IMG/VR virus record: IMGVR_UViG_3300025099_004370
Span: 1 to 48,739 of that record
Source of the DNA: a virus
Reading direction: 5' to 3' (one strand)
Length of the DNA: 48,739 nt
Shown here: one piece after another, positions 1-48,739 of the stretch
Layout of the letters: the number at the start of each line of letters is the position of its first letter
Numbering within the stretch: the stretch's first letter is position 1
Notes under the pieces: model-generated
The model's input: the letters and a program-made list of their open reading frames with translations, nothing else
Database searches by the model: none
Told to the model about the DNA's origin: nothing
Program-made: the position numbers and the translations under genes

Positions 1-1173
1 CTAACTAATACTTTTTTCATTTTTAAAAAAATTATTTACAGTCTCAAATAGATAATCCATTTCTTCATCTTTCATAATAGTATGGATAGGTATGGAGACT
101 ACTTTATCTTTTATTTCGTTAGTATTGGTTAAATCTAACGACATGTACTTGTTTTTATATAAATCTAATTCGTGTACGGCTGTATAATATCGTCTAACCA
201 TAATATTATTTTCTTGCATATAATTAACAAATGGTGTAGCCTCCTCCTTGAGTACTATAGGATAATATAGGTAAGTACAATTTACGTCCGATGAAACATC
301 CATAACATTGAAAAATTTAGAATTTTCTTTGGAACCAAAAAACTTCCTATAACGTTTTATATTATTTTTTCTATTTTTTAAAATAAAATCTACCTTTTCT
401 AAATTCTTAATCCCAACCAAGGCCGAGATTTCCTGCATTTTAGAATTTAATCCAGGGACATCAACATTACCTCTAACTTTTTCATATTGACCAAAATCTC
501 TTAATTTTATTAAGGTATTATGAATTTCTGGGTCGTTAGTTATCGCACCTCCACCTTCCATCGTAGAAAATATTTTAGAAGCGTGAAAACTATATATTTC
601 ACTAAACCCATGATTACAAGTAAATTTATTTTTGTAGGTAGAACCAAAAGCAGGTGCATTATCAAAAATTACTTCTATATTATTTTCATCACTAAATTCA
701 CGAATTAATTCTATGTTGGGTAAGTTACCGTAAGCCCCTACACAAACCATCATTTTTATATTAGGTACGTAAGGGTCTAATCCATCCACTAAAGAAGAGT
801 AATTTAACTTTAATTTTTTAATGTCTAAAATAAATCCTCCGTCTACATCACAAAATATAGGTCTTAAATTATTCATTAGTATTGCATTAATGGTCCCTGC
901 AAAAGTAAAAGAAGGCACTAAAACATCGAAAGAATCTAAAGGACCGTAACCCAACTTTAATTTATAAGCTTGAATTAAACTAAATAAAGCCATCTCCCCA
1001 TTAGAAAATGTTAATGGTTTAAGTTTAGATTTATAAAACTTGCCTAGGTCTGTTTCTAATTGCCTCACGTACTGTGAGTTATTAGTAACCATACCACTAC
1101 TCAAACACTCAGTGAATTCAGATTCTATTTCAGATAAGGAAGGTAAAAAAGGCTTTACTATATTAATTTTCAT
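1..1173 (-). CDS. DegT/DnrJ/EryC1/StrS-family sugar aminotransferase
   Basis: A 390-residue PLP enzyme of the family that transaminates keto-sugars bound to nucleotides; the exact sugar cannot be told. The cofactor lysine is in SFHASKIFSTMEGGGAIT, with Lys200 as the predicted Schiff-base residue. DNAPAFG (Asp171) matches the EDAAHAFG-type motif that binds the pyridine nitrogen, and the N-terminal SFTFAGTINAI region fits the fold. Length is normal for the family. The stop codon is the first three bases of the window, so the gene is complete. It is the last visible gene of a leftward glycosyltransferase series, but has its own promoter-like element (GTTG-N20-TATATTTT) ending 4 bases before ATG. 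Inference: it supplies an amino sugar for the glycan built by the neighbouring transferases. Family call firm; substrate unknown. Confidence 0.9.
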   Translation of the reverse strand: MKINIVKPFLPSLSEIESEFTECLSSGMVTNNSQYVRQLETDLGKFYKSKLKPLTFSNGEMALFSLIQAYKLKLGYGPLDSFDVLVPSFTFAGTINAILMNNLRPIFCDVDGGFILDIKKLKLNYSSLVDGLDPYVPNIKMMVCVGAYGNLPNIELIREFSDENNIEVIFDNAPAFGSTYKNKFTCNHGFSEIYSFHASKIFSTMEGGGAITNDPEIHNTLIKLRDFGQYEKVRGNVDVPGLNSKMQEISALVGIKNLEKVDFILKNRKNNIKRYRKFFGSKENSKFFNVMDVSSDVNCTYLYYPIVLKEEATPFVNYMQENNIMVRRYYTAVHELDLYKNKYMSLDLTNTNEIKDKVVSIPIHTIMKDEEMDYLFETVNNFFKNEKSIS

Positions 1174-1209
1174 ATTGAAAATATATGAATAAAAAACCTA
1201 TTAATCAAC
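1174..1209 (-). promoter_or_regulatory. Host-type promoter for the aminotransferase gene
   Basis: On the minus strand GTTG (1206-1209) and TATATTTT (1178-1185) are separated by exactly 20 bases. The -7 box differs from the Bacteroidota consensus TAnnTTTG only at the last base. Four bases (CAAT) separate it from the ATG, so the transcript would be leaderless or nearly so. The -33 box overlaps the end of the upstream gene. The same spacing recurs at 21220, 28837 and 8045. Confidence 0.5.
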
Positions 1210-2080
1210 GATAGTTATTAAGTTGTTTTTGAAATTTGGTTTTTAATTGTCCCATATCTCTTTGTATCGATTCTGGGTGTGAACCCGTAAATTTTTCAGT
1301 ATAACATTCACCCCTCATATGTGGTTTAAATTCGTGAACACCAATAAACTCTTTTTCCACAATATCCTTTTTACCACCAACCCAAGGAAGGTAGACTCTA
1401 GTAAAATAATTATCAATACAATTTTGTCTACTTACACTGTCTTTGTAATAATTTACTTTTTTATAAACCTGGTCTGGAAAAGTGTAGGAGTAATGATACA
1501 TTTGTACACCCAACGAATTAAATAAAGTGTCACTATCTATATGTTTTTTAGTTATATTAGAATCTATAGGGTATTGGATGGTAGGTGGTCTATGAGTCAA
1601 CCAAGTAGAACCTTTGGTATACCTAAAAATACGTAAAAAATTATCTCTATTTAATTCAAAACCAGTTAGGTAGTCATCAAAACCACCATAAAAAGAACAA
1701 CTACGTACACCAACACTAGTAGGTTTTTCAGATTCTAAAAAAGATATAATTTTTTCTAAATCAGTAGTACTATAAATTTCATCAGAATCTAAATTCCAAA
1801 TATAATCTATATCATCATTTATGTGTTGCATATATGCTCTACATTGGTCATCTTTTTCATTAAATTGGCCGTGCACTATTTTAATTTTATTTTCTGGGTC
1901 CGGAAACTCATCTAAAATTTTATTAGTTTCGTCTAAGGATGTGGTTCTCCCCTGTCTTTGCCAATAAGATACAGGACCTTCAGCGATTAATATTTGAGAC
2001 GCGAAAGGATATACCTGCTCCAAACACTGTCGGAGGACATAATCACCTTCAAAAACAATCATTCCAAAAGCTATTTTCAT
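1205..2080 (-). CDS. Glycosyltransferase, GT2/GT17-like
   Basis: A 291-residue cytoplasmic protein with a GT-A type look. The N-terminus (KIAFGMIVFEGDYVLRQCLE) resembles the start of family 2/17 transferases, and IWNLDSDEIYS near residue 95 supplies a DxD-like metal and nucleotide-sugar motif. No signal peptide or membrane segment is visible. Its start overlaps the end of the methyltransferase-like gene by four bases (ATGA), which indicates translational coupling in one operon. It probably adds one sugar to the glycan made by this cassette; donor and acceptor cannot be read from sequence. Confidence 0.75.
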   Translation of the reverse strand: MKIAFGMIVFEGDYVLRQCLEQVYPFASQILIAEGPVSYWQRQGRTTSLDETNKILDEFPDPENKIKIVHGQFNEKDDQCRAYMQHINDDIDYIWNLDSDEIYSTTDLEKIISFLESEKPTSVGVRSCSFYGGFDDYLTGFELNRDNFLRIFRYTKGSTWLTHRPPTIQYPIDSNITKKHIDSDTLFNSLGVQMYHYSYTFPDQVYKKVNYYKDSVSRQNCIDNYFTRVYLPWVGGKKDIVEKEFIGVHEFKPHMRGECYTEKFTGSHPESIQRDMGQLKTKFQKQLNNYR

Positions 2081-2607
2081 AAGTTTTTTATTTTAAATTT
2101 TGCCATAGTCATAGTATTCTCGATATATTCTAGATATTCTAAACTTTTACCATAATAATCTCTAGCTGGGTTATAGTAAGGGTTATCAGGTGTAGTAAAA
2201 TCGTGAATAAAAACTATAGTATTTTTATGCCCTAATAAATGACATTTAGAAGCACATGCAACTCTTGCACGACCATCTATTAAAATTATATCAAAAGGGC
2301 CATATTCAATAGGAGTATCTACATATTCTTTAAAATCTATATATTTATTCTCCTCATCATATTTTTCCCCAACACCATCCACGCTAGGTGGTCGGAATAA
2401 TAATTTACAATTATCATATGATTTTTTAGATACCTCCATATTCTTTCTTATTTTTTCATACCATTCAGCATTATGTTCTATAGACACTAAAAAAGCTACT
2501 TGGTCAGCTATTTGAGGTGTAGAGAGACCACTACCCCATTCTAAAACTTTATGTGTTTTGTCAAGGTGGTCATTAAAATATTTATTTTCTGCGTCGTAAG
2601 CGAACAT
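2077..2607 (-). CDS. Class I SAM methyltransferase-like protein
   Basis: A 176-residue protein. VLEWGSGLST near residue 22 resembles motif I (ExGxGxS) of class I methyltransferases, followed by an acidic strand end (VSIEHN) and FDIILIDGRAR as the motif IV region. This pattern is common in small methyltransferase-like proteins inside glycan clusters. Residue identity at the active site is not conclusive, so a non-catalytic Rossmann protein is possible. It overlaps the downstream transferase gene by four bases and lies two bases after the upstream GT8-like gene. Inference: methylates or otherwise caps a sugar. Confidence 0.6.
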   Translation of the reverse strand: MFAYDAENKYFNDHLDKTHKVLEWGSGLSTPQIADQVAFLVSIEHNAEWYEKIRKNMEVSKKSYDNCKLLFRPPSVDGVGEKYDEENKYIDFKEYVDTPIEYGPFDIILIDGRARVACASKCHLLGHKNTIVFIHDFTTPDNPYYNPARDYYGKSLEYLEYIENTMTMAKFKIKNL

Positions 2608-2609
2608 TT

Positions 2610-3467
2610 TTATAATTTATATAAAGATTGGGTAAGTTTAAGATTTGTAAAGTACTCGTCATAAATTACCTTAAGATTTATATTATTTTTATATTCGTCT
2701 AAAGGGGTATATATGTGATGCATTAGTGAGGGTACATAACTATCACCATTAAATTGAAATTGGGAAAAATGAGTAAAAACTAAATTTTGTTCTTGATTTT
2801 CCCATATAATTTTAGTTGGGGAAATAAATTCATAGAGTTGCCATAACCACGGAGCACCATGACCTATATTTTCATCTAAATAAATAGAATCTTTAGGGCA
2901 TAGATTAGGGAAATTATCTAAGTATTTTTGGTCACCACAAGTCGCTAACTGTGGGTACTTTTTGTTAAGGACAGCATCGGTCCACCAGTTAGAAACACTA
3001 ATCCCTAGTTGAGTATTCTTAAAATGGACCACACCTACATTATACAAACCTTCAGGTCTGTAGGTTGAAAGTGGAAATTGTCTATGTCTGAATATACCTA
3101 CGTCACGACCCCCTATCTCCTTAAGTATCACTTCTATATTATCGTGAAAATATATATCACTATCTATATAAGTTATAGAATTACCTTTTAGTAAGAGATA
3201 ATTAGAAAAATAAGAAGCCAAAGACCAACAAAAATATTTATATTCGGAATTTTTAAGATTTAATAACAAAGGGTCTTCCTGAACTAAAGAATCTACATTA
3301 TAAACTTTAAGAGATTCACACTCTAAAGACTTTAGTACCTCATAAGATTCACTATCAATACATAAATAATGCAATTTAAAATTATCATTATGTTTTTTAA
3401 GTGACTCATAAAGGGTTAGACCTTTAAGTAAATAACTATTATCTGATACGGTACATAAATTTATCAT
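2610..3467 (-). CDS. GT8-like glycosyltransferase
   Basis: A 285-residue protein with the layout of family 8 retaining transferases: an N-terminal strand with NLCTVSDNSYLLKGLTLYESL, a DxD motif in ITYIDSDIYFH (Asp102 and Asp104) that would bind Mn and the UDP-sugar, then YNVGVVHFKN and CGDQKYLDNF, both typical of nucleotide-diphospho-sugar transferases of this type. No membrane segments. It overlaps the upstream gene by four bases, so is translated as part of the same operon. Sugar specificity cannot be read. Confidence 0.75.
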   Translation of the reverse strand: MINLCTVSDNSYLLKGLTLYESLKKHNDNFKLHYLCIDSESYEVLKSLECESLKVYNVDSLVQEDPLLLNLKNSEYKYFCWSLASYFSNYLLLKGNSITYIDSDIYFHDNIEVILKEIGGRDVGIFRHRQFPLSTYRPEGLYNVGVVHFKNTQLGISVSNWWTDAVLNKKYPQLATCGDQKYLDNFPNLCPKDSIYLDENIGHGAPWLWQLYEFISPTKIIWENQEQNLVFTHFSQFQFNGDSYVPSLMHHIYTPLDEYKNNINLKVIYDEYFTNLKLTQSLYKL

Positions 3468-4123
3468 AAACCAAAGTTAATTTTCTTTCTTCTTTCGTAG
3501 GTAAGTCTGTCGGTACTTTCATTTTTAATGTTATTCATATGAATTGAGTCATTGGCACCAAAACCAAAATCTGGATGTTCGTGTCTAATAATTACCACAT
3601 CAAAATAAGTGACCTTATTCAATGACTTAGAAACATCCATAAATTCATTGTCACACCACACAGAAGTATATTCCGGATTGTAAATGTAACCAAACCTATC
3701 ATAATATTTTTTTCCTAAAATACATAAAGTATTTAGTGTCTCACCCTTATACCCATCATTAAACCATAAAACCCCATCAGTATCTGGGTAGTGTGAGGAC
3801 ATTTTTTCTTTTATAATTGTGTCAAACCCCTTAATACGAGGAATCATATCATCAGAAGCTAATAAAACAATGTCAAACTCTAAGTTATTCATGTTGTGGT
3901 TGATAGCTCCAATTTTACTTTTATTGTCGTTAAACTGGACTTCCACATTATCGTATTGACTAATTACTTGAGTAACAAATTCTTCTTTCATGGACATGTC
4001 ATCATCATCACACGAAACAATTATAGGTGTTGTTTTATCATCTAATAACCTAACGTAGGTATTTAAAACTTTTAAAAACTTACGAGCTCTTACTCTTGTT
4101 GGGAATTTGATTAGTAACTTCAT
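3464..4123 (-). CDS. GT-A fold glycosyltransferase, family 2-like
   Basis: A 219-residue protein, short for a full family 2 enzyme. VSCDDDDMSM near residue 40 and ILLASDDMIPRIKGFD near residue 94 look like the nucleotide-binding and DxD regions, and a WCDNEF segment near residue 165 resembles the acceptor-side acidic motif. No membrane segment. Start and stop overlap both neighbours by one to four bases, so it is coupled in the operon. Likely one step of the same glycan pathway. Function beyond glycosyl transfer is not inferable. Confidence 0.65.
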   Translation of the reverse strand: MKLLIKFPTRVRARKFLKVLNTYVRLLDDKTTPIIVSCDDDDMSMKEEFVTQVISQYDNVEVQFNDNKSKIGAINHNMNNLEFDIVLLASDDMIPRIKGFDTIIKEKMSSHYPDTDGVLWFNDGYKGETLNTLCILGKKYYDRFGYIYNPEYTSVWCDNEFMDVSKSLNKVTYFDVVIIRHEHPDFGFGANDSIHMNNIKNESTDRLTYERRKKINFGL

Positions 4124-5763
4124 TATATAATTTTTATGTATTCTTTTATTGTCTCCTCTATTACTTTATCAGACTTAAATTTATTTACATCTTTAGGTAC
4201 CTGATGCAATTCAAAAGAAGAAATATTTCCACTACTATCAACATCATATATCCACCCTGGTCTATCACATAACCAACCTTCTATAGTGGTTCTACCCAAC
4301 AATATCCCTGCTGTTTCATCACACTGTTTTATGTATTTTTCTACATCCCAAGTAGGTTCTATATAAGTTACGTGAGATTCGTTAAGGTCATCTAAATAAT
4401 CAGATTTCTTTTTACCTAAAATCCACAATTCTTTTCCTTCTTTTTTAGTAGACTCTATTAAGTGAAGTATAGTTTCTTGTCGGATATAATCTATTGTCCC
4501 TACGAATAGTACTCTTTTCTTTTTATTATTTGGTTTAGGGTGTGGTTTAAATCTTTGTGTGTCAAAAGGATTATAGATGATTGAGGTCTTGGACTCCTCC
4601 ACTTCAAATACGTCGGTTATATAATCTTTTATTTCTGGTCTAATACAAATATATTTAGAAATTCTATCATCCATCACTGGGTGTTCTAACTCTATTACTT
4701 CCGAATGGATTGTTGTAATTACGGGGCTCTGAGGATACATTCTTAATAAATGTTCTGTTACAGGTTTATGGTGTAAATGGATTATATCAAATTTAACATC
4801 TTTTACTTGGTATAACTGACCTTCTTTAGCTACTTTAGGTCCTTGAGGTGTCATCACTTGAGATTTCCCATCACCCACTCTAAATCCGGGAGGTTCATTT
4901 AACTGGTAAGTTGGGATACCTAGTCCCTTAGCTCTGTTTTGCATAACACCACTAACATTAGAACAGATACTCACATTATGACCAGCTTTTTTTAAACCCT
5001 TAGCTAATTCATATATATGTAATTCTGAACCTGTATAATCATTAAAATTTAAACAACCTATGAGGATATCCAAACTTTCTTTTTTTCTTAATTCTCTATT
5101 TATTTTTACAGGTAGATGTTCTTTATATTTTTGAGCAAATATTTCTCTATTTTTTTCCCACTCATTATTGGTCATACCTATAGATAAGTGAGTTATTTTT
5201 ATATTACTACAGACACTAACCTTAACACCCTCTAGGTAATTTGAAAATGAAAAATCTACATCATAGAAATGAAAACCAGACACGTCCTCGTTAAATTGTA
5301 GTTTAAGATTGTTTTTATTTACACCAAAAAATAAACCATCCACTAATACAACATCATCCAAATAATTCCCTATATCTTTAGAATAACGGGATAACCATCT
5401 CCTTCCTTCATGTTCATGATAAACAGCACCATGCATTTTAGAAAAATCTTCCCACCATTTTCCACTACTAGGCATATATCTACTACCAGCAACACCTAAA
5501 ATACCTAAGTCCTTATTCTTTTTAAAATGGTTTAATACCTTTCTTCCCCAGTTCTTAGTGTCAAATTTAATATCATCATGACAAAATATGACCAAGTCGT
5601 TACTACTCTCAGATAAACCTTTATTGTAGAGTTCTGTAAGTGAGTACTTTCCTGGATTTTCATAAGGAATTACTTCTATGTTATGTACTCCAGATGTGGC
5701 TTTTATAATTTCTACAAAATTAGAATCTATTTTTTTTGTACTGAATATTACTGTTAATGACAT
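4123..5763 (-). CDS. Two-domain glycosyltransferase (GT2-like plus GT4-like)
   Basis: A 546-residue protein that appears to be a fusion. Residues 1-215 look like a GT-A domain, with VIFCHDDIKFD as the DxD-like site and FHFYDVDFSFS as the acceptor-side motif. Residues about 230-546 look like a GT-B (family 4) domain: LIGCLNFNDYTGSELHIYELAKGL, then FDIIHLHH, IIYNPFD, KRVLFVGTID, and a late ILLGRTTIEGWLCDRPGWIYD segment in the donor-binding position. Two transferase domains in one chain suggest two successive sugar additions. No membrane segment. The stop of the upstream dUTPase gene is 9 bases before this ATG. Confidence 0.8.
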   Translation of the reverse strand: MSLTVIFSTKKIDSNFVEIIKATSGVHNIEVIPYENPGKYSLTELYNKGLSESSNDLVIFCHDDIKFDTKNWGRKVLNHFKKNKDLGILGVAGSRYMPSSGKWWEDFSKMHGAVYHEHEGRRWLSRYSKDIGNYLDDVVLVDGLFFGVNKNNLKLQFNEDVSGFHFYDVDFSFSNYLEGVKVSVCSNIKITHLSIGMTNNEWEKNREIFAQKYKEHLPVKINRELRKKESLDILIGCLNFNDYTGSELHIYELAKGLKKAGHNVSICSNVSGVMQNRAKGLGIPTYQLNEPPGFRVGDGKSQVMTPQGPKVAKEGQLYQVKDVKFDIIHLHHKPVTEHLLRMYPQSPVITTIHSEVIELEHPVMDDRISKYICIRPEIKDYITDVFEVEESKTSIIYNPFDTQRFKPHPKPNNKKKRVLFVGTIDYIRQETILHLIESTKKEGKELWILGKKKSDYLDDLNESHVTYIEPTWDVEKYIKQCDETAGILLGRTTIEGWLCDRPGWIYDVDSSGNISSFELHQVPKDVNKFKSDKVIEETIKEYIKII

Positions 5764-5771
5764 ATGATTTA

Positions 5772-6386
5772 TTATTTTACACCAGTAGAACCAAACCCAC
5801 CAGTACTTCTTTGAGTTTGTGTAAGAGAATCTACACGAATTAGTTTAGACCACCTACCAGAAATTACGGGAGAAATGACAGCCTGAGCTATTCTATCCCC
5901 ATGAGTTATAGTAAATGTTTCCTCCCCTAGATTTATTAATATTACTTTTATTTCTCCACTATACCCCCTATCTACAGTTCCTGGGGTGTTTAGTACAGTA
6001 ATACCGTTTTTAGCAGCTAAACCACTTCTAGGTCTTACCTGAATTTCATAACTTTCCGGTAACTCAAAATGTATTCCAGTGGGTACTAACACCCTACCCA
6101 TAGGTGGTAAATCTAATGTAGAGTCTAGGTTAGCCCTTAAATCAATCCCACTATCATCTATATACTTATAACTTAATGGTGGGTTATTAGAGTTATTTTG
6201 GTACCTTACCACCACTTTTACATCCTCTCTTGCGGCTTCATAACTTTGTTTCTCTAATTCCTCTAATAAATTCCTATCTAACCCTAGTTGGTCATAAATT
6301 AAAGAATGTTCTTCTGAAGAATTAGGTTCCTCTTGGGATTTTGTGATTTCCTTAATTCGTTTAAAAGCACTACTCTTACTGTCCAT
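5772..6386 (-). CDS. dut: dUTP diphosphatase with N-terminal extension
   Basis: Hydrolyses dUTP to dUMP and PPi, keeping uracil out of phage DNA and feeding dTMP synthesis. All five trimeric dUTPase motifs are present: DSGIDLRA (78-85), RPRSGLAAKNG (118-128), GTVDRGYSGEI (136-146, with the uracil-side Tyr142), GDRIAQ (163-168) and RSTGGFGSTG (193-202). At 204 residues it is longer than the usual 140-160 because of a charged, probably helical N-terminal extension of about 55 residues with no recognised role. The start overlaps the preceding small gene by 11 bases. It sits between small unknowns and glycosyltransferases rather than with other nucleotide genes. Confidence 0.96.
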   Translation of the reverse strand: MDSKSSAFKRIKEITKSQEEPNSSEEHSLIYDQLGLDRNLLEELEKQSYEAAREDVKVVVRYQNNSNNPPLSYKYIDDSGIDLRANLDSTLDLPPMGRVLVPTGIHFELPESYEIQVRPRSGLAAKNGITVLNTPGTVDRGYSGEIKVILINLGEETFTITHGDRIAQAVISPVISGRWSKLIRVDSLTQTQRSTGGFGSTGVK

Positions 6387-6609
6387 AGTATTTTGGTGTT
6401 AATTCTGGATGTAAAAAGTCTTCGAAAGGAGCTTTGGCAATTGACACTATTTCTGAATCTCTAGTGTCTTCAGACAAGTATGATGCCAACCTTTTATTAA
6501 CCTCAAAAAGAGATTCTGCTTCTACAACATATTTAAATTTTTTAACTTTTGCATTACCTTCGTTATCCATAACTCCGGTTTCGAATGCGACGATTGCTTG
6601 ATAGTACAT
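6376..6609 (-). CDS. Small protein, DUF4494-like
   Basis: A 77-residue protein if started at the ATG at 6609, five bases after the stop of the CDGSH gene and with AAAGGA seven bases upstream. A longer frame opens at 6702, but it would overlap almost half of the CDGSH gene, so the short start is preferred. The pattern (aromatic start, two beta strands, VVEAESLFEVNKRLASYL, then a strand and a hydrophobic C-terminus) resembles DUF4494 proteins common in Bacteroidota and their phages; this likeness is from memory and tentative. Function unknown. It overlaps the dUTPase start by 11 bases. Confidence 0.65.
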   Translation of the reverse strand: MYYQAIVAFETGVMDNEGNAKVKKFKYVVEAESLFEVNKRLASYLSEDTRDSEIVSIAKAPFEDFLHPELTPKYYGQ

Positions 6610-6613
6610 ATTT

Positions 6614-6796
6614 TTATCCTTTAAAATTACATGATTTATGTGTTCCATCACACATTGGTTGATTCTTGGATTGACCACATCTACACAACGCGTAATTTTC
6701 ACTTACTTTTACTTCTTCACCACCTTTTGTTACTGTGGTTTCTCCTTTGACCAAAATCGGCCCATTTTCCATAATGTTAATTTCTACTTTTTCCAT
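6614..6796 (-). CDS. CDGSH-type iron-sulfur protein
   Basis: A 60-residue protein ending in a full CDGSH motif: Cys38-x-Cys40, Ser43, Pro47, Cys49-Asp50-Gly51-Thr52-His53. In mitoNEET-family proteins these three Cys and one His bind a redox-active, labile [2Fe-2S] cluster. The first 30 residues form a short beta-rich lead (VEINIMENGPILVKGETTV) as in bacterial single-motif CDGSH proteins. No membrane anchor. It lies between the GT-B transferase and the DUF4494-like gene in the leftward operon. Phage CDGSH proteins are little described; a role as redox or Fe-S donor during infection is only a guess. Domain call firm. Confidence 0.88.
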   Translation of the reverse strand: MEKVEINIMENGPILVKGETTVTKGGEEVKVSENYALCRCGQSKNQPMCDGTHKSCNFKG

Positions 6797-6806
6797 TTTA
6801 ATATAT

Positions 6807-8045
6807 TTAAGATTTTCTAATTATTTCCCTATACCATTCTGCTCTTTTTCTAGTAACGGTTTCTAGGGTATATTGTGGGAATACCGTTTCGTGTAATTTT
6901 TCCCCTAAGTCTTGTACCATGTTTGGATTATCTAATAATCTTTTAATGTGTTGATACCACATTTTATGGTTCTTACTTTTAGGTACCATCAAAGCATTAC
7001 CAGCATTATTTAGTGAACCTCCCTTATTAATTGCATTTATACAGTCTATCGTATATGGACCATAATCCTGAACTATTAAAGCTTTTTTGTGAAAACCAGC
7101 TTCTATAACTTTTAATTGTGATTTAACCTTATTAAAAATGTGTTCCTTAATAGGGGCTAAAGAAATATCAAAATGGTTATAGTTAGAAGCGTAAGTCGTA
7201 ATAGGCTTGGTCCAAACTCTTCTATAATCAGAGTTCTCGTCACCAGTGATTCCTTTTTTCTTAAATGATAACAGTTCTGCCTTATACTCCTCATCCGCAA
7301 TAATACCGTAGTTATCAGTCATTATTTGTTCGTATTTATACCATACTGATTCTTTAGGTGTAATAGGACGTTGAGTTTGTTTACCAGTCTTTTCATCAAT
7401 CATAGTCATACTACCTCTTAAGTCATAACCACACAAGACTGTTTGGAATTGGCCTTTACGTTCCCTATGTAACCTACCGAATACACCATTAAGAATTTCT
7501 AAATCTTTAATGTGTGAAGAACCACCTAACCAACCTACACGTAAACGAGGTGAGGGTACTGGTTTTGGTATATATTGTTTTTCTTCGTGATTTATAGCGT
7601 TAGGATATATAAAAACGTTTTTATTTAGTTTTGCTATTTCCGAGGCAAATTCAGTTGTCGTGGTAGTTACATACTGACTAACCATTAACATATCTTTGAT
7701 TTTTTGGTCAACCTTTGCGTTTTTAATCATCATATGAGCTGGATGGTCCGGGGTAGGCAACCAATAGTCATCTAAATCCATAACTTGTGGTATGCCCCAT
7801 TTTTTGAGTTTTTTGGCGACTGCTTTAGAAGCGTCATAATCTGGACCAATACTTCTGTGGTAGTGGATTAAATCATACTGCTTCCACCAGTTATCGTCGG
7901 TATAAGGTGGGTCATACTTTATATCAACCCAGAACTCATCTGGGTACATCTTTTGTAGATAGGTGTGTGGGTCTACAGACCTAAATTTTGAAACCCCAGT
8001 TCTATCACTAGGTAATACGAGAATTTTAAATTTTTTACTTTTCAT
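6807..8045 (-). CDS. GT-B glycosyltransferase, family 4-like
   Basis: A 412-residue protein. The N-terminal half has KILVLPSDRTGVSKFRSVDP and YDLIHYHRSIG, like the acceptor domain of GT-B enzymes; PQVMDLDDYWLPTPDH is typical of this transferase subgroup. The C-terminal half has LRVGWLGGSSHIKDLE (start of the donor domain), LAPIKEHIFNKVKSQLKVIEAG (the family 4 donor-binding helix) and a final QYTLETVTRKRAEWYREII helix. Cytosolic. It is separated from the glycan cassette by dUTPase and two small genes but read in the same direction. It has a weak promoter-like element with the same geometry as the aminotransferase gene. Confidence 0.82.
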   Translation of the reverse strand: MKSKKFKILVLPSDRTGVSKFRSVDPHTYLQKMYPDEFWVDIKYDPPYTDDNWWKQYDLIHYHRSIGPDYDASKAVAKKLKKWGIPQVMDLDDYWLPTPDHPAHMMIKNAKVDQKIKDMLMVSQYVTTTTTEFASEIAKLNKNVFIYPNAINHEEKQYIPKPVPSPRLRVGWLGGSSHIKDLEILNGVFGRLHRERKGQFQTVLCGYDLRGSMTMIDEKTGKQTQRPITPKESVWYKYEQIMTDNYGIIADEEYKAELLSFKKKGITGDENSDYRRVWTKPITTYASNYNHFDISLAPIKEHIFNKVKSQLKVIEAGFHKKALIVQDYGPYTIDCINAINKGGSLNNAGNALMVPKSKNHKMWYQHIKRLLDNPNMVQDLGEKLHETVFPQYTLETVTRKRAEWYREIIRKS

Positions 8046-8081
8046 GTTTTAATAATAAAGTAAAAATATCAATATGTCAAA
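8046..8081 (-). promoter_or_regulatory. Possible host-type promoter for the GT-B gene
   Basis: Minus-strand TTTG (8078-8081), 20-base spacer, TATTATTA (8050-8057), then AAAC and ATG. Spacing and the 4-base gap to ATG match the stronger promoters at 1173 and 21220, but the -7 box misses the TAnnTTTG consensus at two positions. Confidence 0.3.
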
Positions 8082-8094
8082 GGGGTTTGGGGGT

Positions 8095-8703
8095 CTATTT
8101 TATAACTTTACTTGAAGTTATTTTACCGTAGAATATTCTATCACCCACACGGAACTGAAAATTTTCATCACTATCAGTTTTTAACCCTATAGTCTCATCT
8201 AGTAACTCTTTCACAGATTCTTTAATTATAGATTTAAGATTTTTAGAAGTTATTTTTTTGGTGCTACTACGCCCAATTGGTGGTGGTGTAGAAATTTGAT
8301 TATTTTCTTGAATTGGTGATGTTGGTATACCCTGTTTATCCATCTTATCTTTAACTTCTGTTAAAAAATCTGCTGGAAGTGAAGTACCATTATTAAATGG
8401 GATATCTGGTATGGGATTATCAATCATTGCTTGTTTAATAGCGTCTGGTAAGTTAGATTTTTTAATTCTTTCTTCACTCATATTCGCTTTAGGACTTAGG
8501 TTAGGGGTACTACTAGTAGTAGGTGTGGGTATTTGGGCTGGCATATTTTGAGGGATGCCTTCCGTCATTGGGACATTAACATTTGTTAATGTAGACTCAC
8601 TAGGGAGGCTTACGTTTCCTTTACTAAAACTACCAGTGTCTACTTTAGACATAACTTTTTTAGCGTTTATTAAAGATTGTTGTAATGTACTGATATCTGC
8701 CAT
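8095..8703 (-). CDS. Unknown protein, Pro/Ser-rich linker plus helical tag
   Basis: A 202-residue protein with no recognised family. Residues 1-25 are helical, 50-75 are a Pro/Thr/Ser-rich linker, and residues 149-170 (ITSKNLKSIIKESVKELLDE) carry a helix shared with several other proteins in this window, ending in L-D-E. The C-terminus (FRVGDRIFYGKITSSKVIK) looks like a small beta hairpin. Composition suggests a flexible virion or assembly protein. It follows the WYL-like gene by two bases and belongs to the same operon. Confidence 0.65.
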   Translation of the reverse strand: MADISTLQQSLINAKKVMSKVDTGSFSKGNVSLPSESTLTNVNVPMTEGIPQNMPAQIPTPTTSSTPNLSPKANMSEERIKKSNLPDAIKQAMIDNPIPDIPFNNGTSLPADFLTEVKDKMDKQGIPTSPIQENNQISTPPPIGRSSTKKITSKNLKSIIKESVKELLDETIGLKTDSDENFQFRVGDRIFYGKITSSKVIK

Positions 8704-8705
8704 TT

Positions 8706-9107
8706 TTAAAATTTTGAGTTATAAACCATACGGTTCATTGAATTATCATTCATAGGATTATATAGGGGTGGTTCTTCAAAAGTCAAGAATAAAGTACCAT
8801 CACCTTTCATTGGTTTAATACTTTTCATCCTATCTACCCTAAATAATCTCCAGTCTGGTAAAGGTACACCTTTTTCATTAACTTTTAAAGAGGGCCCTGA
8901 AGTTTGGTAAGCTCTAATTACTGGGTTATTTTTTTTGGAATAACCGTATGCCACTGGTTGGATGACTCTAGCACTACCACCATCGGGTAATTTTTCATCA
9001 TCTAAGTACCTTAATTCACAAGTGTGCTTATTAGTGATAGCGTCTTTAATGACACTATTAGATACCTGTTCAGTAACTAACTGTATTAGGGACTCAAATA
9101 ATTCCAT
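8706..9107 (-). CDS. WYL-domain-like protein
   Basis: A 133-residue protein. The stretch DAITNKHTCELRYL, then RVIQPVAYGYSKKNNPVIRAYQ, then PDWRLFRVDRMKSIKPM matches the order of strands in WYL-type domains (helix, basic strand, ...xGxxxxxxxxxRAYQ..., ...WRLFRVDRI...). WYL domains bind ligands or nucleic acids and often sit on transcription regulators or defence proteins; here the domain stands alone without a helix-turn-helix. The stop of the upstream gene abuts this ATG. Role in the phage unknown. The family likeness is fairly strong, though not confirmed by a search. Confidence 0.6.
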   Translation of the reverse strand: MELFESLIQLVTEQVSNSVIKDAITNKHTCELRYLDDEKLPDGGSARVIQPVAYGYSKKNNPVIRAYQTSGPSLKVNEKGVPLPDWRLFRVDRMKSIKPMKGDGTLFLTFEEPPLYNPMNDNSMNRMVYNSKF

Positions 9108-9461
9108 TTATGCCGCAGGACTGTTAGTAGTAGCTTCAAATCCAGGTCCAGAATCTAAATTTCCAGCACTATATTCGTTATCTCTACTATATGTGTTAGT
9201 TTTAAGGTTGTTTACTCTTCCTGTGTTAGCTTCACCATTACCATGAATATCAGTACGAGTACCTATATCAGTACCATAAACATCTAAATGAATAGCATTT
9301 CCTCTTCCTTTATCATCACCATTAGCTAATGCGTTTGGGTGGTTAGGACTGTATCCATCACTATCGGAAACTGGATATACGTTTTTAACTAAGTTTTGAT
9401 TTCTATATTGTTCACTTAGTTTGGTTAATTGTTCACCGGGTTTGTTGTTACTTTCTGCCAT
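9108..9461 (-). CDS. Unknown hydrophilic protein
   Basis: A 117-residue protein rich in Asn, Gly, Asp and Ser, with no hydrophobic core apparent and no recognised motif. DGYSPNHPNALANGDDKGRGN and DVYGTDIGTRTDIHGNGEANTG look like loops or a mostly disordered chain. Its stop is directly followed by the ATG of the WYL-like gene, so it is part of the operon started near 10788. It may be a minor virion protein, since the operon begins with a late-type promoter. Confidence 0.6.
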   Translation of the reverse strand: MAESNNKPGEQLTKLSEQYRNQNLVKNVYPVSDSDGYSPNHPNALANGDDKGRGNAIHLDVYGTDIGTRTDIHGNGEANTGRVNNLKTNTYSRDNEYSAGNLDSGPGFEATTNSPAA

Positions 9462-9467
9462 AATATT

Positions 9468-9923
9468 TTATTTTAAAAGTTGTTTTATTCTATCTATCTC
9501 TTCATAAATAGCTCTGTTATTATTAATATCGTCTACTTTAGTAGCAATTTTTACCATTCTTACTTTAGTAGGGTTCTTACTTCTATCTTTTGTGTGTGTT
9601 TTTTTAAAAACATTTTCTTCCCCTGCATTCTGTCGGATTTTTTTAGACCTATATGTACCATCTCTTCTACCCTCCAGTGTATTGTTTATAAAATCTAACA
9701 TGTCGTCACCACCCACAACCTCGTACTCATTACCTTCTAGTTCGTTTTCCAACTCATGTTTTAACTTTTTAGCTTGGGTATGTGATAGAGAACCATCATT
9801 AACTAATGTATTACAACGACTATATCCCTTATCACTTGGTTCTAAATTAGATACTGAGGTTTGCAGCAACTCCACCAAATCTTTAGGTAGTGTGTATATA
9901 TCGTCCTTTAAATCTCTATTCAT
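9468..9923 (-). CDS. Unknown basic protein
   Basis: A 151-residue charged protein, mainly helical, with a Lys/Arg-rich middle (RRDGTYRSKKIRQNAGEENVF, then KKTHTKDRSKNPTKVR) suggesting nucleic-acid contact or disorder. No catalytic motif recognised. Its ATG overlaps the last codons of the upstream gene by eight bases (ATGAATAG), a sign of coupled translation. It sits second in the leftward operon from 10788. Confidence 0.6.
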   Translation of the reverse strand: MNRDLKDDIYTLPKDLVELLQTSVSNLEPSDKGYSRCNTLVNDGSLSHTQAKKLKHELENELEGNEYEVVGGDDMLDFINNTLEGRRDGTYRSKKIRQNAGEENVFKKTHTKDRSKNPTKVRMVKIATKVDDINNNRAIYEEIDRIKQLLK

Positions 9924-10788
9924 CCCAATCAGACTTTATCATATCAGTTAATTCACTCAAATCACCAACACCTTGAGCTTTAGCAAATTTTACTAAATTA
10001 CTTATTTTTCTATTTAGTATCGATGTTTCTTTTTCGGTTAGTTCACCACTTTCGGTATTTCCCGCCAAAATAACTTCAATCATGTTCTTAACCTTATCTT
10101 CGGCAATTTTTTGTAATTTTTCTTTTTCAGTTAATCTATGTCTAGTAAAAGAACCATCAACCTTATCCTTTTCTAACTTTTCTGGTCCCCGTTCTTTTTC
10201 TACTCTTTCTATAGCCTCATCTTTAGGTACCTCTAATTCATTTTCGTAATACTCTACAGCATCATCAAAATTTAATTGGTCAGTCTCATCCATTCCTAAA
10301 ATACTGGACTTATCAACCTCTTTAATTTCCTCAACCGATTCACCATAATACCTTGCAAATCCACGGCCCCTCATACCATTCCATGAAACCCCTTGTCGTG
10401 TTCCCTTCACTACATCGTCTGTAGTTTTTCTAGAACTTAAAGATTTTACATTTTCTACACCAGGTGGTAGTTTACTACTTTGTATAGAACCGTCAAAATC
10501 CAACAATTCAGTAACTTCACCAGTACCCTCTTCTTCATCATCATCTTCGGTATTTAATTCACCTAAAATATCATTTATAATAGCTAAATGTTTTTCTTTA
10601 TCATTTGTCTTAGAAGCCTCATCCAAACAAACAGCAGTAAATCTATCTGATTTTGGTTCGATATCAAACTTAAACACTTCAGATAAGGTCATAAAACTTA
10701 AGGGTGACACCTCTAAACCTTCATTTAATGTGTCCCTTAACTTAATAAGTTGGTCCGTAACTTGTGCTATTGCTTCTATTCTTTTCAT
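9916..10788 (-). CDS. Unknown acidic helical protein, first gene of leftward operon
   Basis: A 290-residue highly charged protein. N-terminal helix (EAIAQVTDQLIKLRDTLNEGL), an acidic stretch (EDDDEEEGTGE) near residue 95, and a long charged helical C-terminal half ending DMIKSDWDE. No family recognised; composition would suit a scaffold, core or regulatory protein, but nothing proves it. It starts 12 bases after a late-type TATTTATA box and is followed, with overlap, by four more unknown genes. Confidence 0.65.
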   Translation of the reverse strand: MKRIEAIAQVTDQLIKLRDTLNEGLEVSPLSFMTLSEVFKFDIEPKSDRFTAVCLDEASKTNDKEKHLAIINDILGELNTEDDDEEEGTGEVTELLDFDGSIQSSKLPPGVENVKSLSSRKTTDDVVKGTRQGVSWNGMRGRGFARYYGESVEEIKEVDKSSILGMDETDQLNFDDAVEYYENELEVPKDEAIERVEKERGPEKLEKDKVDGSFTRHRLTEKEKLQKIAEDKVKNMIEVILAGNTESGELTEKETSILNRKISNLVKFAKAQGVGDLSELTDMIKSDWDE

Positions 10789-10800
10789 AATCCTTTTATT

Positions 10801-10808
10801 TATAAATA
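10801..10808 (-). promoter_or_regulatory. TATTTATA late-type promoter box (leftward operon)
   Basis: Minus strand reads GATATTTATAAATAAAAGGATTATG; the octamer is 12 bases before the ATG at 10788. The AT-rich tail with AAAAGG resembles that of the boxes at 18770 and 21260. It likely drives the minus operon toward base 1. Confidence 0.5.
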
Positions 10809-10826
10809 TCTAAACCAATCAAATAG

Positions 10827-10834
10827 TATTTATT
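10827..10834 (+). promoter_or_regulatory. TATTTATT late-type promoter box (LamG-like gene)
   Basis: One mismatch to TATTTATA, five bases before the ATG at 10840. It forms a divergent pair with the minus box at 10801-10808 and would give a leaderless or nearly leaderless mRNA. Confidence 0.4.
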
Positions 10835-10839
10835 ATTAT

Positions 10840-13374
10840 ATGGGAACCCAGAATTTAAATAATTATTATTTTAATCGATTGGATACTAAATTAAATTATA
10901 GTTCTTACTATGATATATTTTTAGCGTCTGATGAAAGAGACTTTAACCAACAAGTGGTTTATTCTAATGCCATAATAAATGCAACTTCAGGTGATAGTTT
11001 ACCGGTATGGATTGACTTAAATGATTTAGCTTGTTCTGAACAACCACTAGAAAATTGTACATCACAGACTGGTGCAAGTCTGGCAAATACCCTAGTAGTT
11101 GTAAGTAAGAATTATTGGCCAAAAGCAAAATATCAATGTGAGTGTCCCTATAGTGGCAGTTCTTTTAATTTTACTGTATGTGATGCTAGTTGGACAGGGA
11201 TGGATAATGGTAGTTTACCACCCCCGACACCATTTGCACCATATTGTTATTATTTAAGAAAGAATTATATAAATACCGCACAAAGATTCTCAACGAATTT
11301 AATTTCTAAAGAATTAAAACTAAGACAAGTTCGTCCTTTAACAAACGGGGGAGCACCAAATACTACTATCGACACATCTATTGTAAGTGCAACTGACTCG
11401 TCAGGGTATTATGAAGAACTTAGAGGTGGGTTTTACCAAGGATTTTATAAATTATATGGGTACCCATATGAAGTATTACCAACCAGACCAAATAGAGGTT
11501 GGTCTTTTGAGACTTATTTAAAAATTAATACTGTGGGAAGTACTATATACGGACCGGATGATACACCACCATATGATGGGTCACAAGGTGTGTATGGTAA
11601 TTGTTACAATAGTAGTGGTTATAATAGGTTTATTAATTTTTTAAGTGGCGTGGCGGTGTCCGTCACCTTTAGTGCGGCGACTATATGTAGGCCACCCACA
11701 GAAACACCATCAGGAGCCAATATACCACAAGCCCTTTTAAATTATAGTCCACCCTCCCTACCATCTAATAATGGTGGATTCTTCTTTTATAAAGGTGTAC
11801 GAGCAGAAGATAAATGGGGGTTTAGTGGGAGTAACATAGACACTTATTACGAAAATTTATCAGCTTGTACCAGTATTTCAGGTATTACCGGATGCTGTAA
11901 TACCGAAGAAGAAACAGTTAAATTATTATATCAAAACCAATCAGAAAATGCTCAGTATGACGTATACAATAATGCTTTAGGTTTTAGGTTAACCGATGAT
12001 ATGAGAATAGGTTATAGAACTTTAAGGTATACAGGGGAGTGTATAACTACCGGAGGTACACAATTAGATATGGTAAATGATTGTGATACTGGTAAAACTT
12101 TTTTCTGTGATTATGAAATAGAAGAAAGTTATTCTGACCCTATTTGTGCTTTTATAACTAAGAGTGGTAATTGTCAAGACACGTGGGTACAAATAGATGT
12201 TGTGTTTAGAAGGAACTTAGAGTTGGAGGACTGTGACATATTCAACTACGGAGGGATAAACGACCTTGTAAAAGTAAGAACCGATAAATTCCAAAGATAT
12301 GGACGACATGAAGGTGGGACAGCGGGACCTTTCGGGTGTAATCCACAAACTTCACCTTCACAAACTAAACCATGTTGTGATGAATACCCACCATTTATAG
12401 GTGATGCTTATTTTGATTTTAGATGTGATGGGCCACAAATGAAAAAATGGTTCGATGATAGGGTGTACAGATTAGGGACATTAACATTTTATGTTAATGG
12501 TAGAATAGTTCACGAAGTTAAAAACTTCGAAGAAATAATACCTAGACAATTAAACACCAATAAACAAACACAGGTTGGGGTTAGTTACAATATGTCTTGG
12601 GGTGGTGGGGCACTAGGACTTTCATCCGCTCTTATACCTAGTGTAGATTGTAACCAAAGTTGGGTACAATTTAATCCTAATGCAGAACAAACTTTAATAA
12701 GAGATAATTTTGGGGGTACTTTTGTTGGGGGTATTTCACAAATGATGTACTATGTAGAACCTTTAACACCTGACGAAATTTATCATAATTTTACAATCAA
12801 CAGAGAACGATATAATTTAATTGACTGTGAAGAGTGTAAAAACTGTAATAATGGGTGTATAGATTGTGACCTACCCAGTGATGGAGAAGGGACATTTATT
12901 CCAGAATCTACAGGTACTACTCAGGCTACTACTGGTGGTACATTAGTAGTTTTAGTGACGTGTGATGATATTGACGGAAACGGAGAGGCTTCTCCCCTTC
13001 TTGGTTTAGGGACCTACCAATGTGTTGACTTTAATGCGTCGGTTGGTGATACCTTTAAAGGTAACCCATTCCCACTTTCCTTCTTGGGTGGTAATGTATC
13101 TGCATGGAATGGTTATGATAGAACTTGGATGGTAGCAGTAACTGGAGGACCGTGCGTTATAGATTATGTTAACCCAACGTTAAATACGGGAGGTGTATGG
13201 CAAAACCTTTCTTCATACACCTATGGTGTGCAGGCAAACGAGATAAATCAAAATGATTGTCCTAGATGCTGTAATGAAATTCCAAATGGATGGCAAGAAA
13301 ATACTTTTGGTGGTCTTTGGGGTGGATTAGTACCAAACCCTGAAACAGGAGCTTGTTGGGCTGCGTGTCCATAA
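10840..13374 (+). CDS. Cysteine-rich virion protein with LamG-like region
   Basis: An 844-residue protein. The start at 10840 is chosen over an in-frame ATG at 10750, which would run through the divergent promoter region and into the upstream gene. The N-terminus (NYYFNRLDTKLNYSSYYDIFLASDERDFN) resembles structural proteins of other large myophages. GWSFETYLKIN, GTLTFYVNGRIVHEVKNFEEI and FVGGISQMMYYVEPLTPDEIYHNF are the strands expected of a split LamG/concanavalin-like jelly roll, a fold that often binds sugar. Cysteines are unusually frequent, with a cluster CEECKNCNNGCIDCD near residue 670 and CPRCC near the end. Likely a fibre, decoration or adsorption protein. Confidence 0.7.
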   Translation: MGTQNLNNYYFNRLDTKLNYSSYYDIFLASDERDFNQQVVYSNAIINATSGDSLPVWIDLNDLACSEQPLENCTSQTGASLANTLVVVSKNYWPKAKYQCECPYSGSSFNFTVCDASWTGMDNGSLPPPTPFAPYCYYLRKNYINTAQRFSTNLISKELKLRQVRPLTNGGAPNTTIDTSIVSATDSSGYYEELRGGFYQGFYKLYGYPYEVLPTRPNRGWSFETYLKINTVGSTIYGPDDTPPYDGSQGVYGNCYNSSGYNRFINFLSGVAVSVTFSAATICRPPTETPSGANIPQALLNYSPPSLPSNNGGFFFYKGVRAEDKWGFSGSNIDTYYENLSACTSISGITGCCNTEEETVKLLYQNQSENAQYDVYNNALGFRLTDDMRIGYRTLRYTGECITTGGTQLDMVNDCDTGKTFFCDYEIEESYSDPICAFITKSGNCQDTWVQIDVVFRRNLELEDCDIFNYGGINDLVKVRTDKFQRYGRHEGGTAGPFGCNPQTSPSQTKPCCDEYPPFIGDAYFDFRCDGPQMKKWFDDRVYRLGTLTFYVNGRIVHEVKNFEEIIPRQLNTNKQTQVGVSYNMSWGGGALGLSSALIPSVDCNQSWVQFNPNAEQTLIRDNFGGTFVGGISQMMYYVEPLTPDEIYHNFTINRERYNLIDCEECKNCNNGCIDCDLPSDGEGTFIPESTGTTQATTGGTLVVLVTCDDIDGNGEASPLLGLGTYQCVDFNASVGDTFKGNPFPLSFLGGNVSAWNGYDRTWMVAVTGGPCVIDYVNPTLNTGGVWQNLSSYTYGVQANEINQNDCPRCCNEIPNGWQENTFGGLWGGLVPNPETGACWAACP

Positions 13375-13406
13375 AAAATACCTAAAGGAATAACACATAT
13401 AGATGA

Positions 13407-13414
13407 TATTTATA
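13407..13414 (+). promoter_or_regulatory. TATTTATA late-type promoter box
   Basis: Exact octamer 13 bases before the ATG at 13428, in the short gap after the LamG-like gene. Confidence 0.5.
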
Positions 13415-13427
13415 TAAAAACAAAATA

Positions 13428-13811
13428 ATGGAATTTTTTATTAGAAAAGACTCAATAGAACCAATACTTAAAATGCAGTTGGTACAAGATGGAAGAAATG
13501 ACTTCAGAGATTTCCACAAAAAACTAGCAAACTCTAGTATTTATTTTTCTATGAAAGACACTGTAACCGGAATACCTAAAGTAGTAAATCAAACAGCGGG
13601 TATTGTAAGTAAAACCCCCACATCCTTAAATTCAGATATAGAATATTACATATATTATAAGTGGAGGAAACGTGATGTTAAAAAAACGGGTAGATTTGAA
13701 GGTCAATTTATTGTATATTTTCATGATGACAATACCGAACTAATAGCTCCTATTAGAGAAGATTTATTTATTAATATTTCAGAATCCTTTGTTAAATCTC
13801 CTTGTAATTAA
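13428..13811 (+). CDS. Unknown small protein, possible minor virion component
   Basis: A 127-residue protein, beta-rich by eye (FIRKDSIEPILKMQLVQDG, YFSMKDTVTGIPKVVNQTA, YYIYYKWRKRDVKKTGRFEG, then QFIVYFHDDNTELIAPIRED). This strand pattern is like small tail or baseplate-associated beta domains, but no family is recognised. It has its own late-type box and lies between a virion protein and the polymerase gene, whose early-type promoter begins right after this stop. Confidence 0.65.
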   Translation: MEFFIRKDSIEPILKMQLVQDGRNDFRDFHKKLANSSIYFSMKDTVTGIPKVVNQTAGIVSKTPTSLNSDIEYYIYYKWRKRDVKKTGRFEGQFIVYFHDDNTELIAPIREDLFINISESFVKSPCN

Positions 13812-13813
13812 TA

Positions 13814-13845
13814 TTTGATTACTAGACTTTCTTTACCTATCTTTG
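13814..13845 (+). promoter_or_regulatory. Host-type promoter for DNA polymerase
   Basis: TTTG at 13814-13817, a 20-base spacer, and TATCTTTG at 13838-13845: a full match to the Bacteroidota TTTG/TAnnTTTG pattern. It implies transcription by unmodified host RNA polymerase. It also decides the start of the polymerase gene, since an upstream in-frame TTG at 13815 lies inside the promoter. Confidence 0.75.
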
Positions 13846-13856
13846 TATGTAATCAC

Positions 13857-16601
13857 ATGCAAGAATTAAACAAAGAACATATGACAGAAAAAGCTACTCC
13901 AGAGGAGATAGAAGCGTTTTTACTTGGTAATGACCCAGAAAAATATATTGTAGCCTTGGAATATGGGTGGAGAAGTAGTAAAATATATAAAATAAAAGAG
14001 TACCCTGATAGGGGTAAAGTTATTGAGACTGATACTTTTATTCCTTTTTGCTGGGTTGGTGATTTAAGTAAGAAAAATTTTTATAACGGGAGTAAGCACG
14101 CTCAAAAACAAGCCATATCTAAACACGGTATTTTAATAGAAAAATTACATAGTGGTAATGATGATAGATTATCTACCGGATTAACCTATCTAATAAAAAC
14201 CACAAAAACATATAGAGATTTAGTAAGTTTTTTTAGACAGGGTGGATTGAATCCGTGGGATAGTGACAATAGAGACGCTATTATGATTCTACCCCCAATA
14301 GAACAGTATTTAGTACAAAAAGAAAAGAGGTTATTTAAAGGTTTTGAAGAATACGATGACATACATAGATTTGTTTTTGATTTGGAGACCACATCCTTAA
14401 ACCCCGAAGATGGTAGGATTTTTATGGTGGGTATGAAGGATAATAGAGGGTTCGAAAAAGTCATAGAGATTGGTGAAAGTGAGACGGAAGAATCAGAAGC
14501 AATATACGAATTCTTTAATACTATAGAGAAATTAAAGCCAACAATTATAGGTGGGTACAACTCATCCAACTTCGACTGGAACTGGTTATTCAAAAGAGCG
14601 GAAATATTACAGATGGACACAACCAGATTTAAAACCTTAAACCCAAATGAAGGTTATAAGATTAATGATGGTGTTTTAAAGTTAGGGGCGGAAATTGAGG
14701 ATTATAAACAAATAAAAATATGGGGGTATAATTCATTAGATATCGCTCATGCTGTCAGACGTGCACAAACTATAAATTCTGAGATAAAGAGTTGGGGGTT
14801 AAAATATATAACACAATTTTCTAATTCTGAAAAACCTAATCGAGTTTATGTTGATGGGGATAAAATCGCTTCCACTTACAGAGAAAATAAAGAGTTTTAC
14901 TTAAATGTTGAAAATGGAAAATATAAACCTGTTGGTGGTGAAGGGTTGTTTAACATAGATAAAAAATTTCCAAAAGTCTATAAAAGGGTTGGTGGGGCAG
15001 AAATAGTAGAACAATACCTAATGGATGATTTATGGGAAACCATGGAAGTAGACGGACAATTCAATCAAGCTTCGTTTCTTCTCGCTAGTATGGTACCAAC
15101 ATCATATGAAAGAGTATCTACTATGGGTACCGCTACTTTATGGAAAATGTTAATGTTAGCTTGGTCCTACCACAAAGGTTTAGCTGTTCCAGCAAAAGAT
15201 TCTAAAAGACCTTTTGTCGGAGGATTATCCAGACTTGTAAAAACAGGATACTCAACCAACGTATTGAAGTTGGATTTTAGTTCACTCTATCCATCCATAC
15301 AGTTAGTACATAATGTTTTTCCAGAGTGTGATATTACAGATGCTATGAAAGGTATGTTAAAATATTTTAGAGATACCAGAATTATGTATAAAAATTTGGC
15401 TTCTGAATACTACTCTAAAGACAAAAAGAAATCTGAGTCTTACGGTAGAAAACAACTACCTATTAAGATTTTTATAAACTCTATGTTTGGTTCTTTGTCT
15501 GCTCCACAGGTTTTTCCTTGGGGTGATATGAATATGGGTGAAAAAGTAACTTGTACTGCTAGACAATATCTAAGACAAATGGTTAGGTTTTTTATGGCTA
15601 AAGGTTATGACCCATTAGTTATGGATACGGATGGGGTAAATTTTTCTTGTCCTTTAGATGTGGAGGATAGGAGCTATACTGGTTTAGGTAATAATGAATT
15701 GGTTAAAGAGGGTAAAGAATATAAAGGTAGTGAAGCCGATGTAGCAGAATATAATGACTTATTCATGAGAGGAGAGATGGGGTTAGACACTGATGGACAA
15801 TGGCCTTCCTGTATTAATGTAGCTAGAAAAAATTATGCTTTATTAATGGCTAATGGAAAAGTTAAATTAACAGGAAACTCAATCAAATCTAAAAAAATAC
15901 AAGGTTATTTAGAAACTTTTATTGATAAGGGGTTAAGGATGTTATTAGAAGGTAAAGGTGGTGATTTTGTGGAGTACTATTACGAGTATTTACAAAAAAT
16001 ATACGACAGAGATATACTACTTGCAAAAATAGCCAATAAATCTAGAGTAAAACAAACGATAGAATCTTATAAAAAAAGATGTACCCAAAGAACTAAAGCA
16101 GGTAATTTAATGGCTAGACAAGCACATATGGAATTAGTTATTGCTAATAATGTACAAGTATCTTTAGGTGATACAATTTATTATGTTAATAATGGTACTG
16201 CTATGTCACATGGGGACGTGCAAAGAAAAAAGAAAAAAGATGGGACCGAAGAAATTGTTTTAAACTCGTATTTAATTTCTGAAAATGATTTAGAGAATGG
16301 GATGAAGGGTGAATATAACGTTCCTAGATATATAAACACATTCAATAAAAGAGTTGAGCCGTTATTGGTTTGTTTTAAACCAGAAGTCAGAGACTCCTTA
16401 TTAAAGAAAAAACCTGAGGATAGAGAGTATTATACTAAAACACAATGTGAATTAATTAATGGTATACCTAGAAAAGAAGCCGACCAAGACGCGTTAGAGG
16501 ATATCTTAACATTATCGAATGAAGAAAAGGAGTATTGGGAAAAAACCAAAGTAAGTGAAAATTACTTTATGGAAGAATTAGGAATCCTTGAGTCCATCTG
16601 A
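13857..16601 (+). CDS. Family B DNA polymerase
   Basis: Replicative polymerase with 3'-5' proofreading. About 914 residues from the ATG at 13857, the first one after the host-type promoter; ATG at 13881 is also possible. Exonuclease site: FDLETT (Asp175 of motif Exo I), YNSSNFDWNWLF (Exo II) and YNSLDIAHA nearby. Polymerase motif A is DFSSLYPSI (Asp473), motif B KIFINSMFGS (Lys537), motif C MDTDG (Asp590 and Asp592). Motif C has Gly where many relatives have Ser (DTDS), as in some phage enzymes. Length is close to T4 gp43 (898). The 3' end overlaps the convergent fibre gene by 24 bases. No inserted intein or intron is visible. Confidence 0.96.
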   Translation: MQELNKEHMTEKATPEEIEAFLLGNDPEKYIVALEYGWRSSKIYKIKEYPDRGKVIETDTFIPFCWVGDLSKKNFYNGSKHAQKQAISKHGILIEKLHSGNDDRLSTGLTYLIKTTKTYRDLVSFFRQGGLNPWDSDNRDAIMILPPIEQYLVQKEKRLFKGFEEYDDIHRFVFDLETTSLNPEDGRIFMVGMKDNRGFEKVIEIGESETEESEAIYEFFNTIEKLKPTIIGGYNSSNFDWNWLFKRAEILQMDTTRFKTLNPNEGYKINDGVLKLGAEIEDYKQIKIWGYNSLDIAHAVRRAQTINSEIKSWGLKYITQFSNSEKPNRVYVDGDKIASTYRENKEFYLNVENGKYKPVGGEGLFNIDKKFPKVYKRVGGAEIVEQYLMDDLWETMEVDGQFNQASFLLASMVPTSYERVSTMGTATLWKMLMLAWSYHKGLAVPAKDSKRPFVGGLSRLVKTGYSTNVLKLDFSSLYPSIQLVHNVFPECDITDAMKGMLKYFRDTRIMYKNLASEYYSKDKKKSESYGRKQLPIKIFINSMFGSLSAPQVFPWGDMNMGEKVTCTARQYLRQMVRFFMAKGYDPLVMDTDGVNFSCPLDVEDRSYTGLGNNELVKEGKEYKGSEADVAEYNDLFMRGEMGLDTDGQWPSCINVARKNYALLMANGKVKLTGNSIKSKKIQGYLETFIDKGLRMLLEGKGGDFVEYYYEYLQKIYDRDILLAKIANKSRVKQTIESYKKRCTQRTKAGNLMARQAHMELVIANNVQVSLGDTIYYVNNGTAMSHGDVQRKKKKDGTEEIVLNSYLISENDLENGMKGEYNVPRYINTFNKRVEPLLVCFKPEVRDSLLKKKPEDREYYTKTQCELINGIPRKEADQDALEDILTLSNEEKEYWEKTKVSENYFMEELGILESI

Positions 16602-17624
16602 AGAAGTAATCACCCAGTAGGATAATTCGGAAACAAAAACCAACTCCACACAACTATCACCATCTAAAGTTATAGAATCCCATCTATTATCTATTTTACC
16701 CATGTCCGGTACTATCTCTACTTCAGATAATGATTTTATTTTTACTTTTGTATCTTTTTTAGAATTTAATGTTAACTTACATGCTTTATTAGTAACAATT
16801 AAATATTCTCCATTAGTCACATAATCCTCATTAATAACTTTTACCACTGAATCAGGTTCTTTAGTGGTGGACTCGGAGGATATAGACCCACCGTTTATAT
16901 TTAAATTTTTTATCACACCTAGTAAAGCAACGGAAAGTAATTTGTAGTCTATATTATCCGGTCGCCCTAAACTATCATATATTACTAATTCTCTATAACC
17001 TAGGTCGTGTAAGTCTTCAGCCATCATTCCGAATCCTGAAGCACCTGTTTCTTTGTAATTAAAAAAGTAAGAATTAAGACCTAATAACTTATGGTACCTA
17101 TTTGGTGGTACGGATTGTAAGTTGGTTTTGTACCTTCGAGATGATGAAGGTCCCCTAACTACATTTCCATCATTATCTAAACCTAAGTCCATTGGTACCG
17201 CAGCTACAGGTAACAAACCTAATTTGTGTATTTGTAGACTACTTGCTTTGATACCAGGGGTTGTACTACCACCACTTAGTGGGTATGTTGGGGCCTTACC
17301 TATAGCTAGTACCGGTGACATACCAGTCACCCCAGAAAAACTAGTCACAGTAACCGTACAAGTAGCCGATGTAGACGAAAAAGAACCAACCACAAAAGTA
17401 TTAGCTGTAGAACACCCACTACACGCAACACATGTAGTTAAAGCTGACCAGGTATAGTCGGCATAACTAAAAAATTCCCCAGCACCACTTATGGATTGAC
17501 CAACAGTTAAGCCAGAACCCACATTCAAACTTTGACCCATTTCTGTGGCACCAGAAAATAATACTGTATTGCCAGAATGTTGTTTTAATTGTCTACCGTA
17601 ATCTACTTTTGTAAAAAATCCCAT
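16578..17624 (-). CDS. Fibre/tail protein with S74-type intramolecular chaperone
   Basis: A 348-residue protein. Residues 1-155 are Gly/Ser/Thr-rich beta sequence with a CVACSGC cluster near 65, typical of a short fibre. Residues about 160-245 match the peptidase S74 chaperone domain: SSRRYK (Ser161, Lys166 in place of SDxRxK), FGMMAEDL, IYDSLGRPDNIDYKLLSVALLGVI. In this family the Ser/Lys pair cuts the domain off after trimer folding. Unusually, about 100 more residues follow it, ending in beta strands with WDSITLDGDSC. It lies two bases after the gp13-like neck gene and converges on the polymerase gene. Confidence 0.8.
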   Translation of the reverse strand: MGFFTKVDYGRQLKQHSGNTVLFSGATEMGQSLNVGSGLTVGQSISGAGEFFSYADYTWSALTTCVACSGCSTANTFVVGSFSSTSATCTVTVTSFSGVTGMSPVLAIGKAPTYPLSGGSTTPGIKASSLQIHKLGLLPVAAVPMDLGLDNDGNVVRGPSSSRRYKTNLQSVPPNRYHKLLGLNSYFFNYKETGASGFGMMAEDLHDLGYRELVIYDSLGRPDNIDYKLLSVALLGVIKNLNINGGSISSESTTKEPDSVVKVINEDYVTNGEYLIVTNKACKLTLNSKKDTKVKIKSLSEVEIVPDMGKIDNRWDSITLDGDSCVELVFVSELSYWVITSSDGLKDS

Positions 17625-17626
17625 AA

Positions 17627-18754
17627 TTAAACCACAAATATTGACCCTGGATTCATAGGTCTATAACCCAAAGATTTATTTAAATTTTCAGCTTCTAAAG
17701 CTTTTCTCTCTAACATTTTATCATTTCTTAATCTTTCTAACCTATTCATCAACTCTTCTATAAGTTTTGCTACCTCATCTTTAGATTCACTAAGTAAGTC
17801 GGCATATTCCATTGTAACTTCTGAGTCAGGTGTTTTGAGGTTCCCTTGAAATTTACCTCTCACTCTTCCTAATATTTCTTTAGCTTTAGCAAAAAAGTAT
17901 CGTCTAACCCAAGACTGAGCCGGTGGGTTAAGTGCTGTGTAGGTCAATTCTTCCAAATCCACATCACTAGGTAGGAGAATAATATCTTTATTTGCGTCCA
18001 AACAATCGTTTCTGCATTCAGGACCTGAATCGTAGTACCAATACCATACCCTTTGCTCATTATTCATTATATTACCAAAATCAAATCTACCACCAGGAAC
18101 ATTATATAGGTGTAAATACTTAACCCCATGCACTCCACCTGCACCCGCAGTTATTCTATAGGTTAAGTCCCCACCAATCATACGATTTTTTAAGTTTCTG
18201 TCTTGCATTCTAAGAAGTACATCAAAAGCAGGCATTAAGAAATAAGACCCTTGTATACCTACTTGTGCACCACCACCCATACCCATTCCACCACCCATTC
18301 CACCAAAGGCACCTAAAAATGGGTCGATAAATGATTCATTAAGTTCTGCACGTGAAAACCATAAAATTTCGTTAATTTCTCTTCCCGCTGGAATTTCATA
18401 AATTTGTGTGTTAGCTGAAAGAGTAACGTAGTCTTGTTTAAGTTGGTAAGGGCCCCCGGCTTGTAAGCCCACTATTTTAGAATACGCATAAGTAAAAGAT
18501 GTTTCAAAATCTAAATCCCTTGTTAAAAATGCATTTGTAAGAGAAATAACATCCATATCCTGACCATACAATGAAGACCATTGATTCTCAATTAACCAAT
18601 CTTGTACATATTGACCATAATCAAGTATAGCAATTTCTAAAGCTGTATCTAACATTTCGTCTTCCAGTTCAACACCCCTTAATGGGGCACCTAACATGTG
18701 ACGAATTTGTGTGAATAATTTTGTTCTTTTTATTGGGTCTATTGTTGTTGGCAT
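17627..18754 (-). CDS. gp13-like neck protein (putative)
   Basis: A 375-residue protein. The N-terminus, with HMLGAPLRGVELEDEMLDTALEIAILDY, follows the LGAPxxxVExxDExxxxxxxxAxxxY pattern of T4 gp13-type neck proteins, which join the head portal to the tail. A Gly/Met-rich loop (AFGGMGGGMGMGGGAQ) near residue 155 is odd and may be flexible. The C-terminal half is helical (EVAKLIEELMNRLERLRNDK). It follows a late-type box by 15 bases, with AAAGGA six bases before ATG. The neck and tail-terminator candidates on the other strand at 21286-22871 support a neck role. Confidence 0.65.
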   Translation of the reverse strand: MPTTIDPIKRTKLFTQIRHMLGAPLRGVELEDEMLDTALEIAILDYGQYVQDWLIENQWSSLYGQDMDVISLTNAFLTRDLDFETSFTYAYSKIVGLQAGGPYQLKQDYVTLSANTQIYEIPAGREINEILWFSRAELNESFIDPFLGAFGGMGGGMGMGGGAQVGIQGSYFLMPAFDVLLRMQDRNLKNRMIGGDLTYRITAGAGGVHGVKYLHLYNVPGGRFDFGNIMNNEQRVWYWYYDSGPECRNDCLDANKDIILLPSDVDLEELTYTALNPPAQSWVRRYFFAKAKEILGRVRGKFQGNLKTPDSEVTMEYADLLSESKDEVAKLIEELMNRLERLRNDKMLERKALEAENLNKSLGYRPMNPGSIFVV

Positions 18755-18769
18755 AATATATCCTTTATA

Positions 18770-18777
18770 TATAAATA
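18770..18777 (-). promoter_or_regulatory. TATTTATA late-type promoter box (neck gene)
   Basis: Exact octamer on the minus strand, 15 bases before the ATG at 18754, followed by TATAAAGGA, which gives a Shine-Dalgarno-like AAAGGA. Confidence 0.5.
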
Positions 18778-18793
18778 CTTGGAAGTTGGCATT

Positions 18794-18813
18794 AAAAAAG
18801 GCCCTAAGGCCTT
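18794..18813 (-). terminator. Intrinsic terminator after tagged protein gene
   Basis: Read leftward: AAGGCC, loop TTAG, GGCCTT, then a T run. It lies between the stop at 18848 and the late box at 18770, so it ends the upstream unit before the neck gene unit begins. Confidence 0.75.
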
Positions 18814-18847
18814 AATCAATATAATACGTATATATTATAGTTATAAT

Positions 18848-19447
18848 TTATCTAGATTCACAAAATGCTTTTGCTAGGCCAGCTCGTTTAATCCAAACTC
18901 CACCTGCTTCAATAGCAGCATCCCAACACTTTTTATCACATCCACCATCAAACCCTTGTTTGTCACACCACTCGTGAAACACTCCTTTGGTCCCTCTTTT
19001 TTCTATATCTTCTTCAGCAGATTGCATCCAATCATCATTTTCTGTTATTACTCTTTCTATAATTCTTTTTAATGTAGATTCATTTATTTTGATTACTTTT
19101 TCTTCTCTCATCCCTTGTAAAGCGTTATACATTTTTCCGTGACCTTCAGACTGTTCGTTCTTTTTCTCCACGTCTTTTTCCTGGTCCTTTTCTTTTTTAG
19201 TTAGTTCCTCATCAACCATATCCTCATAGATATCCTCAATATTACGAGCAGCGGTTTTAATTTTCTTTAAATCACTAAAACTTAAAGTATCGTCACCAGA
19301 CTTATGACCAACTAACATAGATTTAAGTGTTTTTAAAGCTTTAAAAGCTTTTCTTAGTTCTGATTTAATATCAGGATTAACTGTTTCTTCCGTTAAGACA
19401 GTTAACTGTTTTTTAAGTTGTTTTTTAGTAAATTCTTTTTTATTCAT
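18848..19447 (-). CDS. Unknown protein with two helical tags
   Basis: A 199-residue protein. Residues 4-20 (KEFTKKQLKKQLTVLTE) and 117-136 (KVIKINESTLKRIIERVITE) both fit a helix shared with other proteins of this window, each ending in L/I-x-E. Between them is a charged, coiled-coil-like stretch (ELTKKEKDQEKDVEKKNEQS). The C-terminus is a compact Cys/Trp-rich piece (CDKQGFDGGCDKKCWDAAIE) that looks like a small folded or metal-binding domain. If the two sites are cut in the prohead, this C-terminal piece would be freed. No known family. It has its own late-type box and a terminator. Confidence 0.7.
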   Translation of the reverse strand: MNKKEFTKKQLKKQLTVLTEETVNPDIKSELRKAFKALKTLKSMLVGHKSGDDTLSFSDLKKIKTAARNIEDIYEDMVDEELTKKEKDQEKDVEKKNEQSEGHGKMYNALQGMREEKVIKINESTLKRIIERVITENDDWMQSAEEDIEKRGTKGVFHEWCDKQGFDGGCDKKCWDAAIEAGGVWIKRAGLAKAFCESR

Positions 19448-19461
19448 GACAATTGTTTCTA

Positions 19462-19469
19462 TATAAATA
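19462..19469 (-). promoter_or_regulatory. TATTTATA late-type promoter box
   Basis: Exact octamer on the minus strand, 14 bases before the ATG at 19447. Confidence 0.5.
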
Positions 19470-19486
19470 TAAGGAAAAGTCTGTTT

Positions 19487-21220
19487 TTACAACCCGGATA
19501 AAATTTCTCCTAGTATGTCCTCTTCATTAATATTGTCTCCCATAACAGTATCTATAACTGATTTCTTTTTATTTACTAATTCATATATGGTTCTTTCTAT
19601 TGTATTGTCATATATAGGGTACATACAAGATACTTTTTTATCTTGACCTATTCTAAATGCACGGTCTTCACATTGGGACATGTCAGATGGTACAAATGAT
19701 AGGTCATTAAAAATTACAACCTCAGCCGCAGTTAAGGTTATGCCTACCCCCGCTGCTTTGACATTCCCTATAAAAACTTTTACTTTATCGTCGTTTTGAA
19801 ATCTATCCACACTTTCTTGTCTATCTTCTTTTTTCATTGTACCATTAAGTATTACAGATTCTTTTTTATATTTTTCATGGATGGTCATTAATGGTTCCGT
19901 AAAATTAGTAAACACAATAACTTTTTTATCTTGTTGTAAACATTGTTCTATTAGTTGGGTGGTTTCTTTAACCTTTTCTATAGCTATTATTTGTCTAACT
20001 TTCATTAATTTAGATAGTTGGATGGAAAGACCTCTATTTCTATTTTGTCTCCTCCAATCAAGATAATCACCCATTTCTTCTTCATATCTTTTAGATTTTA
20101 GTTCCATGTGAATCGGGGTAATAATCTTATCAGGTAAATCTAAAACATCTTCTTTTAATCTACGTAAAACCTTATCGTTAGTTTTGTCACGTAATTCCTC
20201 CAAATTAGTAGCCCCAAAAGTTAACCATATTTTTCTATAACCTCTAAATATTTGTTTACCATCACAATACCTCCTCACGTAATTAATCCAGTTACTCGCA
20301 ACTCTAGAACCAACTAACTTTAATAAATTATAGTAATTCATAGGTCTAGAGGTCATTGGGGTACCAGATAATAACCATAACCTATCTATTTTAGAAGTTA
20401 AGTTATTGACTAGTTTGGTTCTTTGAGCTTTGCCATTAGAAACATAGTGTGCCTCATCTATTATGACCAAATCAAATTCAGAGTCCAGAATTTGTTTTTT
20501 CTTTTCCTTGTCTTTAGGTAATGAGTGAAAGTTTTTAAGAATGTCGTAGTTTATAATCACATATTTACCATCTACCCATTTTTTACCTTCTACAATACCT
20601 ACAGTAGCATCAGTATAATTTTCTATTTCCCTCTTCCAGTTAACCTTTAAAGAAGCGGGACAAATAATTAATACTTTTTTTGATTTACAACTTATACTTG
20701 CCATAATAGCAGAACTAGTTTTACCTAAACCCATATCATCAGCTAAAATATATTTTTTATTCGAGACTAATTTGGTTATTGCAATTTCTTGGTGCTCAAA
20801 GGGTGGTCGATGAGAAAACTCTTTGAAGTCGACAACTAAGTCGGGACTTTCTCTAGGGATTATCTGGTTTTTAGGTACCCAAAAAGAGTTTAAGGGGTGA
20901 GAATCCAATACTTTGCCCCAAATATGGTAAGCCTTATCTGTCTCAGATAGTAATTTTTCAATCCAAATAGACTTAGGGGGAGACTGTAAAAATTTTGTAG
21001 ACATATATTCTTTAGATAAATAATCATCTATCTCCATCCATAATCTTACTACCTTAGGTTTCTTATCATAATTTTTATTAATATAGTCTGATTGTGAACG
21101 AGTTAATGTAAAGGTTTTACTATTGCGCATATTATTCTGTAGGCCTATTATATAGTTGTTGGCCCCATCATAATTCACTAAAGAATTCTTAGCTTTAATT
21201 TCTGGTGGGAAATTTTCCAT
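19487..21220 (-). CDS. SNF2-family ATP-dependent helicase
   Basis: A 577-residue superfamily 2 enzyme. Motif I is DDMGLGKTS (161-169), motif II DEAH (255-258), motif III LLSGTP (284-289), and motif VI QCEDRAFRIGQ (about 520-530). This is the set of SNF2/HARP-like translocases, which reanneal or remodel branched DNA. T4 UvsW does a related job in ending origin replication and processing recombination forks, so a UvsW-like role is likely, though the sequence is more SNF2-like. Residues 1-135 are an N-terminal region of unknown fold. Host-type promoter four bases before ATG suggests early expression. Confidence 0.9.
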   Translation of the reverse strand: MENFPPEIKAKNSLVNYDGANNYIIGLQNNMRNSKTFTLTRSQSDYINKNYDKKPKVVRLWMEIDDYLSKEYMSTKFLQSPPKSIWIEKLLSETDKAYHIWGKVLDSHPLNSFWVPKNQIIPRESPDLVVDFKEFSHRPPFEHQEIAITKLVSNKKYILADDMGLGKTSSAIMASISCKSKKVLIICPASLKVNWKREIENYTDATVGIVEGKKWVDGKYVIINYDILKNFHSLPKDKEKKKQILDSEFDLVIIDEAHYVSNGKAQRTKLVNNLTSKIDRLWLLSGTPMTSRPMNYYNLLKLVGSRVASNWINYVRRYCDGKQIFRGYRKIWLTFGATNLEELRDKTNDKVLRRLKEDVLDLPDKIITPIHMELKSKRYEEEMGDYLDWRRQNRNRGLSIQLSKLMKVRQIIAIEKVKETTQLIEQCLQQDKKVIVFTNFTEPLMTIHEKYKKESVILNGTMKKEDRQESVDRFQNDDKVKVFIGNVKAAGVGITLTAAEVVIFNDLSFVPSDMSQCEDRAFRIGQDKKVSCMYPIYDNTIERTIYELVNKKKSVIDTVMGDNINEEDILGEILSGL

Positions 21221-21256
21221 ATTAAAAATATAATAAAAAGAGAAAAGAAAGACAAA
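21221..21256 (-). promoter_or_regulatory. Host-type promoter for SNF2 helicase
   Basis: Minus-strand TTTG (21253-21256), 20-base spacer, TATATTTT (21225-21232), then TAAT and ATG. One mismatch at the last base of the -7 box. It overlaps, on the other strand, the late-type box at 21260-21267 that serves the neck genes, so early and late promoters share this 65-base gap. Confidence 0.6.
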
Positions 21257-21259
21257 TTG

Positions 21260-21267
21260 TATTTATA
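21260..21267 (+). promoter_or_regulatory. TATTTATA late-type promoter box (neck/terminator genes)
   Basis: TTGTATTTATAATAAAAGGA; octamer 18 bases before ATG, with AAAGGA (21271-21276) nine bases before ATG. Nearly identical to the box before the sheath gene (23158). Confidence 0.6.
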
Positions 21268-21285
21268 ATAAAAGGATAAACTAAT

Positions 21286-21798
21286 ATGGCGAAAAAAATA
21301 CCTATTACAAGAATATCTAAATTCTTTGGTTCCGAAGACTTCCAACTAGAACAAGACATTGGGATGGAGTGGTTACATGGTGATATGCATTTTACTTTAG
21401 TATTATTTAGGGTGGACCAAAAACTTTCAGATGTTGATGATGTATATGGTGAGTCTGGTCCTGAAGAAATTAGGTTTAAGGCTCCAGTAGAATTTAAAGC
21501 TTATGTTAAAATAGACCAACCCAAACTTGATAGTTATGCTAATGGTTTAGTTAAAGATTTAGAACCTGGAAATATGACTTTAGGGGTTTACATTAAACAT
21601 TTAAATGAACTAGACATAGATGTTAATTATGGTGACTACATTGGTTATCCAGAAACTGAAGATAAGATGAGGTATTATACTGTCACTAATGATGGTAGGG
21701 TAACCTCAGATAATGCACACACTATAGGTGGGTATAAGGCTTTTTACAGAACAATAACATGTTCTTATGTTAGTCCTAATGAATTTAATGGAGTATAA
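21286..21798 (+). CDS. Putative neck/head-completion protein
   Basis: A 170-residue protein. VNYGDYIGYPETEDKMRYY followed by KAFYRTITCSYV is like the GDLIYFP... segment of gp14-type neck proteins, in which an OB-like beta fold contacts DNA exit channel partners. This likeness is weak. Position supports it: directly upstream of a gp15-like tail terminator and the sheath gene, as in T4. The stop overlaps the next ATG by one base (TAATG), so the two proteins are coupled. Confidence 0.55.
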   Translation: MAKKIPITRISKFFGSEDFQLEQDIGMEWLHGDMHFTLVLFRVDQKLSDVDDVYGESGPEEIRFKAPVEFKAYVKIDQPKLDSYANGLVKDLEPGNMTLGVYIKHLNELDIDVNYGDYIGYPETEDKMRYYTVTNDGRVTSDNAHTIGGYKAFYRTITCSYVSPNEFNGV

Positions 21799-22871
21799 TG
21801 GCATTACCTAAAAAAGTTAAAAAGACATTAAATATTAATCCTGGACCTATTCAGGAACATTATCCTACTGGTTATAATGGTATAACAGTACCTAATCGTA
21901 GAAGGGAGTTAGCGAATCTCATCAACGATGACGGAACGTTCCTACCAAAATCTATCCTCCATGCCGACCTAGACAAAGGTATGTTAGAGTTTGTATCTAA
22001 AGAATTAAAAACAAGTGTTAATGGTGAGAAAATAAATTTAATAGATAAAATACTAACCCTACAAAGATGGGCAGAAGTGGGTCAGACTTGGAAATTTTCT
22101 ACAAAAGATAAAAATGTACAACTACCATTTATAGTTGTAGTTAGAAATCCAGAGGTCCAATACGGTAGTAACCCAGCACTACAATACACTATTCCCGATA
22201 GAAAACAATTCCACTATGCAAAAGTTCCTACTTGGGACGGTAATAGGAAAGGTTACGATATATATACGATACCACAACCCGTACCAGTAGACATTACATA
22301 TGATGTTAAAATAATATGTAATAGAATGAGAGAGTTAAATCAATTTAATAGGGTGGTCCTACAGAAGTTCACCTCTAGACAGGCTTACACTTTTGTAAAA
22401 GGTCATTACATCCCTATAGTAATGAATTCCATAGGGGACGAAAGTAAAATAGATACCGAAGAAAGAAGATACTACCAACAGAGTTACCAATTCCAACTAC
22501 AGGGCTTTTTATTGGACGAAGAAGAGTTTGAAGTTAAACCGGCAATTAGTAGGAGTTTAGTTATGTTTGGTTTTGATGAAAATAATAGAGAAAGGGAACC
22601 TAAAACATTGGGTGAGAAGGTGGTTGATAAAGTGACTAACAGAATTCAATTTAAAGAGAATCAAACTTCTACTAATATATTGTATGAATATAAAAATAAC
22701 ATTACTATATCTAGAACAAAAAATATTAACACCACCACATTTTCTATAAATGGTAAAACACTTACCCCACCAGTGTTGGTTAATCCGGGAGATAACGTGT
22801 CCATAACCATAACCAAATCTTCAGTAGGAAAAGCATCTACATTAACTCTACTGGAAACCTTGGTACGTTAA
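21798..22871 (+). CDS. Putative tail terminator (gp15-like)
   Basis: A 357-residue protein. The middle, PVDITYDVKIICNRMRELNQFNRVVLQKF, then HYIPIVMNSI, resembles T4 gp15 (PIKMIYELSIFTRYEDDMFQIVEQIL), which caps the tail tube and sheath and binds the neck. YYQQSYQFQLQGFLLDEEEFE is the matching late strand region. The C-terminal 70 residues are a Thr/Asn-rich beta extension. Genes upstream (neck) and downstream (sheath) fit the T4 order. The likeness is by pattern only. Confidence 0.6.
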   Translation: MALPKKVKKTLNINPGPIQEHYPTGYNGITVPNRRRELANLINDDGTFLPKSILHADLDKGMLEFVSKELKTSVNGEKINLIDKILTLQRWAEVGQTWKFSTKDKNVQLPFIVVVRNPEVQYGSNPALQYTIPDRKQFHYAKVPTWDGNRKGYDIYTIPQPVPVDITYDVKIICNRMRELNQFNRVVLQKFTSRQAYTFVKGHYIPIVMNSIGDESKIDTEERRYYQQSYQFQLQGFLLDEEEFEVKPAISRSLVMFGFDENNREREPKTLGEKVVDKVTNRIQFKENQTSTNILYEYKNNITISRTKNINTTTFSINGKTLTPPVLVNPGDNVSITITKSSVGKASTLTLLETLVR

Positions 22872-22874
22872 CCC

Positions 22875-23045
22875 TTACGATTCACCGTAAATATCTTTTT
22901 TTATTTTACACTTTTCGGCTATTAGCTTTTCTACAAAAGAGAACATTTTTAACCCCCTATCTTTACAATAAGTTTTTAGTAAAGTATGTGCTTCGATACT
23001 TATTTTTAAGTTTTTAATTTTTTCCTTTTTACGTTCTGAAGACAT
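22875..23045 (-). CDS. Small ribbon-helix-helix DNA-binding protein
   Basis: A 56-residue protein in the gap before the sheath gene. NLKISIEAHTLLKTYCKD gives a short basic strand and first helix, and GLKMFSFVEKLIAEKCK the turn and second helix: the layout of Arc/CopG/MetJ-like regulators, which bind DNA as dimers through the strand. The N-terminal MSSERKKEKIK is basic. It reads opposite to the sheath and tail-terminator genes, and its stop lies three bases past the tail-terminator stop. Upstream lie two tandem 11-bp repeats and a 9-bp inverted repeat that could be its operators. Probable role: control of its own gene and the sheath promoter. Confidence 0.75.
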   Translation of the reverse strand: MSSERKKEKIKNLKISIEAHTLLKTYCKDRGLKMFSFVEKLIAEKCKIKKDIYGES

Positions 23046-23073
23046 TATAACGGGTATTTTTCCTATAACTATC

Positions 23074-23138
23074 TTATAGTATGAAAAAAGTATGAAAAAA
23101 TACCTACTTTACTTAAAATATACTCTTTTATACTATAA
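23074..23138. promoter_or_regulatory. Operator-like repeats upstream of RHH and sheath genes
   Basis: Two adjacent copies of AGTATGAAAAA (23078-23088 and 23089-23099), 11 bp apart, so on one face of the helix, plus a perfect 9-bp inverted repeat TTATAGTAT (23074-23082) / ATACTATAA (23130-23138) that flanks them. This is what RHH dimers often bind. The array lies 29 bases before the RHH start and 20 bases before the sheath late box. Confidence 0.55.
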
Positions 23139-23157
23139 CTTTTGTGATTACGGATTG

Positions 23158-23165
23158 TATTTATA
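23158..23165 (+). promoter_or_regulatory. TATTTATA late-type promoter box (sheath)
   Basis: GGATTGTATTTATAATAAAAG, 36 bases before the sheath ATG. The 15 bases from ATTGTATTTATAATA are the same as those before the neck gene at 21260. Confidence 0.6.
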
Positions 23166-23201
23166 ATAAAAGTAAATAAAATATTTTAAAAATTATAAAA
23201 C

Positions 23202-26200
23202 ATGGCAGACGGTAATAGAGTTTTTGTTTCTCCTGGTGTATACACATCTGAGAAAGATTTAACATTTGTAGCACAAAGTGTTGGTGTTACTACATTAGGT
23301 TTGGTTGGGGAGGCCTTAAAGGGACCAGCTTTTGAACCTATATTTATACAAAATTATGACGATTTTACAACAAGATTTGGGGGTACATCACCCACTACTT
23401 ACGTAGATTCACAAATACCTAAATACGAATTAGGGTATATTGCGAAATCATACCTAAGTCAATCAAATCAACTATTTGTAACAAGAGTATTAGGATTGAG
23501 TGGTTATGATGCAGGTCCATCGTGGTCAGTACAAACTATAGGTAGTTTAGACCCATCTACATTTACGGGTGCTACAACAGCTTATACTTCAGGTACGACT
23601 AGATTACCATTCTATATACCTTTAACGGGGTCAAATGTGACAGTGGGTTCTGAGATGTTCTCGAACGCAGGTCTAAGTACCGATTTTATTAGTACACTAC
23701 CAAACTCTATAAAACCTCACTTTGGTAATGCTAATGCAACAAACCCATTATTGGATTGGGAGGAGACAATTTATTTAACTAACGGTACTTCCACAACATT
23801 AAAAGCTGACCTACTTTCTTGGGCTACGGCAATTTATGGTATAGCTAGTGATTTAGGTTCTGCGGATGTAGGTACTGGTAAGTATCTGGCTACAGGAGCA
23901 ACATATAGTTCATGTACGGGGTCAAACCCTAGTAATTTAGTGTCCGCTACGACACCATTCTACGGTGGAGCGATATACCAATACGGTGTTCTTCCGATTG
24001 AATATACAAATTTAGCTACAGCAACAACAACAAATTCACTATCAGCAACAAGTTCAACAACACTATATAATAGATTAGGTGTGGATAGTGATACAGCATT
24101 AAAAGGACCTCTTGATTATGAAAACGACGCGTGGTACTACGGGTTATTTGATTATACAGGTAGTAGTCAGTGTTGTAGTGGTACCACTTATAGTGGGGTA
24201 TCCTATCAATTATACGCAACAACAGCAACCACAGGTTCCTGTCAACAAATTTCAACCGGTACTACAAGTATTGGTGGTACAGCATTTACAGTATTCTCTG
24301 GATATTGTGCTGTGGATTATGTAGACTGGGGTAATGTAAAACCATATGAAGATTATGATGGTATGGTAGTCTTAACTTTGAGGTCACGTGGACTAAGTAC
24401 TAAAAAGAGTGGTGGTCCTCTTTATGAGGTAACCGCAAATACGGTAAGTTTTGATTGTTCTGGTGGTACATATGAGAGAGTATTAGAAGACCCATTCGCT
24501 TCATTTGGTATTAATGCACAAACTACAGCGGGAAGAAATTACTCATTTAAAACATCTATGAATGTAACCTCTAAAGATTACGCTTCAAGTGTATTTGGTG
24601 TAACACCATTTGATAAACAAGCAGTAGATGTACCTTTATTTGTTGAAGAATCGTACCCAACACTACTAAAAGATAGTTGGAGAAAAGGTAAGGTTAGAGG
24701 ATTACAATGTTGTTTAACTTACTTACCATCAGCAAGAGCGGTAACAAATACAAATACAATAGCGTGGTACATGCATGAGTGGTTAACACCAGAAACACCA
24801 TATGTAGTTTCAGAATTACAAGGTTCGGACGTATTTAGATTATTTAAGTTCGTTTCTATTTCTGATGGTACGACAGCTAATAGAGAATATAAAGTATCAT
24901 TAATTAACCTGTCTTTTGAGAGAGGTGAATTTGATGTGGTAATTAGAGATTTTTACGATACAGACGCTAATCCAGTAGTTTTAGAAAAATACACTAGATG
25001 TAGCCTAGACCCAACCAAAGTATCTTTTATAGGTAGAAAAATAGGAACGTCAACAGGTGAGTTTGAATTAAAGTCTAGATACACAATGTTATTCTTAGGT
25101 GAAGGTGTTTTAGACGGAATTTACGCAGGTTCATTACCTTGTGGGTTTGAAGGGTATAGGTTTAGAAGTTATGGAAATTGTCCTATAAATCCTAGATTAG
25201 TATATAAAACTAAGTACTATACACCTGGTGAAGTTGTATACGACCCACCATTTGGTACGGGTACAGTAAACAACGCTACTATTAGTGGTGGTGATAAAGT
25301 AAGTAAAGTGTATCTAGGTATTTCTGATAGTATGGGTGCTGGATATGACCCAGATTTCTTTGACCATAAAGGATATGTAGTACCATCTAATGTGTGTACA
25401 GCAACTGCAGGTGGTGAATGGAGTGTAATCACACAAGGATTCCATATGGATTCTGGAGCTACAGTTGTAGTGGGTGGTTCAGGTACATATGTTAATTGGT
25501 CAGGAACATCATTAAATGGTAAGCCAGTATTTGAGTGTGGAGTAACTTCATTTAGTAAAGAACCAACATTAAGTACTGACCCATATAAAAAATTAAGAGC
25601 TCGTAAATTTACAGTAGCACCTCATGGTGGATTCGATGGGTGGGATATCTATAGAAAAACTAGAACTAATACAGATGATTATAGATTAGGATTAACTGGT
25701 TACCTAAATGGAGCTTGTGTAAGTACCGAATTCCCAACAGCAAAAGGAGACGGGTCATTTAAGAAATTAAATACAACTGAAGCTAATACAGATTATTTTG
25801 CATACCTTAGAGGTATAAATGAATACTCAAACCCAGAATCAGTAGATATTAATGTTTTCGCTACACCTGGTATTGACTATGTAGATAATTTAGGGTTGGT
25901 GAATGAAGCTATCGATATGGTAGAAACAGATAGAGCCGATTCTTTATATGTGGTAACAACACCAGATTATAATATGTTTGTACCAAACACAACTGTTAGT
26001 ACTAACGCTGTTTCACCAGATGAAGCTGTAGATAATTTAGAAGATTCATTAATAGATTCTAATTACACCGCTACATACTATCCTTGGATACAAATAAGAG
26101 ACGCAGCAAATAATAAACAAATATACATACCACCAACTTCAGAAGTTATGAGAAATATAGCTTTAACTGATAATATATCTTTCCCTTGGTTTGCATCGGC

Positions 26201-26678
26201 AGGTTACACTAGAGGGTTAGTGAACGCTACTAAAGCAAGAAAGAAACTAACTTTAGATGAAAGAGATACGTTATATGTTGGTAGATTAAATCCAATAGCA
26301 ACATTTAGTGATACGGGACCAATTATTTGGGGTAATAAAACATTACAGGTAAGAGAGTCTGCTTTAGATAGAATTAATGTTAGAAGATTATTGTTACAGA
26401 CTAGAAAATTAATTTCAGCAGTAGCAGTAAGATTAATATTCGAACAAAACGATGAAATAGTTAGACAACAATTCTTAGATTTAGTAAACCCAATCCTAGA
26501 TTCTATTAGAAGAGATAGAGGTTTAACAGACTTTAGAGTGGTACTTTCTAACGACCCACAAGAGATTGATAGGAATGAAATGAATGGTAAAATTTACATT
26601 AAACCAACCAGAGCTTTAGAGTATATATTTGTTGAATTCTTAATTACTCCTACAGGAGCATCGTTTGAGGATATATAA
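23202..26678 (+). CDS. Contractile tail sheath protein
   Basis: An 1158-residue sheath subunit, nearly twice T4 gp18 (659). The N-terminus VFVSPGVYTSEKDLTFVAQ and the segment VGLVGEALKGPAFEP-like (VGVTTLGLVGEALKGP) are typical of sheath domain I, and the C-terminus (ARKKLTLDERDTLYVGRLNP, NKTLQVRESALDRINVRRLL, then SNDPQEIDRNEMNGKIYIKP) is the conserved sheath C-terminal domain that links subunits. The extra length lies between about residues 100 and 800 and holds Ser/Thr/Gly-rich loops and several Cys (SSQCCSG, ATTGSCQQ, RGLQCCLTY), probably outward-facing domains. It begins the tail block with its own late-type box. Confidence 0.93.
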   Translation: MADGNRVFVSPGVYTSEKDLTFVAQSVGVTTLGLVGEALKGPAFEPIFIQNYDDFTTRFGGTSPTTYVDSQIPKYELGYIAKSYLSQSNQLFVTRVLGLSGYDAGPSWSVQTIGSLDPSTFTGATTAYTSGTTRLPFYIPLTGSNVTVGSEMFSNAGLSTDFISTLPNSIKPHFGNANATNPLLDWEETIYLTNGTSTTLKADLLSWATAIYGIASDLGSADVGTGKYLATGATYSSCTGSNPSNLVSATTPFYGGAIYQYGVLPIEYTNLATATTTNSLSATSSTTLYNRLGVDSDTALKGPLDYENDAWYYGLFDYTGSSQCCSGTTYSGVSYQLYATTATTGSCQQISTGTTSIGGTAFTVFSGYCAVDYVDWGNVKPYEDYDGMVVLTLRSRGLSTKKSGGPLYEVTANTVSFDCSGGTYERVLEDPFASFGINAQTTAGRNYSFKTSMNVTSKDYASSVFGVTPFDKQAVDVPLFVEESYPTLLKDSWRKGKVRGLQCCLTYLPSARAVTNTNTIAWYMHEWLTPETPYVVSELQGSDVFRLFKFVSISDGTTANREYKVSLINLSFERGEFDVVIRDFYDTDANPVVLEKYTRCSLDPTKVSFIGRKIGTSTGEFELKSRYTMLFLGEGVLDGIYAGSLPCGFEGYRFRSYGNCPINPRLVYKTKYYTPGEVVYDPPFGTGTVNNATISGGDKVSKVYLGISDSMGAGYDPDFFDHKGYVVPSNVCTATAGGEWSVITQGFHMDSGATVVVGGSGTYVNWSGTSLNGKPVFECGVTSFSKEPTLSTDPYKKLRARKFTVAPHGGFDGWDIYRKTRTNTDDYRLGLTGYLNGACVSTEFPTAKGDGSFKKLNTTEANTDYFAYLRGINEYSNPESVDINVFATPGIDYVDNLGLVNEAIDMVETDRADSLYVVTTPDYNMFVPNTTVSTNAVSPDEAVDNLEDSLIDSNYTATYYPWIQIRDAANNKQIYIPPTSEVMRNIALTDNISFPWFASAGYTRGLVNATKARKKLTLDERDTLYVGRLNPIATFSDTGPIIWGNKTLQVRESALDRINVRRLLLQTRKLISAVAVRLIFEQNDEIVRQQFLDLVNPILDSIRRDRGLTDFRVVLSNDPQEIDRNEMNGKIYIKPTRALEYIFVEFLITPTGASFEDI

Positions 26679-26700
26679 AATTTATAATAACTAAATTGAT

Positions 26701-27615
26701 ATGAAATTTAATAAAAAAATAGTAGTAGAGAGTCTTAATCATAAACAGGCTGGTAAAAAAGTTTTTACTGAAGGTAAGAAACAGCATGTTGTTTTATCCG
26801 AAGACCAGTTTGAAAGGTTAATGACTTCTCTTAATGAAGAAAACAATGATGAAATAAATGTTTTAATAAGAGAATCATATAAATTAATTAGAGAGTCTAT
26901 AACTAATGAAGGTATAAAGTTAAATGTTGATGAATATTCTGATGATTTAATTGGTGAAGGTTTTAATACAGGGGGTTACAATCCTGGAGTTGCGGCTGGT
27001 GAAGGTATAGAAAATGTTATTAACGGTATAAAGAAAGCCTATGACATGATTAAAGATAGTGATACTAGAAAAAAATTAGCTAACTCTATTACTAAATTAG
27101 GTAACTTTATGACTATTACAGCTGACGCAATTGCTTCAGGTAGAGACCAAAGAAGTATGGCAGACCCTGATTCATTAAGAGACCCACTTCCTTATCCAGA
27201 GTTGGATGAGATGCATCATGAAGAGATGGAGGAGGGTACTGGAGCGTCATCAGCAGGAGCTTATTCAGCACCTTTAGAGTTTACAGAAGACGCAAAACCT
27301 GATTTCTTAGACCTTGATAAGGATGGTGATAAGGAAGAATCTATGAAGAAAGCTGCAAAAGATATGAAGGAAGATTCAGGTCATGACGAAGCTATGAATT
27401 ATGGTAGGGATGAAGGTCATGACGATAAAGAACTTTATGATTTAAAACATGACGGTGCTAGTGAAGACCATATCGAGGATTTAGAAGACGATATGCATTA
27501 TGACCATATCCATGACTCTAAAAATATCGAAGAGTCAAAAGAGGAAAAAGAAAAACTGATTCAAGAAGACATCAAAAAGATGAAACAAATAATAAAACCA
27601 ATCTCAAAAATTTAA
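26701..27615 (+). CDS. Acidic protein with helical tag and EF-hand-like loop
   Basis: A 304-residue, strongly acidic protein of unknown family. Residues 29-46 (HVVLSEDQFERLMTSLNE) match the helical tag shared by other proteins here, ending in L-N-E; a second helix IRESYKLIRES follows. Near residue 200 the segment PDFLDLDKDGDKEESMKK has the DxDxDG spacing of a calcium-binding EF-hand or dockerin loop. The last 100 residues are Asp/Glu/His-rich (EDHIEDLEDDMHYDHIHD). Such composition fits an internal head or core protein. Located between sheath and a second tagged gene, two bases apart from it. Confidence 0.7.
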   Translation: MKFNKKIVVESLNHKQAGKKVFTEGKKQHVVLSEDQFERLMTSLNEENNDEINVLIRESYKLIRESITNEGIKLNVDEYSDDLIGEGFNTGGYNPGVAAGEGIENVINGIKKAYDMIKDSDTRKKLANSITKLGNFMTITADAIASGRDQRSMADPDSLRDPLPYPELDEMHHEEMEEGTGASSAGAYSAPLEFTEDAKPDFLDLDKDGDKEESMKKAAKDMKEDSGHDEAMNYGRDEGHDDKELYDLKHDGASEDHIEDLEDDMHYDHIHDSKNIEESKEEKEKLIQEDIKKMKQIIKPISKI

Positions 27616-27617
27616 AA

Positions 27618-27911
27618 ATGAAAAAAATACAGTTAAAAGAATCTGATTTAATAGATTTAATAGAAAAATTAGTAAAAGAAAATTTAAGTAACGGTAACGC
27701 ACAAAATTTAGGAATGATGAACACTCCTACAGCCAAATATAAAGATTTACTAGAAAAGGAAGATGTTGAAGAGGGTGATATCGAAGAGGAAGATGTTACA
27801 CATGAGGAAGAAGATAATGTAATGGAATCTAAAAAAGGTAAAAAGACTCTATCATTGACAGAATCTCAATTGGTAAAACTTATAGAAAAAGTTGTTAAGG
27901 GAAAAAAATAA
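27618..27911 (+). CDS. Small protein with helical tag at each end
   Basis: A 97-residue protein made almost only of two copies of the shared helix joined by an acidic linker: residues 3-21 (KIQLKESDLIDLIEKLVKE) and 76-94 (KTLSLTESQLVKLIEKVVK). The linker has EEGDIEEEDVTHEEEDN. It starts two bases after the preceding tagged gene and ends 25 bases before a strong terminator. The near-duplication of the tag in one tiny protein suggests the tag itself is the working part, for example in binding a scaffold or capsid partner. Confidence 0.75.
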   Translation: MKKIQLKESDLIDLIEKLVKENLSNGNAQNLGMMNTPTAKYKDLLEKEDVEEGDIEEEDVTHEEEDNVMESKKGKKTLSLTESQLVKLIEKVVKGKK

Positions 27912-27936
27912 TAAAATTAGATTATTATGAAAACAT

Positions 27937-27959
27937 AAAAGGTCCGAAAGGACCTTTTT
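27937..27959. terminator. Bidirectional intrinsic terminator
   Basis: AAAAGGTCC, loop GAAA, GGACCTTTT(TT). The A run on one side and T run on the other make it work both ways: it ends the sheath unit on the plus strand and the membrane protein unit on the minus strand, whose stop is at 27959. Confidence 0.85.
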
Positions 27960-28195
27960 TAGTTAACTAATTTCCCACCATTTAATAATATTAAAATTAA
28001 TATCATTGGGGCTAGTATCGGAGCTTTAATAATGTGTGTGATAATGTAGAATGTGTACCATTTATTGGTCGGTTCATCACCTCGTTTAGACTCAAACGAC
28101 ACATAACTACTATAAATGTCTTTTTCATTAATTAACAAAAACACAAACATTAGTATTTGTGAAACAATTAGATAAGATATGATGTATTCTAACAT
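27959..28195 (-). CDS. Small two-segment membrane protein
   Basis: A 78-residue protein with hydrophobic segments at about 4-22 (YIISYLIVSQILMFVFLLI) and 50-72 (FYIITHIIKAPILAPMILIL), joined by a charged loop with ESKRGDEPTNK. No signal peptidase site. It converges on the sheath unit through a shared terminator and lies 66 bases after the lipoprotein gene. Its small size and envelope location, next to an early-type lipoprotein, would fit a superinfection or lysis-related protein, but no family is recognised. Confidence 0.65.
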   Translation of the reverse strand: MLEYIISYLIVSQILMFVFLLINEKDIYSSYVSFESKRGDEPTNKWYTFYIITHIIKAPILAPMILILILLNGGKLVN

Positions 28196-28234
28196 AATTT
28201 TTTATTTTTTTAAATTAAACTTCTATTAATATAT

Positions 28235-28257
28235 ACGACTTGTCGTTGTCAAAGTTA
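28235..28257 (-). promoter_or_regulatory. Possible promoter box and palindrome for membrane protein gene
   Basis: On the minus strand TAACTTTG (28250-28257) fits the TAnnTTTG box; a clear -33 TTTG is missing, though CTTT is 19 bases upstream. Just downstream is a perfect inverted repeat ACGAC-TT-GTCGT (28235-28246), placed where a repressor would block initiation, or at the 5' end of the mRNA as a small hairpin. Confidence 0.35.
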
Positions 28258-28261
28258 CAAA

Positions 28262-28837
28262 CTAACTTACTTTTCTAAAGGTTAACACACTGTAATAACG
28301 GTAATTATAACCATCTATAGTGTCATAAGACTCTTGTACCAAAACATCAATAATACCATTAACTACATCCATTCTTTCTATAACTAAAGGTCTAGATGAA
28401 CCGCCCATTAATTGTTGACCTCCAACCAAAGGTTCTAAGACAGTAATATAATTATCTGTTACATTTAGACCATAAGGGGATAAAGTGTCGTTATTCAATA
28501 CAAATGACCCAAAACCAGGTACCTGAAGAGGGAATATAAAACTCCAAATAGTCTGATACCTTGTAATAACCTCAAAGTCATAATAGGGGTTTGGGTATCT
28601 AAGACTACTGGTCATACCTGAACCAAAGTGAAAAATTTCTTCCTCAATATCTAGGTCTAAATTTACCATAAACATATCCCCGTCTATTAGTAACCAGTCA
28701 CCTTCTAGATAACTAACCTCAACGTATGTGGTTGGTTCTTGTGTAGTTGGTTGGGTATTTTCACATTCTATAAGTGGGTATTCTTTTTCACAAGAACACA
28801 AAAGTATAAGTAGTAATAGTTTGTATATATTTTTCAT
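28262..28837 (-). CDS. Phage-encoded lipoprotein
   Basis: A 191-residue protein with a signal of the lipoprotein type: MKNIYKLLLLILLCSC with Cys16 as the lipidated residue (lipobox L-C-S-C). The mature N-terminus CEKEYPLIE is acidic, and charged residues just after Cys are part of the surface export signal known in Capnocytophaga and Flavobacterium lipoproteins, so exposure on the cell surface is possible. The rest is beta-rich (DWLLIDGDMFMVNLDLDIEEE, YYSVLTFRK), like small lipocalin-like proteins. It has the best host-type promoter in the window, hence probably early. Superinfection exclusion, as with T5 Llp, is the leading guess. Confidence 0.82.
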   Translation of the reverse strand: MKNIYKLLLLILLCSCEKEYPLIECENTQPTTQEPTTYVEVSYLEGDWLLIDGDMFMVNLDLDIEEEIFHFGSGMTSSLRYPNPYYDFEVITRYQTIWSFIFPLQVPGFGSFVLNNDTLSPYGLNVTDNYITVLEPLVGGQQLMGGSSRPLVIERMDVVNGIIDVLVQESYDTIDGYNYRYYSVLTFRKVS

Positions 28838-28872
28838 ACTACAAAGATAAATAAAATAAATGAATAAACAAA
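28838..28872 (-). promoter_or_regulatory. Host-type promoter for lipoprotein gene
   Basis: Minus-strand TTTG (28869-28872), 19-base spacer, TATCTTTG (28842-28849), then TAGT and ATG. Both boxes match the Bacteroidota consensus exactly with the canonical spacing. A leaderless or nearly leaderless transcript is predicted. Confidence 0.75.
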
Positions 28873-28881
28873 ATTAATTTG

Positions 28882-28889
28882 TATTTATA
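28882..28889 (+). promoter_or_regulatory. TATTTATA late-type promoter box (HAD gene)
   Basis: TTTGTATTTATATTATATG: octamer, four bases, then ATG at 28894. It sets the gene start, because an upstream in-frame ATA/ATG-like start at 28879 would lie inside the box. Leaderless geometry, as with host-type promoters here. Confidence 0.5.
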
Positions 28890-28893
28890 TTAT

Positions 28894-29751
28894 ATGAGTA
28901 CTAATATTATTATAACGGAAAAACAACTTAAAAAAATATCTACTTTATTAAATGAAGATGGACCTAATAACTCTATAAGGGCTTATTCTTTTGATTGGGA
29001 TGATAATATTATGAGAATGCCAACTAAAATTAAAATGTTAAAGAAAGGTGATTCTGGTTGGGAAAAAATTGAGGTTAGTACTGAGGAGTTCGCTAATTTA
29101 AGGAATGATGAAAATTATAAATTAGATGATGGGGCATTTGATAATTTTATAGAAGAGGATGCTTTTTTGGGTGACTTAAAAAAAGCCTTAGAGACTAAGT
29201 CTTTCGCTCCCTCATTTGAAAAATTTAAAGAAGCTCTTATTTACGCAAATCCAATATCGATTATAACAGCTAGAGGGCACGACCCCCAAACCATAAGAAA
29301 AGGTATGGACATTGTCATATCTGAAACGTTTAGTGAAGAAGAACTAGGAAGAATGATAGACAATATACAACAGATATACCCTGAATTAGATGGTGAAGAT
29401 TTAGATGTTGTAATAAAAACTTATTTAGATTCACATGACTATCACCCAGTAACATCAGAAAGATTTACCGATAAATTTGGTTTAGAGAGTGGGTCTGCGG
29501 TTAATCCCGAAGAAAATAAAAAAATAGCTTTACGAGATTATGTAACAAAAATAGTTACAAAAGTGGGAGAAATGGTGAATACTGATTATAATAAACTATC
29601 TGTGGGATTTAGTGACGATGATTTGGGTAATATAAATGCGATAGTAGATTTTATACAGGAGGTATTACAAGTAGAATTTCCAGAGGTAGACTTTATTGTT
29701 TACGATACTTCAGAAGGTGGTATGAATAAAATAGTATTAAAACAAGTGTAA
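28894..29751 (+). CDS. HAD-superfamily phosphatase-like protein with helical tag
   Basis: A 285-residue protein. HAD motif I is FDWDDN (Asp34 nucleophile, Asp36 acid/base), motif II is in IITARGHD (Thr near 127), and GFSDDDLGNI near 240 supplies the acidic motif IV. The middle helical part is a cap domain. Substrate unknown; T4 Pnk 3'-phosphatase belongs to the same superfamily. Residues 5-21 (IIITEKQLKKISTLLNE) are the shared helical tag ending in L-N-E, placed directly before the catalytic domain, as if a removable targeting peptide on an enzyme carried in the head. Confidence 0.8.
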   Translation: MSTNIIITEKQLKKISTLLNEDGPNNSIRAYSFDWDDNIMRMPTKIKMLKKGDSGWEKIEVSTEEFANLRNDENYKLDDGAFDNFIEEDAFLGDLKKALETKSFAPSFEKFKEALIYANPISIITARGHDPQTIRKGMDIVISETFSEEELGRMIDNIQQIYPELDGEDLDVVIKTYLDSHDYHPVTSERFTDKFGLESGSAVNPEENKKIALRDYVTKIVTKVGEMVNTDYNKLSVGFSDDDLGNINAIVDFIQEVLQVEFPEVDFIVYDTSEGGMNKIVLKQV

Positions 29752-29776
29752 TGTAACATTTTTTTCATTACCGTTA

Positions 29777-29784
29777 TATTTATA
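29777..29784 (+). promoter_or_regulatory. TATTTATA late-type promoter box (tail tube)
   Basis: Exact octamer 38 bases before the tail tube ATG, in a gap free of other genes. Confidence 0.5.
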
Positions 29785-29822
29785 GATATATAAAAAAATA
29801 AATAAATTAAAAAAATAAAAAC

Positions 29823-30311
29823 ATGGCCGATTTATTAATGAAAATGCCTATACCTTATGAACCTAAAAGAAAAAATAGGTTTATATTAAGATTTGATTCT
29901 TCTTTAGGCATAAATGAATGGTATGTGGAGAGTACGTCGAGACCACAAATAACCATAAATTCAGTAGAGGTACCATTTTTAAACACATCTACTTACGTAG
30001 CAGGTAGATTTACGTGGAACACGATAAATGTAACCTTCAGGGACCCAATAGGTCCATCAGCAGCACAAGCTCTAATGGAGTGGGTAAGATTACATTCTGA
30101 ATCGGTAACTGGTAGAATGGGGTACGCAGCTGGTTATAAAAAGAATATAGACTTAGAAATGTTAGACCCGACAGGTGTTGTGGTAGAAAAGTGGATAATG
30201 CAGGGTACGTTCTTAACAGACGTTAATTTCGATAGTTTAGGTTATAGTGATGATGGGTTAGCTACAATTTCAGCAACACTAAGACCGGATAGATGTATAT
30301 TAGTTTACTAA
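29823..30311 (+). CDS. Tail tube protein (gp19-like)
   Basis: A 162-residue protein, same size as T4 gp19 (163). RKNRFILRFDSSLGINEWYVESTSRPQ at the start, then INSVEVPFLNTSTYVAGRFTW, ITVTFRD-like (NVTFRDPIGPSAAQALMEWV) and IDLEMLDPTGVVVEKWIMQG follow the tail tube fold, which stacks as hexamers inside the sheath. The final DGLATISATLRPDRC is the typical last strand. It has its own promoter and terminator, which suits the high copy number needed. Confidence 0.92.
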   Translation: MADLLMKMPIPYEPKRKNRFILRFDSSLGINEWYVESTSRPQITINSVEVPFLNTSTYVAGRFTWNTINVTFRDPIGPSAAQALMEWVRLHSESVTGRMGYAAGYKKNIDLEMLDPTGVVVEKWIMQGTFLTDVNFDSLGYSDDGLATISATLRPDRCILVY

Positions 30312-30330
30312 ACTAAAACAAATATATTTT

Positions 30331-30356
30331 AAAAAGCCCTAACCAAGGGCTTTTTT
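30331..30356 (+). terminator. Intrinsic terminator after tail tube
   Basis: AAAAAGCCCT, loop AACCA, AGGGCTTTTTT: a GC stem with a long T run 20 bases after the tube stop. It isolates the highly expressed tube gene. Confidence 0.85.
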
Positions 30357-30436
30357 ATTGCAAATTACTTGACTTTATCAATACATTATACCAAGCTTAT
30401 AGCGCAACCTATTTAAAATAATAAAAACTAAAAATA

Positions 30437-30444
30437 TATTTACA
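30437..30444 (+). promoter_or_regulatory. Possible late-type box for tail chaperone
   Basis: TATTTACA, one mismatch to TATTTATA, 29 bases before the ATG at 30474 and after the tube terminator; a new promoter is expected here. Confidence 0.3.
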
Positions 30445-30473
30445 AATATAATATATATATTAAATTATAAGCT

Positions 30474-31232
30474 ATGCAAGAACAAATACCAAATCCGGAA
30501 GAAACGATTTTACCTTATGACGTGGTAACTTTACCATCACAGGGGCTATTCTACACCAATAAAAAGAAAACACTTAAAGTTACCTACTTAAACGCATCAG
30601 ATGAAAATTTACTAGCTTCCCCCGCAGTACAACAAGCGGGAACTCTAGTAGAGTCCTTACTAACTAAAAAAATATTAGACAAAGATATTGTAGTTAGTGA
30701 TATGCCGGATTGTGATAAAGAAGCGGTCCTTATATTTTTAAGAAACACAGCTTTTGGTTCAGACTATACTGTGACCTTGACCGACCCTAAAACTAAAAAA
30801 GAGTTTGAAACAACACTTGATTTGTCCGTTTTAAAACTAAAAGAGAGCAATGTGGTGGTTGATGAAAAAAACGAGTTTGAGTATTTGTTAGAACAATCAA
30901 AGAAAAAAATAAAATTAAAATTTTTATCACCAGCGGACGAACTATATCTACAAGAAATAGATAAAAGATATAAGAACGACCCAATCAATCCTTACATGAC
31001 TAAACAATTAGAGAGAATGGTTACAGAAATAGACGGAGTAAGGGACCCTATGACTATATCTCAAATGATACAAACTATGCCTATAAAAGATTCTCAAAGT
31101 ATTAGAAAAGTTATTAGAGAGAATACACCAGGACTAGACCTTAACATACCAACAACAACACCATCAGGAGAAGAAATGAAAGTAAGAATTTCATTGGGTG
31201 TTGAGTTTTTTCGTCCTTTCTACGGGCTATAG
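30474..31232 (+). CDS. Tail assembly chaperone/hub protein (gp26-like)
   Basis: A 252-residue protein. TLPSQGLFYTNKKKTLKVTY near the start is the LPSxGxFY signature of T4 gp26-type baseplate/tail chaperone proteins, followed by a DxxAxxILLRxxAFGxxY-like segment (CDKEAVLIFLRNTAFGSDY). Its place between tube and tape-measure genes is where lambda G and other tail chaperones sit. The coding end (31206-31212, TTTTTTC) overlaps a second frame that continues as a typical chaperone C-terminal helix domain, so this product probably exists in a short and an extended form. Confidence 0.7.
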   Translation: MQEQIPNPEETILPYDVVTLPSQGLFYTNKKKTLKVTYLNASDENLLASPAVQQAGTLVESLLTKKILDKDIVVSDMPDCDKEAVLIFLRNTAFGSDYTVTLTDPKTKKEFETTLDLSVLKLKESNVVVDEKNEFEYLLEQSKKKIKLKFLSPADELYLQEIDKRYKNDPINPYMTKQLERMVTEIDGVRDPMTISQMIQTMPIKDSQSIRKVIRENTPGLDLNIPTTTPSGEEMKVRISLGVEFFRPFYGL

Positions 31233-31410
31233 GAATGCCCTATTGCAAGAGTTTTATTATTTGATGAGACACCTCCATATACCATGGAGAGACCTTCTAT
31301 ACATGCCTACATTTGAAAGAAGATTCTACATAAATACACTAGTAGAAGAATTCAATAAAAAGAAAGAGTCTTACGAACAAGCAAAAAACAAATCGAAATC
31401 ATCATATTAA
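31198..31410 (+). CDS. Tail chaperone C-terminal extension (+1 frame)
   Basis: About 66-70 residues in the +1 frame relative to the gp26-like gene; this frame is open from 31186. LLQEFYYLMRHLHIPWRDLLYM then PTFERRFYINTLVEEFNKK matches the helix pair seen after frameshifts in lambda GT-like and gp26/gp51-like pairs. No convincing ribosome binding site; the first in-frame GTG (31198) lies inside the other gene. Expression by slippage at TTT-TTT-CGT (31206-31214) is favoured, but a separate start at the ATG near 31264 is possible. Ends 23 bases before the tape-measure gene. Confidence 0.65.
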   Translation: MLSFFVLSTGYRNALLQEFYYLMRHLHIPWRDLLYMPTFERRFYINTLVEEFNKKKESYEQAKNKSKSSY

Positions 31411-31411
31411 C

Positions 31412-31419
31412 TATTTATA
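31412..31419 (+). promoter_or_regulatory. TATTTATA late-type promoter box (tape measure)
   Basis: Exact octamer 14 bases before the ATG at 31434, two bases after the stop of the chaperone extension. Confidence 0.5.
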
Positions 31420-31433
31420 GTTAAATAAAAACT

Positions 31434-33581
31434 ATGTTGAACTTTCTTAAACAATTATTTATTGAGGGGATTTTATCTGGAGCTAAACCTTATTTAGCTT
31501 TTCACCCCGAATTAGGTGTGCCTATAGGGGTTTTTAACTATAAAGACGAACCTAATCGACAATCCCGTATAAAATCCATTAAAAAAATGGGTAAGAAAGG
31601 TAACCCAACATCACTAAAGTTAGCTAAATTGTTGGGTATAGATAATCCCATACCATCATTTGTAGACAAAGCAACACAGGATGCAATTGATAAAGCGGTT
31701 AAAGAAGCTTATGAAAAGGGTGTAAAAGATGGGGGTAAAAGTTCTTATAAGGGTGGTAATTATGGGTCTGGTACTTTAGGTTTATTTGAAGAAGCACAAA
31801 AACAAAGGGTCTCTAGAGAAGGTTTGTCTGTTGGGGAAGTTAATAAGTTAGGTGAACTTTTAAAGGGTGGTGCACTAAGCACTGCTGACATAAAAGAAAA
31901 TATGGGGTTCATATTAGATATGTTAGCTTTAGAAGATACCCTTAGAATAGGTATTTCTCAGTCTTTAGGGATGACTAATGAACAGTTATTCGATACCATA
32001 GACGAATTAAATGAGGCTGGAAAATCATCATATCAGTGGGGACTCACAGTAGACCAGTTATTCGAAACATTTAAAGCCATATCCCTAGAGATTGGTAGGA
32101 ATTTACGTATACCACCTGAAGTAACAACAAGGGTTGCTCTTTTAACTAAAACTTTAGAAGGTTTTGACGGAGCTGCATTCGCAGACGCATTTGATAGAAT
32201 TGGCTTTAGTTTGGAAAGTGCTATAGGTGGTGTTGACGACACTAATAACGCTATGTCTGACGTACTAAAAACAGGTAGGGCTATGGGTGTAGTGATGGAA
32301 ACATTCTTAAAAAATGTTTCAGGTGAGATTAAACTCATAAACACATACCAATTCGAAAACGGAGTACAAGGACTATCAAGAATGGTAGCTAGAGCTCAAA
32401 GATTAGGTGTTGAAATGGGGGATGTTACAGGTCTGGCGGAAAATTTACTAGACCCAGAAGGGGCTATAGAATTTGCGGCACAAATGCAAGTGATTGGTGG
32501 AGCGGCCAGTGACCTTACCGACCCATTTAAATTAATGTATATGGCTAGTAATGACCTAGAAGGTCTACAAACAGCCATTATTGATACTGCGGCCGCAGCT
32601 GCAACATTTGATGAAACAAAAAATAAATTTGTAATAGCACCCGCAACCCAAAGACAGTTAAGAGACCAAGCAAAAGCGATGGGTATGAATTACCAAGACC
32701 TAGCCGACTCCGCTACTAAAGCTGCAAGAGAATCAGCAGTTTTATCACAAATGGAGTTTACAGAAGGTATTAGTCCTGAAGATAAAGAACTAATAGCTTC
32801 AATGGCTCAAATAGGGAAAGGTGGGGCAGCGGAGGTTAAAATACCAGGTGTTGATGAATTAGTCAATGTCGCAGATGTTACTGATGAACAACTAGAGTTG
32901 TTAAGAAAAGAAGGTATGAGTGATACTGACATCTATAAACAACAATTGACAGTGGCAGAAAAAGCAAATCAGTATTTAGCTTTAATTGATACAGGGGTAA
33001 GGATGATGGTTGACTCAATGGGTGGTGACATGAGAGATGCTTTGGAAGAAGCCTTCTCACAAACCGCAGCAGGAAAAATGAATCTATTAACGGAAGAACA
33101 AATGGAGACCATGATGGGTGGTGATACAAAAGAGATAGCGAAGTTAATCGGTAATCTAGGTGGTACATTAAGTAAAGAGGCCCTAGGTTTAGTAAAGGAT
33201 GCTTCTGTTGGTTTAGGGGCTACCACATCAAAGGACTGGGAAAGTGTTTTGCCACCCGCAAATGATTTTATATTAAGACCTGGGATGAGTGAACCTCTAA
33301 GATTTAACAAGGGGGACTTAATAATAGGTGGTACAGAGTTAGACGCTATACTACAAGGTGGTATGGGAGGTAATACTGAATTACTAAATGAGGTTAGTAA
33401 TATGACAACAAATATGACCCAAACAGTGAATTCTGGTGTAAAAGAACACAAAATAACAGGTGAACTAACAATAAGAGATTCCCAAGGTGGGAGAGGTACA
33501 GTTTCCGCTGAAGATGTAGTAAGAGCATTCAATAGGAATAGTGCGGCCAGCAAAGATTTTTACATGATGTTACAATCATAA
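31434..33581 (+). CDS. Putative tape-measure protein
   Basis: A 715-residue, largely helical, Ala/Gly-rich protein located just after the tail chaperones, the standard place for a tape measure. Long helical runs (IPPEVTTRVALLTKTLEGFDG, SRMVARAQRLGVEMGDVTGLA, DTAAAAATFDE) and repeated Gly-Ala segments fit. By the rule of about 0.15 nm per residue it would set a tail of about 105 nm. N-terminal 30 residues are hydrophobic (FLKQLFIEGILSGAKPYLAF). A short C-terminal beta part (HKITGELTIRDSQGGRGTVS) may contact the tail tip. Called mainly from position and composition. Confidence 0.65.
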   Translation: MLNFLKQLFIEGILSGAKPYLAFHPELGVPIGVFNYKDEPNRQSRIKSIKKMGKKGNPTSLKLAKLLGIDNPIPSFVDKATQDAIDKAVKEAYEKGVKDGGKSSYKGGNYGSGTLGLFEEAQKQRVSREGLSVGEVNKLGELLKGGALSTADIKENMGFILDMLALEDTLRIGISQSLGMTNEQLFDTIDELNEAGKSSYQWGLTVDQLFETFKAISLEIGRNLRIPPEVTTRVALLTKTLEGFDGAAFADAFDRIGFSLESAIGGVDDTNNAMSDVLKTGRAMGVVMETFLKNVSGEIKLINTYQFENGVQGLSRMVARAQRLGVEMGDVTGLAENLLDPEGAIEFAAQMQVIGGAASDLTDPFKLMYMASNDLEGLQTAIIDTAAAAATFDETKNKFVIAPATQRQLRDQAKAMGMNYQDLADSATKAARESAVLSQMEFTEGISPEDKELIASMAQIGKGGAAEVKIPGVDELVNVADVTDEQLELLRKEGMSDTDIYKQQLTVAEKANQYLALIDTGVRMMVDSMGGDMRDALEEAFSQTAAGKMNLLTEEQMETMMGGDTKEIAKLIGNLGGTLSKEALGLVKDASVGLGATTSKDWESVLPPANDFILRPGMSEPLRFNKGDLIIGGTELDAILQGGMGGNTELLNEVSNMTTNMTQTVNSGVKEHKITGELTIRDSQGGRGTVSAEDVVRAFNRNSAASKDFYMMLQS

Positions 33582-33597
33582 AAATATTTTTATAATC

Positions 33598-33605
33598 TAT
33601 TTATA
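33598..33605 (+). promoter_or_regulatory. TATTTATA late-type promoter box (baseplate genes)
   Basis: Exact octamer followed by ATAAAA, 17 bases before the ATG at 33623. Probably drives the baseplate block to 44435, which has no other clear box. Confidence 0.5.
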
Positions 33606-33622
33606 ATAAAAACCAATAATAA

Positions 33623-36600
33623 ATGCCTCAAAAGACAAATAGTAACATACAAAACCCATACGGACAAGGTGACTATAATATTAGTATTAAAAGTACTGAG
33701 ATTTTGAGGAAACATTTGTTAGGGAAAAATTTAAGAAGTTCTTATTTAGCGGATGGAAACCCATTACCGCCACCCTACGGTGTTCAAATGCCTGGTGAAT
33801 TCAGTTATGAAACACAATCTGACTATCATATAATAGACCAAAAAACCGTAAGTGAAATAGGTGAAGGCCCCCAAACAAATCTTTTTTTAGATAATAGTTA
33901 TGGTCCACAAGGTGGGTATAAAGACGTTTTGTTGGTAGACGTTAAAAAAGTTTTACCCAGAAAACAAACAGATTATATATCACCAAGTACACTACAACCT
34001 CAAGCATTTGTGTCATCTCAATACACACCAGCTGAAATATTAGAAACAGTTAATATTACGGATAACATGATAAACACTATGAATTCTAATATATTAGATG
34101 ATAGTGAATTAATGAGAACATCTAGTGGGTATTTGAGGAGAAATTTAGCACATCTACAGGCACAATACCTAACTCAAAAAAGTGATGGTCCACAAGGTGG
34201 GTGGGAATATGATATTAGTAGTAGTCCAGGAAAAAAAGAATTAGAAGGTACAGACTTTATGTCCAGAATCACTAATTTATATTTTGGTTACTCTACCATT
34301 CCAGGTGATTACTTCGACTCGACGTTCGTACCAAACATAAACGAGTTAGCGAATAACGGAATATTAAAAGGTAGTGAAACTGACCCGTTCGATAGTTTCC
34401 AAGCTACCGCAAGTGCTATAGTAAGTTCTCTAACAGGTGGTGACGCGATACCGAAAAGTCCAATGGCTTACCCAAACCCAAGTGACGCTTTTATCGAATA
34501 TATGGGTAAGGAACAACAGTCAGCGTTATTCAACAACCTTCAATATAACATATTTCGTCCAGATTATACTAGAGTTCGTTTAGCAAATGAGGTAGAAGCT
34601 GTTAGGGCTTATTACTATGTTGGGTCAAAAAATTCCGAACCCAGTAGAATACAAAGTCCAATGGGAGCGGTACCACAGGATGAATTTGGTAGAAATGTAG
34701 CAGCTTTAGTTTATGGGCCATCTACCGTAGCAAAAGAATTGGAAACAGTAGATGGTAGTCCTTTATGGCAGTTTTATAAATTTGGTTTAGCAGGAGAAGC
34801 ATATACGGATGGTGGTACGTTAGATGGTGGTTGGACATGGTTCGGTTCCACATCTGTAGCATCATTAAATGCACCACCAGGACTGTTATTAAGTAGGTCA
34901 CACCGAAAACCGAAAAGAAAAGGGGGAATACTAGCTCAAACACAAAAATTAATAGACTCTGCACCATTAATGGGTGGAGCTAGACGAAAACACGCGGGAC
35001 ACGCCATAGACCAGACATCAAAAGTATTTAATGACGGGTATAAAGAAATACCAAAAGGTTCTGGGGTAAGACGTGTTGGTGAAGGATTTCTAGGTGGGAC
35101 AACCGTGGATGGTTACTGTAGGAGTTGGACCAAAGACAACCCCTACTATAAGTTTAAGAATATGGTGAGACATAAGGGTAATCACCTAGGAAAAACGAAT
35201 TCAGTTTTAACTAACACATTTAATCTTAATATTGCACCAGTAATGGGGGAAAATGTAGATACTAATGTAAAACAAAAAAATGTAAAAAAATATATGTTTT
35301 CTTTAGAAAACTTAGCGTGGAGAGGAACGTCAGAATTACAAAAACTACCCTTATCTGAAAGAGGACCTAATGGTGGGAGGATTATGTGGTTTCCACCATA
35401 TGATTTAACTTTTGGTGATACTAATTCAGCTCAGTGGAATTCTGTTAATTTTTTAGGTAGACCTGAACCAGTGTATACGTACAATTACACAGAAAGGATT
35501 GGTACTCTAGGTTGGAAAATGGTTGTAGACCATTCTTCCATATTAAATGAAATCGCACAAAACACGTTAAAAAATGTTACAGATTGGAAAGCGGATGAAA
35601 CTTTACACGCATTTTTTGCGGGATGTAAGGAATATGACATTTACGAATTAGCTTCTAAATTTCCTAATGTTTCACTAGATGATTTAATTACAGCACAAAA
35701 TGAAGTAACAGAACAATTTAACGCAAATCCAGAAGGTACATTATCTGAAGAAACCACACCAACACCACCAATGACCGGTGTACCCCCAGAAGGTGGTACG
35801 GCTTCGTTTGGTGGTGGAGGAAGTACAGGAACTTTTAATTTAAACGATATAGATGTTACTTCTAGTGGGGGAACAGCAACAAATGACCTACCAGGTAATA
35901 ATAACTCGGATTTTGGGTTTTTTGACGAGAATCCCCAAACTACGATAACATCGGACCAACAAGCCATACAAAACTCTCAAAGTAGTGAAGAACCTAGTAG
36001 AAATTTGGATACCACTAAAATTCTAGCAAGATTACTGGGTGAAGAAAATTATTTCCAAACCCTACAAGAAGAAGACGAGTTTATATATAACTCATTAAAA
36101 AGAGAACTACAACATTTCCACCCCAGTTTCCACTCGACTACACCAGAAGGACTTAATAGTAGATTAACTTTTTTACTACAATGTACAAGACCAGGAAATA
36201 CAATACCTACAGTTACCAGTGATGGTAAAAAAATTGTAGATGCTGATAATACCGCTTTTGGTGCACCACCGATATGTGTATTAAGGATTGGTGATTTTTA
36301 TCACACTAAAATAGCTATAGATTCTGTGAGTTTTAGTTATGACCCATTAGTGTTAGATATGAATCCAGAAGGTATTGGTTTACAACCAATGATAGCAAAT
36401 GTATCAATGAACTTTAAATTTATCGGAGGTCAAGGACTTAAAGAACCAGTATCTAGATTACAAAACGCATTATCATTTAACTTTTTTGGTAATACTGAAA
36501 TGTATGATAATAAAGCCTTCCAAACTGAAGGTACACCACTATTACCTAATGAACAAGATATTATAACCAGTTTAGAGGCACAACAAGCAAATCAGTCATC

Positions 36601-36706
36601 TAATAATGAAGGTGGTACTTCAGAAGATGGTGAAGAGGGTGGCCAAGTGAGTGGTGAACAAGAAGGTGGTAGTTTTTGGAACTTCTGGAATAACTCAACA
36701 CCTTAA
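33623..36706 (+). CDS. Large baseplate/tail structural protein
   Basis: A 1027-residue protein of no recognised family. It contains repeated GPQGG turns (SYGPQGGYKD, SDGPQGGWEYD), a Gly/Ser/Thr-rich linker near residue 715-760, and a C-terminal beta domain (SRLTFLLQCTRPGNTIPT, PICVLRIGDFYHTKIAIDSVSFSYDP, PMIANVSMNFKFIGG) of the kind found in tube-like baseplate proteins that nucleate the tail tube. The acidic Gly-rich tail ends FWNFWNN. Position between tape measure and gp53-like/hub genes supports a baseplate role. Confidence 0.65.
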   Translation: MPQKTNSNIQNPYGQGDYNISIKSTEILRKHLLGKNLRSSYLADGNPLPPPYGVQMPGEFSYETQSDYHIIDQKTVSEIGEGPQTNLFLDNSYGPQGGYKDVLLVDVKKVLPRKQTDYISPSTLQPQAFVSSQYTPAEILETVNITDNMINTMNSNILDDSELMRTSSGYLRRNLAHLQAQYLTQKSDGPQGGWEYDISSSPGKKELEGTDFMSRITNLYFGYSTIPGDYFDSTFVPNINELANNGILKGSETDPFDSFQATASAIVSSLTGGDAIPKSPMAYPNPSDAFIEYMGKEQQSALFNNLQYNIFRPDYTRVRLANEVEAVRAYYYVGSKNSEPSRIQSPMGAVPQDEFGRNVAALVYGPSTVAKELETVDGSPLWQFYKFGLAGEAYTDGGTLDGGWTWFGSTSVASLNAPPGLLLSRSHRKPKRKGGILAQTQKLIDSAPLMGGARRKHAGHAIDQTSKVFNDGYKEIPKGSGVRRVGEGFLGGTTVDGYCRSWTKDNPYYKFKNMVRHKGNHLGKTNSVLTNTFNLNIAPVMGENVDTNVKQKNVKKYMFSLENLAWRGTSELQKLPLSERGPNGGRIMWFPPYDLTFGDTNSAQWNSVNFLGRPEPVYTYNYTERIGTLGWKMVVDHSSILNEIAQNTLKNVTDWKADETLHAFFAGCKEYDIYELASKFPNVSLDDLITAQNEVTEQFNANPEGTLSEETTPTPPMTGVPPEGGTASFGGGGSTGTFNLNDIDVTSSGGTATNDLPGNNNSDFGFFDENPQTTITSDQQAIQNSQSSEEPSRNLDTTKILARLLGEENYFQTLQEEDEFIYNSLKRELQHFHPSFHSTTPEGLNSRLTFLLQCTRPGNTIPTVTSDGKKIVDADNTAFGAPPICVLRIGDFYHTKIAIDSVSFSYDPLVLDMNPEGIGLQPMIANVSMNFKFIGGQGLKEPVSRLQNALSFNFFGNTEMYDNKAFQTEGTPLLPNEQDIITSLEAQQANQSSNNEGGTSEDGEEGGQVSGEQEGGSFWNFWNNSTP
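33901..34202 (+). repeat. Two 17-bp direct repeats within the baseplate gene
   Basis: TGGTCCACAAGGTGGGT occurs at 33901-33917 and 34186-34202, in the same frame, coding GPQGG(W/Y). The exact base identity over 17 bp suggests recent duplication or strong constraint on this turn. Confidence 0.6.
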
Positions 36707-36716
36707 AAAATAAAAT

Positions 36717-37805
36717 ATGCCAGCAGAATTAAATTATAAAAATTTATTAAATCTATTTGTAGATAGAACTAAAAGTTATTCACTAGACACCAAAACTAGG
36801 ATAGAAGACCTATACTACCAAAATAGTATGGGGTTAGTGGAAGAATTTATGGTTAGTAGAAATTTTTCTTTTGGTACATTAGGTAGTGGTAATAGACATT
36901 TAGTGGGGATACCAAAAGATATAATAGACAGATTAAATACCTATTACATTACTTTAAAAAGTAATATAAGTGCTGAAACCACCACCATACAAAGTAAATT
37001 AAATGAGTGCAATCCAATAAAAGAAGAAAGAGAATATATTAAGAATTTATTAGATAGTACACTAGAAGACCAATTAGGTAAAACAATGTCTAGTGTGATG
37101 AATATTGTGAATAGTTGTAGAGAACAACAAAAATCTTTAACCGATACCATAGATAAATTAAATCTTATAACAGTTGATAGTTATGACGGTCAATATATAA
37201 ATCCAGGTGGTGGTAGGGTAGTTGCTTTACAACTGACAGCGGTTACAGCCCTAAATAATCTTACTACAAGTTATAATACTAGTGGTGGTTACCTGGATGC
37301 ATTCGTAACTAACTATATTAATAATAATTTTAGTAAAGGTTATGTGGGTGGTAATGAATACATATTTTTTAGTAATAGAATGTGTACAAATAAGAGTAAA
37401 ACCTTTACTTTTACTCAAAACTACACCAGAGAATTAGAAATATTAACCACAAATAGAAAAAGTGATTTATACGATAATTTATTTAAAAGAGATAGTGAAG
37501 GTATAAAAGGTTTGAAATATAGTACAATACTAATGTTTCAACCTAGAATTGACACTATGTTAAAAGGTTGGTTAAATTATGATTGTAACTTATTTGGTGG
37601 TAGAATAGAAAGGGGTTTAAATAGGGGATATAGTATTCTAGAGGATAATCTAAATAATTATTATACTGATTATAAAATAGGTTATGTGATAAACAGTGGA
37701 AATACAGCACAGACTTTAGTTAGAAATAGTTTGATTAGTAGAAATTCAGGAGTTCAGGATGGTAAATTTAACTATAAGTTAATGCAACAACTATACATTA
37801 GTTAA
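36717..37805 (+). CDS. Unknown baseplate-region protein
   Basis: A 362-residue protein, helical in the middle (EEREYIKNLLDSTLEDQLGKT, DTIDKLNLITVD) and Asn/Tyr-rich elsewhere (LNRGYSILEDNLNNYYTDYK). No motif recognised. Ten bases after the large structural gene and five bases before the gp53-like gene, so part of the baseplate operon and likely virion-associated. Confidence 0.65.
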   Translation: MPAELNYKNLLNLFVDRTKSYSLDTKTRIEDLYYQNSMGLVEEFMVSRNFSFGTLGSGNRHLVGIPKDIIDRLNTYYITLKSNISAETTTIQSKLNECNPIKEEREYIKNLLDSTLEDQLGKTMSSVMNIVNSCREQQKSLTDTIDKLNLITVDSYDGQYINPGGGRVVALQLTAVTALNNLTTSYNTSGGYLDAFVTNYINNNFSKGYVGGNEYIFFSNRMCTNKSKTFTFTQNYTRELEILTTNRKSDLYDNLFKRDSEGIKGLKYSTILMFQPRIDTMLKGWLNYDCNLFGGRIERGLNRGYSILEDNLNNYYTDYKIGYVINSGNTAQTLVRNSLISRNSGVQDGKFNYKLMQQLYIS

Positions 37806-37810
37806 CTAAT

Positions 37811-38128
37811 ATGACATATTATAATAGATATAACGAATTTGTGGTAAATGGTGACTATATAATGGTTCCCGGAATTAAACTAACCCCTAAACTTAGTGAT
37901 AGAAAAATAGTTTATAAGGTGGGTAAAACCAGACTGGACAAATTATCCCAACAATTTTATGATTCACCATATTATAGTTGGTTAATTATGTTAGCAAATC
38001 CAGCTTATGGTGGCCAAGAATGGAATATTCCGGATGGGACACTAATAGTGGTACCATTTCCATTAATGCAATCATTAGAGGAATATAAAAGTAAATTAGA
38101 TACACACTTCCTCTATTATGGCAAATAA
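37811..38128 (+). CDS. gp53-like baseplate wedge protein with LysM-type fold
   Basis: A 105-residue protein. IVYKVGKTRLDKLSQQFYDSPYYSWLIMLAN then GGQEWNIPDGTLIVVPFPL is the layout of T4 gp53-type wedge proteins, built on a LysM-like fold with YxVxxxxxLxxIAxxxYxxxxxWxxIxxxN and IxxGxxLxIP. In T4 this protein joins wedges around the hub. The end overlaps the hub gene by 11 bases, which fits stoichiometric coupled expression. Confidence 0.75.
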   Translation: MTYYNRYNEFVVNGDYIMVPGIKLTPKLSDRKIVYKVGKTRLDKLSQQFYDSPYYSWLIMLANPAYGGQEWNIPDGTLIVVPFPLMQSLEEYKSKLDTHFLYYGK

Positions 38129-41100
38129 ACTAAATTCAGGAGATATACTATCTTACCAAGTGGGTAATAATGTTATGGTTGTAGACCCTAATTTTATTGT
38201 TGACCCTGCTACTGGTAAAGCAAAAGAACGTTTAGTAGAACCAGAAGATTTAGTTATGTATGCTAATCTTACGGCAAAAATTTCACCACGTAGTAAAGTA
38301 ATAGTTGGGGAAGGAAATGAAAGTGAGGTTAATGTAGAAATATTTAAAGGTACATTAAATTTTCTTAAACCAGAAGGGAAATCTTCTATGGATTCAGATT
38401 GGACTGAGGCATTCACAGACCCAGAAGTCAACCAACAAGTAGTATCTGAAGATAAAAATACTGGTAATATAAGCAGAAGGATTGAAAACCAAACGGATTT
38501 CCAAGGGTTTGGTATCACCTCTATAGATGTTAAAATTAACGCTTCATACAGACCAACAGTAACCATAAATTTTACTGATGTTAGAGGGCAGACACTATTC
38601 CAACAAGCCAAAACTAACACCCCATACACAGCATTTTTTCACTTACCATACCCATTATTTTTTCTAACACTAAAAGGATATTACGGTAAAGCAGTAAAGT
38701 TTCAATTAATGTTGGAAAGTTTTGTGTCAAGATTTGACCCTAGTACGGGTGATTACCTAATTACCTGTCAGTTTATAGGTAATCACGTAGCCTTACTCAG
38801 GGACATAAATATGCATCAGGCAATGACTTCTCCATATATGTATCCTAATAGAGTTGATGCTACCACTGGAGAAGTAACATCAACTAAAGGTAGGCAAACC
38901 ACAGAAGAAGTTTTTGATATCTATCGTAAAAAAAAGTTAATAGCTCAAGATTTCCCCACATATACTATATTAGAATTAGTAAATGTAATAAAAGAGATAG
39001 ATGATGACATGTCTCTGGTTTTTGGTGAAGCAAATATGGCTTCCACCACCGACAAGTTAGAATATAAAGAAACACTAAAAGGGTTTAAGAACGCAATCTT
39101 TGGGACAAATGGATGGCAAGAGACCTACTTAGACATAGGAGAAAAGAAAAATATAAGAATACAGATAGACGACCCAAACTCTACTTCAGGTAAAACCGTG
39201 GATACTCTAGTATATCCGTTGAAAGGTGTAACAACAGCTAATAAAGCAGTAAAGGATGGAACCAACCCCAATGCCGCAAAAGAATTAGCAGAAAAGGCAA
39301 GAACAGCACTAGATATCATAGTTAACAAATACGTAAAGCTATTAAATAAAAACTCAACCTTTAACCCAAAGGCTCAATTACCGGAAGATAATCCAGGTAA
39401 ATACGCGGTTAAAACCTTGTTTTTAAAATCAGGATATAATCTTTACAGTGCACTCCAAATAGCGGGTACCGTAAAAACAAAAACCCTAACTGTTAAACTA
39501 AAAGAAGAATTTGCACCTTGGTTTTGTTTTGAGGGGTCTTATGAATCAGGTAGATTTTCTCCTGTGTGGAGAGAAACCGATAGACGGTTTGAGTTGAACG
39601 CGGAAACTATGGCAAAAGATATGAGTGCCATTCTTAACACAGCGTTAGAAGATAAATTAGGTTTTAAACCAACTATCAGAAATGTATTTTCTATTATCCT
39701 AGGGGGTGCAGACACCTTTTTAAGGTTAATGAATAATGTACATATAGATGCTATGGCGGTTAGTAATAATGAAAAACGTATTAATGCAGCTAAATCATCT
39801 AATGACGTAAGCCCGAATACGGGTATAAAAGTAGAACAACCAAAAACACTAGGTGAAGTGTTTCCTTGGCCTCAATACTATATAAGTAAACAAACTGAAA
39901 ATGGGGAAACTAAATACGAACTTACTTATCCGGGAGCAAAAGAAGTTGAAGAAATAACCGGAGCAAAAGATAAAAATGTTTGGCCTGAGGTAGATTTTGT
40001 GGAAGAATACGCTAAAACAGCAAATTACAAATACACTAAATTTCAAGCACCGATAGGTGATAGAGGTATAACTAAAAATATAACACCTATAGATGTTAAA
40101 GATTGGCCACCAACCACTACACCATATTCTTCTTTAGATGATACAGATTTATGGTTTGAGATATTAGATAGAGCACAAGAATTTATAAACTTGGGTAGTG
40201 TTAAAACTAGATATACACCACCATCTAGTAATATTAATAGTACTAATGTACAACCCGCTTTAGATGAGATAGCTAAATTAGACGCTAATAATCTTTATGA
40301 AAGTATTAAAAGTTCTACATCAGCAAAAAATGTTTTTAAAGATTTAGGTACTGGTGTCACGGGCGTTACCACTGATAATGGATTCGACGCTATAATAGAT
40401 ATATTACGAGAGGCTGACCCGGACAGATTTAATATTTATAGTAATTACGGGGTTGTGACCCCCGATACTGGAAAACCATCCAATATAATATTAACACCCC
40501 AACCATACACCGTTAAAGCAGGAGACTTTGAAGAAAGTTATAAAATATTAACATACACTAAATCTGACTCATTTTTTGATTTAATCCCTAATATACTAGG
40601 AAACTGGACTCAATCTAATTATGCGGGTATAGTAAATGTGACGGATTATTATAGTATAACTAAAAATCTAGAATATGACGTACAATATACTGGGTTATTA
40701 ACAGAAAAAGAAGACACTAAGTACTACACACAATTTGTCTATGCGAACGAAGATGACGCAAGGAAATATACTTTTGACGCTTTAATGGATAGGATGATAG
40801 ATAAAGATAAATTAAGTAACCAAATTCTAGTTAATGAATTCTATGAAGACGCGGCACATAAACCAGTAGTAACTGAAGGAGTTATTATTCCAGCAGCAGA
40901 CACCGCTTCTGCACAAGGTCTAATTTATGTGAGTGATACATTAAATCTTAGATTAACCTCACTTTTAAACACACCATATTTTATAAATTCTATATTACAA
41001 GGAGTTGATTATGAAAGAAACACACCAACCAACACAAGTCCATACGCTGCTTCAGCATATATTTTTCTAAACTCATTACCACTACCTACATTTAGAGAAA

Positions 41101-44100
41101 AAGCACTAAGTACTAGTGATACTAGTTTTGGGGATTATATATCACAATTATTTAATCAGATGCCAGCTTTACATAAAGTACCTATTGCACTCTTATTACG
41201 TATAGGTTCTGTTTGGTGGAGGTATAAAACAAATATCACGACCTCCATAGACCCACTAACTAGTGTTTGGAATGATTTGGGTAATGTAACTACAATTGCG
41301 GGAGCAGGAGGACCAAACTATGTTTATGATGAGGTAACACTTCTTCTAACTACACAATATAACTTTAATATGGGTGGGAACCCATATCTATATCAATCCC
41401 AACAATCAGTAGGTGTGGACAATTTTATACAAGTTGGTGTATACCCTAAAGTTATAGACGCTATTAATTATATTACTACAGATTCTAATAACTACACCAA
41501 TATTGGTGGGGGTCAAGTATTAAATAATATATTACCATCAGTACCTTTAGATATAGAAGAAAATATTATATTATCATTTACTTCTGACGACAGTACTAAA
41601 GTAAAATTTTATGATGTCTATGCTAATTCTGCGAATATAGGAGCAAATTTAGGAGTTACTTTTGAAGATGATGCACCACCATCTAGGTATTATATTTTAT
41701 ACCCATCTTCTGGTGGATTAAGGAGAACAGACGCAAGTACATACAATCCAACTAACGTATTCAATAATGTTACCCCACTTCATAATGGTGGGTGTAGATT
41801 TATTTGGCGTATATCTAATTACGGATATTTTGAAAATAAAGCTCCTTATCTTCCACAACCGCATGAATATTTGAAAGAAGTGTTACCTGGACAAGACCAA
41901 CAACAGGCTTGGAATTTAAGTGAGACCAGTACCTACTCAACAATACAAGAACTAAGAGGGGTCTTTAATAAAAAAGAATTAGACTTATTTGAAGATATGT
42001 TTTTACAGTTTTCTGGGTTAGAACCAGAAATTGTATTTAATAGTGGTACAATGAAAAACATAATTAAAGAATTGTGTATTGTTGAAGATAGTTGGTTAAA
42101 AGAAACTAATTTTGATACAGCAACATTAAGAACACCTAATAAATTAGCAAATGCACAATTCTTAAAATTCTTTAAATTAGTACAAAATTTCTTATCACAA
42201 GAAGTTAGATACGAACACACTAGTACCACTAACCTAAATGAAATTAATAATGGGAGCACCGCCACACAGTTACTAATGGCACTATATTACCAAAATAAAA
42301 ACACAGATTCACCAATCGCTAATAGTTATGATTTTGGGACTTATGCTGATAGTATTACTCCTGTGCCGATATCCCCAGCAAGTTTTGTGGTACCATTACC
42401 TTTAGAAGCACAAGATATGTTATTAGAAGTGGGACAATACTATAATGAAACTAATAGTGTCCAGTTTAATACGTTAACATCACTAAATGACCTTAACCCA
42501 ATCTATAACTTCTTTAAAACGGCTAGAGGACCCCAGGGTGAAGGTATAGAATTTAACAGAGAAAATATTAGGGGGTTCGCACCGATTCTTAGATTATATG
42601 CCGCACAGTGTGTTAAAGCGGTTACCCCACCATCAGCTACAGACTTTATAGATACTTTAGTCTCGAAACTAGAAATGTTAGAAGGTAACCAGGTTACCTA
42701 TGTTAACACACTAGTTAAAAAAGTACAAAAAAATATACAAAAAAATAAAAAACAAGATAGTGAGACACAAGAACCTATTACCGATGAAAGAACTAAGGTT
42801 AAAGCAGAACCACTAAAATTAGAACTATATCGTAGTTTTAAAACAATGAACGACAGATGGATAGCTGCTCTAACCATAGAAAATGATATGACATTATTTG
42901 AAAAGTTTCTATTCTTTGATACCGCTAATAGAGATATTGGAGATGAAGCTATAATTAATATTTGGAATATATTAAAACTAGATTCACCATTTGACACCGG
43001 CAACTCCAAAACCCTAACACAAAGTATTGATGGGTATATAAGTGGTATTCTTAAAGACAATTTCTTTAACTATATTGCTCTACCGTCATATATTAATTTC
43101 TTTAATATTGAAAATGATGTTACACAACGTCAAGGAAATGCACTATTTGGGACTTTCAAAGAAGTAGACACCCTTAAATCAGGACCTGCGTTCCTATGTC
43201 AGTATGTTGGAAACTCTTCACAACAACTAGACAGTAAGACAGAAAATAATGGATTTTTTGATGACGCACTAAACATACGAAGTGAAACTAATAACCCTTT
43301 AATTGCCAGTGAAATACCAAACAAAGAAAGAGCTAATAAAGTAGTTGCTTTTAATGTAGACTTCGGTTTAAAAAATCAAAATATTTTTGAATCGGTAACC
43401 CTAGACCAATCACAATACCAAAACACCTCAGAGAGTTATAGAATTTTACAAGAAATGGCGGATTCTGGGGGAGGGGCAGGTACATCAATGGCCTCACTCT
43501 CACTATTCAACGTTTACGCAAGTAGGAGTTATACAGCTACAATAACCTGTATGGGGAATGTATCAATACAACCAACTCAGTACTTCCAACTTAATTATCT
43601 ACCAATGTTCAATGGACCTTACTTTATTGTAAATGTTTCCCATTCGATAAGACCTAACAATATAGAAACAACATTTGAAGGTGTAAGACAACCATTAGCG
43701 GAATTACCAAACATAGAAAATCTGGTACAAAGGGTAGAAAGTAATTTATATAAAGCAGCAGAAACTAGACTAAAACAATTACCACAAGACCTCTACGCTG
43801 ATAATCTAAGTGCTACACCGGCCCAAATGAAAAAGACATCAACAAGTAACAAATATGTGGATTTAGTTTCTACTATAGATAGTCCTTTTATTAATGAAGA
43901 TGGTGTGACATTTCATAATATTATTGGTAGTGGTGTTGATGTAGATTTTTATTTAATGGACTATGACCCAGAAAAAACACATTTAGGTATAGATATACTA
44001 CCTAAAGAAACATCATACGAAAGAAGCATAAGTAAGAAAGGAATCTCAATTTTCCCTATATTACATGGTACAGTAACTAAGGCTGTGGATGGGTGTAATA

Positions 44101-44435
44101 ATTTACAGACTTCTGATGGTTGTGGTGAGTACGGTAATATGGTAGAAACCAAGTTAATAATAACTAATAATCCAGATGAAGATAAGACCTCTTATTACAT
44201 TGTAAGATATGGTTTTTTACGTAATACTAATTATAGTATTGATGACCCAGTACAAAAATCTGATTGTGGTCCTAATGGTAAAAAGATAGGAATTATGGGT
44301 AATAGTGGGTTATCTAAAGAATTACATTTACATATAGAACTACTTAGAGGTGTTATGAAAAATGGAAAAGTGGTACAACACTATTTAAATCCCGCAGCTT
44401 TTATACCAGCGATAAATACGGAAATAAACAATTAA
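38118..44435 (+). CDS. Giant baseplate hub/tail lysin with M23 peptidase domain
   Basis: A 2105-residue protein, the longest in the window. The N-terminal 230 residues (FTDVRGQTLFQQAKTNTPYTAF, FLTLKGYYGKAVKFQLML) look like a hub domain. Around residue 1800-1880, YTATITCMGNVSIQPTQYFQ followed by FNGPYFIVNVSHSIRP is the last beta barrel of hub proteins such as gp27/gpD. Residues about 1935-2095 form an M23 endopeptidase: HLGID near 1955 (zinc His and Asp) and HLHIEL near 2070 (catalytic and zinc His). The usual YxHL histidine is replaced in RYGFL, so activity is uncertain. Probably punctures and locally cuts cell wall peptide bridges. Confidence 0.82.
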   Translation: MANKLNSGDILSYQVGNNVMVVDPNFIVDPATGKAKERLVEPEDLVMYANLTAKISPRSKVIVGEGNESEVNVEIFKGTLNFLKPEGKSSMDSDWTEAFTDPEVNQQVVSEDKNTGNISRRIENQTDFQGFGITSIDVKINASYRPTVTINFTDVRGQTLFQQAKTNTPYTAFFHLPYPLFFLTLKGYYGKAVKFQLMLESFVSRFDPSTGDYLITCQFIGNHVALLRDINMHQAMTSPYMYPNRVDATTGEVTSTKGRQTTEEVFDIYRKKKLIAQDFPTYTILELVNVIKEIDDDMSLVFGEANMASTTDKLEYKETLKGFKNAIFGTNGWQETYLDIGEKKNIRIQIDDPNSTSGKTVDTLVYPLKGVTTANKAVKDGTNPNAAKELAEKARTALDIIVNKYVKLLNKNSTFNPKAQLPEDNPGKYAVKTLFLKSGYNLYSALQIAGTVKTKTLTVKLKEEFAPWFCFEGSYESGRFSPVWRETDRRFELNAETMAKDMSAILNTALEDKLGFKPTIRNVFSIILGGADTFLRLMNNVHIDAMAVSNNEKRINAAKSSNDVSPNTGIKVEQPKTLGEVFPWPQYYISKQTENGETKYELTYPGAKEVEEITGAKDKNVWPEVDFVEEYAKTANYKYTKFQAPIGDRGITKNITPIDVKDWPPTTTPYSSLDDTDLWFEILDRAQEFINLGSVKTRYTPPSSNINSTNVQPALDEIAKLDANNLYESIKSSTSAKNVFKDLGTGVTGVTTDNGFDAIIDILREADPDRFNIYSNYGVVTPDTGKPSNIILTPQPYTVKAGDFEESYKILTYTKSDSFFDLIPNILGNWTQSNYAGIVNVTDYYSITKNLEYDVQYTGLLTEKEDTKYYTQFVYANEDDARKYTFDALMDRMIDKDKLSNQILVNEFYEDAAHKPVVTEGVIIPAADTASAQGLIYVSDTLNLRLTSLLNTPYFINSILQGVDYERNTPTNTSPYAASAYIFLNSLPLPTFREKALSTSDTSFGDYISQLFNQMPALHKVPIALLLRIGSVWWRYKTNITTSIDPLTSVWNDLGNVTTIAGAGGPNYVYDEVTLLLTTQYNFNMGGNPYLYQSQQSVGVDNFIQVGVYPKVIDAINYITTDSNNYTNIGGGQVLNNILPSVPLDIEENIILSFTSDDSTKVKFYDVYANSANIGANLGVTFEDDAPPSRYYILYPSSGGLRRTDASTYNPTNVFNNVTPLHNGGCRFIWRISNYGYFENKAPYLPQPHEYLKEVLPGQDQQQAWNLSETSTYSTIQELRGVFNKKELDLFEDMFLQFSGLEPEIVFNSGTMKNIIKELCIVEDSWLKETNFDTATLRTPNKLANAQFLKFFKLVQNFLSQEVRYEHTSTTNLNEINNGSTATQLLMALYYQNKNTDSPIANSYDFGTYADSITPVPISPASFVVPLPLEAQDMLLEVGQYYNETNSVQFNTLTSLNDLNPIYNFFKTARGPQGEGIEFNRENIRGFAPILRLYAAQCVKAVTPPSATDFIDTLVSKLEMLEGNQVTYVNTLVKKVQKNIQKNKKQDSETQEPITDERTKVKAEPLKLELYRSFKTMNDRWIAALTIENDMTLFEKFLFFDTANRDIGDEAIINIWNILKLDSPFDTGNSKTLTQSIDGYISGILKDNFFNYIALPSYINFFNIENDVTQRQGNALFGTFKEVDTLKSGPAFLCQYVGNSSQQLDSKTENNGFFDDALNIRSETNNPLIASEIPNKERANKVVAFNVDFGLKNQNIFESVTLDQSQYQNTSESYRILQEMADSGGGAGTSMASLSLFNVYASRSYTATITCMGNVSIQPTQYFQLNYLPMFNGPYFIVNVSHSIRPNNIETTFEGVRQPLAELPNIENLVQRVESNLYKAAETRLKQLPQDLYADNLSATPAQMKKTSTSNKYVDLVSTIDSPFINEDGVTFHNIIGSGVDVDFYLMDYDPEKTHLGIDILPKETSYERSISKKGISIFPILHGTVTKAVDGCNNLQTSDGCGEYGNMVETKLIITNNPDEDKTSYYIVRYGFLRNTNYSIDDPVQKSDCGPNGKKIGIMGNSGLSKELHLHIELLRGVMKNGKVVQHYLNPAAFIPAINTEINN

Positions 44436-44490
44436 GAAACAATATATAGTCTAAACTAGATTAAAGATTGACTATTATTGATTTAACGTA

Positions 44491-44498
44491 TATTTATA
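44491..44498 (+). promoter_or_regulatory. TATTTATA late-type promoter box
   Basis: ACGTATATTTATATATAAAC, 16 bases before the ATG at 44515, after the hub stop. Confidence 0.5.
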
Positions 44499-44514
44499 TA
44501 TAAACTAATAAATC

Positions 44515-44754
44515 ATGATTACAGAGCAATTAAAACAAAAATTAGGTAATTTTTTAGGTAAAAATACGGATAACATTGTAGACAATGGTCAAACTTCAGA
44601 AGGACAACAAGTATGTGATTTAGATACTGGAATTTGTTATACTATTAAAAGTAGAGACGGATTAATAGAAAGAGTTGAAAATAGTATTAGAGTAAATAGA
44701 AAAGTACAAGTGGAGTCACCTTCAGGACAATTAAAACAATTATTAAATGGCTAA
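44515..44754 (+). CDS. Unknown small protein
   Basis: A 79-residue protein: N-terminal helix (EQLKQKLGNFLGKN), then CDLDTGICYTIKSRDGLIERVE, which has two Cys six residues apart and may form a beta hairpin. No family recognised. It overlaps the next gene by eight bases and shares its late-type promoter. Confidence 0.65.
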   Translation: MITEQLKQKLGNFLGKNTDNIVDNGQTSEGQQVCDLDTGICYTIKSRDGLIERVENSIRVNRKVQVESPSGQLKQLLNG

Positions 44755-45487
44755 GGAGTTAGAAAAAAAATTATTAGAAGAACTATCTAGATTTAAACAA
44801 ATCAAACACAACACTGAAAATTTGGACGAACAAATGATTGGTGGGGTTGGTAGTGGTGGTTTAGGTATGGGTAGTCATGTCGAGAGATTAGCTAAAAGAG
44901 TTGGTATGGAAATGGCAGAACAAGAAGTACCTGATGCAGAAGAGATACCATTAGACCCGGAAGGTGAAAGTGATGACTTGGAAGCTGAGTTGGATACTGA
45001 TATGGAAGGTGATGACTTAGATGTAGACATTGATAGTGAAGATACTGAAGATGTTATGACTGACACCACAACAGATACAACAGAAGTTGATGTTACTTCG
45101 TTAGTTGACAAACAAGATGAAGTTAGTGATGAGTTAGAAGGACAAAAAGACATCTTAGAAAAAAACACCCAGAGTTTAGACGATTTAATGAACAAACTTT
45201 CAGATTTAGAAACTCACCTAAGTTCGATGGATAACATGGTGGCAAAAATTAGTAACCTAGAAGATAAATTAGAAAAATACAGACCTAGGACCCAACAAGA
45301 AAAGATTGAACTAAGGAAACATGATAGTGGACCTTACCATAAAACACTAAGTGATTTTTTTACCGATAAAGAAGATGTGTTTGATAAAACAGGTAAAAAA
45401 CAATATATTTTAACAAAAGACGACCTAGAAAACTACAGTGAAGCAGACATTAAAAAAAGCTTTAACGAAAAAGAGGAAGGACAGTAA
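44747..45487 (+). CDS. Acidic coiled-coil protein
   Basis: A 246-residue protein. Residues 1-20 are a charged helix, 25-45 a Gly-rich turn (IGGVGSGGLGMGSHVE), 55-110 an almost wholly acidic stretch (DTDMEGDDLDVDIDSEDTED), and 115-180 a coiled coil (LEKNTQSLDDLMNKLSDLET, NLEDKLEKY). The C-terminus is mixed charged. Such a shape suits a scaffold/core or an adaptor, but no family is recognised. It is the last gene before the replication block. Confidence 0.65.
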   Translation: MAKELEKKLLEELSRFKQIKHNTENLDEQMIGGVGSGGLGMGSHVERLAKRVGMEMAEQEVPDAEEIPLDPEGESDDLEAELDTDMEGDDLDVDIDSEDTEDVMTDTTTDTTEVDVTSLVDKQDEVSDELEGQKDILEKNTQSLDDLMNKLSDLETHLSSMDNMVAKISNLEDKLEKYRPRTQQEKIELRKHDSGPYHKTLSDFFTDKEDVFDKTGKKQYILTKDDLENYSEADIKKSFNEKEEGQ

Positions 45488-45504
45488 AATTACCCACCAA
45501 TACA

Positions 45505-45550
45505 TTTGACATACTAATATTATATTCCTATCTTTAGACATATATTTATC
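45505..45550 (+). promoter_or_regulatory. Tandem host-type and late-type promoters before SSB
   Basis: TTTG (45505-45508), 20-base spacer, TATCTTTA (45529-45536), one mismatch to TAnnTTTG, followed by TATTTATC (45543-45550), one mismatch to the late box. Early and late expression of the recombination block would make sense for a phage that replicates by recombination late in infection. Confidence 0.5.
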
Positions 45551-45578
45551 AATTAATAATGTTTAAAAAATAAAATTT

Positions 45579-46445
45579 ATGAGTAATAGTCTAGACGCAG
45601 TTTTAGCTCAATACGAGAAAAACAAACAAAGTGGTGGTTCCACAAAACCACAAATGACATCAGAAGAAAGAATGAAACAATATCTTTCTATTATGTTACC
45701 AAAAGGAACAAAACAAGGAGAAAAAAGAATCAGAATAGTACCTACTACAGATGGTTCATCACCATTTAAAGAAGTATTTTTCCACAATGTACAAGTACAG
45801 GGAAGGTGGCAAAAACTTTATGACCCAGGAAAAGATGAAACTGGAAAACCATCCGGTGAAAGAAGTCCATTAAATGAAGTTGAAGAAGCTTTAAGGTTAG
45901 CTGGTGACGCACAATCAAAAGAATTAGCACGTTCTTATCGTTCACAAAAATTCTACATTGTAAAAGTTGTGGATAGAGATAATGAAGAAGACGGTGTTAA
46001 GTTTTGGAGATTCAAACATAATTGGAAAGGTGACGGACCAATTGACAAAATCATCCCAATCTGGAGAAATAAAGGTGATGTAACAGATATTAATGAAGGA
46101 AGAGACCTTATCTTAATTCTACAGGCAGTACCATTACCAGGTGGTAGAGGTGAATATACAACAGTATCTTCTGTTATGTACGAAGACCCTGGAAAATTAT
46201 CAGAAGATGCTGATAAAGTAAAAGAATGGTCAGGAGATGAAAGAACATGGAAAGATGTTTATTCACAAAAACCAGTGGAATACTTAGAAGCGATTTCAAA
46301 AGGACTAGACCCAGTTTGGGACTCAGAACTAAAGAAATATGTTTATGATGACCCTAACGCGGTACAAAATACAACCCAAACAACAACTTTAGGTAGTAGT
46401 GACCCACAAGCAAACGACCCACAAGACGAAGATTTACCATTTTAA
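45579..46445 (+). CDS. Single-stranded DNA-binding protein (gp32-like)
   Basis: A 288-residue protein. Its length matches T4 gp32 (301), the N-terminal part is basic (EERMKQYLSIMLPKGTKQGE), the centre is an OB-like beta region (KRIRIVPTTDG, FYIVKVVDRDNEEDGVKFWRFK, LILILQAVPLPGG), and the C-terminus is a flexible acidic tail ending DPQDEDLPF. That tip is very like the DDDIPF end of bacterial SSB, which recruits partner proteins. No Cys is present, so the gp32 zinc site is absent. It precedes the recombinase by nine bases. Coats ssDNA for polymerase and recombinase. Confidence 0.85.
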   Translation: MSNSLDAVLAQYEKNKQSGGSTKPQMTSEERMKQYLSIMLPKGTKQGEKRIRIVPTTDGSSPFKEVFFHNVQVQGRWQKLYDPGKDETGKPSGERSPLNEVEEALRLAGDAQSKELARSYRSQKFYIVKVVDRDNEEDGVKFWRFKHNWKGDGPIDKIIPIWRNKGDVTDINEGRDLILILQAVPLPGGRGEYTTVSSVMYEDPGKLSEDADKVKEWSGDERTWKDVYSQKPVEYLEAISKGLDPVWDSELKKYVYDDPNAVQNTTQTTTLGSSDPQANDPQDEDLPF

Positions 46446-46454
46446 TTAGGAGAT

Positions 46455-47459
46455 ATGGCATTGAAAAAAAGAACATTTTCCGATTTAAAAAACAAGTTCT
46501 CAAAGAAAGCTAACTTTAAACCAGAAAGATTTTTTGATTTAGGGAAAGCTTTCCTTGATGCTACAGGTTTACCAGGGCCAGCCATGGGACATTTACAAAT
46601 GTTTTTAGGACATTCGGATACTGGTAAGACAACCGCTTTAATAAAAGCTGCTGTAGATGCACAAAAAAAGGGAATTCTTCCTGTTTTAATTATTACAGAA
46701 CAAAAATGGGGGTTTGAACACGCAAAACTTTTAGGTTTTGATTGTGAAGAAGTTGTAGATAAAACTACTGGAGAAATAGATTGGGATGGATTTTTTCTAT
46801 TTAATAATGACTTTCAGTATATAGAAGAAATTACGGACTACATTAATACATTACTTGATGCACAAGATAAAGGTGAATTAGAATATGATTTGTTATTTTT
46901 GTGGGATTCTGTTGGTTCAGTGCCCTGTAAGATGACCTTTGATGGTAAGGGTGGTAAAATGCATAACGCTGCCACACTAGCTGATAAAATAGGTATGGGA
47001 CTAAACCAAAGAATAGGTAAATCTAGAAGACAAGACTCCAAATACACCAATACACTTGTGGTAGTCAACCAACCATGGGTAGAATTACCAGACAACCCAT
47101 TTGGTCAACCAAAAATTAAAGCAAAAGGAGGGGAATCATTATGGTTAAACTCTACTTTGGTATTTAGATTTGGAAATCAAAAAAATGGTGGAACAACAAA
47201 TATTACCGCAGTTAAAGAAAAAAGAAAAGTAAAATTTGCTACTAGAACAAAAATAACCATTATGAAGAATCATGTTAATGGTTTAGGTTATGAGGATGGT
47301 AAAATACTAATAACCCCTCATGGCTTTATTGCTGGGAGAGAAGCCAGTGAAGAAAAAAAATCAATAGAAAAGTATAAACAAGAAAACGCTACCTTTTGGT
47401 CTGAACAATTAGGTATTGGTGGTGATTTCGACTTAAAAATAGAAAAAGAAAATGACTAA
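46455..47459 (+). CDS. RecA/UvsX-like recombinase
   Basis: A 334-residue ATPase. Walker A is GHSDTGKTT (52-60), Walker B lies in LLFLWDSVGSVP near residue 150, and the later TLVVVNQPWVELPDN and GGESLWLNSTLVFRF segments match the L1/L2 loop region and core strands of RecA-type proteins. No N-terminal RecA extension is obvious. Forms filaments on ssDNA for strand exchange and recombination-dependent replication with the adjacent SSB. The stop overlaps the next ATG (47452-47459). Confidence 0.88.
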   Translation: MALKKRTFSDLKNKFSKKANFKPERFFDLGKAFLDATGLPGPAMGHLQMFLGHSDTGKTTALIKAAVDAQKKGILPVLIITEQKWGFEHAKLLGFDCEEVVDKTTGEIDWDGFFLFNNDFQYIEEITDYINTLLDAQDKGELEYDLLFLWDSVGSVPCKMTFDGKGGKMHNAATLADKIGMGLNQRIGKSRRQDSKYTNTLVVVNQPWVELPDNPFGQPKIKAKGGESLWLNSTLVFRFGNQKNGGTTNITAVKEKRKVKFATRTKITIMKNHVNGLGYEDGKILITPHGFIAGREASEEKKSIEKYKQENATFWSEQLGIGGDFDLKIEKEND

Positions 47460-47886
47460 ATTAAAAACAGGAGATAAAGTAAAGGTACACTACATCGGTA
47501 CATTAAAAGATGGTTCACAATTTGATAACTCAAGAGACCGTGGAGAAGGTTTAGAATTTGCCATTGATGATGGTAACTTACTAAAAGGATTTAATGATGC
47601 GGTTAAAGATTTAGGGGTTGGGGAAAAAGCTACAATCAACATCAAAGCACCAGAAGCTTATGGTGAGTATGTAACAGAAGCTGTGATAACAGTTAAAAAA
47701 GAAGAATTTCCACCAGAGATGCAATTTGAAATGAATGGGTTTGTTCAAGGACAAGACAACCAAGGTAGACCTGTACAAGGACAAATTGTTAAGATTGAGG
47801 AGGAAGCAATCAATTTAGACTTAAACCACCCTTTAGCTGGAGAAGATTTAAATTTTGAAATTGAATTGTTAGAAGTAGTACAGTAA
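47452..47886 (+). CDS. SlyD-like FKBP peptidyl-prolyl isomerase
   Basis: A 144-residue protein. VKVHYIGTLKDGSQFDNSRDRGEGLEF and LLKGFNDAVKDLGVGEKA are the FKBP core, DLNHPLAGEDLNFEIELLEV the C-terminal strand as in SlyD, and FPPEMQFEMNGFVQGQDNQGRP the inserted flap chaperone domain. The His-rich nickel tail of bacterial SlyD is absent. It overlaps the recombinase gene by eight bases, so is coupled to it; it may help fold phage proteins. T7 and T4 do not carry one; phage FKBPs are rare. Confidence 0.93.
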   Translation: MTKLKTGDKVKVHYIGTLKDGSQFDNSRDRGEGLEFAIDDGNLLKGFNDAVKDLGVGEKATINIKAPEAYGEYVTEAVITVKKEEFPPEMQFEMNGFVQGQDNQGRPVQGQIVKIEEEAINLDLNHPLAGEDLNFEIELLEVVQ

Positions 47887-47914
47887 AAATTGTTTAACCC
47901 TTTAAATTAATAAT

Positions 47915-48739
47915 GTGACCCGTACTTTGTTAGTGGATGGAAATTCCTTATTAAACACAGGCTTTCATGGTATCAAAAATTTATATAATGGTGATGAACA
48001 TATAGGTGGTTTATATCATTTTTTAAACACCCTGAGAAAACATATAGACGCATATTTTATAAGTAAAATAGTTGTTTTTTGGGATGGAAAAGATAATATT
48101 AAACCACGTATAGAATTTTATCCAGAATATAAACTTAATAGAAGATTGAAAACTAAATCTACAGATGAACTCGATTCATATAGTAGACAGAAAATCCGTA
48201 CACAAGAATATTTAGAAGAACTATACGTTAGACATGCTACTTTTGATAATTGTGAAGCTGATGACTGTATAGCTTATTACTGTAACCAATCCCCAGACGA
48301 AGAAATTATAATACTTACTTCCGATAGGGACTTACTACAGTTAATAGGTACTAAGGTATCTACACATATAATTTCATTAAATAAACTTTTTAAGTCTGGT
48401 GAAAAAGTACCATTAAATGGTGTGTATATACCACACACTAATGTAAGACTTGCAAAAACTATATGTGGTGACTCCTCCGACAATATCTATGGTATAAAAA
48501 TGGTAGGGATTAAATCACTAATTAAAATATACCCACCAATACTGGAAGAAGAAGTTACCCTTAAAGAACTAATTACCAGTATCACAGAAAAAGATAAAAA
48601 AACCAAAAAAGAGGAAAACATCCTCAAAGGAGTTAGTCAAAAAACAAATCAAACAATAAATAATGAAAATTTATTACACACAAATTACAAAATAGTTGGT
48701 GTGGGAAAACAATTCTTAACACCTCAAGCAATTAAAGGT
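47915..48739 (+). CDS. 5'-3' exonuclease/flap nuclease, 3' end cut by window
   Basis: 275 codons visible, open to the window end; starts at a GTG (47915), with an in-frame stop 10 bases upstream. TLLVDGNSLL (Asp8), EADDCIAYY (114-117), ILTSDRDLLQL (about 133-141) and GDSSDNIYGIKMVG (185 on, helix-hairpin-helix) are the metal-site and DNA-binding motifs of Pol I N-domain/T4 RNase H/FEN nucleases. Removes RNA primers and 5' flaps. It follows FKBP by 28 bases in the recombination block. Confidence 0.88.
   Translation, partial: MTRTLLVDGNSLLNTGFHGIKNLYNGDEHIGGLYHFLNTLRKHIDAYFISKIVVFWDGKDNIKPRIEFYPEYKLNRRLKTKSTDELDSYSRQKIRTQEYLEELYVRHATFDNCEADDCIAYYCNQSPDEEIIILTSDRDLLQLIGTKVSTHIISLNKLFKSGEKVPLNGVYIPHTNVRLAKTICGDSSDNIYGIKMVGIKSLIKIYPPILEEEVTLKELITSITEKDKKTKKEENILKGVSQKTNQTINNENLLHTNYKIVGVGKQFLTPQAIKG

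What the first reader, a model, noticed from the sequence alone, without database searches (positions are those of the whole stretch)
31186..31264. Probable +1 programmed frameshift joining the gp26-like gene to its C-terminal domain
The gp26-like frame ends at 31232; the +1 frame, open from 31186, carries the expected chaperone extension (LLQEFYYLMRHLHIPW..ERRFYI). The only clear slippery run is TTT-TTT-CGT at 31206-31214. A Phe tRNA on TTT moved +1 would read TTC, its better match, while the next in-frame codon CGT appears rare here (AGA dominates), the known recipe for +1 slippage. Most tail chaperone shifts are -1; +1 or -2 shifts are exceptional.
Basis: partly seen in the sequence, partly recalled or inferred. 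Interest (0 to 1): 0.65.

Follow-up and report, generated by a model that had tools for sequence, protein, structure and literature searches.

The report
Phage tail gene using +1 frameshift
In this T4-related phage, and in more than a hundred of its relatives, ribosomes appear to skip one base at the end of a tail-assembly gene so that one gene makes a short and a long chaperone, helped by an RNA hairpin just upstream that is preserved by evolution.

Summary
The finding holds up and is larger than reported. ORF1 (30474-31232) is a T4 gp26-type tail assembly chaperone (PF12322, phrog_150). The +1 frame (31186-31410) encodes its C-terminal domain, and the conceptual fusion aligns end to end with the long chaperone family that includes T4 gp51. 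In 146 relatives (<90% identical) that share the FFR ending, found by searches neutral to codon choice, the shift codon is TTT in 146/146 and the next codon CGN in 146/146. In the same genes Arg is CGN only 12% of the time. No start codon is conserved for the second frame, and 17 relatives have a +1-frame stop within two codons of the site. Eleven large relatives each carry one copy of each part, so T4's two-gene solution is absent. UUU_CGN is the site type known from influenza PA-X. Two sister groups use UUU_UGG (96/96) and CUU_UGG (77/77); distant jumbo phages use -1 at U_UUU_UUY. New here: a covarying two-helix hairpin ends 5-7 nt upstream of the shift codon, in phages with almost no Shine-Dalgarno sites. 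It probably replaces the SD duplex of prfB. Frameshifting in T4-like chaperones was already reported; the +1 site class and hairpin make this a new variant. No protein-level proof yet.

The parts
30474..31232 (+). Short tail assembly chaperone (TAC-N, T4 gp26-like), 252 aa, zero frame
   Evidence: PF12322 T4_baseplate E=4e-11; phrog_150 E=1.4e-12; AlphaFold pLDDT 86.6, viral structure matches to T4-like hub proteins incl. SP-15 E=8e-15; HK97 tail assembly chaperone 2ob9 is the most probable PDB match among the best 50, weak, prob 0.51, E=1.3
31186..31410 (+). +1-frame ORF for the C-terminal domain (TAC-C) of the long chaperone; translated part after the shift 31213-31407
   Evidence: Open frame; weak phrog_634 (T4 gp51) hit E=0.019; 36-member alignment with conserved F..LS..Y..E..MP..R; helical fold pLDDT 91.8
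31206..31214 (+). Shift site UUU_UUU_CGU: P-site UUU 31209-31211, re-pairs with UUC 31210-31212, zero-frame A-site CGU 31212-31214
   Evidence: TTT 146/146 and CGN 146/146 in FFR-class relatives
31156..31203 (+). Upstream RNA hairpin: outer stem 31156-31162/31197-31203 (CAACACC/GGTGTTG), inner stem 31175-31181/31189-31195 (AATGAAA/TTTCATT), 5' bulge with AUCAGGAGA; ends 5 nt before the P-site codon
   Evidence: Fold; mean z -1.7 in 73 relatives versus about -0.2 in most other windows; covariation
31230..31232 (+). TAG stop of the short form, 18 nt after the shift codon
29823..30311 (+). Tail tube gene directly upstream
   Evidence: phrog_4542 E=6e-32
31434..33581 (+). Downstream gene, probable tape measure by position
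   Evidence: No phrog match; the equivalent gene in immuto, SP-15 and LIS04 is annotated tape measure

Best explanation
A programmed +1 ribosomal frameshift makes two tail assembly chaperones from one start codon. Most ribosomes read ...GVEFF-RPFYGL and stop (short form). Some pause with peptidyl-tRNA-Phe on UUU (31209-31211) while the uncommon codon CGU waits in the A site; the tRNA re-pairs one base forward on UUC and translation continues ...GVEFF-VLSTGYRNALLQEFYYL... to 31410 (long form, 311 aa). As the ribosome reaches the site, a hairpin (31156-31203) refolds behind it at the mRNA exit and favours forward movement, doing in cis what the SD:anti-SD duplex does in prfB. Shown by sequence: the two frames, site invariance, missing alternative start, single copy, hairpin covariation. 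Inferred: the slip itself, its efficiency, and the hairpin's role.
For: Synonymous choice at the site: TTT 146/146 (background 78%), CGN 146/146 (background 12%), CGG/CGC 78/146 (background 0.8%). The C after UUU is needed only for +1 re-pairing. Sister groups: UUU_UGG 96/96 and CUU_UGG 77/77; each keeps a base that allows +1 re-pairing. Start-codon test: +1 frame closed within 2 codons of the site in 17/146; no ATG/GTG/TTG before the conserved domain, or before a nominal cut-off where the motif was not recognised, in 14/146, of which 9 have the motif. Fusion aligns 12-292 to phrog_150 11-278, like T4 gp51, while T4 gp26 stops at 235. Eleven large relatives have one copy of each half. Hairpin: 41 double changes that keep pairing on the tree (24 inner, 17 outer), versus 0-6 per stem when slid; covariation score 0.295 versus 0.09-0.135 slid. 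SD-like sites: 0/144 gp26 starts and 4% of ORF starts in this class. Upstream hairpins stimulate +1 shifting on E. coli 70S ribosomes in vitro (PMC6321510).
Against: No protein or reporter data. CGU is 10% of Arg codons in the window, so 'slow' is not shown; no phage tRNA is present in the window and the host tRNA set is unknown. Part of the conservation is dual coding. In Huang et al. the hairpin stimulated +1 shifting at a CUUUGA stop site and only without RF2. Inner-stem pairing is 71% and some clades use a shifted register. The UUU_UGG and CUU_UGG relatives show only weak upstream folding.
Confidence: 0.88

Rival explanations
1. ORF2 is a separate gene started from its own codon inside the overlap (for example GTG 31198, TTG 31201 or ATG 31264), with no fusion protein.
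For: Start-like codons exist in the window's +1 frame; TTG at codon -5 is present in 105/146 relatives, a by-product of TTT-GGG. One record annotates the second ORF as its own gene (L014).
Against: No start is conserved; 17/146 have a stop within two codons of the shift site; in L009 no ATG/GTG/TTG precedes the conserved motif. Conserved residues begin at the shift site. Separate initiation does not explain UUU_CGN invariance.
Confidence: 0.05
2. Transcriptional slippage on the T run, or a -2 ribosomal shift, joins the frames.
For: The site is T6-7 in many members, and +1 and -2 reach the same frame.
Against: Members with TTC_TTT_CGC (L011, L044) or TTT_CTT_TGG (77 relatives) lack a long T run. 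A -2 move would put tRNA-Phe on UCU in the TTC_TTT members. Neither explains the fixed base 3' of the P-site codon.
Confidence: 0.03
3. The long form comes from a separate full-length gene elsewhere, as in T4 (gp26 and gp51).
For: T4 does this: both T4 proteins match PF12322; separate-gene reading cited.
Against: Eleven relatives of 102-298 kb have one copy of each half, adjacent and overlapping. A strongly diverged second copy could be missed, and record completeness is not given.
Confidence: 0.03
4. The upstream hairpin is unrelated to frameshifting, or the stimulator is the SD-like GGGGU/AGGAG sequence rather than the hairpin.
For: GGG at -12 is 125/145 and AGGAGA in the bulge is highly conserved; both look SD-like.
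Against: The window clade has GGT with a compensatory ACA upstream; SD-like sites are almost absent at starts in this class; AGGAG lies 39-43 nt upstream, too far for a direct SD effect unless brought close by the fold.
Confidence: 0.25

Closest known systems
Lambda gpG/gpGT-type frameshifted tail assembly chaperones
   Same: Short and long chaperone from one start, shift near the end of the first ORF, gene located between tail tube and (probable) tape measure
   Different: Lambda shifts -1; here +1 at UUU_CGN with an upstream hairpin
T4 gp26/gp51 chaperones (Vladimirov, Gautam and Davidson 2022)
   Same: Same protein family; short form like gp26, fusion like gp51
   Different: T4 encodes the two as separate genes; here one overlapping locus
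Influenza A PA-X and amalgavirus UUU_CGN +1 sites
   Same: Same shift site type (UUU followed by CGN) and presumed P-site UUU to UUC movement
   Different: Eukaryotic RNA viruses; no stimulator evident for PA-X; here bacterial ribosomes and a conserved 5' hairpin
Bacterial prfB +1 frameshift (CUU_UGA with SD)
   Same: +1 P-site slippage with an upstream duplex; sister groups use CUU_U
   Different: Sense codon instead of stop in the A site; hairpin in cis instead of mRNA:rRNA duplex
Halorubrum virus HSTV-2 chaperone
   Same: Tail chaperone judged very likely +1 in Atkins et al. 2016
   Different: Archaeal virus; site type not compared here

Membership tests
Frameshifted tail assembly chaperone (G/GT type) | Two overlapping ORFs between tail tube and tape measure genes | tested here: met
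   Overlap; tail tube by profile; tape measure in the window only by position, annotated in relatives
Frameshifted tail assembly chaperone (G/GT type) | Conserved slippery site in the overlap | tested here: met
Frameshifted tail assembly chaperone (G/GT type) | Fusion protein actually made | not testable with these tools
   Needs mass spectrometry
T4 gp26/gp51 chaperone family (PF12322, phrog_150) | Profile match of the short form | tested here: met
T4 gp26/gp51 chaperone family (PF12322, phrog_150) | Long form collinear with gp51 including C-terminal domain | tested here: met
   fusion matches 11-278/282, T4 gp51 13-280, gp26 14-235. Direct hhalign against the single T4 sequences was not significant
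UUU_CGN +1 shift site (PA-X type) | In-frame UUU followed by CGN at the frame junction | tested here: met
UUU_CGN +1 shift site (PA-X type) | Slow A-site codon | tested here: inconclusive
   CGN uncommon; host tRNA unknown
prfB-type +1 site with SD stimulator | SD sequence ending about 3 nt upstream of the P-site codon | tested here: not met
   SD-like tetramers at -7 in only 30/146; hairpin instead

The most novel reading that the evidence does not exclude
A natural, evolutionarily conserved cis-acting hairpin refolding at the mRNA exit replaces the Shine-Dalgarno duplex as stimulator of +1 frameshifting in phages of hosts that do not use Shine-Dalgarno sites, on a sense-codon UUU_CGN site previously known from eukaryotic viruses.
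Probability: 0.6. Interest if true: 0.78.

Novelty: new variant of a known kind. Interest (0 to 1): 0.66.

Why it matters
Internal +1 frameshift sites are described as notoriously difficult to spot (Atkins 2016). This gives more than 300 natural examples in three codon classes within one gene family, one class with a conserved 5' RNA element, so the rules of P-site slippage and of upstream stimulators can be read from evolution and tested. Cho et al. 2013 asked for such overlooked cis-acting regulators to be sought. It also corrects annotation: in the records examined, the long chaperone is missing or its second half is called a separate hypothetical protein.

Tried and rejected
Downstream stimulator: no consistent folding 3' of the site in the CGN class (z about -0.4; about -0.5 to -0.7); the GGCAT/ATGCC hairpin seen by eye in the window clade was not followed. 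Rfam: no match. Automatic alifold found only the outer stem; the inner stem needed per-sequence folds. A first tree test on the single pair -49:-10 found only about 3 compensatory events and no significant independent-pairs result; all pairs together are stronger. Genome-contig scan gave three unrelated chance matches, none a gp26 gene. A conserved internal start after AGGAGA was considered and not seen. hhalign of the fusion against single T4 sequences was not significant. The primary T4-like chaperone paper is not held, so whether it already lists +1 sites could not be checked.

Full report
The observation. ORF1 matches Pfam T4_baseplate and phrog_150, the family of T4 gp26. It follows the tail tube gene and precedes the probable tape measure gene (annotation of relatives).

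Relatives. Close relatives in viral contigs all keep the overlap and the +1 extension wherever the sequence covers it. Two wider searches, one by a DNA pattern that leaves both Phe codons and all six Arg codons free, one by an alignment with no constraint on the site, together with the isolate phages fetched earlier, gave 194 distinct ORF1 sequences. Among 146 representatives of the FFR class below 90% identity, the second Phe codon is TTT in 146 and the next is CGN in 146; CGN is 12% of Arg codons in the rest of the same genes, and the invariant Arg at alignment column 94 is AGA or AGG in 123 of 146. This is selection on nucleotides, not on the Phe-Arg peptide.

Other classes. A second and third codon-neutral search found UUU_UGG (96/96 TTT) and CUU_UGG (77/77 CTT) groups with the same +1 layout. 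Cultured phages fall in line: immuto CUU_UGG, Mel-JY01 and RM378 UUU_UGG, SagM-GXN1 UUU_CGU, SP-15 UUU_CAC, and others. The large phages Atu_ph07, PA5oct, CM1, XacN1 and LR756511 have the second frame at -1 with U_UUU_UUC or U_UUU_UUU at the same FF motif. So the place of the shift is conserved while its direction differs between lineages.

No alternative route. No start codon is conserved in the +1 frame; in 17 of 146 the frame is closed within two codons upstream of the site. In 14 no ATG, GTG or TTG precedes the conserved motif, or a fixed cut-off 20 codons after the site where the motif was not recognised; 9 of these 14 have the motif itself. Eleven records of 102-298 kb hold one copy of each half and no separate full-length gene. 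The fusion aligns along phrog_150 to position 278 of 282 as T4 gp51 does (to 280), while T4 gp26 ends at 235. T4 gp26 and gp51 both belong to PF12322, consistent with the published view that they are the short and long chaperones made from two genes (cited in PMC10885494).

The upstream hairpin. In the CGN class the 54 nt before the site fold well (mean z -1.7, standard error 0.11, mean energy -14.4 kcal/mol, against z about -0.2 and -4 to -6 kcal/mol in most other windows of the gene). The structure has an outer stem (-52..-46 with -13..-7 relative to the P-site codon), an inner stem (-36..-28 with -22..-14) and a 5' bulge with conserved (A/G)UCAGGAGA. On 60 diverse sequences the covariation score is 0.295, against 0.193 shuffled and at most 0.135 when slid. 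On a tree of 146 representatives there are 24 inner and 17 outer double changes that keep the pair, against 1-6 and 0-2 in slid controls. Two synonymous positions show the selection directly: Gly is GGG in 125/145 (background 10.5%) and the partner base is C; where Gly is GGT the partner is mostly A. The window itself has CAACACC/GGTGTTG and AATGAAA/TTTCATT. The CUU_UGG group has a short CCN-NNN-GGN hairpin with its 3' arm at the same place and covariation at the one free pair; the UUU_UGG group supports this only weakly.

Mechanism. In prfB an SD:anti-SD duplex close behind the ribosome stimulates +1 shifting. Engineered upstream hairpins mimic that duplex and stimulate +1 shifting on yeast and E. 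coli ribosomes, in the latter case without RF2 (PMC3639245, PMC6321510). The CGN-class phages show SD-like sites at 0 of 144 gp26 starts and 4% of ORF starts, as expected for hosts such as Flavobacterium johnsoniae, which rarely uses SD sites and shifts poorly at prfB (PMC12421855). A cis hairpin is then a logical replacement. The host group is inferred from these start signals and the Flavobacterium phage relative, not shown. That the hairpin stimulates the shift is inference; that it exists and is maintained is shown.

Limits. No peptide or reporter evidence. Representatives are related, so raw counts overstate independence; the tree counts use simple parsimony on a FastTree topology. Host tRNA supply for CGN is unknown. 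The main prior paper (Virology 566:9-15) could not be read; PMC12846349 says poly-T -1 signals are known in T4-like chaperone genes and cites it, so frameshifting in this family is not new, and only the +1 class and the hairpin are claimed as new, subject to that check.

Noticed in passing
31163-31171 (bulge AUCAGGAGA) and the same place in relatives: The bulge sequence (A/G)UC(A/U)GGAGA is nearly invariant at synonymous positions (Gly GGA 128/134). It looks like a displayed Shine-Dalgarno core although these phages hardly use SD sites. No explanation found.
   Followed up: partly
31212-31221 and relatives: Positions +6 to +12 after the P-site codon (CCTTTCT) are fixed beyond what the +1 frame needs; Pro follows the zero-frame A-site codon in all three +1 classes. 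A 3' context effect is possible.
   Followed up: no
L016, L021, L024, L025, L026: Large-phage relatives use -1 heptamers (U_UUU_UUY) at the same FF motif, so shift direction has changed within one gene family.
   Followed up: partly
L014 3264-3500; L018, L022, L023 downstream of gp26: Public records either annotate the C-terminal domain as a separate or truncated hypothetical protein or omit it; no join is annotated.
   Followed up: yes
L017 2492-3208 (Pseudomonas phage QdP_Psa3): Distant member with TTC_TTT_CCC_TAA and a +1 ORF; two possible +1 sites (UUU_C or CCC_UAA).
   Followed up: no
31223-31245 and the window clade: A short possible hairpin (GGCAT/ATGCC in relatives, GGGC/GCCC here) lies 3' of the site in the closest relatives only.
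   Followed up: no
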